Part shown: piece by piece, positions 1 to 64,000 of the stretch
Layout: each line of letters opens with the position of its first letter
Numbering within the stretch: the first letter of the stretch is position 1
NCBI RefSeq assembly: GCF_900635455.1
Contig: NZ_LR134116.1
Span: 4,650,001-4,714,000 of the forward strand
Length of the DNA: 64,000 nt
DNA from: Yersinia intermedia
GTDB taxonomy: Bacteria; Pseudomonadota; Gammaproteobacteria; Enterobacterales; Enterobacteriaceae
Reading direction: 5' to 3'
The notes under the pieces: model-generated
Told to the model about the DNA's origin: nothing
Databases searched by the model: none
Seen by the model: the letters and a program-made list of their open reading frames with translations, nothing else
Translations under genes and position numbers: made by a program

Positions 1-151
1 GGGTTTTGGTGATACCAAATTCTTCCTGAATATGGGCTGAAGCAACGGCAAGGTTGGCTCTATCAACATAACAAATGACAACCGTGACAAATATCATAAA
101 TAGTGTCAGATAGCGCCTTTTGCTTGGGGCAGTAGCTAAGGTCATTTCCAT
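1..151 (-). CDS. dgoT: D-galactonate MFS transporter, N-terminal part
   Basis: Only the first 50 codons are in the window; the gene runs off the left edge. Read leftward from the ATG at 151, the product has a short polar N-terminus with a KRRYL stretch, then the first membrane helix and the segment [20 protein letters not shown]. That segment is characteristic of the DgoT/anion:cation symporter group of the major facilitator superfamily. DgoT imports D-galactonate with protons across the inner membrane. It is the last gene of the dgo operon, as in E. coli. The 269 bases between it and dgoD hold no gene that I can recognise. Confidence 0.85.
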
Positions 152-420
152 GGTAATGATCCCAATGATAATCGGATTAATATACGCCGAAGCTCCCTGC
201 CAGAATTACTGATAACACTGTCGCATTACCGTATTTTGGGCGCAAGGGAACTCCTGCGTGTAGGGTCGCAATAAATTGTTATTTAATAAAATCTCTATTT
301 TTCGACCAGTATTATTAACGGGAAGAAAATAGTTTTTTAACTGCTGATATACGTTTTATCTTTGTTAGGATTAATTCCTGATAATTGTATTAGATAATTT
401 ATTAATCGAACGAGGGCAAC

Positions 421-1569
421 TTACCATTCGGCTACTGCACCATCAGGATAGCGCCAAACCGGGTTTCTCCAATCGGGGGCATTTTTGCTGCGTTCAATCA
501 CTAACTCCTCATTGATTTCTACCCCTAAGCCCGGTTTCGTCAGCGGATAGAAATGGCCATCGGTCATTTTGAAATCGTCTTTATTAATTACATAATCCAG
601 TAACTCAGCACCTTGGTTGTAATGAATCCCCATGCTTTGCTCCTGCAATACGGCATTGCGGGCGACAAAATCAAGGTGCAAACAAGACGCCAGTGCAATT
701 GGCCCAAGTGGGCAATGTGGTGCTAATGCCACATCATAAGACTCCGCCATCGCGGCAATTTTAAAGCACTCAGTCAGGCCACCAGCATGAGATAAGTCAG
801 GTTGAATAATTGCCAACCCACCATCAGCCAATACCCGTTTAAATTCAAACCTGGAGAACATCCGTTCGCCTGCTGCGATAGGAATATGGGTTTGTGCTGC
901 CAGACGGGGATAATACTCTGCCTGTTCTGCTAATACGGGTTCTTCAATAAACAATGGGCGATAAGGTTCTAATTCTTTAATCAGGATTTTTGCCATTGGC
1001 GCATTAACCCGACCATGAAAATCTAAACCAAATTCAATACGGTTACCAAAGGCTTCACGAATTTGTGCCACAACCTCGACGGCGGCATCAACTTTACGGG
1101 CATTATCGATAAGGCCCATTTCCTCACAACCATTGAGTTTAAACGTATCAAAACCAATCTCAGTGAGTTTATTAATACCGCTAATTACATCAGACGGGCG
1201 ATCACCGCCAACCCAACTGTAAGCTTTAATTTTATCGCGAACCAATCCACCCAATAATTGGTAAACCGGAACCCCCAATGCTTTGCCTTTAATATCCCAT
1301 AGCGCCTGATCGATGCCGGCAATAGCACTCATCAGAATAGGGCCACCGCGATAGAAACTGCCGCGATATAATGTCTGCCAAATATCGTTGATACGTGCCG
1401 GGTCTTGCCCGATAACATATTCAGATAACTCATGTACCGCAGCCTCAACGCTACGAGCACGCCCTTCAATTACCGGTTCACCCCAACCAATAATGCCTTC
1501 ATCGGTTTCGATTTTCAGAAACATCCAGCGTGGGGGTAAACGGTAAGTGGTTAGCTTGGTAATTTTCAT
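421..1569 (-). CDS. dgoD: D-galactonate dehydratase
   Basis: Enolase-superfamily enzyme that dehydrates D-galactonate to 2-dehydro-3-deoxy-D-galactonate, the first cytoplasmic step of galactonate catabolism. The 382 residues equal the E. coli length and are largely identical to it. Mg2+ ligands of the family fall at Asp183 (in the DFHGR motif), Glu209 and Glu235; the catalytic His185 and His285 are also present. The ATG at 1569 overlaps the stop of dgoA by four bases, which indicates translational coupling. It sits in the dgoR-K-A-D-T operon and is presumably induced by galactonate through DgoR. No anomaly was seen. Confidence 0.96.
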
Positions 1570-2183
1570 TTTGTGGCATCCTTAAAGGCTTTAATAAACG
1601 CAGCCGCTTGTTGTGCAGTCTGAGATACCGATTGGCCTGCACGGTAAAGGTCACCGCCCAAACCAGCACCAGCACAACCCGCAGCCAAATAAATAGACAA
1701 ATTCTCAGGAGTAATCCCCCCAACGGCAAACACCGGCACCTCTGGGGGCAATACAGCTTTCAATGCTTTGATATAGTCGGGGCCAAAAGAGACCGAAGGG
1801 AAAATTTTCAGAGCCTGCGCCCCCGCATCCAGCGCGGTGAAAGCTTCAGATGCAGTGGCACACCCAGCACAAACCGTCATGCCTAACTCAACAGCGCGGC
1901 GGATCACCGCCGGTTGGGTGTTCGGCGTGACCACCAACTTGCTACCCATGCTATGCAACGCATCCAGTTGCTCAGGTTTCAGTACCGTGCCAGCACCAAT
2001 TAATGCACGATGACCAAACTCCGCAACCGTTTGCGCGATACTCACCTCCCATTGTGGGGAATTAAGCGGTATTTCAACCGCATCAAAACCAGCATCAAGC
2101 AGAGCGGCCACATGGTCATGAACTTCTGCGGGTGTGATGCCGCGCAAAATGCCAATCAATGGCATGTTAGTATTCCATTTCAT
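1566..2183 (-). CDS. dgoA: 2-dehydro-3-deoxy-6-phosphogalactonate aldolase
   Basis: Class I aldolase of the KDPG/KHG family (TIM barrel, 205 residues, same length as E. coli DgoA). It splits 2-dehydro-3-deoxy-6-phosphogalactonate into pyruvate and D-glyceraldehyde 3-phosphate. The Schiff-base lysine is Lys126 in the ALKIF segment; the GAGTVL and GGITPEN motifs of the family are present. The start at 2183 lies inside the end of dgoK (17-base overlap) and its end overlaps dgoD, so the three enzymes are tightly packed in one transcript. Confidence 0.96.
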
Positions 2184-3075
2184 TTACAATACTCCTGATT
2201 CCAGCTTGAAAAGCCTGATCGCCATCCAACACCTGATAAAGCATCCCAGCCATCTCTAGCCCTTGGGTATAGCGCTCAACCAGTTTAGGATTGCCAATCA
2301 CCGTAATACATTCACCCGCAGCGAGCGGATATTGCTGCTGCATCTGCACGATTTCATTGCCAATCAGCAGGCCAGAAAGCCAGTCGCCGACTGACGTTCG
2401 CTTCAAGCGGCCCAACACATGGGCAGCACGCGTCTCAAACAGACAACGCATGATATTGCTGTCATTAAAGCTTTGCGTCAGGCCATCGATAAATGCAGTA
2501 TTGTCCGGTAATTGAGCCTCCAGCCCTGCCCCCACCAATGAATTATTAAGCAGTAAATAGTGCAATTCACCCGTCATCAAGGTGCGGAAATCCATGACCT
2601 GATCACCCTGCATTTGCACCCATTTACTGTGAGTTCCCGGCAGCAAATAGACCGATGAAGGTCGTTCGCTATACGCGCCGATCAGTTGGGTTTCCTCACC
2701 ACGCATCACGTTGCGGTTATCTGGCTTATCAACACATAAACCGGGGATAATCCATGCCCGAATTGGCTCAGCCTCCGCCACACAGGTTAATTGACGCGAT
2801 ACTTGGGTAAGCCGGGTTGGACAAGCAAGATAAGGCACTGAAATCCAACCGGCATTGCTACCAATCATGCCCGCCATCAGCACGGGCAAGTCATACTGTT
2901 GCTGCTGCTCACGCCACGGCGCGATAACCTGCTGAAATACCTGCTGCGCACTTTGCCCATTAAAGCGAGTGACCCCGACTTCTGAGCGCAACATATCTAC
3001 ACATTCACCATGTAAATAAAGCCAGGCACGCAGGTTGGTCGATCCCCAATCAATGGCGATATAGCTTTTATCCAT
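2167..3075 (-). CDS. dgoK: 2-dehydro-3-deoxygalactonokinase
   Basis: Sugar-acid kinase of the DgoK family. It phosphorylates 2-dehydro-3-deoxygalactonate at C6 before the DgoA cleavage. The N-terminal phosphate-binding motif AIDWGSTNLRAW, the central PGTHSKWV and the MTGEL segment are typical. I place the start at the ATG at 3075, where homology to the E. coli protein begins (302 residues). A GTG at 3087, directly after the dgoR stop, would add four residues and cannot be excluded. The 3' end overlaps dgoA by 17 bases. Confidence 0.93.
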   Translation of the reverse strand: MDKSYIAIDWGSTNLRAWLYLHGECVDMLRSEVGVTRFNGQSAQQVFQQVIAPWREQQQQYDLPVLMAGMIGSNAGWISVPYLACPTRLTQVSRQLTCVAEAEPIRAWIIPGLCVDKPDNRNVMRGEETQLIGAYSERPSSVYLLPGTHSKWVQMQGDQVMDFRTLMTGELHYLLLNNSLVGAGLEAQLPDNTAFIDGLTQSFNDSNIMRCLFETRAAHVLGRLKRTSVGDWLSGLLIGNEIVQMQQQYPLAAGECITVIGNPKLVERYTQGLEMAGMLYQVLDGDQAFQAGIRSIVNEMEY

Positions 3076-3087
3076 AACACTGCTCAC

Positions 3088-3786
3088 TCATGTAATATCC
3101 TTTAGCCGTTTAGCGGAGCTGGCGATCATGGTTAGCGCAGCCCGTTCTGCCGCATCGGCATCTTGATGGCGAATAGCGTCATAAAGATCCTGATGCTCTT
3201 GTAATGTGCGCGGCATGTTTTCTTCATCAGGCATGTAGGTTCGTTCAAACACCGCCCGTTGCAGAGAGCTGATTGCCACACTGAGTTGCTGTAATACCGG
3301 ATTGTGTACCGACGCCAATACCGCCTCGTGATAGCGGATATCCGCTTCGTTAAATGCGTCTCTGTCTTGATGATTGGCGATCATTTCATTGAGTGCAGTT
3401 TCAATCACCGCCAGCTCTTTCGAGGTTGCCCGCTCGGCAGCCCAGCGGGCGATGGTAGGCTCTACCAGATTACGCACTTCGCTCATCGCACTGATTAACC
3501 GTGGGTCATAATCACTGGCCAGCGCCCATTGCAGTACATCGGTATCGAGATAATTCCACTGATTACGCGGCCGGACAAAAGCCCCACGAAAGCGTTTCAC
3601 TTCAATCAATCGCTTTGCCATCAGCGCCCGAAAAACCTCACGAATCATGTTACGAGAGGTTTGAAATTCCTCACAAATTTCCGCTTCGGCAGGCAACGGT
3701 GAGCCCGGTGGATATTTGCCCTCAACAATCTGCTGACCAATAACCAAAATAATTCGGTCTGTTTTACTGAGTTGTTCTTTTGTCAT
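3088..3786 (-). CDS. dgoR: GntR/FadR-family repressor of the dgo operon
   Basis: Transcription factor of 232 residues with an N-terminal winged helix-turn-helix (about residues 8-75, with PLPAEAEICEEFQTSRNMIR) and a C-terminal all-helical FCD ligand domain. The FCD domain holds the metal-binding set expected of the family (Asp/His around DIRYHEAV and HNPVL). The sequence matches E. coli DgoR along its length. It is the first gene of the leftward dgo operon and directly abuts dgoK. By family knowledge it represses the operon until galactonate binds. A FadR-type palindrome lies upstream at 3926-3936. Confidence 0.94.
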   Translation of the reverse strand: MTKEQLSKTDRIILVIGQQIVEGKYPPGSPLPAEAEICEEFQTSRNMIREVFRALMAKRLIEVKRFRGAFVRPRNQWNYLDTDVLQWALASDYDPRLISAMSEVRNLVEPTIARWAAERATSKELAVIETALNEMIANHQDRDAFNEADIRYHEAVLASVHNPVLQQLSVAISSLQRAVFERTYMPDEENMPRTLQEHQDLYDAIRHQDADAAERAALTMIASSAKRLKDIT

Positions 3787-3925
3787 GTTCGCTCCGGTTA
3801 TTTCAGGTTAACCAATAATGATTCACTTACTTTACGCATCTCTTGATTAACCGTCCCCACAACGCCGCACAATTTTCAAACTTTGTCGTTCAACACAAAA
3901 CAGATTGTAGAGCTATAATTTATTT

Positions 3926-3936
3926 TTGTACTACAA
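3926..3936. promoter_or_regulatory. Candidate DgoR operator
   Basis: The 11-base palindrome TTGTACTACAA fits the FadR-subfamily GntR operator pattern (t-n-GT-nnn-AC-n-a). It lies 140 bases upstream of dgoR, in the region shared with the divergent gene at 4051. A half-copy (ttgtag) occurs at 3905-3910 and a TATAAT sequence at 3914-3919. Assignment to DgoR is inferred from position and pattern only. Confidence 0.45.
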
Positions 3937-4050
3937 TTTGGATCGCAAAATAAGCAACTCATCACAAAATGAATGGAAAAAATGACACAATCGTTGTTTA
4001 TTTAGAAATAAAAGTCTAATGTGGATTTTTAATTCCAAATGAAATGACCT

Positions 4051-4653
4051 ATGCTTAGTCGATACCAGCCCATTGCCGATGCAATCGCCACACTTTTTTC
4101 TCCCTATGCTGAAGTCGCCATTCATGACTTAGCCAGCCAAAAACTGGTTTATATCGCCAACAACTATTCACAGCGGGAATTAGGGGAAGACTCCAATCTC
4201 AATGATTTGCGATTTGATCAGCACTCACAGGTGATCGGGCCTTACCAAAAGCGTAATTGGGATGGCCGTCAACTGCGTTCCATCAGCACGGTATTGCGCG
4301 ATGACAACAGGCAGCCGATTGGATTGTTATGTATCAATCTGGATATCACCGTATTTGAAAGTGCCAAAGCAGCACTGGAGCTATTCCTGTCAGGGCAACA
4401 ACTACAGCCACAACCGGAAGTGCTGTTTCAGGATGATTGGCAGGAACGTATCAACACTTATATCCATCAATGGTTACAACAGCAGCAACTCACTCTGGCG
4501 GCTTTGAATAATGCTAGCCGCCGGATGCTCATTGAGACCCTCTATCAACAGGGCGCATTCAACGGTAAGAATGCCGCCGGTTACGTGGCAAAAATCCTCG
4601 GTATTGCTCGGGCGACTGTTTATAACCATTTGAAAAATATAAAAACCAGCTAA
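4051..4653 (+). CDS. YheO/DauR-type transcriptional regulator
   Basis: Protein of 200 residues with an N-terminal PAS-like YheO domain (about residues 5-115, with the GLLCINLDI strand) and a C-terminal helix-turn-helix (about residues 165-198, with GYVAKILGIARATVYNHLK). This architecture is that of YheO and of DauR, the Pseudomonas regulator of D-arginine catabolism. It starts a rightward operon with a PLP-dependent dehydratase and an ornithine-cyclodeaminase-family gene, only 19 bases from the next gene. It probably senses a small amino acid and controls these two genes. It is divergent from dgoR. The ligand cannot be told from the sequence. Confidence 0.85.
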   Translation: MLSRYQPIADAIATLFSPYAEVAIHDLASQKLVYIANNYSQRELGEDSNLNDLRFDQHSQVIGPYQKRNWDGRQLRSISTVLRDDNRQPIGLLCINLDITVFESAKAALELFLSGQQLQPQPEVLFQDDWQERINTYIHQWLQQQQLTLAALNNASRRMLIETLYQQGAFNGKNAAGYVAKILGIARATVYNHLKNIKTS

Positions 4654-4672
4654 CGGATTTTAAGGAACCGTC

Positions 4673-5635
4673 ATGAATACATTATTCGATGCCATTAAAG
4701 AAGCTCATCAGGTATTACGCCCACAAGTGAGAGTGACGCCGCTGGAATATAGCCCATTGCTATCGCAGCACAGTGGTTGTGAAATCTATCTTAAGTGCGA
4801 ACATCTGCAACATACCGGTTCTTTTAAATTTCGTGGGGCCAGTAACAAGCTGCGTTTGTTGACCGATGAACAGCGCCAGAACGGCGTTATTACTGCCTCG
4901 ACCGGTAACCACGGGCAGGCTATGGCACTGGCGGGGAAGCTGGCGGGAGTGAAAGCCACCATTTATGCGCCAGAGCAAGCGGCAGCTATCAAGCTGGAGG
5001 TGATCCGTGCACTGGGCGGTCATATTGAACTGGTAGCGGGTGATGCTTTAAATGCCGAACTGGCCGCGAGTATCGCCGCAGAACAGCAGGGCAAAGTTTA
5101 TATCTCCCCTTATAACGACCCGCAAGTGATTGCCGGACAAGGCACTTGTGGCATGGAGATGGTGGAACAGCAACCGGAGCTTGATGCGGTATTTGTTGCC
5201 GTTGGCGGTGGTGGCCTGATTTCTGGTATTGCGACAGTTTTAAAGAAATTATCGGATAAGACACAGGTGATTGGTTGCTGGCCAGCAAATGCTACCAGTA
5301 TGTATACCAGCCTGGAAAATGGCCAAATTCAGGAAGTGGCAGAGCAGGAAACCCTGTCTGATGGTACCGCCGGAGGTGTTGAACCCGGAGCCATCACCTT
5401 CGCACTTTGCCAACAGTTGATCGATCAGAAAGTCCTGGTGAGTGAGCAGGAAATCAAAGATGCCATGCGGTTGATTGCCCACACAGACCGTTGGATGATT
5501 GAAGGTGCTGCCGGGGTGGCATTAGCGGCAGCCTTAAAATTAGCACCACGTTGGCAAGGTAAGAAAGTGGCAGTGGTAGTGTGCGGTAAGAATATCGTAC
5601 TGGAAAAATATCTGGGGGCCATCGCCGAATGCTAA
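4673..5635 (+). CDS. PLP-dependent threonine/serine (or hydroxyaspartate) dehydratase family protein
   Basis: Fold-type II PLP enzyme of 320 residues. The Schiff-base lysine is Lys52 in GSFKFRGA, the STGNHGQAMA substrate loop follows, and the phosphate-binding loop is VGGGGLISG. No C-terminal ACT regulatory domain is present, so it is of the short, catabolic type. A ribosome site (aaggaacc) precedes the ATG. Its 3' end overlaps the following ornithine-cyclodeaminase-family gene by seven bases. The same pairing occurs in ectoine use (EutB/EutC) and in the beta-hydroxyaspartate cycle (BhcB/BhcD). Exact substrate is unknown; plain threonine dehydratase is also possible. Confidence 0.85.
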   Translation: MNTLFDAIKEAHQVLRPQVRVTPLEYSPLLSQHSGCEIYLKCEHLQHTGSFKFRGASNKLRLLTDEQRQNGVITASTGNHGQAMALAGKLAGVKATIYAPEQAAAIKLEVIRALGGHIELVAGDALNAELAASIAAEQQGKVYISPYNDPQVIAGQGTCGMEMVEQQPELDAVFVAVGGGGLISGIATVLKKLSDKTQVIGCWPANATSMYTSLENGQIQEVAEQETLSDGTAGGVEPGAITFALCQQLIDQKVLVSEQEIKDAMRLIAHTDRWMIEGAAGVALAAALKLAPRWQGKKVAVVVCGKNIVLEKYLGAIAEC

Positions 5636-6564
5636 TTTTGAGTAAGCAACAGATTCTTGACAAGTTCGATGCAGATGCCATCACCTTACTGCTCAAAGAG
5701 GGCTTTATCGCGTATAGCCAGCAGCAGGTGCAAATGCCGCCAGTGCAACACTTGCTGTTTGGGCAAGCCAACGGTGATTGCTGTATTAAAAGTGGGTATT
5801 TACAGGGTGACAGCCAGTTTGTCGTAAAGGTTTCCGGCGGTTTCTATGATAATCCCGCGCAAGGATTATCCAGTAATCAAGGGCTGATGATGGCTTTCTC
5901 CGCCCTTACCGGTGAGCCACAAGCTATATTACTCGATGAGGGGTGGCTAACTGCGCTGCGCACTGCGTTGGCCGGGCGAATTGCAGCCGAACTTTGCGCA
6001 CCAAAACATATCAACGCTATCGGTATCATCGGTACCGGTATGCAGGCACGCCTGCATCTGATGTACCTAAAAAGTGTGGTGGCATGCCGTCAGCTATGGG
6101 TTTGGGGTCGCAGTGAAACAGCATTAGAGGAATTTCGGCAGTATGCTGAAAATGAAGGTTTCGAGGTTAATACCACACTGAATGCCGCAGAGTTAGCCCG
6201 TCACTGCCAGGTGATTATCACCACCACACCAAGCAGAGAACCTATCTTGCAGGCAGTGGATATTCAGCCTGGCACCCATATCACCGCAGTCGGCGCAGAT
6301 GGTGTTGGTAAACATGAGCTATCCCCTGAACTGATAGCTAAAGCCGATAAAATTTTGCTGGATTCATGGGCGCAATGCACGGAATTTGGTGAGATTTCGC
6401 AAGCATTCCAGCAAGGGTTATTAACGGCTCACACCTTAACTGAGATAGGTTCAGTTTTAGCGCAAGGCATCTCTTTTAGAGAGAATGACCAACAGATTAC
6501 TCTGGCAGATTTAACCGGATTAGGGATTCAGGATGTGCAGATCGTTAAGGGGATTTTAGCATAA
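5629..6564 (+). CDS. Ornithine cyclodeaminase / mu-crystallin family protein
   Basis: NAD(P)-binding protein of 311 residues. The substrate half contains KVSGGFYDN and the segment DEGWLTALRTALAG; the Rossmann motif GIIGTGMQARLH starts near residue 126. Family members include ornithine cyclodeaminase, alanine dehydrogenase, L-arginine dehydrogenase (DauB) and iminosuccinate reductase (BhcD). The ATG lies inside the end of the preceding dehydratase gene, so the two are coupled. With a DauR-like regulator upstream, an imine-reducing or deaminating role in amino-acid catabolism is likely, but the substrate is not determined. Confidence 0.85.
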   Translation: MLILSKQQILDKFDADAITLLLKEGFIAYSQQQVQMPPVQHLLFGQANGDCCIKSGYLQGDSQFVVKVSGGFYDNPAQGLSSNQGLMMAFSALTGEPQAILLDEGWLTALRTALAGRIAAELCAPKHINAIGIIGTGMQARLHLMYLKSVVACRQLWVWGRSETALEEFRQYAENEGFEVNTTLNAAELARHCQVIITTTPSREPILQAVDIQPGTHITAVGADGVGKHELSPELIAKADKILLDSWAQCTEFGEISQAFQQGLLTAHTLTEIGSVLAQGISFRENDQQITLADLTGLGIQDVQIVKGILA

Positions 6565-6603
6565 TCATGTAATTATTATTTTTACCGACGGTTTTATTTC
6601 AAG

Positions 6604-6626
6604 GCCGATAAACATAATTTATCGGC
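6604..6626. terminator. Bidirectional hairpin between convergent genes
   Basis: A perfect 9-bp stem (gccgataaa / tttatcggc) with a 5-base loop lies between the ends of the rightward operon (6564) and the leftward GntR gene (6661). AT-rich tracts lie on both sides (ttttattt at the left, tattttag at the right), so it can end transcription in both directions. Confidence 0.75.
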
Positions 6627-6660
6627 TGGTATTTTAGCATCTCAATATAGAAAACCAATA

Positions 6661-7383
6661 TTAAGGACTATTATTCTCAGGGCGTTGACGTGGCCAGAAG
6701 TATTTCACTCTAAACTCATGCACATTGGATGTTAACAATGAATAGTCAAGATGAACACCTTTAATATCAATAGCTTGCGTGGTTAACTGCAACGCAGGTT
6801 CACGAGGGCTAATTTTGAGTAAATTCGCCACTTCTTTATCAGGAATAATCGGCATAAAAGTCTCATAGCATCCGGCAATGGTCATCCCGCAATTTAGCTC
6901 GATATAGGCAAACTTTGAATTAACCATATCCCGTAAAGACAAATCAGGAAATAATGCTACAGACATCCAAGTATCTTCTAATTGTACCGGTTTATCATCA
7001 ATAAACCGCAGCCTCCTAATATAATAAACCTGATCGCCATTTTTTATTCTCAATTGAGAAGATATATTTGCATCTGACTTTATCACCATAAATTTAAGTA
7101 CTTTACTGGTGCAATTCTTTCCCGCCTGCTGCGCATTCTCTGAGAAACTTTTTAATGCACTAATATTCGGCTGAATATTTTTATTTCTTATATAAGTTCC
7201 AGAACCGTGCCGTTTTTCAAGCAGCCCTTCATCAACCAAGACTGTCATAGCTTTACGTAATGTATTGCGTGAAATATTCAACGCAATGGCCAATTTTTGT
7301 TCTGATGGAAAAATATCACCGACCTTATATTCCAGTGAATTAACACGGTCTCTAAGGAATTTTACAACTTCAGCATAAACCAC
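6661..7383 (-). CDS. GntR/HutC-family regulator of the beta-glucoside operon
   Basis: Protein of 240 residues with an N-terminal winged helix-turn-helix (about 5-70, with FPSEQKLAIALNISRNTLRKA) and a C-terminal UTRA effector domain (about 90-230). HutC-type regulators with UTRA domains commonly sense phosphorylated sugars. It is divergent from the 6-phospho-beta-glucosidase gene, so it most likely controls the PTS operon to its right with a phospho-disaccharide as inducer. The start is the GTG at 7383, preceded by a good ribosome site (agaggtg); no in-frame ATG is near. Confidence 0.87.
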   Translation of the reverse strand: MVYAEVVKFLRDRVNSLEYKVGDIFPSEQKLAIALNISRNTLRKAMTVLVDEGLLEKRHGSGTYIRNKNIQPNISALKSFSENAQQAGKNCTSKVLKFMVIKSDANISSQLRIKNGDQVYYIRRLRFIDDKPVQLEDTWMSVALFPDLSLRDMVNSKFAYIELNCGMTIAGCYETFMPIIPDKEVANLLKISPREPALQLTTQAIDIKGVHLDYSLLTSNVHEFRVKYFWPRQRPENNSP

Positions 7384-7549
7384 TTATGCACCTCTTGTAT
7401 TATTGTTTGTATTAATTTTTTTTCATTAAATAACAGTGAGTTAGTTATTAACTTTAAAATTTTACTGACAAGGTAGTTCTTTTTTAAGCAACTAAGTGAA
7501 CACATCACAATATAAAATAAAGTGATCAAGTTAACGGTTTTAAAAATAA

Positions 7550-9058
<1,509 letters not shown>

Positions 9059-9110
9059 TTTATTCATTTAATCGCTGTTTCTCAGGTCATTATTATTTTA
9101 GAGAATAATC

Positions 9111-9413
9111 ATGAAAAAAATATTACTCGTATGTGCAGCAGGAATGTCAACCAGCATGCTTGTTAAAAGAATGCAAGATCATGCCAGCTCAATTGGTTTA
9201 GAAGTTGATATTGAAGCGCTATCAATTTCAGATGCTAAAGATAAAGTTGATAGTATTGATATCGTTATGCTAGGGCCACAGGTGCGTTATCAGAAAGCAG
9301 AAGTTGAGGAGATTGTTAATGGTAGAATTCCTGTCTTAGTTATCAATATGAAAGATTATGGTTCAATGAATGGTAAGGCTGTATTAGAAACAGCATTGGC
9401 CGCCATTCAGTAA
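9111..9413 (+). CDS. PTS lactose/cellobiose-type EIIB component
   Basis: Protein of 100 residues of the Lac-family IIB type. The phosphorylated cysteine is Cys8 in the P-loop-like segment VCAAGMSTSMLV. It receives phosphate from IIA (13614-13937) and passes it to the sugar carried by IIC (9541-10866). It lies 52 bases after the glucosidase gene. All three PTS parts are on separate genes, as in the chb/cel systems. Confidence 0.93.
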   Translation: MKKILLVCAAGMSTSMLVKRMQDHASSIGLEVDIEALSISDAKDKVDSIDIVMLGPQVRYQKAEVEEIVNGRIPVLVINMKDYGSMNGKAVLETALAAIQ

Positions 9414-9444
9414 TCAATTGATTAAAAATTTATTAAAAAATCGT

Positions 9445-9465
9445 GCGTAGATATTTAATCTGCGC
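9445..9465 (+). other. Intercistronic hairpin between IIB and IIC genes
   Basis: An 8-bp stem with one G-U pair (gcgtagat / atctgcgc) and a 5-base loop lies in the 127-base gap between the IIB and IIC genes. It has no T-run, so it is more likely an mRNA-stabilising or processing element than a full terminator. Function is inferred. Confidence 0.4.
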
Positions 9466-9540
9466 CTCTAACTTATTCTAAAAGAAATTAAATTTATAGT
9501 CACTCAAATATAAATGGTGTATTTTTAATAAGGAATAATA

Positions 9541-10866
9541 ATGAGTTTCATGACATCCTTCGAAAGAGGAATGGAGAAAATTCTCGTTCCCATTGCAATA
9601 AGATTAAACTCACAAAGGCATATTGCCGCTATTCGTGATGCTTTTATTCTATCTTTCCCACTCGTGATGGCAAGTTCATTTATTATATTAATTAACTTTG
9701 CTATTCTTTCACCCGATGGCTTCATTGCCAAAATGCTTTTCTTGGGTAAGATTTTCCCTAATATTGCTAGTGCCCAAGCAATATTTTCACCGGTGATGCA
9801 AGGTTCGGTGAATATAATGGCAATATTGATTGTCTTTTTAGTGGCGAGAAACCTTGCCATTAGTTTTAAACAAGATGATCTGCTATGTGGCCTAACCGCT
9901 ATTGGGGCTTTCTTTATTGTTTATACCCCCTATGAAATGATTGGCGGCCAGGCGTATATCACAATGAAGTTTATGGGTGCACAAGGGCTATTCGTGGCCA
10001 TTATTGTGGCGCTGATTACTGGGGAGATTTTCTGTCGATTAGCGCGATCACCCCGTGCAACTATTGCCATGCCAGCACAGGTGCCACCAGCGGTTGCCCG
10101 GTCATTTAAAGTATTGATCCCTGTTTTTGCCGTGATGATTTTCTTCTCGGTACTGAGCTACCTGATTTCTATGATATCCCCACTTGGGCTAAATGATCTG
10201 ATTTATTCTCTCATTCAGGCACCGCTCAAGCATATGGGTACCAATATCTTTGCTGTCGTGATTCTTGGTGTTGTCAGTAACTTCCTATGGATACTCGGTA
10301 TCCACGGCCCGAATACGATTGCCGCTATCCGCGAAGCCATTTTCTCAGAGGCCAATCTGGAGAATCTGTCTTACGCAGCAACGCATGGCACAACTTGGGG
10401 CGCACCTTACCCAACAACCTGGGGAAGTATTTACGATACCTTTGCCAACTATGGTGGCTCCGGTATGACACTTGGCTTAATTCTTGCCATTTTCATTGCC
10501 TCGCGCCGCCCAGAGTATCGGGATATTGCTAAGTTATCGATTGTTCCTGGTTTATTTAACATTAATGAACCTATTATTTTCGGCTTACCTATTGTCCTTA
10601 ATCCGGTATTGATTATTCCATTTATTATGGTGCCAGCGGTTAATTCATTAATTGGCTATTTCTTTGTCTCAATGAATATTATTCCTCCTGTGGCTTATGC
10701 CCTCCCGTGGACCACTCCTGGCCCGCTTATACCGTTCTTGGGCACAGGAGGGGATTGGCTAGCGCTCGGCGTCGGAATTCTCTGCCTGGTTGTCTCGACA
10801 CTGATTTATCTGCCATTTGTGATGATATCCAACAAAGTCCAGATGAAAAACGCCGAGAATGCATAG
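9541..10866 (+). CDS. PTS lactose/cellobiose-type EIIC permease
   Basis: Integral membrane protein of 441 residues with about ten hydrophobic segments. It is the sugar-translocating IIC of the Lac/cellobiose PTS family. The conserved LWILGIHGPNTIAAI and the later FNINEPIIFGLPIVLNP, where the glutamate of the NEP motif contacts the sugar, are both present. The ATG follows an aaggaataata ribosome site. It works with the IIB and IIA of the same operon to import a beta-glucoside or cellobiose. Confidence 0.93.
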   Translation: MSFMTSFERGMEKILVPIAIRLNSQRHIAAIRDAFILSFPLVMASSFIILINFAILSPDGFIAKMLFLGKIFPNIASAQAIFSPVMQGSVNIMAILIVFLVARNLAISFKQDDLLCGLTAIGAFFIVYTPYEMIGGQAYITMKFMGAQGLFVAIIVALITGEIFCRLARSPRATIAMPAQVPPAVARSFKVLIPVFAVMIFFSVLSYLISMISPLGLNDLIYSLIQAPLKHMGTNIFAVVILGVVSNFLWILGIHGPNTIAAIREAIFSEANLENLSYAATHGTTWGAPYPTTWGSIYDTFANYGGSGMTLGLILAIFIASRRPEYRDIAKLSIVPGLFNINEPIIFGLPIVLNPVLIIPFIMVPAVNSLIGYFFVSMNIIPPVAYALPWTTPGPLIPFLGTGGDWLALGVGILCLVVSTLIYLPFVMISNKVQMKNAENA

Positions 10867-10893
10867 TCGCGTAAAATATCAGGAGAGATCACA

Positions 10894-11775
10894 ATGAAAA
10901 TAGCTGCATTCGATATTGGTGGAACATCGCTAAAAATGGGCATTGTTTCATCTGAAGGCAACGTTTTAGTGCAGGGTAAAGCCGCAATACAGGATAGTAA
11001 TGGCGATCAAATACTGCACGAAATGCTGCGCTGGCTCAACCTTCAGCACGGTTACGAAGGCATCGCCATCAGTGCCCCTGGGCACGTCAATCCATTCACC
11101 GGATTGATTTCAATGGGTGGGGCTATTCGACGGTTTGATAATTTTAACCTGAAAATTTGGTTGGAACAGCGGTGTAGCTTGCCTGTAAGTATCGAAAATG
11201 ATGCAAATTGCGCATTACTGGCTGAAAAATGGCTGGGTAAGGCACATCAGCTAAATGATTTTCTCTGCCTGACCATTGGAACCGGCATTGGCGGTGGTAT
11301 CTTCGCTAATGGCAATTTGATTCGTGGTGGACATTTCCGCGCAGGTGAATTTGGCTATATGTTCAGTTCACAACCCGGAGCGGAACACCCTGGCAGCTAT
11401 ACAATGAATGAAGTCTCTACTTTGCTGGTATTACGCAGACGTTATGCCGCGAAGGTTAATCGCCCGGTTGAATCAGTGACGGGTGAAGAGATATTTAGCG
11501 GTTATGACAATGGCTGTCTCATTTGCCGACGGTTGGTCGATACTTTTTATAATGATATATGTGCTGGTATATATAACCTGGTTCATATTTTCGATCCGAC
11601 ACATATTTTTATTGGTGGCGGTATAACTGAAAGAGAAACATTCATAGATGAACTGAATGCCCAACTTAATTGGTTTGATATCAAAGATACCGTTATTGAC
11701 ATTACCACACATAAGAATAATTCAGGATTATTAGGTGCCGTATATCATTTTAATCAAATTCACCAAGCTAAATAA
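10894..11775 (+). CDS. ROK-family sugar kinase (beta-glucoside or glucose kinase)
   Basis: ROK-family kinase of 293 residues. The N-terminal ATP motif DIGGTSLKMG, the catalytic ENDANCALL, the TIGTGIGGGI loop and the HFRAGEFGY segment are present. The Cys-X-Cys-Gly zinc cluster of many ROK kinases is not seen; only CLIC at about residue 208 lies in that region, as in some BglK-type beta-glucoside kinases. It may phosphorylate glucose released by the glucosidase, or a beta-glucoside that enters unphosphorylated. An aggagag ribosome site precedes the ATG. Confidence 0.85.
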   Translation: MKIAAFDIGGTSLKMGIVSSEGNVLVQGKAAIQDSNGDQILHEMLRWLNLQHGYEGIAISAPGHVNPFTGLISMGGAIRRFDNFNLKIWLEQRCSLPVSIENDANCALLAEKWLGKAHQLNDFLCLTIGTGIGGGIFANGNLIRGGHFRAGEFGYMFSSQPGAEHPGSYTMNEVSTLLVLRRRYAAKVNRPVESVTGEEIFSGYDNGCLICRRLVDTFYNDICAGIYNLVHIFDPTHIFIGGGITERETFIDELNAQLNWFDIKDTVIDITTHKNNSGLLGAVYHFNQIHQAK

Positions 11776-11868
11776 TATTTATTAACACTAAAAACCATTA
11801 GAGGATAGTAACTAAATAAAAAATCAAACAGATAAAATAATATATAAAACCCAAATTTAAATTACTTC

Positions 11869-11894
11869 TTAAGGTTGTGATGACGCAACCTTAA
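11869..11894 (+). other. Stem-loop upstream of the porin gene
   Basis: A perfect 9-bp stem (ttaaggttg / caaccttaa) with an 8-base loop ends 21 bases before the porin start codon. It could attenuate read-through from the kinase gene or protect the porin mRNA. No T-run follows in the rightward direction, which argues against a simple terminator. Confidence 0.45.
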
Positions 11895-13514
<1,620 letters not shown>

Positions 13515-13545
13515 ATAAACCTAACGCGTTATTAGTGTAAAATAT

Positions 13546-13568
13546 CAGGGGCCAGCAAATGGCTCCTG
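13546..13568 (+). terminator. Hairpin after the porin gene
   Basis: A 9-bp stem with one G-U pair (caggggcca / tggctcctg) and a 5-base loop lies 32 bases after the porin stop. The weak T-content after it (tctcatacttt) suggests a partial terminator or an mRNA 3'-end element between bglH and the IIA gene. Confidence 0.45.
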
Positions 13569-13613
13569 TCTCATACTTTACTAAAATGATATTGAGTCAT
13601 AACAGGAGAAAAT

Positions 13614-13937
13614 ATGGATTTGGAAAGCACTGTAATGGAACTGATTATTTATGCTGGGGAATCGCGTTCAAATTCAATGGAAGCATTGCGGGCTGCTCGC
13701 CAGGGTGACTGGGAAAAAGCCGATGAGTTACTTGTGGCGGCAACCGATGCTGCACGCCAGGCGCACCATATTCAAACTCAGCTTATTGGAGCTGATGAGG
13801 GTTGCGGCAAGATCCCGGTTAATTTGATTATGGTCCATGCTCAAGACCACCTAATGAATGCCATGCTTTGTCAGGAACTTGCAGTAGAAATCATCAAATT
13901 ACGCCGTGAAGTCGCCGAATTGAAAAATGCTCATTAA
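13614..13937 (+). CDS. PTS lactose/cellobiose-type EIIA component
   Basis: Helical protein of 107 residues of the Lac/cellobiose IIA family. The phosphorylated histidine is His75 in VHAQDHLMNAML; Asp78 and the second histidine (His79) complete the conserved motif. It accepts phosphate from HPr and donates it to the IIB at 9111. It is the last gene of the operon, 99 bases after bglH; an aggagaa ribosome site precedes the ATG. Confidence 0.93.
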   Translation: MDLESTVMELIIYAGESRSNSMEALRAARQGDWEKADELLVAATDAARQAHHIQTQLIGADEGCGKIPVNLIMVHAQDHLMNAMLCQELAVEIIKLRREVAELKNAH

Positions 13938-13990
13938 CTGTACTCGACCATATGATAACGAGACTTCTATTTAGTGTGATCTGATTGATG

Positions 13991-14049
13991 AGCGGGGAAA
14001 TGTACCGAGTAAGCCGTCGGAGCGCCCATCGGTGCAGTCGCCCCGCCCA
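13991..14049. repeat. Short structured repeat, copy 1
   Basis: A 59-base element with inverted ends (gcgggg / ccccgc) and internal gtaagcc, cgccc and ggtgcagtc segments. The same order of segments recurs at 29975-30047. It sits after the end of the PTS IIA gene, convergent with yidA. It is probably one copy of a genome-wide intergenic repeat family; I cannot name the family with certainty. Confidence 0.5.
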
Positions 14050-14086
14050 TCCCCAGACTAGAAAATAATTGTGGTTCTGGAGAAAA

Positions 14087-14896
14087 TCAAAGCACAAATT
14101 TCTCTATCGCTACCGCCACACCTTCTTCGCTATTGGTGTGCGTTACAAACTGCGCGATCTCTTTCAATTCAGGGATAGCATTCCCCATTGCAACACCGAC
14201 ACCAGCATAGTTAACCATCGCAATATCATTTCCCTGATCACCCAGCGCCATCACATTTTCCTGTGCAATGCCTAAGTGATCCGCCAGCATTTTTACGCCA
14301 GTTCCCTTATCAACCCGCTTGCTCAGGATTTCCAGATAAAACGGTGCACTCTTCATGATAGTGAAACGTTCAAAAGCTTCGGCTGGCATCATCGCTAATG
14401 CGCTATCCAGTTTTTCTGGCTCGTCAATCATCATCACTTTAGGGAAGCGCAATGTTGGGTCCATCTCTTCGATTGCACGATATTTCAATGGAATACCGGT
14501 TAATAACACCTCATGTAGGGTGTATTTGCTGATGTCTTTGTTCGCGGTATATAAGGTGTCAAAATCAAAAGCCTGGAAGCTAACATCCATTTTGCGCGAT
14601 AACGCCTCGAAATAGAGGTAATCCTCGAAACTGATGGTTTCCTGCAAAATACATTCACCCGTGGCGGCTTTTTGTACTAATGCACCGTTATTGCTGATGC
14701 AATAATCACCACTGTTTTGCATATTTAATTCACGTAAATAACGTTGGACCCCAATATAGGGCCGACCCGTGGCCAATACCACACAGACCCCTTTAGCCCG
14801 AGCAGCATCAATAGCCTGCTTTACTCGTGGAGTGATTTCATGCTGCGGATTCAGCAACGTGCCGTCCATATCGATAGCGATCAATTCAATAGCCAT
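14087..14896 (-). CDS. yidA: Cof-type HAD sugar phosphatase
   Basis: HAD-superfamily phosphatase of 269 residues, nearly the E. coli YidA length. Motif I is DMDGTLL (nucleophile Asp9), motif II the ATGRP segment, motif III the lysine near residue 197, and motif IV is ALGDQGNDIAM. The large cap of the Cof (IIB) type lies between motifs II and III. Family members dephosphorylate sugar phosphates such as erythrose 4-phosphate and alpha-glucose 1-phosphate. It lies downstream of gyrB, as in E. coli, but a terminator separates them. Confidence 0.93.
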   Translation of the reverse strand: MAIELIAIDMDGTLLNPQHEITPRVKQAIDAARAKGVCVVLATGRPYIGVQRYLRELNMQNSGDYCISNNGALVQKAATGECILQETISFEDYLYFEALSRKMDVSFQAFDFDTLYTANKDISKYTLHEVLLTGIPLKYRAIEEMDPTLRFPKVMMIDEPEKLDSALAMMPAEAFERFTIMKSAPFYLEILSKRVDKGTGVKMLADHLGIAQENVMALGDQGNDIAMVNYAGVGVAMGNAIPELKEIAQFVTHTNSEEGVAVAIEKFVL

Positions 14897-15019
14897 AGGG
14901 TCCTCACATTTATTTAACTAATACCTCATGCTAACGCGATTCAGCGCTCAAATGCTAGTAAGTCTGCATGCTGACGAATGCCATAACCAGATGAGCCCTC
15001 AATTTGGGCGCGAATAGGC

Positions 15020-15058
15020 AAAAAAAAGCCCAGAGGCAGCTTCCTGCTCCGGGCTTTT
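15020..15058 (-). terminator. Rho-independent terminator of gyrB
   Basis: Read leftward, an imperfect GC-rich stem (aagcccggagcag / ctgcctctgggctt) is followed by a run of seven or more Ts. It lies 25 bases after the gyrB stop and ends the dnaA-dnaN-recF-gyrB transcription unit. Confidence 0.85.
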
Positions 15059-15082
15059 CTATCCGATCAATCGCTTATCGGA

Positions 15083-18602
<3,520 letters not shown>

Positions 18603-18651
18603 GCTGCAAATGTCTTCATTATTGAACATCAAACCATCAAGGGCGTAATTG

Positions 18652-18759
18652 TCGCAGACAGATTGGGTGCGGACAGCGCACAACCACCGGAGCGTACTTA
18701 ATGTACGTGAAGATGGTGAGCACCGCACAATCCCAAGCTGGCAAGTAAGATAGCCCGCT
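18652..18759. repeat. Putative palindromic repeat inserted between dnaN and recF
   Basis: The 162-base dnaN-recF gap holds a structured sequence with a central cgtac/gtacg palindrome (18693-18707) flanked by cacc/ggtg and gcgcac/ggtgagcaccgc-like segments. It has the look of a dispersed enterobacterial repeat that has enlarged a normally minimal intercistronic space. Only one copy is in this window, so its repeat nature is inferred. Confidence 0.4.
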
Positions 18760-18764
18760 ATAGT

Positions 18765-19865
18765 TCAAAGACGCATTGGCATGACAACATAGGCCGCAGC
18801 CTGACTAGCACCGTCTTCAATTTGCACGCTGGAGACCGAATCGGTCAATAACAGGCGTACATCTTCACATTTCAGTGCATTCAGCACATCAAGTACATAG
18901 CTGACGTTGAAACCGATCTCCATTTCCGTTCCCTCGTAGCTTACATCGAGGATTTCTTCCGCTTCTTCCTGTTCAGGATTATTGGCGGTAATTTTGAGCT
19001 GGTTGTGGCTAACATAGAGCCGAACGCCACGGAACTTCTCATTTGATAAAATGGCTGCACGGGCAAAAGCCTGTTTCAGCAAGTCACAACCCGCTTCTAG
19101 CGTTTTGTCAGGGTTCTTCGGTAATACCCGGCGATAATCAGGGAAACGGCCATCAACCAGCTTAGAGGTGAAAATAAAATCCCCCACATGTGCACGGATG
19201 TTGTTGCTGCCAATTTGCAGGCGCAGTGGTGTATCCCCGCCATCCAATAACCTGACCAGCTCCATCACACCTTTACGCGGCACGATCACCGAATGTGAAG
19301 GTAATGTTTGCCCGATTGGCATGGAACATACCGCCAAACGGTGACCATCGGTCGCCACAGTACGCAGTTCTTCACCTTCAGTCTCAAACAGCATACCGTT
19401 CAAGTAATAGCGCACGTCCTGATGAGCCATCGAGAACTGAGTGGACTCAATCAGACGCTTCAGTGTGGCTTGCGGTAAGGTGAATTCCACCTCACTCTGC
19501 CAATCATCCAGATTAGGGAAGTCCGCCGCTGGCAGGGTAGACAGCGAGAAGCGGCTACGGCCAGAGCGCACCAGTAGACGATCACCATCCAGCGCCACCG
19601 TGATTTCTGCCCCTTCTGGCAAACCGCGCCAAATATCAAAAAACTTCCGGGCAGGTACGGTAGTTGCTCCCTGAGTATGGGGATTAGACAACGCAACGCG
19701 CGCGACCATCTCCATTTCCAGATCGGTACCGGTCAACAACAAAGAGCCTTCGGTCACTTGCAATAACAAGTTACCTAAAATTGGCAACGTAGGACGTCCA
19801 CCCAGCGGGCTACTGACCTGTTGCAGCGGTTTTAGCAGATGCTCACGTTCAATGATAAATTTCAT
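18765..19865 (-). CDS. dnaN: DNA polymerase III sliding clamp (beta)
   Basis: Beta clamp of 366 residues, the usual length, with three successive clamp domains. It matches E. coli DnaN from MKFIIEREHLLKPLQQVSSPL to the C-terminal YVVMPMRL, which contains the conserved peptide-pocket residues. It forms a dimeric ring that tethers polymerases to DNA. The start lies four bases after the dnaA stop, in the same direction. Confidence 0.98.
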   Translation of the reverse strand: MKFIIEREHLLKPLQQVSSPLGGRPTLPILGNLLLQVTEGSLLLTGTDLEMEMVARVALSNPHTQGATTVPARKFFDIWRGLPEGAEITVALDGDRLLVRSGRSRFSLSTLPAADFPNLDDWQSEVEFTLPQATLKRLIESTQFSMAHQDVRYYLNGMLFETEGEELRTVATDGHRLAVCSMPIGQTLPSHSVIVPRKGVMELVRLLDGGDTPLRLQIGSNNIRAHVGDFIFTSKLVDGRFPDYRRVLPKNPDKTLEAGCDLLKQAFARAAILSNEKFRGVRLYVSHNQLKITANNPEQEEAEEILDVSYEGTEMEIGFNVSYVLDVLNALKCEDVRLLLTDSVSSVQIEDGASQAAAYVVMPMRL

Positions 19866-19869
19866 AGCG

Positions 19870-21258
19870 CTAGGAGGATAATGTTCTGATTAAGTTAGAG
19901 AAATCTTCTTTGATGTCGTGGCTTTCTTCACGCAATTGCTCAATCTTGCGGCAAGCATGCAACACCGTGGTATGGTCGCGGCCACCAAACGCATCGCCGA
20001 TTTCAGGCAGGCTGTGGTTGGTTAGCTCTTTTGCCAGCGCCATCGCCATTTGGCGCGGGCGGGCCACCGAACGGGAACGCCGTTTGGAGAGCAGGTCAGC
20101 GACCTTAATTTTATAATATTCTGCGACAGTCTTTTGAATATTATCGATAGTAACCAGCTTTTCCTGCAATGCCAGCAAGTCACGCAGAGCTTCACGAACA
20201 AAATCAATGGTGATTGCCCGACCCGTAAAGTTGGCATTAGCTATCACACGATTCAATGCCCCTTCCAGCTCACGCACATTGGAACGCAGACGCTTGGCAA
20301 TAAAGAACGCAACCTCACCGGGCAAGCGAATATCATTTTCATCCGCTTTTTTCATCAGGATCGCGACTCGGGTTTCCAGTTCCGGCGGCTCAATGGCAAC
20401 CGTTAAACCCCAGCCAAAACGCGATTTCAAACGATCTTCGACGCCATTGATCTCTTTTGGATAGCGATCTGAGGTCAAAATGATCTGCTGATTACCTTCC
20501 AATAAGGCATTAAACGTATGGAAAAACTCTTCCTGGGAACGCTCTTTATTGGCAAAGAACTGTATATCATCGATTAATAATGCATCAACGGAACGATAAT
20601 AGCGCTTAAATTCTTCTATCGCGTTGTTCTGCAAGGCCTTAACCATGTCTTGCACAAAACGCTCCGAATGCATGTAAACCACTTTGGCATTGGCTTTACG
20701 CGCCATGATGCCATTTCCTACTGCATGTAACAGGTGAGTTTTACCCAAACCTGTACCGCCATAGAGGAATAACGGGTTATATGCACCACCCGGATTATCG
20801 GCCACCTGGCGTGCAGCAGCACGAGCCAGTTGGTTGGATTTACCTTCAACAAAGTTATCAAAGGTGTGCTTCGGGTTCACATTCGAACGGTAAGAATGTT
20901 CAGGTTGAGCAGGCGAACTGTCCCAACTAGGGCGCACAGGTGCGCTGCGGGTAACCGGAGCAACAGGTGCGCTAACGCTGGCGGTTACTGGATGGCTATG
21001 TGCTCTTATCGCCGGTTTACTCCCTACTTCAAAACGCAGTAAAGGAACCTCGGAACCACAAAAGTCATTAAGTAAGCCATTGATATTGTTTAAGTACTTA
21101 TCACGGACCCAGTCCAGTACAAAACGATTAGGGGCGTAAAGCGCCAGAGTATTGTCACTCAGTTCCGCCTGTAGGGGGCGTATCCACATACTAAATTCTG
21201 TGGCAGGTAACTCATCCTGCAATCGGGCAAGACACTGCTGCCAAAGCGAAAGTGACAC
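19870..21258 (-). CDS. dnaA: Chromosomal replication initiator DnaA
   Basis: AAA+ initiator of 462 residues. Domain I is at the N-terminus ([20 protein letters not shown]), a variable Ala/Pro/Val-rich linker follows (about 85-125), then the AAA+ core with Walker [14 protein letters not shown] and Walker [10 protein letters not shown], and the C-terminal helix-turn-helix with [16 protein letters not shown] start at the GTG at 21258, where homology to E. coli begins; a second GTG at 21268-21270 would add four residues. It heads the dnaA-dnaN-recF-gyrB run and is divergent from rpmH. Confidence 0.97.
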
Positions 21259-21510
21259 GGCGGACTCCACTCGAACAAGATCAATAAAAGAAAGAAATCA
21301 GGATTTTTTGTAACTCATCGTTTTTGACACACGCCAATATGGCCTGTAGCAAGCCAAAGTGACATGCGAACCGTTTTTCGGTTGTTTTTACGACTAACAT
21401 CCCCCTGCGATCCCGGAGTAATGATCCAGAGTGGCGGATGCGATCGGAATGGCGGATCATAGCGCAAAAGGAGCAATAGATCCTCCCCTTCCTCACAGAT
21501 TAGATCCTTT

Positions 21511-21519
21511 TTATCCACA
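21511..21519 (+). promoter_or_regulatory. DnaA box upstream of dnaA
   Basis: The perfect consensus TTATCCACA lies about 250 bases upstream of the dnaA start, as expected for autorepression of dnaA by its own product. Clusters of boxes and AT-rich 13-mers as in oriC are absent, so this is not a replication origin. Confidence 0.75.
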
Positions 21520-21672
21520 GGCCATAACTTCTGTTAGGAGTGTAACCCAGTGCACAGCTTTTCGTGTCCCTCATCGGCAATGATCGCAAAATATTTCAGA
21601 ATATACTGGTAATGCCTTCCCCTTTTCCGCCAACTGATCCTCATTAATCCGCAAAGGATCTCACTGCGATCC

Positions 21673-21700
21673 TTGCGATTTGTCCGGGAGTCCGTATAAT
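21673..21700 (+). promoter_or_regulatory. Upstream rpmH promoter candidate
   Basis: TTGCGA and TATAAT are separated by 16 bases and point toward rpmH. The -10 is perfect and the -35 fits in four of six positions. E. coli rpmH also has several promoters, so a second start site is plausible. Confidence 0.5.
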
Positions 21701-21828
21701 CCTCAGCCCTACGTGTGATGCCTGTACTCTTGATGGCTTTGGCCAAAAAGAAACCAGCGGTGAACACGGGCAGGCTCTTGGTAAACTCCCGATACAGAAA
21801 ACTTCTGTGCGGGCGGGCGCAATGTCAA

Positions 21829-21857
21829 TTGACTCAGGACTGTACAATTATTACAAT
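21829..21857 (+). promoter_or_regulatory. Main sigma-70 promoter of rpmH-rnpA
   Basis: TTGACT and TACAAT are separated by exactly 17 bases, about 105 bases before the rpmH start codon. This is a near-consensus promoter, as expected for a highly expressed ribosomal protein gene. Confidence 0.75.
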
Positions 21858-21949
21858 CCCGCTTCTTTATATGTTGCGATTGAGGCGTCGGTGTCTTCAC
21901 TCCGAGCAGCCAAACGCGTTTACTGAATCAGTAATTATTTTAAGTTTAG

Positions 21950-22102
<153 letters not shown>

Positions 22103-22120
22103 TAAAAGCTAACCATCTCA

Positions 22121-22480
22121 GTGGTTAAGCTAGCATTTCCTAGGGAGTTACGTTTGTTAACTCCCAGTCATTTCACTTTTGTCTTCCAGCAGCCACAACG
22201 GGCTGGCACGCCGCAAATCACCATCCTCGGCCGCCTGAACGAGCTGGGGCATCCCCGCATCGGTCTTACCGTCGCCAAAAAACATGTCAAACGTGCTCAC
22301 GAACGTAACCGGATAAAGCGCCTCACACGCGAAAGCTTCCGTTTGCATCAGCATACGTTACCGTCTATGGATTTTGTCGTTTTGGTGAAAAAGGGTGTGG
22401 CTGACCTCGATAACCGTGCGTTGACGGAAGCTTTGGAAAAATTATGGCGTCGCCACTGTCGCCAGGCTCCCGCATCCTGA
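22121..22480 (+). CDS. rnpA: Ribonuclease P protein component
   Basis: Basic protein of 119 residues that binds the RNase P RNA and helps it to process tRNA 5' ends. The family signature [18 protein letters not shown] is present. It begins with GTG 18 bases after rpmH, as in E. coli, where low initiation keeps RnpA well below L34. Its last 37 bases overlap the start of yidD in another frame. Confidence 0.97.
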
Positions 22481-22701
22481 TCGGGCTAATCAGGGGCTAT
22501 CAGCTCGTGATTAGTCCGCTGCTGGGGCCGCGTTGTCGTTTCCATCCGACATGCTCTCATTACGGAATTGAGGCATTGCGCCGGTTTGGGATGATAAAAG
22601 GCAGTTGGTTAACACTGAAGCGCGTATTAAAATGCCACCCTTTGAACCCAGGTGGCGATGATCCCGTGCCGCCGAAACCCGACGATAACAGAGAACACTA
22701 A
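22444..22701 (+). CDS. yidD: Membrane protein insertion efficiency factor YidD
   Basis: Small protein of 85 residues with the conserved cysteine motifs [11 protein letters not shown] and [10 protein letters not shown]. YidD sits at the inner membrane through an amphipathic helix and aids YidC-dependent insertion. It overlaps rnpA by 37 bases, and yidC starts only two bases after its stop, an arrangement conserved in enteric bacteria. Confidence 0.95.
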
Positions 22702-22703
22702 CG

Positions 22704-24344
22704 ATGGATTCGCAACGCAATCTTCTACTCATCGCTCTGCTGTTCGTGTCTTTCATGATCTGGCAAGCCTGGCAAGTGGACAACAGTCCACAACCAGCCG
22801 CTCAGACCACGCAACAGACAGCGAATACCGCTACCGGTGATAAAGCAAGCCAGGCTGTGCCAGGCAGTGGTCAGGGCCAATTGATTACTGTAAAAACTGA
22901 TGTGCTGTCTCTGACCATTAATACCCGTGGCGGTGACATCGAGCAAGCTAACCTGCTGGCTTACCCGGATGCTCTGGGTTCAGATAAAACGTTTGAATTA
23001 CTGGAAACCACACCAGCTTTCGTTTATCAGGCGCAAAGTGGCCTGACAGGCAAAAGCGGCCCGGATAATCCAGCTAACGGTGAGCGCCCATTGTTTGAAG
23101 CGCCTCAAACCAGCTTTGTATTGGCTGACGGTCAGGATGAACTGCGAATTCCATTGACCTTCACTGGCAAAGATGGCTCCGTTTTCACTAAGACTTTTGT
23201 GCTGAAACGTAACGATTACGCCATTGGCGTGGATTATCACGTTAAAAACGCCTCTGCTGCCCCGCTGGAGCTGACGCTGTTTGGCCAGTTGAAGCAAAGC
23301 ATCAATTTGCCTAAACACCGTGATACCGGCAGCAATAACTTTGCGCTGCACACTTATCGTGGTGCGGCTTACTCTTCTGATGACACTAAATATAAAAAAT
23401 ACAGCTTTAGTGATATCGAAGACAAAAATATGGACATCACCACCAAAGGTGGCTGGGTAGCCATGTTGCAACAGTATTTTGCAACCGCATGGATCCCAGT
23501 AGCTAATGAAACCAACACCTTCTACTCTTCTGATTTGGGTAATGGTCTGGCAGCTATCGGCTTCAAAGGTGCACCAGTTATTATTCAACCGGGTGAACAG
23601 AAACAACTGGGTGCTACCTTGTGGGTTGGCCCAGAAATTCAGGACAAAATGGCGGTCATTGCGCCACATCTGGACCTGACTGTTGATTATGGTTGGTTAT
23701 GGTTTATTTCTCAGCCACTGTTCAAACTGCTGAAGTTCATTCACAGCTTTGTCGGTAACTGGGGCTTCTCCATCATCGTGATTACCTTTATCGTGCGCGG
23801 TATCATGTACCCGCTGACTAAAGCGCAATACACCTCGATGGCGAAAATGCGTTTGCTACAGCCTAAACTGGCTGCCATGCGTGAGCGTATCGGTGACGAT
23901 AAGCAGCGTATGAGTCAGGAAATGATGGCGCTGTACAAAGCTGAGAAGGTTAACCCGCTGGGTGGCTGCTTACCGCTGGTCATTCAGATGCCAATCTTCC
24001 TGGCGTTGTACTACATGTTGATGAGTTCCGTTGAGTTGCGTCATGCGCCATTCATCCTGTGGATTCATGACCTGTCAGCACAAGACCCGTACTACATTCT
24101 GCCGATTCTGATGGGTATTACCATGTACTTCATTCAGAAGATGTCACCGACTACCGTGACGGACCCGATGCAGCAGAAGATAATGACCTTTATGCCAGTT
24201 ATCTTCACTGTGTTCTTCCTGTGGTTCCCGGCTGGTCTGGTACTGTACTATATCGTCAGTAACCTGGTGACCATCCTGCAACAACAGTTGATTTATCGTG
24301 GTCTGGAAAAACGTGGTTTACATAGCCGCGATAAGAAAAAATAA
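22704..24344 (+). CDS. yidC: Membrane protein insertase YidC
   Basis: Inner-membrane insertase of 546 residues (E. coli 548). An N-terminal membrane helix (about 7-23, [17 protein letters not shown]) is followed by the large periplasmic beta-supersandwich domain (about 55-345). The five-helix Oxa1 core follows, with the hydrophilic-groove arginine in [15 protein letters not shown] and the cytoplasmic coiled hairpin at about 380-420. It works with SecYEG or alone. Basic C-terminal residues (RDKKK) assist ribosome contact. Confidence 0.97.
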
Positions 24345-24370
24345 TCCACAACGATAGTCATAAGTATTAA

Positions 24371-24402
24371 AGGGCGGTCAATATGACCGCCTTATTCTTT
24401 TT
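24371..24402 (+). terminator. Rho-independent terminator after yidC
   Basis: An 8-bp perfect stem (ggcggtca / tgaccgcc) with a 3-base loop is followed by ttattcttttt. It ends the rpmH-yidC transcript before mnmE. A second inverted repeat (agcctga / tcaggct) follows at about 24408-24430 in the mnmE leader. Confidence 0.85.
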
Positions 24403-24466
24403 ATAGAAGCCTGATTTTACACTTTCAGGCTTGTGCAAAAATAATAGGTTAAAGAGAGAAATAACC

Positions 24467-25831
24467 ATGAGCACCACTGATACTATCGTGGCACAAGCAA
24501 CCCCGCCAGGCCGTGGTGGTGTTGGTATTTTACGTGTTTCAGGTCGTGCTGCCGCAGAAGTTGCGCAGGCAGTTTTAGGCAAATTGCCCAAGCCTCGCTA
24601 TGCCGATTATCTGCCATTTAAAGATACTGATGGCAGTACATTAGACCAAGGTATCGCTCTCTACTTCCCCGGCCCCAATTCCTTTACTGGCGAGGACGTG
24701 CTGGAACTGCAAGGCCATGGTGGCCCTGTCATACTGGATTTACTGTTAAAACGCATTCTGGCGCTGCCAGGGCTGCGTATTGCCCGTCCGGGTGAGTTTT
24801 CTGAGCGCGCGTTTTTAAACGACAAGCTGGATTTGGCTCAAGCTGAAGCGATTGCCGACCTGATTGATGCCAGTTCGGAGCAAGCCGCCCGCTCAGCGGT
24901 AAATTCATTGCAGGGCGCATTTTCAGTTAAAATCCATCAATTGGTGGAAGCACTTACTCACTTGCGAATCTACGTCGAAGCTGCCATTGACTTCCCAGAT
25001 GAGGAAATCGACTTCCTTTCTGATGGTAAAATTGAAGGTCAGTTGAATGGAGTGATGGCCGATCTTGAGCAGGTGCGCACTGAAGCGCGGCAAGGCAGCT
25101 TGTTGCGTGAAGGGATGAAAGTGGTCATTGCCGGCCGCCCAAATGCCGGTAAATCAAGCCTGCTCAATGCGTTAGCGGGCCGTGAAGCTGCCATCGTAAC
25201 CGATATCGCGGGCACAACTCGTGATGTTTTACGGGAGCATATTCATATCGATGGGATGCCATTGCATATCATCGATACTGCTGGCTTACGTGAAGCCAGT
25301 GACGAAGTTGAGCGCATTGGTATCGAACGGGCGTGGAATGAGATAGAACAAGCAGATCGCGTACTGTTTATGGTTGATGGTACGACGACTGACGCCACCG
25401 AACCTGCCGCTATCTGGCCTGAGTTTATGGCCCGCCTGCCATCGACTCTGCCCATCACCGTGGTGCGCAATAAAGCGGATGTGACAGGTGAATCGCTAGG
25501 GTTAACCGAAGTGAATGGTCACTCACTTATTCGCTTATCGGCCCGTACCGGGGAAGGTATTGACCTGCTACGTAGCCATCTTAAGCAGAGTATGGGTTTT
25601 ACCAGTAACACCGAAGGTGGTTTCCTGGCTCGCCGACGCCATTTACAAGCGTTGGAAACCGCCGCACAGCATTTGGTACAAGGCCACGAACAGTTAGTAA
25701 GCGCTTACGCCGGTGAATTACTGGCGGAAGAGCTACGTTTAGCACAACAGTCATTGAGTGAAATTACCGGCGAATTCAGCTCAGATGACTTACTGGGGCG
25801 CATTTTCTCCAGTTTTTGTATCGGAAAATGA
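24467..25831 (+). CDS. mnmE: tRNA-modifying GTPase MnmE
   Basis: GTPase of 454 residues, the E. coli length, that with MnmG makes the 5-(carboxymethyl)aminomethyl group on wobble uridine 34 of tRNA. The N-terminal tetrahydrofolate-binding domain starts [17 protein letters not shown]; the G domain (about 215-375) has [27 protein letters not shown] and NKAD; the C-terminus is the conserved FCIGK with its cysteine. I use the ATG at 24467, which matches the E. coli start, not the upstream in-frame ATG at 24431. Confidence 0.97.
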
Positions 25832-25841
25832 GTGTGATGTT

Positions 25842-25887
25842 ATAGAGCTGGAGCAGATTATCGCTAATTTTGATAATCTGGCTCTAT
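25842..25887. terminator. Large hairpin between mnmE and fabV
   Basis: A two-part stem (atagagc / gctctat, then cagattatc / gataatctg) with a one-sided 5-base bulge and a 9-base loop lies ten bases after the mnmE stop. No T-run follows, so it may be a terminator with Rho or a 3'-end stabiliser. Confidence 0.5.
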
Positions 25888-25958
25888 GAGTCCGAACTGT
25901 TAGAGTCTCAACCGACGGTAGCTCGAACACTTAACTTTATTCATAAACTGAGGTATCC

Positions 25959-27158
25959 ATGATTATAAAACCACGTGTACGCGGCTTTATCTGTGTGACT
26001 GCTCACCCGGCGGGCTGTGAAGCTAACGTCAAAAAGCAAATCGACTATGTCACAGCAGAAGGCCCAATTGCTAACGGCCCAAAACGAGTATTAGTGATTG
26101 GTGCGTCAACTGGATACGGGCTGGCCGCTCGAATCACAGCAGCATTTGGTTGTGGTGCCGATACGCTGGGTATTTTCTTTGAACGCCCAGGAGAAGAAGG
26201 TAAACCGGCGACCTCCGGCTGGTACAACAGTGCAGCTTTCCACAAGTTTGCTGAGCAGAAAGGCCTGTATGCGAAAAGCATCAATGGCGATGCGTTCTCC
26301 GATGAGATCAAACGACTGACCATCGAGGCTATTAAGCAAGATCTGGGTCAGGTTGATCAAGTTATCTATAGCCTGGCCTCGCCACGCCGTACTCATCCAA
26401 AAACCGGCGAAGTGTTTAACTCCACACTGAAGCCAATCGGCCATGAAGTTAAATTCCGTGGCCTGGATACCGATAAAGAAGTTATCAAAGAAGTTGTGCT
26501 ACAACCCGCAACCCAAACCGAGATAGACAACACGGTAGCCGTGATGGGTGGCGAAGACTGGCAGATGTGGATTGATGCGCTACTGGAAGCTGGCGTGCTG
26601 GCTGAGGGCGCGCAAACTACCGCCTTTACTTACCTGGGTGAAAAAATCACTCATGATATCTATTGGAACGGTTCTATTGGCGCAGCCAAAAAGGATCTGG
26701 ACCAAAAAGTTCTGACGATCCGCGATAGCTTAGCGGCCCATGGCGGCGGTGATGCCAGGGTATCCGTGCTAAAAGCGGTAGTGACTCAGGCAAGCTCCGC
26801 TATCCCAATGATGCCACTGTATTTGTCATTGCTATTCAAGGTAATGAAAGAAAAAGGCACGCATGAAGGCTGTATCGAGCAAGTTTATTCGCTGTATAAA
26901 GACAGCTTGTGTGGTGATGCACCGCATCTGGACGCCGATGGCCGCTTGCGTGCTGACTACAAAGAACTGGCACCAGAAATTCAAAACCAGGTACAAGCGC
27001 TGTGGGATCAGGTTACCAACGACAATATCTACCAATTGACCGACTTTACCGGTTATAAGACTGAGTTCTTAAACCTGTTTGGTTTTGCCGTCGACGGCGT
27101 GGATTATGACGCTGACGTAAATCCTGATGTAAAAATCCCTAATCTGATTCAGGGCTAA
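25959..27158 (+). CDS. fabV: Enoyl-ACP reductase FabV, NADH-dependent
   Basis: Trans-2-enoyl-ACP/CoA reductase of 399 residues that performs the last step of fatty-acid elongation and is insensitive to triclosan. The glycine-rich cofactor motif [12 protein letters not shown] is near residue 48. The catalytic Tyr235 and Lys244 (Tyr-X8-Lys spacing, longer than in FabI) are present. Length and sequence match the Y. pestis enzyme as I remember it. It is monocistronic, with hairpins on both sides. Confidence 0.96.
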
Positions 27159-27177
27159 ACCCCGGTTATAGCGATAG

Positions 27178-27208
27178 AACCCGCTGCGGAATTTGCGCGC
27201 AGCGGGTT
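27178..27208. terminator. Hairpin after fabV
   Basis: An 11-bp perfect stem (aacccgctgcg / cgcagcgggtt) with a 9-base loop lies 19 bases after the fabV stop. The following bases are only moderately T-rich. It is the likely fabV transcript end. Confidence 0.7.
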
Positions 27209-27427
27209 GATAATCCGCCTTTCGTTCCAATCACCTAATAAAAAACACTAAATCCATTATCTCTATTATAGATAAGCTAAGGTCATTTTCTTCGTTTACG
27301 CTTCATCCCCGCAATGTTTGAATGATTTCATTCTTAGCTATCCCGTTCTTAGCTAAAAGAATAACCTGCAACATAATAAATAAAGCCTCGTTTAGAGACT
27401 AAATTAACACTATTCCACAGGGAAATT

Positions 27428-28249
27428 ATGATGAGAATGCGTTCACTGGCGATGCCTTTATTCAGTTTAATTATTTTTACTTCACTGAATGCTCATAGTG
27501 AAGAAAAGAAAGTTATCAAATTAGGATTTAATCCTGGCCCTTATAAAGAACAATTTGAAAAGGGTGTGGCCCCTTATCTGATCAACAAAGGCTATCGCAT
27601 CGAATATAAAGATTTCAATGATGGTATTCAGGTTAATAATGCCGTTAGCACTGGCGAGATTGATGGCAATATCATGCAACATCCTATTTATCTGCAAGCG
27701 ATAAATGAGCGACTGAGGATTGATAATACCGGTATTGTTCAGGTCCCGACGCCACCGATGGGGCTGTATTCTGATAAATATCAGCAAGGCCAAAAAGACC
27801 AAAAACCCAAAGAAGGTGCGTTGATTTCAGTCCCTAACCAGCCCTCAAATGAGTACCGCGCAGCACTGCTGTTGCAATCTATCGGCTGGATAAAGCTGAA
27901 AGAAAAAATTGATCCGGCTACCTTCTCGCAAAAAGATATAGCAGAAAATCCGTACCATCTGGTGATCAAAGAGATGGATAATGCCCAGCAAGTCAGAGCA
28001 TTACCCGATGTCGATTTTGGCGCTATTCAGGGCAACTTTGCTGTATCTAACGGTATAAAACTCAGTTCGGCGCTGCAACTTGAAAAACCAACCACACAGT
28101 TTGTGAATGTGGTAACTGTCGCCGGTAAAAATAAAGATGCAGAATTTGCCAAGGATATTATTGCGGGATACCACTCGGCAGAGTTCAAAAAATACATTCA
28201 GGAAAATGAGAAATATACCGGTTATATGCTGCCTGATTATCTTAATTAA
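27428..28249 (+). CDS. MetQ/NlpA-family ABC substrate-binding protein
   Basis: Periplasmic binding protein of 273 residues of the NlpA (MetQ) family. The segments IKLGFNPGPYKEQFEKGV, GNIMQHPIYLQ and VPTPPMGLYSDKY match the family. A signal peptide (about residues 1-22, ending LNAHS) is present, but there is no lipobox cysteine, although most family members are lipoproteins. It heads an operon with an ATPase (12 bases on) and a permease, the full MetQNI set. Methionine or another small amino acid is the likely ligand; a methionine-specific role cannot be proved here. Confidence 0.87.
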   Translation: MMRMRSLAMPLFSLIIFTSLNAHSEEKKVIKLGFNPGPYKEQFEKGVAPYLINKGYRIEYKDFNDGIQVNNAVSTGEIDGNIMQHPIYLQAINERLRIDNTGIVQVPTPPMGLYSDKYQQGQKDQKPKEGALISVPNQPSNEYRAALLLQSIGWIKLKEKIDPATFSQKDIAENPYHLVIKEMDNAQQVRALPDVDFGAIQGNFAVSNGIKLSSALQLEKPTTQFVNVVTVAGKNKDAEFAKDIIAGYHSAEFKKYIQENEKYTGYMLPDYLN

Positions 28250-28261
28250 TGGAATAATCTG

Positions 28262-29278
28262 ATGATTGAACTTCAGCATATTTCCAAGACCTTTGAACGT
28301 AAAGGTGTAAAACTACAAGCGCTTAATAATGTCAGCTTAACTGTCGAAGATGGCGATATATTTGGCATTATTGGTTACAGTGGTGCGGGGAAAAGCACCT
28401 TATTACGAATGGTAAACTCGTTGGAAAGCCCAACATCTGGCGATGTGATTATTGATGGTAATAATCTACATGATTTCAGTCATGAGCAACTCAGACTGCT
28501 AAAAAAGAATATCGGTATGATATTCCAGAACTTTAACTTACTGGAATCAAAAACTGTTTTTAAGAATGTCGCTATGCCGCTTATCTTATTAGGTAGAAAT
28601 AAAAAATTCATTCAGGATCGCGTCGCAGAGTTGCTGGATTTTGTCGGATTGGGTGATAAGAGTAATAGTTTTCCTAATGAATTATCGGGTGGTCAGAAGC
28701 AGCGGGTGGGTATTGCTCGTGCTCTGGCAACCAATCCATCAATTCTACTGTGTGATGAGGCTACATCGTCACTGGATCCACAAACCACCGCCCAGATTTT
28801 ATTATTACTGAAGAAAATTAATCAGCAATACAATATTACGGTGTTGCTGATTACCCATGAAATGTCAGTTATTCAAAAAATCTGTAATAAGGTCGCGGTT
28901 ATGGAAAACGGTCAAATAATTGAGCAGGGTTCTGTATTAACGGTTTTTGGCCACCCCACTCACCCCACAACCCTTAATTTCGTTCGTACAGTGATCAAGG
29001 ACAGCCTACCCGATAGCGTGAGAAAACTGTTAGATAACAGCCATGCTGGCCGCCAGTTTCGTTTAGCATTTATGGGGGCGATCGCGACACAACCGGTGAT
29101 AAATCAACTCATCAGGCAATATGATATTGGCGTGAATATTCTATTTGCCAACATGTCGGAGATACAAGACACCACATTGGGTCATATGGTGCTGCTGTTA
29201 ACCGGTAACAACAACCTCATTGATAGTGCCGTCACTCACCTGGCAGGAACGGGAATTGATATACAGGAAATACATTAA
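28262..29278 (+). CDS. MetN-type ABC ATPase with NIL domain
   Basis: ATPase of 338 residues. Walker A is GYSGAGKSTLLR, the signature LSGGQKQRVGIARAL, and Walker B ILLCDEATSSLD. A C-terminal NIL-type domain (about 262-336), used by MetN for substrate feedback inhibition, is present (FRLAFMGAIATQPVINQL). It energises the permease that follows; its stop and the permease ATG overlap by one base. Confidence 0.93.
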   Translation: MIELQHISKTFERKGVKLQALNNVSLTVEDGDIFGIIGYSGAGKSTLLRMVNSLESPTSGDVIIDGNNLHDFSHEQLRLLKKNIGMIFQNFNLLESKTVFKNVAMPLILLGRNKKFIQDRVAELLDFVGLGDKSNSFPNELSGGQKQRVGIARALATNPSILLCDEATSSLDPQTTAQILLLLKKINQQYNITVLLITHEMSVIQKICNKVAVMENGQIIEQGSVLTVFGHPTHPTTLNFVRTVIKDSLPDSVRKLLDNSHAGRQFRLAFMGAIATQPVINQLIRQYDIGVNILFANMSEIQDTTLGHMVLLLTGNNNLIDSAVTHLAGTGIDIQEIH

Positions 29279-29937
29279 TGATCGAAACCGCAATTACGTT
29301 GGACCAATTTGTCCAGGCGCTACACGACACACTGGTTATGGTCAGTATTTCATTGGTGATCGGTTCTCTTATTGGTATCCCTCTGGGAATCTTATTGGTG
29401 GTAACCCGCCCAGGAGGGCTAATTAAGAATCGTACTTTTTATAATATTCTTAACCCCGTGATTAATATCATCCGATCACTGCCCTTTATTATTTTGATGG
29501 TGGCAATTATCCCACTTACCCGCTTGATCGTGAATACCACGATCGGAACACCGGGGGCTATCGTGCCATTGATTATTTTTATCGCACCTTATATTGGCCG
29601 TTTGGTCGAAAACTCGCTGCTGGATGTAAATCCCGGTATTTTGGAGGCGGCAAAATCGATGGGTGCCACGCCCCTTCAGGCGATTTGGTATTTTTTATTA
29701 CCTGAAGCACTGTCATCTTTAATATTGGCACTGACCACTGCCACCATTGGCTTGATTGGTGCTACCGCCATGGCAGGTACTGTCGGCGGCGGCGGAATTG
29801 GTGATCTGGCTATAACCTATGGCTACCAGCGCTTTGATACATTCGTAACTGTCACTACCGCGATTGTATTGATTATTACGGTACAGCTCATCCAATCGCT
29901 GGGTAATTTATTTGCCAGTAAAATTCGCCGTGAGTGA
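29278..29937 (+). CDS. MetI-type ABC permease
   Basis: Inner-membrane permease of 219 residues with about five hydrophobic segments. The cytoplasmic coupling loop is GILEAAKSMGATPLQAIWYFLLPEAL (the EAA motif). It completes the three-gene transporter with the binding protein and ATPase upstream. Translation is probably coupled to the ATPase gene through the TAATG junction. Confidence 0.93.
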   Translation: MIETAITLDQFVQALHDTLVMVSISLVIGSLIGIPLGILLVVTRPGGLIKNRTFYNILNPVINIIRSLPFIILMVAIIPLTRLIVNTTIGTPGAIVPLIIFIAPYIGRLVENSLLDVNPGILEAAKSMGATPLQAIWYFLLPEALSSLILALTTATIGLIGATAMAGTVGGGGIGDLAITYGYQRFDTFVTVTTAIVLIITVQLIQSLGNLFASKIRRE

Positions 29938-29938
29938 T

Positions 29939-29970
29939 AAAAAAACCCCTTTCAGCGAACAAAAGGGGTT
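29939..29970 (-). terminator. Terminator between the MetI-type permease and the chemoreceptor gene
   Basis: A 9-bp stem (aacccctttt-side / aaaggggtt) with a 9-base loop. Seven As on its left side become a T-run for leftward transcription, so it suits the chemoreceptor gene best; it can also help to end the rightward transporter transcript, whose last stop is two bases away. Confidence 0.75.
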
Positions 29971-29974
29971 CAAA

Positions 29975-30047
29975 TGAAGGGGAAACGTGCCGTTGGGGTC
30001 GTAGTGGCGTAAGCCACCGAAACGCCCCTGGGTGCAGTCCCCCTTCA
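29975..30047. repeat. Short structured repeat, copy 2
   Basis: A 73-base element with inverted ends (tgaagggg / ccccttca) and, in the same order as at 13991-14049, ggggaaa, gt-ccg, gtaagcc, cgccc, ggtgcagtc and cccc. The middle part is longer than in copy 1. It lies between the transporter and the chemoreceptor genes. Confidence 0.55.
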
Positions 30048-30085
30048 CATACTCACTCGTTTTTCAAATAAGTCACAGTCGCGGA

Positions 30086-31990
30086 TTAAACCTTAAAGCC
30101 GCTAATCACACTTTCCAACTGCAAAGTTTGATCCTGCATCGCCTGTGCCGCAGCAGCAACTTGTTCCACCAACGCCGCATTTTGTTGTGTTGAATTATCC
30201 AACTGATTGATTGCCAGATTAACCTGTTCGATACCTAAGCTTTGCTCCTGACTGGATGACATGATTTCATTCATTAATGCTGCCACGTTGGACACACCGC
30301 TCATTAAATCATCCATAGTCGTGCCCGCGTCAGCCACCAAGTCAGTACCAATGGCGATATCAGCCACTGAGTCCTCAATAAGTTTTTTAATCTCACGAGC
30401 AGATGTCGCTGAGCGCTGCGCCAAATTACGCACTTCAGATGCTACTACCGCAAAACCTCGGCCTTGTTCGCCCGCTCTTGCTGCTTCTACCGCCGCGTTA
30501 AGTGCCAATATATTGGTTTGGAAGGCGATACTGTCAATCACACTAATGATATCGACTATTTTCTTCGATGAGTGATTGATTGAACCCATGGTATCTACCA
30601 CCTGTTTCACCACCTTGCCACCTTTCACCGCAACAGTAGATGCATCTCTCGCTAATTGGTTGGCATGGCTGGCGTTATCCGCATTTTGTTTCACCGTACT
30701 GGTAAGTTCATCCATTGAGGCTGCGGTTTGTTCAATTGAACTGGCCTGATCTTCAGTACGGGCGGATAAGTCCAGATTACCGCTGGCGATCTGGCGCGAT
30801 GCCGAAGCAATAGCCAGGCTACTTTCACCGACTTGCCGCATCATTTGCTGCAAATAGTCGATAAAATCGTTGAAACTCTGATTGATTGCATTGAATTCCG
30901 GGCTGCTGCTTTCCGGCAAGCGCTGAGTCAAATCAGCCCCACCCGCTGACAAGGCAGTGATATTCTCTTTCAAAACCGCTAAGCGTTTCATAAAGACGCG
31001 GATAGAAAACACCAGGAACAAGAGCAATAACAGCATAATTGGAATCTGTACTAACCCCAGATGCAACAGGATAGCGTGGCTCTGTTTAACCAATAAACTG
31101 GTTGGTAAGTCAGTAACCAAATACCACGGACTATTGGCGATCGGGCGAATGAATAGGGTGTGAGAAGTACCGTCGACATCAAATTCACTTTCCAGTGCTT
31201 TTTGCTCTTTCAACTGCGGCAGTAACCGCTGGGTTTCTGCTGCCATCGGCGAGTTGGCCGCAAAGTCAGACAGATTTTTTAATTCTGCTTTACCATCCGC
31301 CAGAGCGCTGCTACCGACAATTTTGCCATCAGTTTCGACAATCAGAATAGTGCCATTCACTTTCTGTTCCATCTCTTTAACCAAGCGGTTAAAGAAACCT
31401 AAGGTAACGTCAATGGTTGAAACACCGTATGCCTCATCACCTTTATAAATTGCCATCGCACAGTTAGTTCTTGGCTGCGGGCTGGCATCATCCTGGTAGG
31501 CCTTAGCCCACGCGCAGAAGCCTGCGGGTGCATTTAAACCATCTTTGTACCATGGCTGCTCAAAATAATTTTGTGATTCAGGTGAATTCCAATGGGTGTT
31601 GACGGTTAACTTATTTTCTCCATTACGGGCAAAGAAAGTGCTGAACTTAATCACCCCTTGCTCACGTTTATTAGGTAATGGCCAAATGCCACCCCCAAAC
31701 ACATTACTGTCGCCGTACTGATCCACCAGCCCCGGTAATAGTTGATCGATGGTATTGCTGTCCATAATGGCAACAGCCTGTGTAATGCTGCGGGCTTGCG
31801 CTTCCACTTTGTTCATTTGCGCAGTGATTGCCGTCGCTATTTGGTCAACACTATTGCCTACAATGGTACTTTCAGATTGTTTGAGTTGCGGTGTCACAAA
31901 AAGCTGAATGACCACCACGGTGATTATCAGTAGTAAAATAAAAAACGCACTGACGAGTAAGGTAAAGCGGGCTTGAGTGGTTTTTAGCAT
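30086..31990 (-). CDS. Methyl-accepting chemotaxis protein with Cache-type sensor
   Basis: Chemoreceptor of 634 residues. Membrane helix 1 (about 8-30) is followed by a periplasmic Cache-like ligand domain (about 35-305, with [15 protein letters not shown] and FEQPWYKDG), membrane helix 2 (about 310-332), a HAMP domain and the coiled-coil signalling domain whose hairpin tip reads [22 protein letters not shown]. The C-terminus (VISGFKV) lacks the NWETF-type pentapeptide that tethers CheR/CheB, so it may depend on other receptors for adaptation. I use the ATG at 31990; a TTG at 32005 would add five residues. A sigma-28 promoter lies just upstream. Confidence 0.93.
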
Positions 31991-32033
31991 TGTCGTGTCG
32001 CTCAATTAAGAAAGCTGGATAGCTCCAGATCTA

Positions 32034-32060
32034 TTAACGGCATTTCGCGCACAGACTTGA
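32034..32060 (-). promoter_or_regulatory. Flagellar sigma-28 (FliA) promoter of the chemoreceptor gene
   Basis: Read leftward, TCAAGTCT, 11 bases, then GCCGTTAA. The consensus is TAAAGTTT-N11-GCCGATAA, so 6 of 8 and 7 of 8 positions agree with exact spacing. It ends 43 bases before the start codon. This places the receptor in the class 3 flagellar regulon. Confidence 0.7.
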
Positions 32061-32213
32061 TGACTGGCAAAAACGATTTTTTCGTTCCTCTCCTGCGGTC
32101 ACAGTTTCAGCGTAATAATTCCATCCATAACACAAATTTAAGTGATATTTAAATATCGTCATCCGCGAGATAGCCATTGTTTTATCACATAAGTTTGGCC
32201 TACTCTGGTAACG

Positions 32214-32283
32214 ATATAACCCATAGATTTCAAGATGCAGGCAGTGGAGCAATATACCTGCAACGAGAAAGATGACGGGTATA
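32214..32283. repeat. ERIC-like short element
   Basis: A 70-base element that begins tataaccc, has an internal tgcagg / cctgca pair, and ends gatgacgggtata. The ends resemble the ERIC termini in this window, while the middle is short and diverged. It lies in the leader of yieF, 34 bases before its start codon. Confidence 0.5.
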
Positions 32284-32316
32284 AAGCCTCATCCATTTAC
32301 TGAACGGGAGTATGTC

Positions 32317-32888
32317 ATGTCACAGCAATCCCTTAAAATTGTCACTCTGCTGGGTAGCTTGCGGAATGGTTCCTACAATGCGATGGTAGCCCGCGCCCTG
32401 CCTAAATTAGCCCCTTCAGGCGTCATCATTGAAGCGCTGCCTTCTATCCGTGACATTCCACTTTATGATGCTGATGTACAGCAGGAAGACGGTTTCCCGA
32501 ACACGGTTCAAGCCATTGCTGAGCAAATTCGTCAAGCTGATGGCGTTATCATCGTCACACCGGAATATAATTATTCTGTGCCAGGTGGGTTGAAGAATGC
32601 GATCGATTGGCTGTCTCGCTTGCCAAATCAACCACTGGCAGGCAAACCGGTGGCGATTCAAACCAGCTCAATGGGGCCAATAGGTGGGGCTCGTTGCCAG
32701 TATCATTTGCGTCAGATCCTGGTTTTCCTTGATGCGATGGTGATGAATAAGCCTGAATTTATGGGGGTGTGATTCAAAGCAAAGTGGATGAGCAAGCCAA
32801 AGCATTGATTGACCAAGGAACGCTGGATTTCCTCACCGGCCAACTGGCAGCCTTTGCCACCTATATTGAACGTGTCCGCGTGAAATAA
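32317..32888 (+). pseudogene. yieF: Frameshifted NAD(P)H-dependent FMN reductase (YieF/ChrR)
   Basis: The first 150 codons match E. coli YieF/ChrR, a flavodoxin-fold quinone and chromate reductase (GSLRNGSYN phosphate loop, TPEYNYSVPGGLKNAIDWLS flavin motif). At 32763-32767 a run of five Gs replaces the six needed for MGGVIQ, so the frame ends with TGA at 32772 after 151 residues. The missing C-terminus (VIQSKVDEQAKALIDQGT and so on, to TAA at 32886-32888) is intact in the next frame. One base is lost in a homopolymer; this may be a true recent mutation or a sequencing error. Its place beside adeP-yieH agrees with E. coli. The start at 32317 follows a gggag ribosome site. Confidence 0.85.
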
Positions 32889-32965
32889 CTCATGATTGAA
32901 AACCCCCACTGGCCGCTGGTGATTGGGGGTTACTCTCTCGACCCACACATGTTGGATGCTACTAA

Positions 32966-34315
32966 ATGGCCGTTAAAATCACTGTCTGGCTTATCCTGAC
33001 CCTGATATCCACTCTCTGGCTGGGTTGGTATGGCTTAAATGAGCAGCAAGCTGAGCGTGAGGCCAATTTTCGTATTACCCACCGCGAATTGAGCCAGCAA
33101 TTAGCCCAACAACAAGCTATTTTGTTTCTGACTCTTGAACCGAACCAACTGTCGCAACTACAGCGCCACTTCCCGCAATTGGTCGCAATCAGTCAAACTA
33201 AAGCCGATAAATCAAAAGCAGGCCAGTTAACGCTGCAAGTTCACGGCGGTGATTATCAGCTATCGAACTCATACAATGGCAGTGGCTTGCAGATTAATGG
33301 GTTGAAACTGTTGCAGGTAGTGGGCTTACCGGAAAATTTCGACAGCGTGACATTACGCTATCAGCAACATCCGTTAGCTGTGTTGGGCAATCCAAATCCA
33401 GATAGCTTCTGGCAATGGCAAAAACCATTGGGAGAGGGTGCTCAATCCTTTTCGTTAACTGGCTATGCCACGCCTCTTTGGCGTGATTTACCTTGGTTAA
33501 CAGCTCTCCTGCTTTCACTCATATGGGGAGCTACCCTTTATGGTTGGCACCGTTGGCAGCAGTTGGCGCAATACCGCAATCGCGCCGAACAACGGGCTAA
33601 ATTTGCTGATCAAGCCAGACTCAATGCCATGGGGGAAATTGCCACGGGTATTGCCCATGAGTTGAACCAGCCACTCACTGCCACATTGACGTATAACCAA
33701 ACCGCGCTGCGATTATTACCCGCGCAGGATGACAACATCACCCCACTGCTACAGGCGTCGGTTGAGCAAATCAAACGAATTTCGGCGCTACTGGAGCGGC
33801 TACGCACGTTACTCAGCCGTGGGCAGGTGAATTTACAACCGGTGATGGTAGCGGATATCTGGCTACGCGTGAACGCTTTATTAAGTAATGAGATAGCCGC
33901 CAGCAAAGTAACGGTTGTGAATAGTATTTCAGCGAATTTACCGCCACTCTCGGCCGATCCTTTATGGCTGGAGCAAATTCTGCATAATTTACTCAGTAAT
34001 GCTATCCATGCCGTGCAACACACTACGACTCCGTTAATTTATTTCACTGCCCGCCTGCAACCACAGCAATGGCTAATTCAGATAGAGGATAATGGGCCGG
34101 GGCTAAGCCATCAGCAGTTAGACCACCTGTTCACACCTTTTTATACCACTCGCGAGAGTGGTCTGGGATTAGGGCTAACCCTGTGTGAGACATTGGTACA
34201 GCGAATGGGAGGTGACATAAAAGCCGCAAACAGTGAACATGGCGGGGCTTGTTTTACCCTAACCTTTCCCCTGATTGGCGAGAATACGCATGACAAAACA
34301 CATTTATCTGATTGA
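32966..34315 (+). CDS. Two-component sensor histidine kinase
   Basis: Membrane kinase of 449 residues. Membrane helix 1 (about 5-23) is followed by a periplasmic domain of about 150 residues without a recognised family, then membrane helix 2 (about 176-195). The dimerisation domain has the phosphorylated His231 in MGEIATGIAHELNQPL (FixL/DctB-like H-box), and the ATPase domain has the N-box LHNLLSNAIHAV and the G-boxes DNGPGLS and GLGLGLT. The downstream regulator overlaps its 3' end by 26 bases, so the two form a pair. Its signal is unknown; a neighbouring HbpS-like protein may be involved. Confidence 0.92.
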   Translation: MAVKITVWLILTLISTLWLGWYGLNEQQAEREANFRITHRELSQQLAQQQAILFLTLEPNQLSQLQRHFPQLVAISQTKADKSKAGQLTLQVHGGDYQLSNSYNGSGLQINGLKLLQVVGLPENFDSVTLRYQQHPLAVLGNPNPDSFWQWQKPLGEGAQSFSLTGYATPLWRDLPWLTALLLSLIWGATLYGWHRWQQLAQYRNRAEQRAKFADQARLNAMGEIATGIAHELNQPLTATLTYNQTALRLLPAQDDNITPLLQASVEQIKRISALLERLRTLLSRGQVNLQPVMVADIWLRVNALLSNEIAASKVTVVNSISANLPPLSADPLWLEQILHNLLSNAIHAVQHTTTPLIYFTARLQPQQWLIQIEDNGPGLSHQQLDHLFTPFYTTRESGLGLGLTLCETLVQRMGGDIKAANSEHGGACFTLTFPLIGENTHDKTHLSD

Positions 34316-34907
34316 TGATGATGACGGTGTTCGCGCCGCGCTAACCGCATTACTCGCCACCCTGGGCTGGGAAGTAAAAGCATTCAGTGACGGCCAGCAT
34401 TTCCTCGATTCATTGGCAATAACCCAGCCAAGTTGCGTACTACTGGATATCAGAATGCCGGGTAAGAGTGGGATGGCAGTATTAGAAGCCATTCAATGCC
34501 GTGATAGCACTCTTCCGGTCATCATAATGACTGGGCACGGTAATATTGAATTGTGCCGCCGGGCATTTAAAGGTGGAGCGCTGGAGTTTTTGACCAAACC
34601 TATCGACGCCGATGTGCTGATCGAAACCATCAGCATGGCGTTAGAACAGCATGAACAGGCGCTGGCAATCCACAGTCAACAGGCAGCCTATCAGCAGTTG
34701 ATCAGCCAACTCTCGGCTCGCGAACAGGAAGTCGCCGCGCTGATTATCCAAGGGGAAACCAGCAAGCAAATCGCCCAACGATTATCCCTTTCACCGCGAA
34801 CCGTTGAGGCGCATCGCGCTAACATCTTCGCTAAACTGGAGGTCAACTCGCTGGCATCACTTATTCATAATTACTCCTATATCCTACCAATAATATACCC
34901 AAAGTAA
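34290..34907 (+). CDS. FixJ/NarL-type response regulator
   Basis: Regulator of 205 residues. The receiver domain (about 1-120) has the acidic patch DDDD, the phosphorylated Asp53 in LLDIRMPG, Thr in MTGHG and Lys in TKPID. A LuxR-type helix-turn-helix follows (about 138-198, LSAREQEVAALIIQGETSKQ). The start is the ATG at 34290 inside the kinase gene. The last codons (Ile-Tyr-Pro-Lys, stop) are encoded by the terminus of an ERIC element, so the natural C-terminus may have been changed by the insertion. Confidence 0.92.
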   Translation: MTKHIYLIDDDDGVRAALTALLATLGWEVKAFSDGQHFLDSLAITQPSCVLLDIRMPGKSGMAVLEAIQCRDSTLPVIIMTGHGNIELCRRAFKGGALEFLTKPIDADVLIETISMALEQHEQALAIHSQQAAYQQLISQLSAREQEVAALIIQGETSKQIAQRLSLSPRTVEAHRANIFAKLEVNSLASLIHNYSYILPIIYPK

Positions 34908-35092
34908 TTGGTGTTGCAGGTAGGCAGCAAGTGAGCAACAAATTGTTTGTAAACCATGTTGAACAGCGCCTGCGCTGGCCCGTAGGGTGAGCCTCTGATG
35001 AGGCTCATAATCCCGATGAGCTTACGCAGTCAAGTGATTCGGGTGCGTGAGCGCAGATAACACCCCTGCGGCGCCAAGTACCAAGGGAATAG
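34894..35092. repeat. ERIC element, degenerate and enlarged
   Basis: It starts tataccc and continues with gttgcagg, ggcagcaagtgagcaac, gtagggtgagcctctgatg, cttacgcagtcaagtgat and gcgtgagcgcag, which are ERIC-like blocks. The stretch gagcaacaaattg to aggctcataatccc also occurs, reversed, in the pstC-pstS ERIC. The right end is poorly conserved. It fills most of the gap between the response regulator and the GlcG-like gene. Confidence 0.65.
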
Positions 35093-35201
35093 GTAGAAGT
35101 ACGGAGTAAAACGGGTAGTTAGCCGAATGTTTTTTCACCACTTATCACCGTAACATAACGGCACGGTGATGAAATCACTTCGCTAACAATAAGGATTTTA
35201 T

Positions 35202-35696
35202 ATGATCAAGCCTATTGCCCTGACCTCCGCCTTATTCATTGGCCTGATAGCTCAAGCCTCGGCTGCGGGTCTGAACACTGAACGTAATATCTCTCAGGCG
35301 CTGGCCACCGATTTGGCCAGCCGTACCCTCGCTGTTTGCCAGGCGGATGGCTACAACGTGGCGGTAACTGTGGTTGACCGTGCTGGGATCATCAAAACTG
35401 TATTACGTGCTGATAATGCCGGTCCGCACACCGTTAAAGCCAGCGAGCAAAAAGCCTTTACGGCACTATCGACTAAAACCCCAAGCGGGCAAGTGATGGA
35501 AAACAGCCAAAAGACACCTGCAGCCAACAACCTGAAAGACATTCCAGGGTTCTTGCTGTTAGGGGGTGGCGTGCCAGTGAAAGCAGGGGATGAGGTCGTC
35601 GGTGCAGTGGGTGTTGCCGGTGCACCGGGCGGGCATTTGGACGCACAATGTGCGACAAAGGCACTGGAGCAAATCAGCGCTCAGTTAAAAGCATAA
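35202..35696 (+). CDS. Exported GlcG/HbpS-family (DUF336) protein
   Basis: Protein of 164 residues with a clear signal peptide (about 1-21, cleaved after ASA) and one GlcG/HbpS domain (about 25-162). The segment VTVVDRAGIIKTVLRADNAGPHT and the glycine-rich GFLLLGGGVPVKAGDEVVGAVGVAGAPGG are typical of the family. HbpS of Streptomyces binds haem outside the cell and modulates the SenS-SenR two-component system. Here the gene follows a kinase/regulator pair, which suggests a similar accessory role in the periplasm. This is inference; a haem-binding residue cannot be assigned. Confidence 0.85.
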   Translation: MIKPIALTSALFIGLIAQASAAGLNTERNISQALATDLASRTLAVCQADGYNVAVTVVDRAGIIKTVLRADNAGPHTVKASEQKAFTALSTKTPSGQVMENSQKTPAANNLKDIPGFLLLGGGVPVKAGDEVVGAVGVAGAPGGHLDAQCATKALEQISAQLKA

Positions 35697-35708
35697 GATT
35701 ATAACGAC

Positions 35709-35746
35709 AACGCCCCCATCCTCGGTGTCGAAAGGGGGGCGTTTTT
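35709..35746 (+). terminator. Rho-independent terminator after the GlcG-like gene
   Basis: A 9-bp GC-rich stem (aacgccccc / gggggcgtt) with a 17-base loop is followed by a T-run. It lies 13 bases after the stop and faces the end of adeP. Confidence 0.85.
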
Positions 35747-35757
35747 ATGATCGGCTA

Positions 35758-37086
35758 TCAGTGATCGACAAAGGCAATTTTTAGCACAAACAGCAGCGCA
35801 ACAACCACTACGCATGGGCTGATTTCACGCCAACGGCCAGTGCCCAACTTCATCAGGCAATAAGAGATAAAGCCCAGCGCAATCCCTTCAGTGATAGAGA
35901 AGCTGAACGGCATCATCACTGCGGTAACAAACGCAGGAACGGCTTCAGTCAAATCATCCCACTTCACCCGTGACAGGCTAGATGTCATCAGTACGCCAAC
36001 ATAAATCAACGCACCCGCAGCAGCATAAGCAGGCACCATACCGGCCAATGGTGACACAAACATCACCAACAGGAATAAGATACCAACGACAACAGCAGTT
36101 AAACCAGTACGGCCCCCGACAGACACCCCTGAGGAGCTTTCAATATACGCGGTCACCGATGAGGTACCGATAAAAGCACCGGCTACCGAGCTGATGCTAT
36201 CCACGTACAGCGCTTGCTTCATGCGCGGGAATTTGCCTTTATGGTCGGTTAAGCCCGCTTTATCCGTGACACCAATTAATGTGCCAGATGAATCGAACAG
36301 GTTAACCAGCATGAAGGAGAAAATGATCCCCGCCATACTAATATTCAGCGCTCCGGCTAAATCCACCTGCCCGACCACAGAAGTCACACTTGGCGGCATG
36401 GAGAAAATGCCAGAGTAATGCACATCACCCAGTGCCCAGCCAATCAGTGTGGTTACTACAATCGACACCAGCACCGCAGCGTGGATATTGCGAGATGCCA
36501 GAACCGCGATAATAAAGAAGCCCAGCGCACCTAACAGCACACTGTGAGAAGTCAGATTACCGACTGCGACTAAGGTATCCGGGTTTGCTACCACGATACC
36601 GGCATTTTTCAGCCCCATCATGGCAATAAACAGGCCAATACCACTGGTAATCCCTACCCGTAGGCTCAGTGGGATGTTAGCAATCATCCAATACCGGATG
36701 CGGAAAATGGTCAGCAAAAGGAAACCGATTGCGCCCCAGAAAATAGCACCCATGCCGACTTGCCATGAAATACCCATCGCGCCGACAACCACAAAAGCGA
36801 AGAAAGCGTTAAGCCCCATCGCCGGAGCCAGTGCTACTGGTAAGTTAGCCAATAAGCCCATAAAGATGCTACCAAAGGCGGCAATCAGGCAGGTTGTCAC
36901 GAAAACAGCCCGCACATCCATACCCGCAACCCCTAAAATCTGTGGGTTTACGAACACGATATAGACCATAGTCAAAAAGGTAGTGATACCGGCAATCAAC
37001 TCAGTACGTGCCGTGGTACCGTGCTGTTTCAGTTTAAATACACGTTCGAGCAGCCCCTGCTCAGTATCAAGGTTTGGTTTACTCAT
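35758..37086 (-). CDS. adeP: Adenine permease, NCS2/AzgA type
   Basis: Inner-membrane purine permease of 442 residues with 12-14 hydrophobic segments, collinear with E. coli AdeP (YieG, 445). The motif NPQILGVAGMD, the substrate region ALAPAMGLNAFFAF and the segment LFDSSGTLIGVTDKAGL are shared with the AzgA group, which takes up adenine with protons. It lies between yieF and yieH as in E. coli. A two-component system and the GlcG-like gene are inserted between it and yieF here. Confidence 0.94.
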   Translation of the reverse strand: MSKPNLDTEQGLLERVFKLKQHGTTARTELIAGITTFLTMVYIVFVNPQILGVAGMDVRAVFVTTCLIAAFGSIFMGLLANLPVALAPAMGLNAFFAFVVVGAMGISWQVGMGAIFWGAIGFLLLTIFRIRYWMIANIPLSLRVGITSGIGLFIAMMGLKNAGIVVANPDTLVAVGNLTSHSVLLGALGFFIIAVLASRNIHAAVLVSIVVTTLIGWALGDVHYSGIFSMPPSVTSVVGQVDLAGALNISMAGIIFSFMLVNLFDSSGTLIGVTDKAGLTDHKGKFPRMKQALYVDSISSVAGAFIGTSSVTAYIESSSGVSVGGRTGLTAVVVGILFLLVMFVSPLAGMVPAYAAAGALIYVGVLMTSSLSRVKWDDLTEAVPAFVTAVMMPFSFSITEGIALGFISYCLMKLGTGRWREISPCVVVVALLFVLKIAFVDH

Positions 37087-37356
37087 TCGAAGAGTTCCAC
37101 AGAAGGGAGTGATAGTCGGGGGATATCCTATAACAAAAAACTATTGTTTAGAGCGGGATCACACTCTTTTTTGGCTATTTTTTATCTTCACTGTTGCGCA
37201 ACAACGCCTTCACCATGACTGTCTATTATTCAACCCGTTGTATTTTATTAATTTGTTATTAGTTTTTCTGCTAATAGGGTCAATAAACATCGCATTCTTA
37301 CTCAGGATGATTAAAGTGAAGTGAACGTAGATCCGCACAATTAAAGGATAGGTAGA

Positions 37357-38025
37357 GTGAATAACATTGAATGCGTCATGTTCGATTGCGATGGCACCTT
37401 GGTTGACAGTGAAGTCCTATGTTGTCGTGCATACGTCGTGATGTTTGCCCATTACGGTATTCACCTGTCGCTGGAAGAGGTGATTAAGCGTTTTAAAGGG
37501 GTAAAACTGAATGAGATAGTCGCGCTGGTGAGTAAAGAGAACGGTCTGGATGAATCAATAGCAACGCTGGAAAAACTCTACCGCGCAGAGGTTGCACGCC
37601 TGTTTGATGCCGAATTACAACCTATTGCCGGGGCAAAAGCGCTCTTGGAGCAAATCACCCTGCCCGTCTGCGTGGTCTCTAACGGGCCGGTGAGCAAAAT
37701 GCAGCACTCCCTTGGCCTGACTGGCCTGCTGTCTTTCTTTGATACGCGCCTCTATAGCGGTTACGACATTCAGCGTTGGAAGCCGGATCCCGCGCTGATT
37801 TATCACGCGGCAAAAGAGATGCAGGTTGCCGCCGAGCACTGCATTTTAGTGGAGGACTCCGCTGCTGGCACCCACGCGGGGATTGCCGCAGGTATACCGG
37901 TATTTTACTACTGCGCCGATCCACACAACCTGCCGATACACCACCCGCTAGTCACTATGTTTGATGATATGCAGCAACTGCCTGACTTGTGGCGCGAAAG
38001 AGACTGGCATATTACTCGTCATTAG
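37357..38025 (+). CDS. yieH: HAD phosphatase YieH (6-phosphogluconate phosphatase)
   Basis: HAD-superfamily phosphatase of 222 residues with the nucleophile motif FDCDGTLVDSE, a helical cap, VVSNGP (motif II), RWKPDP (motif III lysine) and VEDSAAGT (motif IV). Size and sequence match E. coli YieH, which acts on 6-phosphogluconate and related sugar phosphates. It begins with GTG after the ribosome site aaggatagg. Its 3' end overlaps the convergent permease gene by four bases. The 270 bases before it hold no gene. Confidence 0.92.
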   Translation: MNNIECVMFDCDGTLVDSEVLCCRAYVVMFAHYGIHLSLEEVIKRFKGVKLNEIVALVSKENGLDESIATLEKLYRAEVARLFDAELQPIAGAKALLEQITLPVCVVSNGPVSKMQHSLGLTGLLSFFDTRLYSGYDIQRWKPDPALIYHAAKEMQVAAEHCILVEDSAAGTHAGIAAGIPVFYYCADPHNLPIHHPLVTMFDDMQQLPDLWRERDWHITRH

Positions 38026-38777
38026 TGTGCCGACGGCGCTGGTTTATTACTCAACCAGCGCCATGACCGTTTAATGGCACTTTGTTTCTTAATAGCATGC
38101 TGTGGGCTAAAGCGGCGGTTAAGGCCATTTGCCAATAAATCCAAAGCCAGGCATAAAACGAAGTAGACCAACGCGACAAACAGGAACACTTCCATCGGAT
38201 AAACCATGCTGCGGTTATTGACCTGAGTTGCCAGAAAAGTCAGTTCATTCACCCCAACTATATAAGCCAGCGATGTGTCCTTAATCAATGAAATCCATTG
38301 ATTGATAAATGATGGCACCATCATGCGCAATGCTTGCGGCAAGACCACAAACCATAAAACCTGCCAGCGGTTAAAACCTAGCGACAACCCAGCCTGCCAC
38401 TGCCCAGCACCAATCGCCACAATCCCCGCTTTTACTGCGTGCGCCAGATAGGCGGAAGCAATCAATGCCAGTGCACACACTACCGTGGTGATTTCGGGTA
38501 TATCCACACCAAATACAATTGGCAGCAGGAAATAGGTCCAAAAAATCAGCATTATCACGGGAATTGCGCGGAAAAAGCCTAAAAAAGCCGCCAATACGCC
38601 CGCCCAAACACCACGAGACATTGCCAGTAATACCCCCAGCACGGTCCCTAAGATTGCGGAAGCAACCCCAGCCATAATACTGATCAGCAGGGTTAATGCC
38701 GCCCCGCCCAGAGGGCCATCCGGGAAAGTACCCCACAATAGATAAGTCCAGTTATCGGCAATAATCGTAAAATCCAT
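38022..38777 (-). CDS. Polar amino-acid ABC transporter permease (GltK/HisM type)
   Basis: Inner-membrane permease of 251 residues with about five hydrophobic segments. The coupling-loop EAA-type segment is AGLSLGFNRWQVLWFVVLPQAL. The ATG at 38777 is one base after the stop of the partner permease and has a gggg ribosome site; the longer frame upstream only runs into that partner. It forms a heterodimer with the product of 38779-39516 and uses the binding protein encoded at 39692. No ATPase gene follows. Confidence 0.9.
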   Translation of the reverse strand: MDFTIIADNWTYLLWGTFPDGPLGGAALTLLISIMAGVASAILGTVLGVLLAMSRGVWAGVLAAFLGFFRAIPVIMLIFWTYFLLPIVFGVDIPEITTVVCALALIASAYLAHAVKAGIVAIGAGQWQAGLSLGFNRWQVLWFVVLPQALRMMVPSFINQWISLIKDTSLAYIVGVNELTFLATQVNNRSMVYPMEVFLFVALVYFVLCLALDLLANGLNRRFSPQHAIKKQSAIKRSWRWLSNKPAPSAH

Positions 38778-38778
38778 C

Positions 38779-39516
38779 TCAATGCCCCCTGATTGCGGTT
38801 CGCTGTTGACGCCACATGCCCCAGGCTTCAATCAACGCGATAATGGCGATATACAATACTGTTGCTACACCAAAGGCTTGAAATGTCCGTAATGTTTCGG
38901 TTTCAACCTGACGAGAAGCATAGGAAAGCTCAGCCACCCCGATAGCCATCGCTAAAGAGGAGTTTTTAATAATATTCATGTACTGGCCCAGCAATGGCGG
39001 CATGGCAATCTTCAACGCCTGCGGCAACACCACATGGCGCATAGATTGCCAGCCCGTTAACCCCAGCGCATGTGCGGCGTATTTTTGCCCTTTAGCGACA
39101 CCGCTGATCCCTGAGCGTAATTCTTCAGCAATAAACGCCGTGGAATAGAGGGTTAGCCCGATAAAACCGGCCAAAAACTCAAAAGAAGGCCAGCCCAACG
39201 TGAGCCCGATAAAGGTGATTTCATGGGGCGTATTGAGCCATGGAACCCAAGTGGCGGGTAAAAACTGACTGGCAGCAAAATACCAAAAGAACAATTGGAT
39301 TAGCAGCGGCGTATTGCGAAATAGCGTGCTGTAGCCAACAGCAAACCACCGCAACGCTTTGAGTTCGCTATCTCTGGCAGCAGCGAGCAAAAAGCCTAAT
39401 AACGTGGCAGCAACCACCGTGCAGGCAGAAATCCACAACGTAAGCAGAAACCCCTGCCACAGCCAGTTAAGATATTGCGGGGCCAGCAACCAATCAGTGA
39501 GATGATGTAGATTCAT
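38779..39516 (-). CDS. Polar amino-acid ABC transporter permease (GltJ/HisQ type)
   Basis: Inner-membrane permease of 245 residues of the His/Glu/Gln family. It contains RNTPLLIQLFFWYF and the EAA-like AHALGLTGWQSMRHVVLPQAL. It is the first of the permease pair, 175 bases downstream of the binding-protein gene in the same direction. The pair resembles the aspartate/glutamate permeases GltJ-GltK, but the substrate is not certain. Confidence 0.9.
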   Translation of the reverse strand: MNLHHLTDWLLAPQYLNWLWQGFLLTLWISACTVVAATLLGFLLAAARDSELKALRWFAVGYSTLFRNTPLLIQLFFWYFAASQFLPATWVPWLNTPHEITFIGLTLGWPSFEFLAGFIGLTLYSTAFIAEELRSGISGVAKGQKYAAHALGLTGWQSMRHVVLPQALKIAMPPLLGQYMNIIKNSSLAMAIGVAELSYASRQVETETLRTFQAFGVATVLYIAIIALIEAWGMWRQQRTAIRGH

Positions 39517-39691
39517 AGGTCTTGATACCCATATCGCGCTAAAAGCATCTCAATAGCTATTATTAGCTGTGCTGTAAAATCCATCTTACCTATCCCCCAT
39601 GGTGTTAATCACTAACGGATTACAATGCAAGCAGCCCCACATCGTGACAATGCAGGGCTTTAATGTTCTCACTTCAAGGACGATGGATATA

Positions 39692-40546
39692 TTAGGCTTT
39701 AGGTTGCTGATCCAGTGGCGCAAACTTAAACTCACCGCGCGGCTGGGCTGCATTGGTTGCTGGGCCAAACCAACGATCATAAATCTTCGCCGCTTCGCCG
39801 TCTTTTTCCAATTTAACCAGTGTTTCGTTAACACTTGCCGTTAAACGCTCTTCACCTTTAGGAATACCAACCCCTTGGTACTCTTTGGTAATACTGAACG
39901 GTGAGATCTCAAAATCAGCTTTTTGTGCCGCCGGTAAGTTACCTAGCAGGCCGACAAGTTTCGCATCATCCTGGGTGATAGCTTGAACGTTACCATTACG
40001 CAAAGCAGTAAATGCCAGCGGTGTATCATCGTAAGAAATCACTTTTGCAGTTGGATAATGTTCACGCAGGGTAATTTCCTGAACCGTACCTTTATCAGCA
40101 CCAATACGTAATTTGCCGATATCTTCAGGTGTCTTTAACACCCCTTTATGCGCAATAAATTTCTGACCCGTGGCGAAATATGGCAGGCTGAAGTTAACTT
40201 CCTTAGCGCGCTCATCGGTAATAGTGAAGTTTGCTGCAATCAGATCAACTTTCTTCGATGTCAGTAATGGAATACGGTTGGCCGGGTTAGTGGCGCGTAG
40301 TTCTACTTTTACACCGAGATCTTTCGCGATAGCATTCGCCACGTCCACGTCATACCCCACCAGCTTTTTAGTCTGCGGATCGATATAGCCAAATGGGGGG
40401 TTACTATCAAAAACAGCAATCCGTACCACACCTGCTTGCTTGATATCATCCAGTTTATCAGCGTGAGCCGCGCCAGAAAGCGTAGCCAGACCCGCTAACA
40501 GCGTTAATGCCAGAGCGCTTTTTTTTGTGGACAGAGATTGCTTCAT
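39692..40546 (-). CDS. Periplasmic amino-acid-binding protein, ABC family 3
   Basis: Solute-binding protein of 284 residues. The signal peptide (about 1-29) ends with AAHA; the mature part has VVRIAVFDSNPPFGYID, LVGYDVDVANAIAKDLG and the segment DLIAANFTITDERAKEVNFS typical of polar amino-acid-binding proteins. The C-terminus has a short Gln/Pro-rich tail. It feeds the permeases downstream. The closest known type binds glutamate or aspartate; that is a family-level guess. Confidence 0.9.
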   Translation of the reverse strand: MKQSLSTKKSALALTLLAGLATLSGAAHADKLDDIKQAGVVRIAVFDSNPPFGYIDPQTKKLVGYDVDVANAIAKDLGVKVELRATNPANRIPLLTSKKVDLIAANFTITDERAKEVNFSLPYFATGQKFIAHKGVLKTPEDIGKLRIGADKGTVQEITLREHYPTAKVISYDDTPLAFTALRNGNVQAITQDDAKLVGLLGNLPAAQKADFEISPFSITKEYQGVGIPKGEERLTASVNETLVKLEKDGEAAKIYDRWFGPATNAAQPRGEFKFAPLDQQPKA

Positions 40547-40905
40547 TGAAAGCTCCTAAAGTGATTGAGATGTTGCGATATGGATAAGCTATCAATTCGG
40601 CGTTAGGTCAGGAAATAATATAAAACGATATGTTTATAACCAATTAATCTCAGTCAATTAGTCTGATTATATTGGCAAGGAAAGAGGGATCGGTGGCAAA
40701 GGAAAATCAGGAAAATGGGGAGCCTTAGAATGCGCCAAAAAACCCGATTCTGAAACTGTCGGCTAAAAAATGCTGTGTATTCAGTAAATAAAAAAATAAC
40801 CGATGAAAAAACAACCTATATCGTGAACAAAAAACACGATTGAAGCCCTATAATTTGGCCCAATCGCGTTATTAGCATGTATTAGAAAAAAGTGAATTTG
40901 CAGAA
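40547..40905. other. Non-coding gap upstream of the binding-protein gene
   Basis: These 359 bases hold no gene on either strand that I can support. The sequence is AT-rich in places and probably carries the leftward promoter of the amino-acid transporter and the end of the bactofilin transcript. I found no clear terminator, repeat or operator in it. Confidence 0.5.
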
Positions 40906-41574
40906 TTATTTGCTACTGGAACTGACATCAGATGTGGCTTCTTCTGCATTAGCCTTTTCCTGAGGGACGACTACAGCAGGTTTTACTTTAACCTTGTTTT
41001 GGCTGGCGGGTTCTTCTGTTATCTCAGACTGACCAATAAAGACGCCCCCTTTCTTGATTGAGAAATTGCTACCTTTCACAATGCCGTTTAAACGGCCATT
41101 CTCCAGAATTTCCAGATGATCAGAAATGCAAACCCCCTCAATCCGCCCATCTACCGTAATGTGCGGAGCGGTTAAATTGCCCTCTATCTTGCCACTGCGC
41201 ATCAGCCGAATGGTGCCATCACTCACGATAATATCGCCGGTCACCACACCATAAATTTGAATATCACCATCAAGCCTAACATCACCGGTTAATTGCGTAC
41301 CTGCGGCAATAATGGTATTTGTTTTAGTTGTATCCGGTGACAAATCAGTTAATGGTGAATGAACTTTATGGGGAATATTAGTCACAGGAAACACCTCGTT
41401 ATTACTGTTGGTTTTCTTTTTAAACATAATTTTTATTAAGATAAAGATAAGGAATAGAGTAGGAGCAAGTAGTAGAAAGAAAAATAAATTGTAGACTATA
41501 TAGCTCACTAAACATGCTATCCATAGCACCCAACATAGGCTAAGCGTTACATTTTTGTGCGTATACAGACTCAT
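40906..41574 (-). CDS. Membrane-anchored bactofilin
   Basis: Protein of 222 residues. Two hydrophobic segments lie at about 10-28 and 31-50 and are followed by a basic KKK. The bactofilin (DUF583) beta-helix is at about 82-185, with the repeated gly/ile pattern TIIAAGTQLTGDVRLDGDIQ and VDGRIEGVCIS. The C-terminal tail is Ser/Glu-rich. Bactofilins polymerise without nucleotides and shape the cell; the Proteus CcmA protein also has N-terminal membrane segments. I use the ATG at 41574; a GTG six bases upstream is possible. Confidence 0.87.
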   Translation of the reverse strand: MSLYTHKNVTLSLCWVLWIACLVSYIVYNLFFFLLLAPTLFLIFILIKIMFKKKTNSNNEVFPVTNIPHKVHSPLTDLSPDTTKTNTIIAAGTQLTGDVRLDGDIQIYGVVTGDIIVSDGTIRLMRSGKIEGNLTAPHITVDGRIEGVCISDHLEILENGRLNGIVKGSNFSIKKGGVFIGQSEITEEPASQNKVKVKPAVVVPQEKANAEEATSDVSSSSK

Positions 41575-41845
41575 GTTCACTTATCCCGCTCCCGCGTAAA
41601 AACATACTAAAAATAATTACATTAAGCTGAATTTAAAATATCACCGAAAAATTCCGATGTGGGAAATATACCTTCCGCCAAAAGGAAAATATATCTCCCA
41701 TTAATGATGAAGTCATCAGTAATATATAAAAACAGAGAAACACAATGCTATTTAATTATGTCAATTAATTAGGGTTTAGAATATAAACAAACATGAAACA
41801 ATATAGAATATATTGTTCAAAAAAGGAGGGAAAATACAAAACTGA
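41575..41845. other. AT-rich gap between bactofilin and phoU
   Basis: Very AT-rich sequence without a supported gene. It should hold the leftward promoter of the bactofilin gene. No operator could be recognised. The phoU terminator candidate follows at 41846-41881. Confidence 0.5.
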
Positions 41846-41881
41846 TCCCCAACCCGCCTAATCAGCCAGATTGATTGGGGA
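41846..41881 (-). terminator. Likely terminator of pstSCAB-phoU
   Basis: Read leftward from the phoU stop, tccccaa and ttgggga form a 7-bp stem with a large inner part that has a second imperfect pairing (tcaatc / ctgatt). T-rich sequence (gttttgtattttcc) follows. It begins six bases after phoU. Confidence 0.55.
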
Positions 41882-41886
41882 AAACG

Positions 41887-42609
41887 TTATTTTTCAGTTT
41901 TACTGGAAAGCAGTTTTTCTAAATCATCACCACCGAGGTGGCGGAAATCCTGCCCTTTGACGAAATAGAAGATAAATTCACAAATATTCTGACAGCGGTC
42001 GCCAATGCGCTCAATGGAGCGAGCACAAAATAGGGCAGTCAGCACACTTGGGATAGTTCGCGGATCTTCCATCATATAGGTCATCAATTGGCGTACGATG
42101 CCTTCATATTCCTGATCGACCTTTTTGTCTTCACGATAGATACGGATGGCCTCGTCCAAATCCATACGTGCAAAAGCATCCAGCACATCATGCAGCATCT
42201 GTACCGTATGGCGGCCCAAAGATTCAAGACTGACCAACAAAGGTTGATGCTGATGAGAGAATTTTTCCAGCGCGGTACGGCAGATCTTGTCTGCTACGTC
42301 ACCGATGCGCTCCAACTCAGAGATAGTTTTAATAATCGCCATCACCAAGCGTAAATCACTGGCCGTAGGTTGACGTTTGGCAATGATGCGCACACAGGCT
42401 TCATCAATAGCCACTTCCATCATATTGACCTTTTTATCGCCGGCAATCACTTGTTTCGCCAGTTCACCGTCCTGATTATGCATTGCGGTGATCGCATCAG
42501 ATAATTGTTGTTCCACCAGTCCACCCATGGTCAAGACTTGGGTGCGGATATGTTCAAGTTCTGCATTGAACTGGCCGGAAATATGTTTATTCAGATTCAA
42601 GTTATCCAT
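41887..42609 (-). CDS. phoU: Phosphate signalling/transport regulator PhoU
   Basis: Protein of 240 residues made of two three-helix PhoU repeats, each with the metal-binding acidic pattern ([12 protein letters not shown] in the first, [12 protein letters not shown] in the second). PhoU bridges the PstSCAB transporter and the PhoR kinase and holds the Pho regulon off when phosphate is plentiful. It is the last gene of the operon. An ERIC element lies between it and pstB. Confidence 0.96.
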
Positions 42610-42645
42610 AATACTTCCCGTACATGTAAGAAGGCGAAATTGATG

Positions 42646-42714
42646 TATACCCTAAATAATTCGAGTTGCAGGAAGGCGGCCAACACACATGCAACTTGAA
42701 GTATGACGGGGATA
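42646..42714. repeat. Short ERIC element between pstB and phoU
   Basis: A 69-base element with both ERIC ends: tataccctaaataattcgag and gttgcaggaaggcgg on one side, atgcaacttgaagtatgacgg on the other. The central ERIC part is missing. The ends are inverted repeats and can pair in the pst mRNA. Confidence 0.8.
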
Positions 42715-42720
42715 GGCCGA

Positions 42721-43512
<792 letters not shown>

Positions 43513-43597
43513 TTAGCCAATGCCGCCGTAGCCGCATTTTGAAATTTATTGGCGATTCGGTATTTTCATTAATCAATGCTGATACTTACGCAGCCGA

Positions 43598-44485
43598 TCA
43601 ATACTTTTTCTTCGCAAAAATAACCCGAGCCAGAATATTCAGTAACAATACGCACAGGGTAATTAGCAGCACCCCAGCCCAAGCCAGTTGTTGCCATTCG
43701 GCAAACGGGCTCATGGCAAATTTAAATATGGTGACTGGCAAGTTAGCGATAGGCTGGCTCAGATCGGTACTCCAGAACTGGTTGGAGAGCGATGTGAACA
43801 GCAGCGGTGCTGTTTCACCGGCAATACGTGCTACCGCGAGCAAGATACCCGTCAAAATACCGGAGATAGATGCTTTCAGCGTAATAGCCGATATCATGCG
43901 CCATTTCGGTGTTCCCAAGGCATAGGCAGCTTCACGCAGGCTATCTGGCACTAACTTGAGCATATTCTCAGTAGTACGGATAACAATTGGCACTTGTAAT
44001 AACGCCAATGCAATCACCCCAGCCCAACCGGAGAAGTGCTCCATCTTGGCAACCACGATGGTGTAGACAAACAGACCGACCACGATGGAAGGCGCTGATA
44101 GCAAAATATCATTTATAAAGCGGGTAATTTCCGCCAACCAGGATTTACGGCCATATTCAGCCAGGTAAATCCCCGCCATGATACCCAGTGGGGTGCCAAT
44201 GACAGTGGCCCACAAAATCAATAAACCACTGCCGGCAATGGCGTTAGCCAAACCACCACCCGCAGTATTGGGTGGCGGTGTCATCTCGGTAAACAGCGCC
44301 AAAGACATACCATCGATACCTTTGGTCACGGTGGAGAACAAAATCCACACCAACCAAAATAAACCAAACGCCATGGTAGCCATTGAAAGCAGTAAGGCTA
44401 TACGGTTCTTTTGGCGACGCCAGGCCTGCTTTTTACGGCGAGTTTCCAGCAGCGTCGCATCACTTTGCATATCCATCGTCGCCAT
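43598..44485 (-). CDS. pstA: Phosphate ABC transporter permease PstA
   Basis: Inner-membrane permease of 295 residues with six hydrophobic segments, nearly identical to E. coli PstA (296). The coupling-loop motif [21 protein letters not shown] and the conserved [12 protein letters not shown] segment are present. It pairs with PstC, whose stop lies one base upstream, and works with PstB. Confidence 0.97.
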
Positions 44486-44486
44486 C

Positions 44487-45443
44487 TTAGCGCCCCTCTT
44501 TCTTAGCCAGACGCAAAATCATTAACTTAGATAAAGCCAGCACGATAAAGGTAATCACGAACAATATCAGACCCAACTCCATCAACGCTGCGGTATGTAA
44601 ACCGGATTCAGCTTCAGCAAACTCATTCGCTAACGCGGAGGTGATACTGTTCCCCGGCATGAAGAGTGAGAAACTGTCGAGTTGGTAGGTGTTACCGATA
44701 ATAAAGGTGACAGCCATGGTTTCACCCAAAGCGCGCCCCAGGCCTAGCATCACACCGCCGATCACACCGTTTTTGGTGTAAGGCAACACAATGCGCCAGA
44801 TAACCTCCCAGGTGGTACAGCCAATGCCATAAGCTGACTCTTTCATCATCACCGGGGTTTGTTCAAACACATCGCGCATAACCGCTGCAATGTAAGGAAT
44901 AATCATGATGGCCAGGATGACACCTGCAGCCAGAATACCAATACCGAATGCCGGGCCTGAGAACAACACCCCCACAATCGGGATACCAGACATCACATTG
45001 CCGACGGGTTCTTGGAAATAGCGGGCAAATAAGGGAGCGAAAACAAACAAACCCCACATCCCGTAAACAATACTGGGGATAGCCGCTAATAGTTCGATAG
45101 CCACACCCAGTGGGCGTTTTAGCCAGTTAGGGGCCAGCTCAGTCAGGAACAGGGCAATACCAAAACTGACGGGGACCGCAATAAGTAAGGCGATAACAGA
45201 GGTGACAACCGTACCGTAAATCGGCACTAATGCACCAAACTGCTCAGCCGGGGCATCCCATTCTTTGGTCCACAGAAAAGCCCAACCAAATTTTTGAATA
45301 CTTGGCCAGGAAGCAACAATCAATGAAATGATAATGCCGCCCAGCAGAAATAGCGTAATCAGCGCAGCCAGTTTAACCAGCGCGCTGAAAATGATGTCAC
45401 CGTATTTGCTCGGTGCTTTGGTAGTCGGCTTGTAATCAGCCAT
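44487..45443 (-). CDS. pstC: Phosphate ABC transporter permease PstC
   Basis: Inner-membrane permease of 318 residues (E. coli 319), six hydrophobic segments. The coupling-loop motif [20 protein letters not shown] is conserved. I start at the ATG at 45443 (MADYKP), which matches the E. coli N-terminus; the longer frame would begin within the ERIC element upstream. The ribosome site must lie in the 17 bases between that element and the ATG (agaagagag). Confidence 0.97.
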
Positions 45444-45460
45444 AGACTCTCTTCTCATCC

Positions 45461-45667
45461 TTCCCGTCATACTTCAAGTTGCATATGCGTTGGCTGCTTT
45501 CGTTACTCGGCCCGTCCCATGGGCTTCGCCTCTGCGAGGCCACCTGGGGATTATGAGCCTCATCAGAGGCTCACCCTACAGACCAGCGCAGGAGCTGTTC
45601 AAAATGGTTTACAACCAATTTGTTGCTCAATTGCCGCCTTCCTGCAACTCGAATTATTTAGGATATA
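45461..45667. repeat. Enlarged ERIC element between pstS and pstC
   Basis: About 207 bases bounded by ERIC ends (cccgtcatacttcaagttgc at the left, ctgcaactcgaattatttag at the right). It carries extra internal sequence compared with the usual 127 bases. An internal inverted repeat (gagcctc atcagaggctc) and the stretch shared with the element at 34894 are visible. It fills nearly all of the pstS-pstC gap. Confidence 0.75.
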
Positions 45668-45706
45668 ACCTTATAAATAACCGATTACAGGAAAAACTAA
45701 CTTCAA

Positions 45707-46747
45707 TCAGAAGATTGGCTTACCGCTGCTGTCTTTTACATTGGTTTTCCAGGCCGCACGAACCTGTTCAACCACTTCTTTTGGTAATGTGGCGTAATCC
45801 AGTGCATTAGCTTGTTCAGCACCGTTTTTGTATGCCCAATCAAAGAACTTCAATACTTCAGTGCCCTTAGCCGCATTTTTCTGCTCTTTGTGCACCAAAA
45901 TGAAAGTCGTTGAGGTAATTGGCCAAACCTCACCACCTTTCTGGTTGGTTAAATCTTGAGCGAAGGTTTTGCTCCAGTCTACACCTTTGGCCGCAGCGCT
46001 AAAACTTTGCTCTGTTGGGCTGACCGGTTTGCCATCGGCTGAAACCAGTTTGGTGTAAGCCAGGTTATTCTGTTTAGCGTAAGCGTATTCCACATAACCA
46101 ATGGCACCTGGCAAGCGCTGAACAAATGCCGCAATACCGTCGTTACCTTTACCACCTAAACCAGTCGGCCAGTTAACCGTTGAGCCGGCACCCACTTTCT
46201 CTTTCCACTGCGCGTTCACTTTAGCTAAATAGCTGGTGAAAACGAATGAAGTGCCAGAACCATCAGCACGGCGCACCACTGCAATATTTTGGTCCGGTAA
46301 TTTAACGCCCGGATTCAATTTAACAATCGCCGGGTCATTCCACTTTTTCACATTACCCAGATAAATATCACCCAGTGTTTTACCGTCTAAGGTCAGTTCA
46401 CCAGATTTGATACCAGGGATATTAACGGCCAGCACCACACCGCCAATCACTGTTGGGAATTGGAATAAACCTTCAGCAGCCAGTTTATCGTCCGCTAAAG
46501 GCGCATCAGAAGCACCGAAATCAACAGTATTAGCAATGATTTGTTTCACGCCGCCTGAAGAACCGATCCCTTGATAGTTAACTTTGTTACCTGTTTCTTT
46601 CTGATAAGAATCTGCCCACTTGGCATACACCGGCGCGGGGAATGTCGCACCTGCACCTGTCAGGCTTGCAGCAGCGAACGCGGACACAGTGGTCATAGAT
46701 AAAGTCGCTGCCACAATGCTGGCTACGGTGGTACGCATCAGTTTCAT
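45707..46747 (-). CDS. pstS: Periplasmic phosphate-binding protein
   Basis: Binding protein of 346 residues, the E. coli length. The signal peptide (about 1-25) ends SAFA; the mature part starts with the phosphate-binding [18 protein letters not shown] and has the GASDAPL and RADGSGTSF motifs. I start at the ATG at 46747, behind the strong ribosome site taggaggg; a longer upstream frame reads through an ERIC element. It is the first gene of the pst operon and is controlled by two Pho boxes. Confidence 0.97.
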
Positions 46748-46779
46748 AATCCCTCCTAATGGGATATTAGAATTAACTC

Positions 46780-46862
46780 TATACCAAAGAACTTGGTATT
46801 GCAGGATGAGCCGACTAACGAACCAAGCTGACAACGCTGCAACTTCAAGTACAAAGTGTATA
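46780..46862. repeat. ERIC-like element in the pstS leader
   Basis: An 83-base element with ends tataccaaag and aaagtgtata and the ERIC-like gcaggatgagcc and gctgcaacttcaagta blocks. It lies in the untranslated leader of pstS, between the Pho boxes and the ribosome site, and its ends can pair with each other in the mRNA. Confidence 0.6.
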
Positions 46863-46902
46863 AATTGTTTCATCAGATTAAGTATGGTGCAGGAGGGAAA
46901 AT

Positions 46903-46953
46903 AGGACAGTTTAATGACAGAAAAATGTACGTAATATTACAGTTATATGACAA
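46903..46953 (-). promoter_or_regulatory. Two PhoB boxes of the pst operon
   Basis: Read leftward, TTGTCATATAACTGTAAT (46936-46953) and CTGTCATTAAACTGTCCT (46903-46920) match the 18-base Pho box of two CTGTCA-type repeats. Their centres are 33 bases apart, so they lie on the same DNA face. A possible -10 (CATACT) is at 46881-46886. PhoB binding here should induce pstSCAB-phoU in low phosphate. Confidence 0.85.
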
Positions 46954-47943
46954 GCCAACAGAGTTAAAACAAAATCATTATTTATCATTATATTAGCGTG
47001 ATTTTTTATCTTTTTATTCGTGAGAATTTCAGTTGTGACCGTGATTGACCACTATTCAAAGTCTGAAAGCCAACCGGGGGCCGGCGGAGATATTTCTCAC
47101 GCGCATAGCCACCTTAGCCAAATCGTACATCGCAAGCCATGTCGTCATAGCAAAGCAACCAACATCGAATTTATGTAAAAGAAAAGCGCATAATAAAGCT
47201 CGATTCTTAGACACCATTATCGCAGTCAGCGGTTTATTTGGTCGTTAACACAGCCATTTTTGTGATTTTAACCACAAAATACGCAGAAATCGTTTCTGAT
47301 AAAATAACGTCGTTTTTATCACGTTTAATCCATTATATTAATGAATAAATTCAATTGAATGATGCTGTATTTATTCTCAGCGCTGGGGATATTCAACAAG
47401 TTGGATGAGTAAACGTAAGATAACGGAAATAAGGAGAGGAAACTCAATAAAAATACGAATATAAAGCCTATTTTTCATTCTCATCACCATCCTACGGTGC
47501 ACACTTTTCCAGACGGCCCCCTCTATTATTTATTTCCCCCAGTGGTTTTTTTTTGCATTGCTGCTAACATTATTTTCTAAGGTTATGATGCTAAGTAACT
47601 CTGTATTAATTTATTCTATTGAACACCTTCACCATTTTAATAAATTCTCAATATTACACACAAAAAAGTTATAGTCTCAGGGGAAAATATCTCTTTCTTA
47701 ACAACGGACTGGCTCTTTCCGGGCCAGACTCGCGGACAGGATGAGTAACAAGCGCGGCTACCTACTAAAACTGGAAGAATGCGAAAGATAGAAAATATAA
47801 ATTTTCAGTCAATGCTTTTGATTTACTAAGCCAATTCCTTGTTTTATTACGCTGAATAGTTGTCTCTATATTCTATAAAACGCCCCATGCTTTAGAAAAT
47901 TTTCGTATAGATAAACACAGCTCACTCATTGGGAAATGATATT
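46954..47943. other. Non-coding region between pstS and the accessory operon
   Basis: About one kilobase without a supported gene. It is AT-rich in most parts, with a short GC-richer stretch near 47045-47130 and another near 47700-47780 that can form a small ctggc/gccag hairpin. It must hold the promoter of the eight-gene operon; TATA-like sequences at 47867-47912 lack a well-spaced -35. No transposon end, tRNA or integrase remnant was found. It could contain a small RNA, but I cannot support one. Confidence 0.5.
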
Positions 47944-49557
47944 ATGCAACCTGCAACGCAGCCCTCAGGAAAAAACAGTTTCTCTGAAAATAATATTATT
48001 AGCAGTGTAATTAATAAATATGCAAACACCGGTGTATTTATAATTAATACCAACGATCCGCTGCTGGTAAAATTCTATGATATTCAACTGGCACTAGCAG
48101 GTGTCAGTCTGGTTCGTTATCCCAACTTCAGTCAGCTTTGGGTAAATAACAAACTGGCTAGACATGCCGTCAGCTCACTGGCGATGGGGGATAGCGATAG
48201 CGCACAACAGGTACACAGCATCGTCAGCCTGGACTCTACTGATGGGCAAACATTTTCAGCAAATGCCATTGGTTCGCTACCGGTATCAGCCGTAAACATC
48301 ACGCAAACCTTAGGTATCTTTGACGAATCAGGCAGCCCGACGGGAACAGTGCAATGTAAAAAGAACTATATTTACACTGCCAATTGCCCCATTCAGGCTG
48401 ATGGCACCTTCCCGGCCAGTTTAAAACAAACCCGCTATCCAGTTAATATCATCTATACCTTTTCCCAAACGGTGAATAACCAGACAGTTTACGGGGCAGA
48501 AATTGTTACAACACAAAGTTACCCAAAATTAATTCAAAATGATTCACCTGCTGATCTAAATAAAAATAATCTGATAAAAATCTGTCTGGCCCGTAAGGAA
48601 AACGACTGTGACTACTTTAATAGTTTTGACGGCAATGTCACCGTACCGATAAAAGGTAGCGTAACCTACTTCGGCAATATTGATTTAAATAATGGCAAGC
48701 CAATAAACGCTTATAACTCAATTTATCTGGTACGCGAACGGCAGGGTGGCGATCCGATCACCCCAGCCAGTAACTTTAATTTTTTTGACGACGCCAAAAC
48801 CCGAATTAACGGCAACGTTTTATCTTGGGATCTAGACTGGCTTAAATTCAAACGCCCCGATTTTGAGTCCGGTGAGCGGGTTTATTATATCTTTAAAGTG
48901 ACATTACAAATTGAAGGCGCAAGTGTGGCCAGTTTTATCACCAATGCTCCCGGTCAGTTCGATCCTGAACAACGCTTTTTAAATACCAACACGCTAAAAC
49001 CCATGCAAATTACCTATGGTTGTTTAGGTAAAGGCACCCCCATTTTAATGCAGGATGGTAAAGAAAAAGCCATTGACGACATCCTTATTGGCGAATGGGT
49101 GCAATCGCAGGATGGGCGAGCGTTAAGAGTGGAAGATGTGATTACCGGTGCGGAGCAAAACTATCTTGAAATTGAAGTCAGGAATAGCTGCGGCCAACTC
49201 AAAACCCTAATAACCAGCCTGGGCCACCCCTTTTGCACTACCACCGGTGTGGAACTGGCGAGTGAATTGACCCTAACCAGTCGACTGCTAACCCCAGAGA
49301 GTGACTGTGGTATCAACCGTATCAACAAACAACACGGTGAGATTGAGGTGTACAACCTGCACCTTTCCACTGATGACCCCATCAAAGATCTGACAGAAAG
49401 TAACAGCACCATGTATGCCGCTGGTGTGCTAGTTGGTGATAGCACGATGCAGTATCACTACGAAGAGGCGTACCACCATCGCTCGGTGAATATCCTAAAC
49501 CAGCTACCGGAAGAATGGCGTCAGGATTATCAAAACCATATTAAAACCATAAGGTAA
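47944..49557 (+). CDS. Accessory operon gene 1: unknown N-terminal region with C-terminal Hint autoprocessing domain
   Basis: Protein of 537 residues without signal peptide. Residues 1-355 match nothing I recognise; they hold cysteine pairs (VQCKKNYIYTANCP, KICLARKENDCDY). A Hint domain spans about 360-499. It starts with Cys360 in GCLGKGTPILMQDGKEKAID (block A), has the block-B TSLGHPF with His428, and ends MYAAGVLVGDS. The C-terminal Asn needed for intein splicing is replaced by Gly-Asp, so cleavage or ester transfer, as in hedgehog or BIL domains, is more likely than splicing. About 38 residues follow the domain. The ATG at 47944 is preferred to the TTG at 47929. It heads the operon, and gene 2 starts immediately after its stop. 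Confidence 0.75.
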   Translation: MQPATQPSGKNSFSENNIISSVINKYANTGVFIINTNDPLLVKFYDIQLALAGVSLVRYPNFSQLWVNNKLARHAVSSLAMGDSDSAQQVHSIVSLDSTDGQTFSANAIGSLPVSAVNITQTLGIFDESGSPTGTVQCKKNYIYTANCPIQADGTFPASLKQTRYPVNIIYTFSQTVNNQTVYGAEIVTTQSYPKLIQNDSPADLNKNNLIKICLARKENDCDYFNSFDGNVTVPIKGSVTYFGNIDLNNGKPINAYNSIYLVRERQGGDPITPASNFNFFDDAKTRINGNVLSWDLDWLKFKRPDFESGERVYYIFKVTLQIEGASVASFITNAPGQFDPEQRFLNTNTLKPMQITYGCLGKGTPILMQDGKEKAIDDILIGEWVQSQDGRALRVEDVITGAEQNYLEIEVRNSCGQLKTLITSLGHPFCTTTGVELASELTLTSRLLTPESDCGINRINKQHGEIEVYNLHLSTDDPIKDLTESNSTMYAAGVLVGDSTMQYHYEEAYHHRSVNILNQLPEEWRQDYQNHIKTIR

Positions 49558-51327
49558 ATGATTGATATGTTTATTGGTTATCCTGATTTTCAGCAAATCA
49601 TCACCGATGACAGGCTGCGCGTCGTTGCCGTCTGCCAGCAGCCAGATGTCTACTATTTGTATCCAGAACCCTTCGCCCTGATTGTCGGTGATCCGCTGGC
49701 CTTCGCGCTGGATATAATCCTTAGCCTAAGCAACAACATAATCTACGGTGACCTTGATTTTACCGCCGAGCTACAATTTACCAGCGGCAGCGCACTTGAG
49801 GCATTCAATCGCCAGCACCCCGGCAAAGCTATCCAAGGTTTGCCGGTTATCCCTTATAAGCTCGGTTTCCGTTCACCACCTGACCATGATTCAGCATTAA
49901 CCCATCAGGATTACGACCCAACCTGGTATTCGGCGCAGTCGATTCAATTTCTGATCTCGCTTGATGCAGATACCACGCAACTGATGAAAAAAACGTTGCT
50001 GGACAATATTGTTGGCTTTAATGCCCGTATCGATGGTTTTGTCGAGGGTGTATCGCCACGGCTGAACTACACACTAGATTGCGATCCCGGCCAGTTAATC
50101 GCCGAATTAGCGGCCAATGTTAAAGACGCCAAACCTGCGTCCAACAACCGGATTGCGTTTCCCTACGTGTTGCTTACTCAGTACGTGTACGAAAATCTAT
50201 CCCGGCTACCACTGCTGATATCGCCAGCCTTCTCCTCGACCAACCCGGCAGAAGCGCTGTTATTCGCGCAGGCTCTGCTTGATCGTCTGTTCAACACGTT
50301 GGGATCGCCCTATATCGGTAACGCCAATACCAATACTGCTTATATTTGTCTGTTGCTCCCCCAGAAACAGCGCCGCCTGATAATTGATTTAAAACGCGTT
50401 GAGCTAACCCGGCGCCCCATCTGCTTTTTACTGGATCCCTTTGCCATGGCACAACAAATTGCCAAAGAGGCTCCCGAACAGGTTATCCACCAGATAACCG
50501 CACCTGCGCTGCCAGACGGTAACCTGCGGATTAACATCCTTTACGCTTTCCCACAGGGTCTTAAAGACGGGGCGTTTATTGATATACAAATCATTTTACC
50601 ACCGGGTGAGCTTTATCCTTCGGAACAACAGCAAACCCTGCTATTGATGCCCAATCAGAGTTATTTGGCTTTCACATTTATTAATAATACATTCAGTTTT
50701 AATGGTGAATACCAGTACCATATTCGCGTTAACTACCCAACCGTCAATGGATATCTCTCTCTCGTCACCGAGCAACGAACCAGCAATAACAAAATACTGA
50801 CGCTGGATTATTCCAGCTTCCCTTGTCAGTTCCTGACCCTGAATATCGATCCGACATTCGCACAACACAGTACACTCACAGGCCACTACTATTCCGCTAG
50901 CCTGTCGGAACCCTTTGAACTCACGCTGGCTTCGCCCTGTTTCAGTTATCCGATAACGGGACGTGACGCCTATGCCAAGGTGACCGCCTGGGATAACGAT
51001 AGCGCCGCCTCAGTGGTGCTCGATATGCCAATCACCCAGTCAGCTACCCTCGGTGTTTATAGCTTTCCTCAGTTCGGTGCGCAGCACGCCATCATTATCG
51101 CCCGGTTTGCCACTGGCATCCGCTATGCCACGTTACGATTTCAAGCTCAGGGCGAAACGCAAACGCGTGACCACACGTTTACTCAGCAGGATAATTGCTA
51201 TGAATATCAATGGAATGTCACGTCAATTTACGCGGCAGGGTTTCGTTATAAAACCAGTAACGGTCAATGGTCGGACTATGTGACGGGCAATCAAACCATT
51301 ACTTTTGAGGTTGAAAATGAAGACTGA
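49558..51327 (+). CDS. Accessory operon gene 2: large beta-rich protein of unknown function
   Basis: Protein of 589 residues, no signal peptide or membrane segment. I do not recognise the family. The N-terminal part (VYYLYPEPFALIVGDPLAF) resembles in pattern the starts of genes 4, 5 and 6 (a tyrosine-rich strand, then a proline, then hydrophobic residues). The C-terminal 200 residues look like repeated Ig-like beta units (for example LTLNIDPTF..., then DAYAKVTAWDND...). The ATG at 49558 directly follows the stop of gene 1; another ATG at 49567 is possible. It overlaps gene 3 by 11 bases. Confidence 0.7.
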   Translation: MIDMFIGYPDFQQIITDDRLRVVAVCQQPDVYYLYPEPFALIVGDPLAFALDIILSLSNNIIYGDLDFTAELQFTSGSALEAFNRQHPGKAIQGLPVIPYKLGFRSPPDHDSALTHQDYDPTWYSAQSIQFLISLDADTTQLMKKTLLDNIVGFNARIDGFVEGVSPRLNYTLDCDPGQLIAELAANVKDAKPASNNRIAFPYVLLTQYVYENLSRLPLLISPAFSSTNPAEALLFAQALLDRLFNTLGSPYIGNANTNTAYICLLLPQKQRRLIIDLKRVELTRRPICFLLDPFAMAQQIAKEAPEQVIHQITAPALPDGNLRINILYAFPQGLKDGAFIDIQIILPPGELYPSEQQQTLLLMPNQSYLAFTFINNTFSFNGEYQYHIRVNYPTVNGYLSLVTEQRTSNNKILTLDYSSFPCQFLTLNIDPTFAQHSTLTGHYYSASLSEPFELTLASPCFSYPITGRDAYAKVTAWDNDSAASVVLDMPITQSATLGVYSFPQFGAQHAIIIARFATGIRYATLRFQAQGETQTRDHTFTQQDNCYEYQWNVTSIYAAGFRYKTSNGQWSDYVTGNQTITFEVENED

Positions 51328-52756
51328 ACCATTAAATCCTGAAAAAAATCTGGCGTCCTTTTTTTTGCTTGATCGCGCTTTCGTCTTTCACGATCAGCGA
51401 TGCGCGCCCAACAACTATACCTATGGCTGCTTCACGCCTGAAATCGTTCATGACGATCGGGGAAATAAAACCAGTGGTTTTCACCTCACCACCAGTCCGG
51501 CAGGCGGCCTCGTCATCCTGATTACACCGCTAGTTCCTCTCAATACCCAAGCTATACAACAGTATATTCAGACACATATCTCCCACTCAGGCGGTAACAT
51601 CACCCTTGAGCAGTGTACTGCGAAGACGGCGATCTTCTTGCGCTTTCAAGAGCCGCGGGGTGACTCCACCTATCTGGTTGAGTTTGAAGGAAACTCTATG
51701 TCGACCACCCATTCGGAAGGGATAGCGTTGACTGAGGCCATACAGGGCGACGCGAAGCGGGTTTTTCTTGCCACCCACACACAATTCACGGTAAGCACTA
51801 CGGTTAATGCCCGTCTCAACAGCGACTGGCGGCAGTTTCTGATACTGGCTTTTAACACCAAAACCCGCACACCAGAGGCTATTGCGCAGCTACTCGACAA
51901 GCAAATTACTGCTGGTGTCGTCGTGCTGGACGAGGAGTTTAAAAATACCCCGTCGCCGCAGACCAAAGAGACCGTGAGAAAAAATCTGGTCGATCTCGCT
52001 GCCAGCATCCTCAGTAATACGCTCGCCAACATCTCGCATATTGATGAGATACCCACCAAAGTTGACTATGATTTTTCTTACGAAAGCAGCCTGCCCCAAT
52101 CTTATGAACTGATCGACGAACAGGATATCGCAACGCTATTCAGCGGCTTTATCGCCAATAAACTGATTTCCTATGACTCTTCACCGTTGCCTGAGCCTCA
52201 ACGAAAACAACCTGACGATCCGGGAAAACAGCATACCTGCAAAGTCAGCCTGGATTTCAATGCCAGCAAGTTTACGATTATGTCGATTGAACTGACGTGG
52301 GCGGATAAAAAAGCCCCCATGCAGTGGCCAAACTTTCCTCCGCTCACCATCACCGCCGATAGTCGCGTGAATGAGATTAATATCAAGGTCACCTTTTCCG
52401 ACTATTCATTCATTAATATCACGCGCCAGTGGCAAGCAGACATCAACCTGACCGTTCAGGATATCGGGTTTCATGAAGTGACCTTTGATGCCCGCCACTT
52501 ACAATCTGATTTTAAGACGATTTCTGGCAGTGCCAATTACGTCCCAGATGGCCAGGCCAAACGCGCTACCTTTAATTTTTCATTTTCCGATCAACAGTGG
52601 CAAACCACTTGGTTACTCAATACCCAGTCAAATAGCTTGAATGGCCGTATTGAATACCACTGGCAGGGAAAAACGTCGTCATTTATAAGCAGAAATTACG
52701 ATTCAGGTGTACAGCAGTCGGCCTCACTCCGTATTGAACTTCAATACAAAAAATAA
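51317..52756 (+). CDS. Accessory operon gene 3: protein of unknown function
   Basis: Protein of 479 residues, no signal peptide. It begins with a segment rich in aromatic residues (FFLLDRAFVFHDQ) and contains a middle helical part (about 200-245). The C-terminal half is probably beta-sandwich (KFTIMSIELTWADKKAP, then NLTVQDIGFHEVTFDA and WQTTWLLNTQSN). No family recognised. The ATG at 51317 lies inside gene 2; a TTG at 51305 would add four residues. Gene 4 follows after 23 bases. Confidence 0.7.
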   Translation: MKTEPLNPEKNLASFFLLDRAFVFHDQRCAPNNYTYGCFTPEIVHDDRGNKTSGFHLTTSPAGGLVILITPLVPLNTQAIQQYIQTHISHSGGNITLEQCTAKTAIFLRFQEPRGDSTYLVEFEGNSMSTTHSEGIALTEAIQGDAKRVFLATHTQFTVSTTVNARLNSDWRQFLILAFNTKTRTPEAIAQLLDKQITAGVVVLDEEFKNTPSPQTKETVRKNLVDLAASILSNTLANISHIDEIPTKVDYDFSYESSLPQSYELIDEQDIATLFSGFIANKLISYDSSPLPEPQRKQPDDPGKQHTCKVSLDFNASKFTIMSIELTWADKKAPMQWPNFPPLTITADSRVNEINIKVTFSDYSFINITRQWQADINLTVQDIGFHEVTFDARHLQSDFKTISGSANYVPDGQAKRATFNFSFSDQQWQTTWLLNTQSNSLNGRIEYHWQGKTSSFISRNYDSGVQQSASLRIELQYKK

Positions 52757-52779
52757 CCATGAGTTAAGAGGAATAAGCT

Positions 52780-54933
52780 ATGTTAACCACGGCAATCCAG
52801 CATTCGATTAAAATAGAGACCAAAGAACACTTAGGCGTCAAGGTATATACCTATACCTGCTATGGCGATAGCGAAGATAAAAATATTTTTTATGTTATTC
52901 CTGAAACCCCAATATTTTCTGGTCAGGAAAACAAGCCTGACTTCTTATTCTATAAATATCGTAAAGAAGAACAACAAGGCGGATATGCACAGTTTACCGT
53001 TAAACTTCCTGTACCAACAGAAAGCGAAGCTGACAAAATAAAAGCTCAGCTTTATAATGGGATATCACCGCAACTTTTGGCGAAATCAAAACTTATTGTC
53101 CAGTATATTAAGGCTGAAAAAGTATTTAATTCCGATCCAACCAATAAAGCCAATCAAGATGCCAAAATTAAAGCTTTTCAAAATGCTGGATTAACCGAAG
53201 AGCAAGCAAAAAAATATATACTCGCTTATAACCCTGATGCGGGTGACGATCAATTTCTCGGTCAATTGATGCCCGATGGAGCGCGAAAAATAGAATTGCG
53301 CCAGCCCCGCTATACCTCAGCGCAAGCCTCGTTGATCATCAATGAGGACAAAGTATTTTACTGCCAGGTACCCACGCCACTGAGTCCCTCTGGGTTGGGG
53401 AATAACGATACTGTATTTAGCATGTCGCTAACGGGGCTGGGAGCAACCCTATTTGAGAATGTATTAAAAGGAACACCAAGTAATGCCAGCGTCGGGATTC
53501 GTTATAACTTCACGCTGGATGCCTCTCTGCCGGCAGTAAAAGTTATTGTCACCTACAACAGTACGAAAATGAAAGAAGTGGCGCAGACCATTACCCGCCA
53601 TACCTGGTCTGCGGATGAAAAAGAAATCACCCGTGAATTTTCCGAGAAAGGGGCCGCCAAGGTCACTGTTATTACCAGCCTCAGCGCGAAAGAAATGGGC
53701 ATGAAAGATGACCAATATAGCGCTTGGATAAAAACCTTCGAGGACTGGGGACAAGCACAACTTCAACAAATATTGTCTACCCAAACTGGGCTGGATATGA
53801 GTATGGATTTACTGAACGATGCGGGCAGTTTTGATAAATTTAAAGAAAGTCTGAAAAACACGCAGGATTTCACCCGCGTATATGAAGAAAACCGTGTTGT
53901 TCCTTTTTCCATCGCGCCGCAGACTCAGTTGCCGTCCATTCTCTCTATTGTTGGTGCTGAGAAGGTCGATGACTATTTCAAAGAATACGATCTTGATGAT
54001 CCCTTCTTTCAGTTTATTCAACCGGAATTTTATGTCAGTCAGGATCTGGATAAATATGATATTGAAAATATTATTGTTATCGCAAAATATGATGATAATC
54101 ATGTCAGCACACTCCGCTTCGACAGAAAAAACACCGCGCCGCAAAAAACTGAGAAATGGTATATTGATAAAAAACTGGGGCGCACCTACAGCTATTCATA
54201 TACGGTGAATTTCTCAGGGTTGCATTCAAAACCCTATCATTCAGGTAAAATAGATGTAATTGATAGTCTGGTTCAATATATCAACATGGCACAATGCGGT
54301 ATTGTCTACGCACAAATTGATTCGTTACTTGATGCGCAGGCATGGGAAACATTCAGCCAGGTACTATTGAAAGCCCAATATTCCGATCCAGCACATGGTG
54401 TAGAATTAAAAAGCGATACTCAGGTATTGAATGTTTCCACGCAGCCAAAACCTTTTATTTATCCAGTAGGCATGAAGCCAGAGAATCCCATTTATTTCAC
54501 CACTAATTATTATACCCGTGATGGTGGTAATTTTACTTACATCGAACCAGGTATTGAACCATCTCCGCAATTACCCGGATATGGTGGCACCCGTGCGAAC
54601 CAGATTCAAATAATGAATGCCTTACCGAGGAAAACGACCTACTCCATATTTTTCATCGCACCGAAGAAAGATGTACTCATTATTATCTTCGACATGATGG
54701 TGAACTATAAGACCTACAAGTTTAAACAAACTCAATCGATTAATCTGGAAGAAAAAGATCTCGTGGATGCCTCCACCCGCCGCGACCTTACCTTCGAGTT
54801 TTTACCCGATGGCACAGATGACATTCCTGAAATCACCTACAGCGGTACCATTATTTACAATGATGAGCGCGATCCCAAGCCAATTGAGGGCAAGGTAACC
54901 GGTTCATCAGTCGCGGTGGTGGTGAAGTGTTAA
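52780..54933 (+). CDS. Accessory operon gene 4: paralogue of genes 5 and 6
   Basis: Protein of 717 residues without signal peptide. The start (IFYVIPETPIFSGQENKPDF, then EEQQGGYAQFTV) aligns with gene 6 (FWYLPGDIHIAVRDGKPVF, then NQQGGYINFEV). A central part (VGIRYNFTLDASLPAVKV) and a DPFFQ motif are also shared with gene 6. The C-terminal third holds Ig-like repeats, including AWETFSQVLLKAQY. A good ribosome site (aagaggaataagct) precedes the ATG at 52780. Function unknown; the shape suggests a structural or binding protein. Confidence 0.75.
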   Translation: MLTTAIQHSIKIETKEHLGVKVYTYTCYGDSEDKNIFYVIPETPIFSGQENKPDFLFYKYRKEEQQGGYAQFTVKLPVPTESEADKIKAQLYNGISPQLLAKSKLIVQYIKAEKVFNSDPTNKANQDAKIKAFQNAGLTEEQAKKYILAYNPDAGDDQFLGQLMPDGARKIELRQPRYTSAQASLIINEDKVFYCQVPTPLSPSGLGNNDTVFSMSLTGLGATLFENVLKGTPSNASVGIRYNFTLDASLPAVKVIVTYNSTKMKEVAQTITRHTWSADEKEITREFSEKGAAKVTVITSLSAKEMGMKDDQYSAWIKTFEDWGQAQLQQILSTQTGLDMSMDLLNDAGSFDKFKESLKNTQDFTRVYEENRVVPFSIAPQTQLPSILSIVGAEKVDDYFKEYDLDDPFFQFIQPEFYVSQDLDKYDIENIIVIAKYDDNHVSTLRFDRKNTAPQKTEKWYIDKKLGRTYSYSYTVNFSGLHSKPYHSGKIDVIDSLVQYINMAQCGIVYAQIDSLLDAQAWETFSQVLLKAQYSDPAHGVELKSDTQVLNVSTQPKPFIYPVGMKPENPIYFTTNYYTRDGGNFTYIEPGIEPSPQLPGYGGTRANQIQIMNALPRKTTYSIFFIAPKKDVLIIIFDMMVNYKTYKFKQTQSINLEEKDLVDASTRRDLTFEFLPDGTDDIPEITYSGTIIYNDERDPKPIEGKVTGSSVAVVVKC

Positions 54934-55002
54934 GGCCCGTCATTCTTCTGGTGTAGCGGCGGCCAGACATGCTGCCTCTGAACCGGTCCTCCCGTTGAGG
55001 CG

Positions 55003-55023
55003 GTGATGAACAGTATTCATCAC
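55003..55023 (+). other. Stem-loop between accessory genes 4 and 5
   Basis: A perfect 8-bp stem (gtgatgaa / ttcatcac) with a 5-base loop lies in the only large gap (158 bases) of the operon. No T-run follows. It may lower expression of the downstream genes or mark an mRNA processing point. Confidence 0.45.
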
Positions 55024-55091
55024 TATTGGATAGGCAGGGCATCGGTCATTACATTTATGACCGATGCTCGGTTGATTGTTTTTTATTCAAC

Positions 55092-56921
55092 ATGGACAAC
55101 CCCATGGATAACAGAATAACGGAACAAACTATCGGTTTTATTAATGCAATGCCAGGTAGCCAAGTTTATTATTATAGCGCGTTGGCACCCAGTATTTTGG
55201 TGAATGAGCAGGCTATTCCCGAAGTGCATTACCAAATATTCAGGAGCAGCGCCACCGCACAGCCGACGACTTACTACGCAATACTCTCATTGCAGACGCA
55301 GCTGAACAGCAGTATGGCTGCTGCACAGGCAGCGGCGCGGGATAATCCCGATATTCCGCCGGACGCGACCCTGCTCCCCTTACAAATTATTGCCAGCACT
55401 GCCACGCTCTGTATTCCACAAGCTATGCCTCAACTGCTGAATCACACCTCGCTGGGGAATAATCAATTTTGCTACATCATGGCTGCACTGACTGACGCGA
55501 ATGATATTCAGCGGATCGTCGCGCTGCTTCAGCAACCGGAATCGGCACCGATTGCCGTCAGTTATAAAATCGACTACCTGCAACAGTTACCCCCCTCAAC
55601 CTTTGAGCTTGATGCCCAATGGGATCAAGTATATGAATATCTAAAAATCTCATTCGGTTTTAATGCACTGATTTTTTCTTTTAATATTGATGATATTTCC
55701 GAAACCTTAATCAGTAAAAAGCTAGTTACTATCAAGGCAAGAAATACCAATCCCGACCATTATATGAGACAAGCCACGGCTGAATTGAGCACTATCCTGA
55801 CTTGCGAATTTTTCACCCCAGTATTTGGTCAAATAAAAACGGCCCCCGCGCCTAAATTTGGTTTCCAATTACAAAACATCTCAGTTAAAGATATTGATAA
55901 ACGCACGCTCAGTGCCAGAATCACCGAAACCACGGTAGTGCGGCGATCTCTCTATCCTCAAGCGCTTTTTGCCACATTGGTCAGCCAGAGCCATTATGAT
56001 GCCATCGACGTCGTAAGCTATCACGAGCTTCAGGATGATTTTTTCGCTTACCGCACCATAAAAGTTCAACTGCTGACACCAGAGTTAGACGAGAATATTC
56101 AATTGGTGGCGCTCAATTTGACTTATGGCACCACGCGGTCCCCGTTAGTTTTCTCCAGAAATAATATGGCGGCCAAAACGTTCCATTTTTCCGCCATTAT
56201 CGACCCTGTAACAAAAAAAATGTCCTGGCCGGTGGAGTATCAGTTCACATTATATTTTAACCATCCGGTCGGTGGTGTGATGTCTGCCAGTTCAGCCATC
56301 CTGAGCACATCCTTAACCGAAATTTTTCTAGACATTGAATCGTTATATAGCCGTTATCATTTCGTTATTGCCACAGAAAAAAAATTCAACTGGGCATGGT
56401 ATACATCAATATTGGTAAATATCACCTGTACCCATATTGAAAACAAAGAAAACAGCACGTCAAAAAATTTCCACATTACCGAGAAAAAACCGTCGGAAGA
56501 ATACAGCGTCATGCTGCCAGATCCTGAATGTTATACTTTTTCGGTAATCAAAGAATATAGTACTAGCACTAACACTCCCCATATTCCAGTAAGGTTAGAC
56601 CAGCCCACCAGCCAGGATGTCAGCATATCTTCACGGCTCTATAAACAAAGAACGCTGAAAATCATCCCAGTGTTCGACTGGGAAAAAATCACACAGGTTT
56701 TAGTCAATGTGACTTATTGCTATAACCAATTCTCTATGAGTTCGTTAAAGGAAGCATTTTATTTCTCTGAAAACCAGTCAGAGCCTGAATTATTTAGCGC
56801 AGACCAACCCGACCCGACGTTGCTGTTTATTAATCTCGACATCATGATTATTGATAATGATGGCGGCGTTGAAAATAAAAAACTCATTACCGATGAAGAA
56901 CAGATCGATATTACTAACTGA
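55092..56921 (+). CDS. Accessory operon gene 5: paralogue of genes 4 and 6
   Basis: Protein of 609 residues if it starts at the ATG at 55092; an ATG at 55104 or a TTG at 55026 are alternatives, and none has a clear ribosome site. The N-terminal VYYYSALAPSILVNEQAIPE and the central SYKIDYLQQLPPSTFELDAQ correspond to segments of genes 4 and 6. Two copies of an Ig-like unit occur at the end (FNWAWYTSILVNITC and FDWEKITQVLVNVTY). No signal peptide, no known catalytic motif. The tail is acidic (DNDGGVENKKLITDEEQ). Confidence 0.7.
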   Translation: MDNPMDNRITEQTIGFINAMPGSQVYYYSALAPSILVNEQAIPEVHYQIFRSSATAQPTTYYAILSLQTQLNSSMAAAQAAARDNPDIPPDATLLPLQIIASTATLCIPQAMPQLLNHTSLGNNQFCYIMAALTDANDIQRIVALLQQPESAPIAVSYKIDYLQQLPPSTFELDAQWDQVYEYLKISFGFNALIFSFNIDDISETLISKKLVTIKARNTNPDHYMRQATAELSTILTCEFFTPVFGQIKTAPAPKFGFQLQNISVKDIDKRTLSARITETTVVRRSLYPQALFATLVSQSHYDAIDVVSYHELQDDFFAYRTIKVQLLTPELDENIQLVALNLTYGTTRSPLVFSRNNMAAKTFHFSAIIDPVTKKMSWPVEYQFTLYFNHPVGGVMSASSAILSTSLTEIFLDIESLYSRYHFVIATEKKFNWAWYTSILVNITCTHIENKENSTSKNFHITEKKPSEEYSVMLPDPECYTFSVIKEYSTSTNTPHIPVRLDQPTSQDVSISSRLYKQRTLKIIPVFDWEKITQVLVNVTYCYNQFSMSSLKEAFYFSENQSEPELFSADQPDPTLLFINLDIMIIDNDGGVENKKLITDEEQIDITN

Positions 56922-56936
56922 CCATGAGGAAATATC

Positions 56937-58577
56937 ATGTTATTACTGAGAGAAAAAACCGCCACGATTAAAAACATCACGTTTTTTTCTGATGATTCAG
57001 ATGAAAACCAATTTTGGTATTTGCCCGGTGATATTCATATTGCCGTACGCGATGGAAAACCGGTATTTTCATTAATTAAATACACCGGTGATGACGCCAA
57101 CCAACAGGGCGGATACATAAACTTTGAGGTTAATACTGCTGTCGATGAAGGCGAACTCAATACCGCGTTTACCGATTACCTGAATAAACTGAAGATCAAG
57201 CCGCAAAATGCCCGTAAAGCGCCAGTACCGTTTAATAACGGTACTGTGAACTTTTTTGTTCTGGATGCACAAAATGCCAACGGCCAGTTGATTAGCGCAC
57301 AAAGCTCTAGCCTGTTTGGTAATAACACCGCCATTTTCAGTGCCAAACTGACGCCACAACAGGCGGTTATTCTGGAAGCTGCGTTTAATCAAGCGCAGGC
57401 ACCAGCGGCAGTGGCTTACAACCTCACTTATACCGGTATCACCCCGGCATTGAAAGTGGATGTTACCGCCGAATTTGACAGCGTTTATAAGGAATTCGGT
57501 GCCAAGTTTGGCATTAATATCCCTATCCCAGTCGAGACACCGGCAAGTTTTTGGCTTGGCTTTGATAGCGTAATTAAGAAACTGGAGCAAGATCAAAAAC
57601 TCGTTATTAAAGTGACCGAAAGTATGCCCAGCGACGAGGCAACCAAAGAAAAAGATTGGGCATTACAGTTTGTCAAAGAAGAACTACTAAAGATGTTTTT
57701 CAATGCAACCATTAAACCAAACGCAGAAAGTAATGAGCAGGCAAAATCGGCCAGCGCTTCCATTCTGGAATCATTGATTGGCAGTAAAGATGAGAAAGGG
57801 AAAGGCGGTCTTTTCCCCTGCGCATCGTTGGAATTGAAAGTGGTCAACATTACCGAGCATAAAACCTTATCCTTTAACTACACTTCATCAAAAGCGATTA
57901 CTCAGGCTGCCGTGCCACAAAACTTTATCGGCACCGACACGTTAAAAGCCCAAAAAGAGAAACCTTATTTTATTGAAGTAAACGTCAATGATCCGTTCTT
58001 TCAGAAAATCGAACTGCAAATCTTCGGCCCAGATGGCTTTGAAGAGTTCGGTATCAAAGCGGCAGCATTTCAAGCCAGCTACAATAACAATATCTATACC
58101 AGTGATGCCTTTACCGAGGACGGTAAAGAATGGCGGAAAAATATTGCCAGAAGCAAAGACAAAAATGAATTATTCGATCTTCAAGGCGAATTTATCTTTA
58201 AATCCGCAAGCAGCTCCGGCTGGGAAGGTAACAGCAGCTATCAGTCAAAATTCAAAACCGCGTCTACCACCATCGGTCTCGATCCAAACAATTTACTCAC
58301 TTTCAATGAAATTGATATTTTCCTCGATCGCCAGTTCTCCTGGGATAAATACAATCAGGTGCTGGTTGAACTCACTTATCTTGATGACAAAGGACAAAAG
58401 AAAACCAAAAAGTTCTCCTTTAACCCCGATAAAACCAAGGCGCAAACCTTCAAGTATCGCTGCCTAACAGAGAAACCCTGGACGGTTCATTATACGATTA
58501 CTTATCTTGAAGTCGGCGGGCATACCCGGTTGGTCGACGGTACAGATAATCCACCAGCCATCGTTATTCCGGTATGA
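56937..58577 (+). CDS. Accessory operon gene 6: paralogue of gene 4
   Basis: Protein of 546 residues, no signal peptide. The N-terminal QQGGYINFEV region, the central AVAYNLTYTGITPALKVDVT, the DPFFQ motif and the last Ig-like unit (FSWDKYNQVLVELTYLDDKG) all have counterparts in gene 4 and partly in gene 5. The middle (about 200-280) is lysine/glutamate-rich and probably helical. A clear ribosome site (tgaggaaatatc) precedes the ATG. I do not recognise the family. Confidence 0.75.
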   Translation: MLLLREKTATIKNITFFSDDSDENQFWYLPGDIHIAVRDGKPVFSLIKYTGDDANQQGGYINFEVNTAVDEGELNTAFTDYLNKLKIKPQNARKAPVPFNNGTVNFFVLDAQNANGQLISAQSSSLFGNNTAIFSAKLTPQQAVILEAAFNQAQAPAAVAYNLTYTGITPALKVDVTAEFDSVYKEFGAKFGINIPIPVETPASFWLGFDSVIKKLEQDQKLVIKVTESMPSDEATKEKDWALQFVKEELLKMFFNATIKPNAESNEQAKSASASILESLIGSKDEKGKGGLFPCASLELKVVNITEHKTLSFNYTSSKAITQAAVPQNFIGTDTLKAQKEKPYFIEVNVNDPFFQKIELQIFGPDGFEEFGIKAAAFQASYNNNIYTSDAFTEDGKEWRKNIARSKDKNELFDLQGEFIFKSASSSGWEGNSSYQSKFKTASTTIGLDPNNLLTFNEIDIFLDRQFSWDKYNQVLVELTYLDDKGQKKTKKFSFNPDKTKAQTFKYRCLTEKPWTVHYTITYLEVGGHTRLVDGTDNPPAIVIPV

Positions 58578-58593
58578 GTTACGGTAAATAATC

Positions 58594-60537
58594 ATGGTTG
58601 AACGCGTTGCGGTGTTACCAGCGGCATTGGACGCCCTGGTAACCACTTTATGCCATCATGTGCCGGATTTAGCAGGCGCACTATTACCCGACATTCACCG
58701 TTTTAGCCAAAAACGGATAGCGTCGGGGCTGCTATCTGCGGCATTTAATACCAGTCTATTGGCCTATAACGGTAGTCCACTGGAGTTCACGACATCCAGC
58801 ATAAAACCGCAGGCTGTGGCTTGCACGTTTGATACTTTTCTTCCGTTATCCACCCAGAGACGTGATATTGGAGCCTTCAGTGCGGAAAATTACCCGCATG
58901 CCTCGTCAGATTCGTCTGCGCTTGCAGCATCCTGCTTCGCACACATTGCCCGGATACAACGGCCAGATACACCGACCCAGGCGCTAAAATTTGGCTCATG
59001 GTTGGGACGGAAATATACCGCTGGCGGCGTTAAAACCAAAGTTTATTCCGAAGTTCCACCAAGCAATCAAGCATTACTCGCCCTATATGCCTCCCCGCTA
59101 AATCACGCCAATAGTGATTATCCCCTGCATCAGTTAACCGCAGCCGGACTATCGCTGTTGATGATTGGCTATTACCCAGATAATCCTGACACGCCAACTG
59201 AATATTATTATCAGTGGCACAGCGCAGAAATAACGCTGGCAGACATCGCCAACGTTATGCGGTTATTTGGTACTGAACGTGGGTTTCCTCCGCTGGCCGC
59301 GCTGCTCAGGCAGGTATTAACTAACATGCCTAATCCAGATGAATTCCCCGCCACCACCTATGGTTTCAGCCTGGTCTATAACCATCGACACCAGTTGGAA
59401 AGTTTTAGCCTGTTTACTATGGCGCCGCGCTTTTTAGGTGGCAATGCGCAGGCTGCCATCAAGATTGATGAACTATTGCAGCACGTGGCACAGCCCATGC
59501 CACTGCTACAAGCGTTGCTCAAGGAGAATGTGCCTCTTCAGTTTAATGTCATCGGCTTTACGGTTGATGCACAGGCAAGGTGCGGCATCAGTTGTACCTT
59601 CAGCCCGCAGAACGACCTTTGGCGCGAGGTTTCCCTACCAGACCGTAGCCCGCCGCTGCCGCGCGATATATCGCTAGCCGCGATCCTCCAGCAACAGCAG
59701 TCAGAAAACGGGGCGTTCCTGTCCAGTGTCAGAACACCCGACGGCCAGTGGCATCAGGACGCCAATGCTTTTGTCACTGCTCAGGTATTAAGGACACTCG
59801 ACTACACCGAGCAAACGGCCCCCTATATCGATCGCGCGCTGGATTTTCTCGCTACTTGTGAAACCCGCCCCGGTCATTTCAGTTTCTGGCCTCGTCACGC
59901 TCATCCCCGGTGGATGAACGGCCAGATGATTGACGCCGATATTGATGACACGGCGATAATTACCGAAATGTTGTACAAATTTGGCCGTATTTCGCCTGAC
60001 GCTGTTCGCCTAACGCTGATTGAGATGAATGGCTATCAGTTACAGAAGGTTGATGCCCGACTTGCCGAACCGCAGCATCAATGGGCTGAATGTCAAACCT
60101 TCCACACTTGGATGAAACAAAATAATGAAATTAGCCAGCTCGACTGCTGTGTTAATACCAATGCGCTAATTTTACTGTATCGTTTTTATGGCGAACAATG
60201 CGCAACCCTACCGGCTTATTATCGTATTATCACCATGCTGAATAAAGCCGTCGTTTGGAGTCAAAACGAATACCAGAGAATAACCCAATTAACCCCCTAC
60301 TACGCCCATCCCGCTGAATGGTTGTCCACACTTGAATATGCCCAAAATATAGGTATCGATGCGCTATCAGACATTATTACGCCGTTAAAAAAATGGCAGT
60401 TCGCTAGTGGCGCTGGGGAAATACCGCTCTATCGCCGTCACGATGGACAGTATCTGTGGACCTCATCCTATTTATCAGCGCTAAGGCGTTGCTCTGTTCT
60501 CTATGATACGAAGGATACCTATGAACATCTTTCTTAA
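58594..60537 (+). CDS. Accessory operon gene 7: putative ABBA prenyltransferase fused to class II terpene-cyclase-like toroid
   Basis: Protein of 647 residues. The N-terminal half (about 50-345) resembles the ABBA-fold aromatic prenyltransferases: NGSPLEF with Glu64, where fungal indole prenyltransferases have their catalytic Glu in GTPFEL; GGVKTKVY with Lys147/Lys149 and Tyr151 as in the diphosphate-binding KTY/KIY strands; then three more paired beta strands (EYYYQWHSAE, TTYGFSLVYN, QFNVIGFTVD). The C-terminal half (about 360-640) has the Gly/Trp/Asp pattern of the prenyltransferase/squalene-cyclase toroid (SENGAFLSS, TPDGQWHQDANAFVTAQVL) and DADIDDTA, whose Asp449-Asp452 fit the DxDD acid motif of class II terpene cyclases. 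Both domain calls rest on motifs only. The ribosome site is weak. Confidence 0.65.
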   Translation: MVERVAVLPAALDALVTTLCHHVPDLAGALLPDIHRFSQKRIASGLLSAAFNTSLLAYNGSPLEFTTSSIKPQAVACTFDTFLPLSTQRRDIGAFSAENYPHASSDSSALAASCFAHIARIQRPDTPTQALKFGSWLGRKYTAGGVKTKVYSEVPPSNQALLALYASPLNHANSDYPLHQLTAAGLSLLMIGYYPDNPDTPTEYYYQWHSAEITLADIANVMRLFGTERGFPPLAALLRQVLTNMPNPDEFPATTYGFSLVYNHRHQLESFSLFTMAPRFLGGNAQAAIKIDELLQHVAQPMPLLQALLKENVPLQFNVIGFTVDAQARCGISCTFSPQNDLWREVSLPDRSPPLPRDISLAAILQQQQSENGAFLSSVRTPDGQWHQDANAFVTAQVLRTLDYTEQTAPYIDRALDFLATCETRPGHFSFWPRHAHPRWMNGQMIDADIDDTAIITEMLYKFGRISPDAVRLTLIEMNGYQLQKVDARLAEPQHQWAECQTFHTWMKQNNEISQLDCCVNTNALILLYRFYGEQCATLPAYYRIITMLNKAVVWSQNEYQRITQLTPYYAHPAEWLSTLEYAQNIGIDALSDIITPLKKWQFASGAGEIPLYRRHDGQYLWTSSYLSALRRCSVLYDTKDTYEHLS

Positions 60538-61945
60538 TGACCTGGTCACGCTAAACAAAATCATTCTGGAAAACGCGCAGCAGCAGTTTACCGAAAACGT
60601 TAATCTGACCAGAAAATTGCGGGCAACTCTAACGCCATTATCCGACGAATTGATAGCGCAGGTCAGTACCGAGAATGTCTCTGGCGAAATACGCTATCAG
60701 ATTGAAACCACAACAGATGGCATTAGTTGGACGATGGTACTGAGTTTCTTTCTCAACAAAAACGTTCAGGAAATGCCGTATGTGGTGCTCAATTTCAATC
60801 AGTTTGGCAAATTCAATGAAATGATATTTCAGGACGTGGCACTCAAAACTGAACGACAATATCAGGCTCAACTAAAACTAACCCGACTTGAGCAGCGAGA
60901 TGCGTTATTAAGAGCCTTATCCAACTACGATGCGCAAACCACGCTGGTGATCGCCATCAAGTCTGATACCGGTCTGCTCAATACCATTACTGATCCTAAA
61001 ATATTTTATTTTGCGGAAAATTATTATCCTTATATCTACCGCGGTATCGCGCCACCGAATCCACGTCTGGAATTAATTCTCATACCAATAGAATATCATC
61101 AATATTGGTATAACTATTATCAGGATAACATTCGTAAAGATTATCTTTATTATTTACCAGATACGTTTCAACTGGCCAGTAACAGCAATGACAATAATAA
61201 ACCCATGTTGTCGATCTCCTTTTCTGCGCCAGAAGGGGCAACAGAGGTGGCTCAGTTCAATGTGACCTTTGACTATTTCTTGCTACCCAAGGTGGACAGA
61301 CAACGCATTAACGACGCCGAAACTACCTTTATCCAATCCCAGCCACAGGGTAAGTTGATCCCTTTTTCCAGTGCGCATAGCCTTAAACTACGGCTGTCAT
61401 TACCGGCGGGAAAAACCGAAGAGACCAACGCCATAGTAAACTTGCAAAGCGGCATTATTGATTCGTTCACGCTGCCCTCGGCGCAGTTTGCAAAAATTTG
61501 GGACGCGCTGTTTGATACCACAGCACAGCATCTGTTGCTCAATGGCGAACTGGAAGTTAAACAGGAAGGCTTCAGCCCTGACAATATCCCGGTACAACTC
61601 AGGATGCCGGTTGAATATAAAAATAATCCCCAGCCGTTTATCGATAAGTCCACCCCGGTTGAGATTGTCAAAACGCTGAAGTTTATCAGCAGCCAGGGTG
61701 CTTATGACCCCACCGGCCCAAAACCCATAGAACAGATGCTAATCAGCATCAACAACCAGACAATAGCACTGAACAGCGAGCAGCCCACCAAAACCTTAAA
61801 AGTGAAAGTGTCAGCCTTGCAACTCATTCTTAATCCGCAAGAAAAGCTGATCTACCATTATGATGTGCAGATTCATTATCAGGATGGGGCAAGAAAAGAA
61901 CTTAGAGATTTAACCTCAACTTTCGAAATTATTTATGTCCCTTGA
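60521..61945 (+). CDS. Accessory operon gene 8: protein of unknown function
   Basis: Protein of 474 residues, no signal peptide. The start at 60521 (MNIFLND) has the ribosome site gaagga and lies inside gene 7 (17-base overlap); an upstream ATG at 60503 would add six residues. A tyrosine-rich middle (NYYPYIYRGIAPP, HQYWYNYYQDNIRKDYLYYL) and beta-rich ends (FNVTFDYFLLPK, YHYDVQIHYQDG) are seen. It may be a distant relative of genes 4-6. It is the last gene of the operon and converges on glmS. Confidence 0.7.
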   Translation: MNIFLNDLVTLNKIILENAQQQFTENVNLTRKLRATLTPLSDELIAQVSTENVSGEIRYQIETTTDGISWTMVLSFFLNKNVQEMPYVVLNFNQFGKFNEMIFQDVALKTERQYQAQLKLTRLEQRDALLRALSNYDAQTTLVIAIKSDTGLLNTITDPKIFYFAENYYPYIYRGIAPPNPRLELILIPIEYHQYWYNYYQDNIRKDYLYYLPDTFQLASNSNDNNKPMLSISFSAPEGATEVAQFNVTFDYFLLPKVDRQRINDAETTFIQSQPQGKLIPFSSAHSLKLRLSLPAGKTEETNAIVNLQSGIIDSFTLPSAQFAKIWDALFDTTAQHLLLNGELEVKQEGFSPDNIPVQLRMPVEYKNNPQPFIDKSTPVEIVKTLKFISSQGAYDPTGPKPIEQMLISINNQTIALNSEQPTKTLKVKVSALQLILNPQEKLIYHYDVQIHYQDGARKELRDLTSTFEIIYVP

Positions 61946-62181
61946 CCCTCTCAATAACGTTGTGGCATTAAAGTGTAGTCAGTTAATATATTGTTTTTAA
62001 ACATATAAACTGAAAGTAGTGGCAGCTATTGAGTTAGCCCACATGATACGCAAAGGGTAACGCCAACATTCAGGTGAAAAGGGATTATCATCGGCAGAAC
62101 AATTTTTACCTGTTGGCTACCTAAAAAACCAGCAACGTAATTTTTGTCGATTTCTGACAATAACTGTTTTGATTTGGCCAT
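61946..62181. other. Gap between the accessory operon and the glmS terminator
   Basis: No supported gene. An imperfect inverted repeat near 61980-62011 (agttaatat and atataaact around tgttttt) could end the accessory operon. A leftward frame of 51 codons (62026-62181) is too short and unfamiliar to call. No Tn7-type end was recognised. Confidence 0.4.
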
Positions 62182-62224
62182 AAAAAAAATCCGGTATGCT
62201 TTTAAACAGCATAACCGGACTTTT
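62182..62224 (-). terminator. Rho-independent terminator of glmS
   Basis: Read leftward, tccggttatgct pairs with agcataccgga around ttttaaa-type loop bases, followed by eight Ts. It lies 55 bases after the glmS stop codon. Confidence 0.85.
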
Positions 62225-62279
62225 CGAGTTAACGGCTATTTCATCCGCCAACAATATTTTGTGCTATATCTGTCGCAGC

Positions 62280-64000
62280 TTATTCAACCGTGACTGATTT
62301 TGCCAGGTTACGTGGCTGATCCACGTCGGTGCCTTTAATTAGCGCGACATGGTAAGACAGTAACTGTAGTGGCACGGTATAGAAGATAGGCGCAATAATC
62401 TCTTCTACATGTGGTAACTGAATGATTTTCATCCCTTCACTGTCAGTGAAACCGGCATCTTGATCAGCAAACACATACAGCAAACCGCCACGGGCACGCA
62501 CTTCTTCAATGTTGGATTTCAGTTTTTCCAACAATTCATTATTTGGCGCAACCACGATGACCGGCATATCGGCATCAATCAATGCCAATGGGCCGTGCTT
62601 CAACTCACCCGCAGCATAAGCTTCGGCATGAATATAAGAGATCTCTTTGAGTTTCAGCGCACCTTCCATCGCGATCGGGTATTGATCACCGCGACCAAGG
62701 AACAAGGCATTGTGTTTATCAGAGAAACCTTCAGCCAGTGCTTCAATGGTTTTATCCAGAGACAACATCTGTTCAATACGGGCAGGTAGAGCCTGCAACG
62801 CATGAACAATATTCTGCTCCAGACTGGCATCTGCGCCCTTGAGCTTGCCAATACGGCCCACCAGCATCAGTAATACCGTCAACTGAGTGGTAAAGGCTTT
62901 CGTCGATGCTACGCCAATCTCAGTACCGGCTCTGGTCATCAACGCTAAGTCTGACTCACGCACCAGCGAAGAACCAGCAACGTTACAAATGGCCAGAGAA
63001 CCCAAATACCCCAACTCTTTCGATAAACGCAGCGCAGCTAAGGTATCGGCAGTTTCACCTGATTGTGACAAGGTGATCAGCAGGCTGTTTGGGCGCACAG
63101 CGGATTTGCGGTAACGGAACTCAGACGCAATCTCTACGTCACAAGGCACACCGGCTAATGATTCAAACCAATAACGTGAAACCATGCCTGAGTTGTAAGA
63201 GGTACCACAGGCAATAATTTGAATATGTTGAACATTTGCCAATAATGTATCCGCATTCGGGCCAAGTTCAGACAAATCAATCGCACCATGATTTAAACGG
63301 CCTTCCAGCGTATTTTTAATCGCCATTGGCTGTTCATAAATCTCTTTTTGCATGTAATGACGGTATACACCTTTATCACCGGCATCGTATTGCACTTGAG
63401 ATTCAATTTCAGGGCGCTCAATAGCATTACCCTGTTTATCAAAAATTGCGATACTACGGCGGGTTACTTCAACCACATCACCTTCCTCCAGGAAGATGAA
63501 GCGGCGAGTCACAGGTAACAACGCCAGTTGGTCAGAGGCAATAAAGTTTTCACCTACACCACAACCAATCACTAATGGGCTACCAGAGCGTGCAGCCACC
63601 AAACGACTTGGGTCACGGCTATCCATGACGACAGTGCCGTAAGCGCCGCGTAATTGCGGGATAACACGCTTAACCACTTCCAGCAAAGATCCACCTTGCT
63701 GTAGTTCCCAGTGCACCAAGTGAGCAATAACTTCAGTATCTGTTTCAGAACTGAAACGGTAGCCACGACCAATTAGTAATTCACGTAAAGGTTCGTGATT
63801 CTCAATAATGCCGTTGTGTACCACAGAGATATAGTCAGAAACATGAGGGTGTGCATTGGCCTCTGATGGCTCACCATGGGTAGCCCAGCGGGTATGTGCG
63901 ATCCCGGTGCCACCATGTAAAGCCTGATTTTCGGCCGCATCTGACAGCGCCTGTACTTTACCCACCCGACGTAAACGCGTCATATTACCTTCAGCGTCAA
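62280..64000 (-). CDS. glmS: Glucosamine-6-phosphate synthase, C-terminal 573 codons
   Basis: Glutamine:fructose-6-phosphate aminotransferase, the first enzyme of the UDP-N-acetylglucosamine pathway. The gene runs off the right edge; the first 36 or so residues, with the catalytic N-terminal Cys, are outside. The glutaminase domain is seen from [20 protein letters not shown] to about residue 240, then two SIS isomerase domains with CGTSYNSG and SQSGETADT, and the C-terminal [11 protein letters not shown]. The 3' end of glmS is the TnsD recognition region used by Tn7. A methionine at 63983 is internal and not the start. Confidence 0.97.

Follow-up and report, generated by a model that had tools for sequence, protein, structure and literature searches.

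The eight-gene island lying between pstS and glmS in the window (the whole analysed stretch of Yersinia intermedia DNA, 64,000 nucleotides) is the enterobacterial eight-gene form of a more general system, in which a core of six paralogues is combined with a plug-in enzyme. The six paralogues would build a heteromeric beta-sandwich assembly, each kind at its own place, and g6, the last paralogue, would dock an exchangeable enzyme encoded beside it; in this island the docked enzyme would be g7, a predicted prenyltransferase-cyclase fusion. The probability that the paralogues form such an assembly, that g6 docks an interchangeable enzyme and that g7 takes that place here was estimated to be about 0.5. 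The co-occurrence and order of the genes, their paralogy, the predicted folds of g7 and the tracking of the enzyme by the g6 lineage were observed.

The island consists of eight open frames arranged head to tail on the + strand at 47944-61945, and the flanking pstS and glmS are both on the - strand. With the preferred starts, the intergenic gaps from g1 to g8 were 0, -11, 23, 158, 15, 16 and -17 bases, which confirms the sequence-only reading of eight genes in one direction with a single gap above 30 bases. The genes and their domains are listed below.

47944..49557, + strand: g1, N-terminal part of ~359 residues and C-terminal Hint domain (PF05203, 3.9e-8); dN/dS 0.103
49021..49449, + strand: Hint domain of g1, residues ~360-502; Cys360 and His428 invariant in an alignment of 8
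49558..51327, + strand: g2, core paralogue whose N-terminal part is related to g6 (hhalign 3.8e-11, prob 97); dN/dS 0.140
51317..52756, + strand: g3, core paralogue (hhalign 1.3e-10, prob 97); dN/dS 0.204
52780..54933, + strand: g4, core paralogue (hhalign to g6 1.5e-109)
55092..56921, + strand: g5, core paralogue (hhalign to g4 2.9e-63); frame open from 55026
56937..58577, + strand: g6, core paralogue adjoining the enzyme slot, proposed enzyme adaptor (AF2 pLDDT 75.1)
58002..58574, + strand: two predicted C-terminal Ig-like beta-sandwiches of g6, residues 356-546
58594..60537, + strand: g7, predicted fusion of an aromatic prenyltransferase and a class II terpene cyclase beta domain (AF2 pLDDT 90.2, pTM 0.89)
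58606..59619, + strand: predicted DMATS-type (ABBA) prenyltransferase domain of g7, residues 5-342
59650..60513, + strand: predicted class II terpene cyclase beta domain of g7, residues 353-640
59938..59949, + strand: DIDD (DxDD) motif of g7, residues 449-452; D449, D451 and D452 invariant in 23 of 23 rows
60521..61945, + strand: g8, core paralogue with the weakest link (hhalign to g2 2.2e-6, prob 89; to g6 4.5e-4, prob 33)

In comparison with the related island of a sister species (G008), the protein identities of g1-g8 were 93.5-97.3% and the dN/dS values 0.070-0.204. All eight are therefore maintained, real genes under purifying selection. The GC content of the island, 0.453, was close to the 0.466 of window bases 1-46000. 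The Pfam and NCBIfam scan of g2-g8 gave no match above the curated cut-off. Dedicated regulation of the operon was considered and rejected, as the promoter and terminator scans equalled shuffles at best and an ops site was absent from the island in the scan.

Profile comparison shows that g2, g3, g4, g5, g6 and g8 are paralogues, the link of g8 being the weakest; the hhalign controls with unrelated proteins resulted in E values of 0.35-0.48. Paralogy between g3 and g8 was not detectable in this comparison. With a pTM of 0.44 the AF2 model of g6 is weak, and the N-terminal half of the protein was poorly predicted. The earlier description of the core products as large beta-rich proteins is backed by a model for g6 only, and by homology for the remaining core proteins. 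Profile A1 matched nothing below E 1 among PDB sequences. The cholesterol-dependent (thiol-activated) cytolysins combine pore-forming domains with an Ig-like domain 4; the likeness to them was that of the Ig-like domain alone, with a Z as for common arrangements, and membership was set aside as a lead. The search of the viral structure library, also discarded as a lead, gave weak Ig-like and tail-fibre matches with a query-normalised TM-score of at most 0.18 among the 50 matches listed.

Relatives of g6 were collected from 71 loci by scanning species genomes once with a pair of peptide patterns; the loci are a sample, not a census, and many are incomplete at contig ends or at the edge of the fetched span. 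They come from about nine phyla: Pseudomonadota, Actinomycetota, Bacteroidota, Bacillota, Cyanobacteriota, Nitrospirota, Acidobacteria, Chloroflexales and, with one locus, an uncultured Methanosarcinales archaeon. When profiles built from the loci were searched back against them, incomplete loci included, g6 was detected in 71, g5 in 69, g4 in 67, g2 in 50, g8 in 49 and g3 in 43 of the 71. The combination of g8, g2, g4, g5 and g6 was present in 48/71 loci, broken ones included. The order g2-g4-g5-g6 was kept in 45 of the 46 loci holding all four genes, 7 broken or fragmentary loci being left out of this count. At the 44 loci where its position was readable, g8 was the first cluster gene, before g2, in 33 and stood after g2 in 11, all of them enterobacterial. 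In L035 and L038, g3 is fused to g2. The g4 profile was found in 27/27 genomes, which had been preselected for holding the cluster. All eight genes were present together in 12/71 loci; every one of these is enterobacterial, and two (L018 and L021) are full of frameshifts. The widely conserved unit is the six paralogues with an enzyme and not the full set of eight, so the single system of the sequence-only reading is not supported in that form.

The enzyme beside g6 varied among the relatives. Over the 71 loci, a prenyltransferase-like (PT) gene was detected in 45, a caspase-like protease in 11 and a terpene-cyclase-like domain in 23, with both PT and caspase in 4/71. A same-strand PT-like and/or caspase gene was present in 50 of the 59 loci with at least 1500 bases after the last g6; in the other nine (L030, L036, L042, L045, L054, L076, L077, L079 and L080, several of them fragmentary) neither was found by the profiles. 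The caspases of the relatives (peptidase C14) matched PF00656 with 1.2e-21 and 1.6e-24, and their dyad, the His of GHG and the Cys of DxC, was invariant in 8 sequences. In other phyla the slot holds different enzymes, either a caspase-like protease or a prenyltransferase lacking the cyclase.

In the g6 tree of 50 rows, each row was labelled by the next enzyme gene, resulting in 9 caspase and 41 PT labels (L024, where both follow, was counted as caspase). The enzyme label needed 3 changes vs 8.4-8.5 in shuffles, none of the 500 shuffles being as low. The loci L062 (Hydrogenophaga) and L073 (Nitrospira) have two g6 copies each, one before the caspase and the other before PT and cyclase. The caspase-side copies of these two loci form one group despite belonging to different phyla (100/100), and the PT-side copies fall with the PT-type g6 of Lysobacter (97/95). 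Host taxonomy explains part of the label clustering, but not the two double loci; some of the clustering is common descent, and either label may have arisen only once. The tracking of the enzyme by the g6 lineage, together with the two double-g6 genomes, indicates that g6 probably docks the enzyme, and g6 and enzyme were probably inherited, and so would work, as a pair.

The wider proposal of a machine crossing phyla, in which a six-paralogue heteromer carries a g6 adaptor and a plug-in protease, PT or PT with cyclase, and in which g7 cyclises and transfers on one chain, is more tentative and somewhat short of even odds. If true, it would add a conserved multi-protein system across about nine phyla, an archaeon included, and a rule for one scaffold taking different enzymes: swap g6, swap the enzyme.

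The sequence-only reading had called g7 prenyltransferase/cyclase-like, and according to the model both are present, as two domains. The N-terminal domain is predicted to have the alpha-beta-beta-alpha (ABBA) barrel fold, with residues 5-342 superposing on DMATS enzymes, and the C-terminal domain the beta-domain toroid fold of a class II terpene cyclase (TCbeta); the HAD phosphatase domain of drimenol synthases is absent from the model. Profile A2, built from g7 alone, gave no match. Profile A3 of the free-standing PT family matched the g7 N-terminus with 5.5e-32, and its best matches were 6zrx (1.9e-5), 6zry (2.1e-5) and CymD (4.2e-4); by sequence, the DMATS enzymes are the nearest solved relatives. 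The basic and Tyr residues of KxY/RxKxY in DMATS enzymes have a diphosphate-binding role. In the PT family KxY is kept, and RxKxY has Glu in place of its second basic residue, Lys (reading ExY), which could weaken the binding of diphosphate.

Compared with the DMATS-type aromatic prenyltransferases (6-DMATS, CymD, PriB, FgaPT2), g7 differs in being fused to a terpene cyclase domain, in being tied to the six-paralogue core and in having Glu for the Lys of the diphosphate motif. It differs from the HAD-TCbeta drimenol synthases, such as AsDMS, in that the predicted partner of TCbeta is a DMATS-type domain and not a HAD phosphatase. To our knowledge, g7 is the first natural prenyltransferase-TCbeta fusion, and such a fusion of a DMATS-type prenyltransferase with a class II terpene cyclase is a possible one-protein route to terpenoid-modified aromatics. 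An offset of 118 would align D449 and D451 of g7 with D331 and D333 of AsDMS, the offset at the start of the aligned range being 116; Y542, conserved at 90% or more, lies at an offset that would fit Y427, the tyrosine activating the Asp. D331, D333 and Y427 are reported to be catalytic in AsDMS (PMC12365925).

Fold and motifs make catalysis by g7 likely. The beta cyclase domain would convert a prenyl diphosphate (e.g. farnesyl diphosphate) into a drimane-like diphosphate by protonation and cyclisation, and the DMATS domain would transfer the cyclised or a linear prenyl group to an aromatic acceptor, which could be a small molecule or an aromatic residue in a protein. We infer this catalysis and acceptor, as well as the assembly, the docking and the role. 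It is improbable that the enzyme domains are catalytically dead and act as structural parts: the Lys to Glu change in the DMATS diphosphate motif would agree with this, but the alignments show full or nearly full conservation of the PxE glutamate, KxY and DxDD, the caspase dyad is kept, and the dN/dS of g7 against G008 was 0.122.

The two-step fusion would also suit a biosynthetic pathway, with g7 producing a small molecule, prenylated or meroterpenoid-like, that the six beta proteins would store, carry or export. The DMATS and drimenol-synthase folds are typical of natural-product enzymes, and DMATS enzymes are also the nearest solved relatives by sequence. Such a cluster is nevertheless rather unlikely, because caspases occupy the slot in other genomes, six paralogues would be an unusual carrier, and Pfam and NCBIfam revealed neither a transporter nor another tailoring enzyme in the island.

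The Hint domain noticed earlier in g1 was borne out by the PF05203 match. Relatives of the N-terminal part were found only among g1-type proteins. The g1 search resulted in 38 proteins, the named organisms being enterobacteria and one Colwelliaceae bacterium, and a single-sequence search of 15 distant genomes, run without a positive control, detected no g1; as far as these searches reach, g1 is found only with the enterobacterial-type system. The Cys and His of Hint domains act in N-terminal acyl transfer, and the C-terminal Asn is characteristic of inteins. The C-terminal domain of g1 resembles Hint/Hedgehog-intein proteins in the Cys and His of N-terminal acyl transfer and differs from them in the C-terminal Asn, which is replaced by Asp (LVGD in 8/8 rows), and in the mere ~38 residues following the domain, where no Pfam match, and so no polymorphic-toxin domain, was found. 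As Cys360 and His428 are kept and the Asn is missing, N-terminal cleavage or ester transfer is possible and splicing is not expected; the Hint domain should cut or esterify the N-terminal part of g1. Among the defence libraries, a lead that was given up, PADLOC matched only the Hint region (homing-endonuclease model, 0.0012) and the caspases of the relatives. The enzyme content, with prenyltransferase, cyclase and Hint domains here and proteases in relatives, fits the earlier guess of a system that makes and processes a modified product.

The same Hint residues would agree with an assembly that lipidates itself: g7 would attach a prenyl group to an aromatic residue in g1 or a core protein, and the protein so modified would be released or esterified by the Hint domain, anchoring the assembly to membranes. 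In Hedgehog-type processing, the N-terminal cleavage residues are kept and the C-terminal Asn is not. The linkage of the enzyme to the g6 lineage and the long Pro/Ser/Thr-rich linker of many distant g6 relatives are also in favour, as is the lack of a clear signal peptide or membrane segment: a simple Kyte-Doolittle scan of g1-g8 revealed no strongly hydrophobic 19-residue segment (maximum 1.99, in g2), and one N-terminal 12-residue stretch of g7, with a hydropathy of 2.18, lies inside the first strand and helix of the modelled fold. However, free amino acids or small peptides are the usual substrates of the DMATS enzymes solved so far, no acceptor residue was identified, and g1 was missing from the 15 distant genomes, so self-lipidation is unlikely.

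A secreted polymorphic-toxin-like complex, processed by the Hint domain and carrying the enzymes as payload, is very unlikely. Two g1 relatives are named in their source as 'polymorphic toxin-type HINT domain-containing protein', an HBL-type protein adjoins a g4 relative and separate PT and cyclase genes on an Azospirillum plasmid, and contractile injection sheath genes lie downstream in the archaeal relative. Against this, the stretch beyond the Hint domain is short, and no secretion-associated family was matched in g1-g8 by Pfam and NCBIfam. Sheath genes were above the cut-off in 15/27 core-holding genomes, but on the same contig and within 25 kb of the core in 2/27 only (~7 kb from g6 in the genome of L047 and ~22 kb in that of L052), and the genome of the window had none. 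A role of the system as cargo of contractile injection was rejected on this count of spacings readable within contigs; most of the other sheath-positive genomes have these genes on separate contigs, and the remaining genomes lack them or have them elsewhere.

For the proposed assembly with a docked enzyme, antagonism or defence, i.e. a conflict system, is the likeliest role, held tentatively and below even odds. The leaning towards it comes from the slot enzymes and from the effector-like neighbours in relatives (trypsin, phospholipase D, tyrosinase, HBL-type protein). On a Paracoccus plasmid, core paralogues occur with a phospholipase-D-like protein, a tyrosinase and trypsins, and EAD1 proteins and an AAA/STAND-like ATPase adjoin. 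No consistent defence-island setting was seen; the EAD and STAND-like genes are those beside the one Paracoccus plasmid relative examined, EAD1 being noted beside L099. The EAD/STAND/caspase conflict systems are alike in combining a constant core with variable effectors, caspase and trypsin among them (Kaur et al. 2020, PMC7159879); the words prenyltransferase, terpene and tyrosinase are absent from the text of that paper, and none of the terms looked for occurs in PMC8195603. They differ from the window's core, which consists of six beta-rich paralogues with no NTPase family matched, and no EAD was found in g1-g8. A description of the system was not found in the scanned libraries or in the searched literature, which was covered mostly at abstract level with most subscription journals outside, and within these bounds the island can still be called undescribed.

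The genus was sampled with 16 species, the window's own among them, in each of which both flanking genes were found. The pstS-glmS distance was 15.5 kb in the own genome and 15.2 kb in G008, compared with 330-2004 bp in the remaining 14. The island is thus accessory, being present at this place in 2/16 species. A g6 search of 60 relatives matched three genomes, namely the own genome, G008 and G035, the last from another genus of the same family. No g7 was found in 393 other sampled Enterobacterales genomes, and the core was found in 2/397 other sampled Pseudomonadota (g4 profile, E <= 1e-20). With so few positives in these samples, the system is therefore rare and patchy. The accessory part of the earlier 'mobile accessory system' is supported by these counts, while no integrase or transposase was seen among the island frames; mobility is suggested by the patchy distribution and by a g6 tree that departs from plain taxonomic order. 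A phage origin was rejected, as there was no match in viral contigs, nor in phage records with g7 or an archaeal g4 as query; PHROGs gave weak matches only, to function-unknown families. A plasmid origin was also rejected, weak core relatives being present in 4 plasmid records. The g6 DNA had no match in the E. coli genomes searched, and the nearest named relatives of g1 and g7 were Pectobacterium proteins with 83-87% identity.

On an Azospirillum plasmid (L101, 12472-20276; coordinates are local to each fetched locus), the cluster was present in a minimal form, comprising a single relative of g4, separate prenyltransferase-like and terpene-cyclase-like genes, and an HBL-type protein. Core paralogues (members of the family of g2-g6 and g8) on a Paracoccus plasmid (L099, 6414-32266) are adjoined by EAD1, trypsin and STAND-like genes, and a phospholipase-D-like protein, a tyrosinase and a second trypsin are also encoded near them.

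In seven Streptomyces and Sphaerisporangium loci (L046, L051, L052, L061, L068, L030 and L036), two additional core paralogues were detected upstream of the core, on the opposite strand. In a further region of the Streptomyces genome of L052 (L084, 4283-8942), a quinone oxidase of the LodA type and a flavoprotein resembling tryptophan halogenases are encoded a few kb away from the operon. A frame of 700-850 aa (cluster C19), located 3' of the prenyltransferase-like gene, is common to the Lysobacter loci L058 (14386-16485), L049 (15375-17549), L064 and L071. The Pfam scan of one member resulted in no match, and the frame may be a wrong-frame call.

Nearly all genes of the copies in Pectobacterium sp. 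PL152 (L018, 1075-14988) and Enterobacter sp. EA-1 (L021, 1258-14816) are split into many short frames, which may reflect either decay or poor sequence. The g8 of the Pectobacterium copy is an open frame. Several core copies of a single Cohnella faecalis genome (L075, L077, L078 and L079) are fragmented, partly inverted and distributed over separate contigs.

In the archaeal relative (L047, 16627-20796; L082; L081, 11616-12188), the operon is preceded by a C70-type papain-like protease and followed downstream by phage-sheath (contractile injection) genes.
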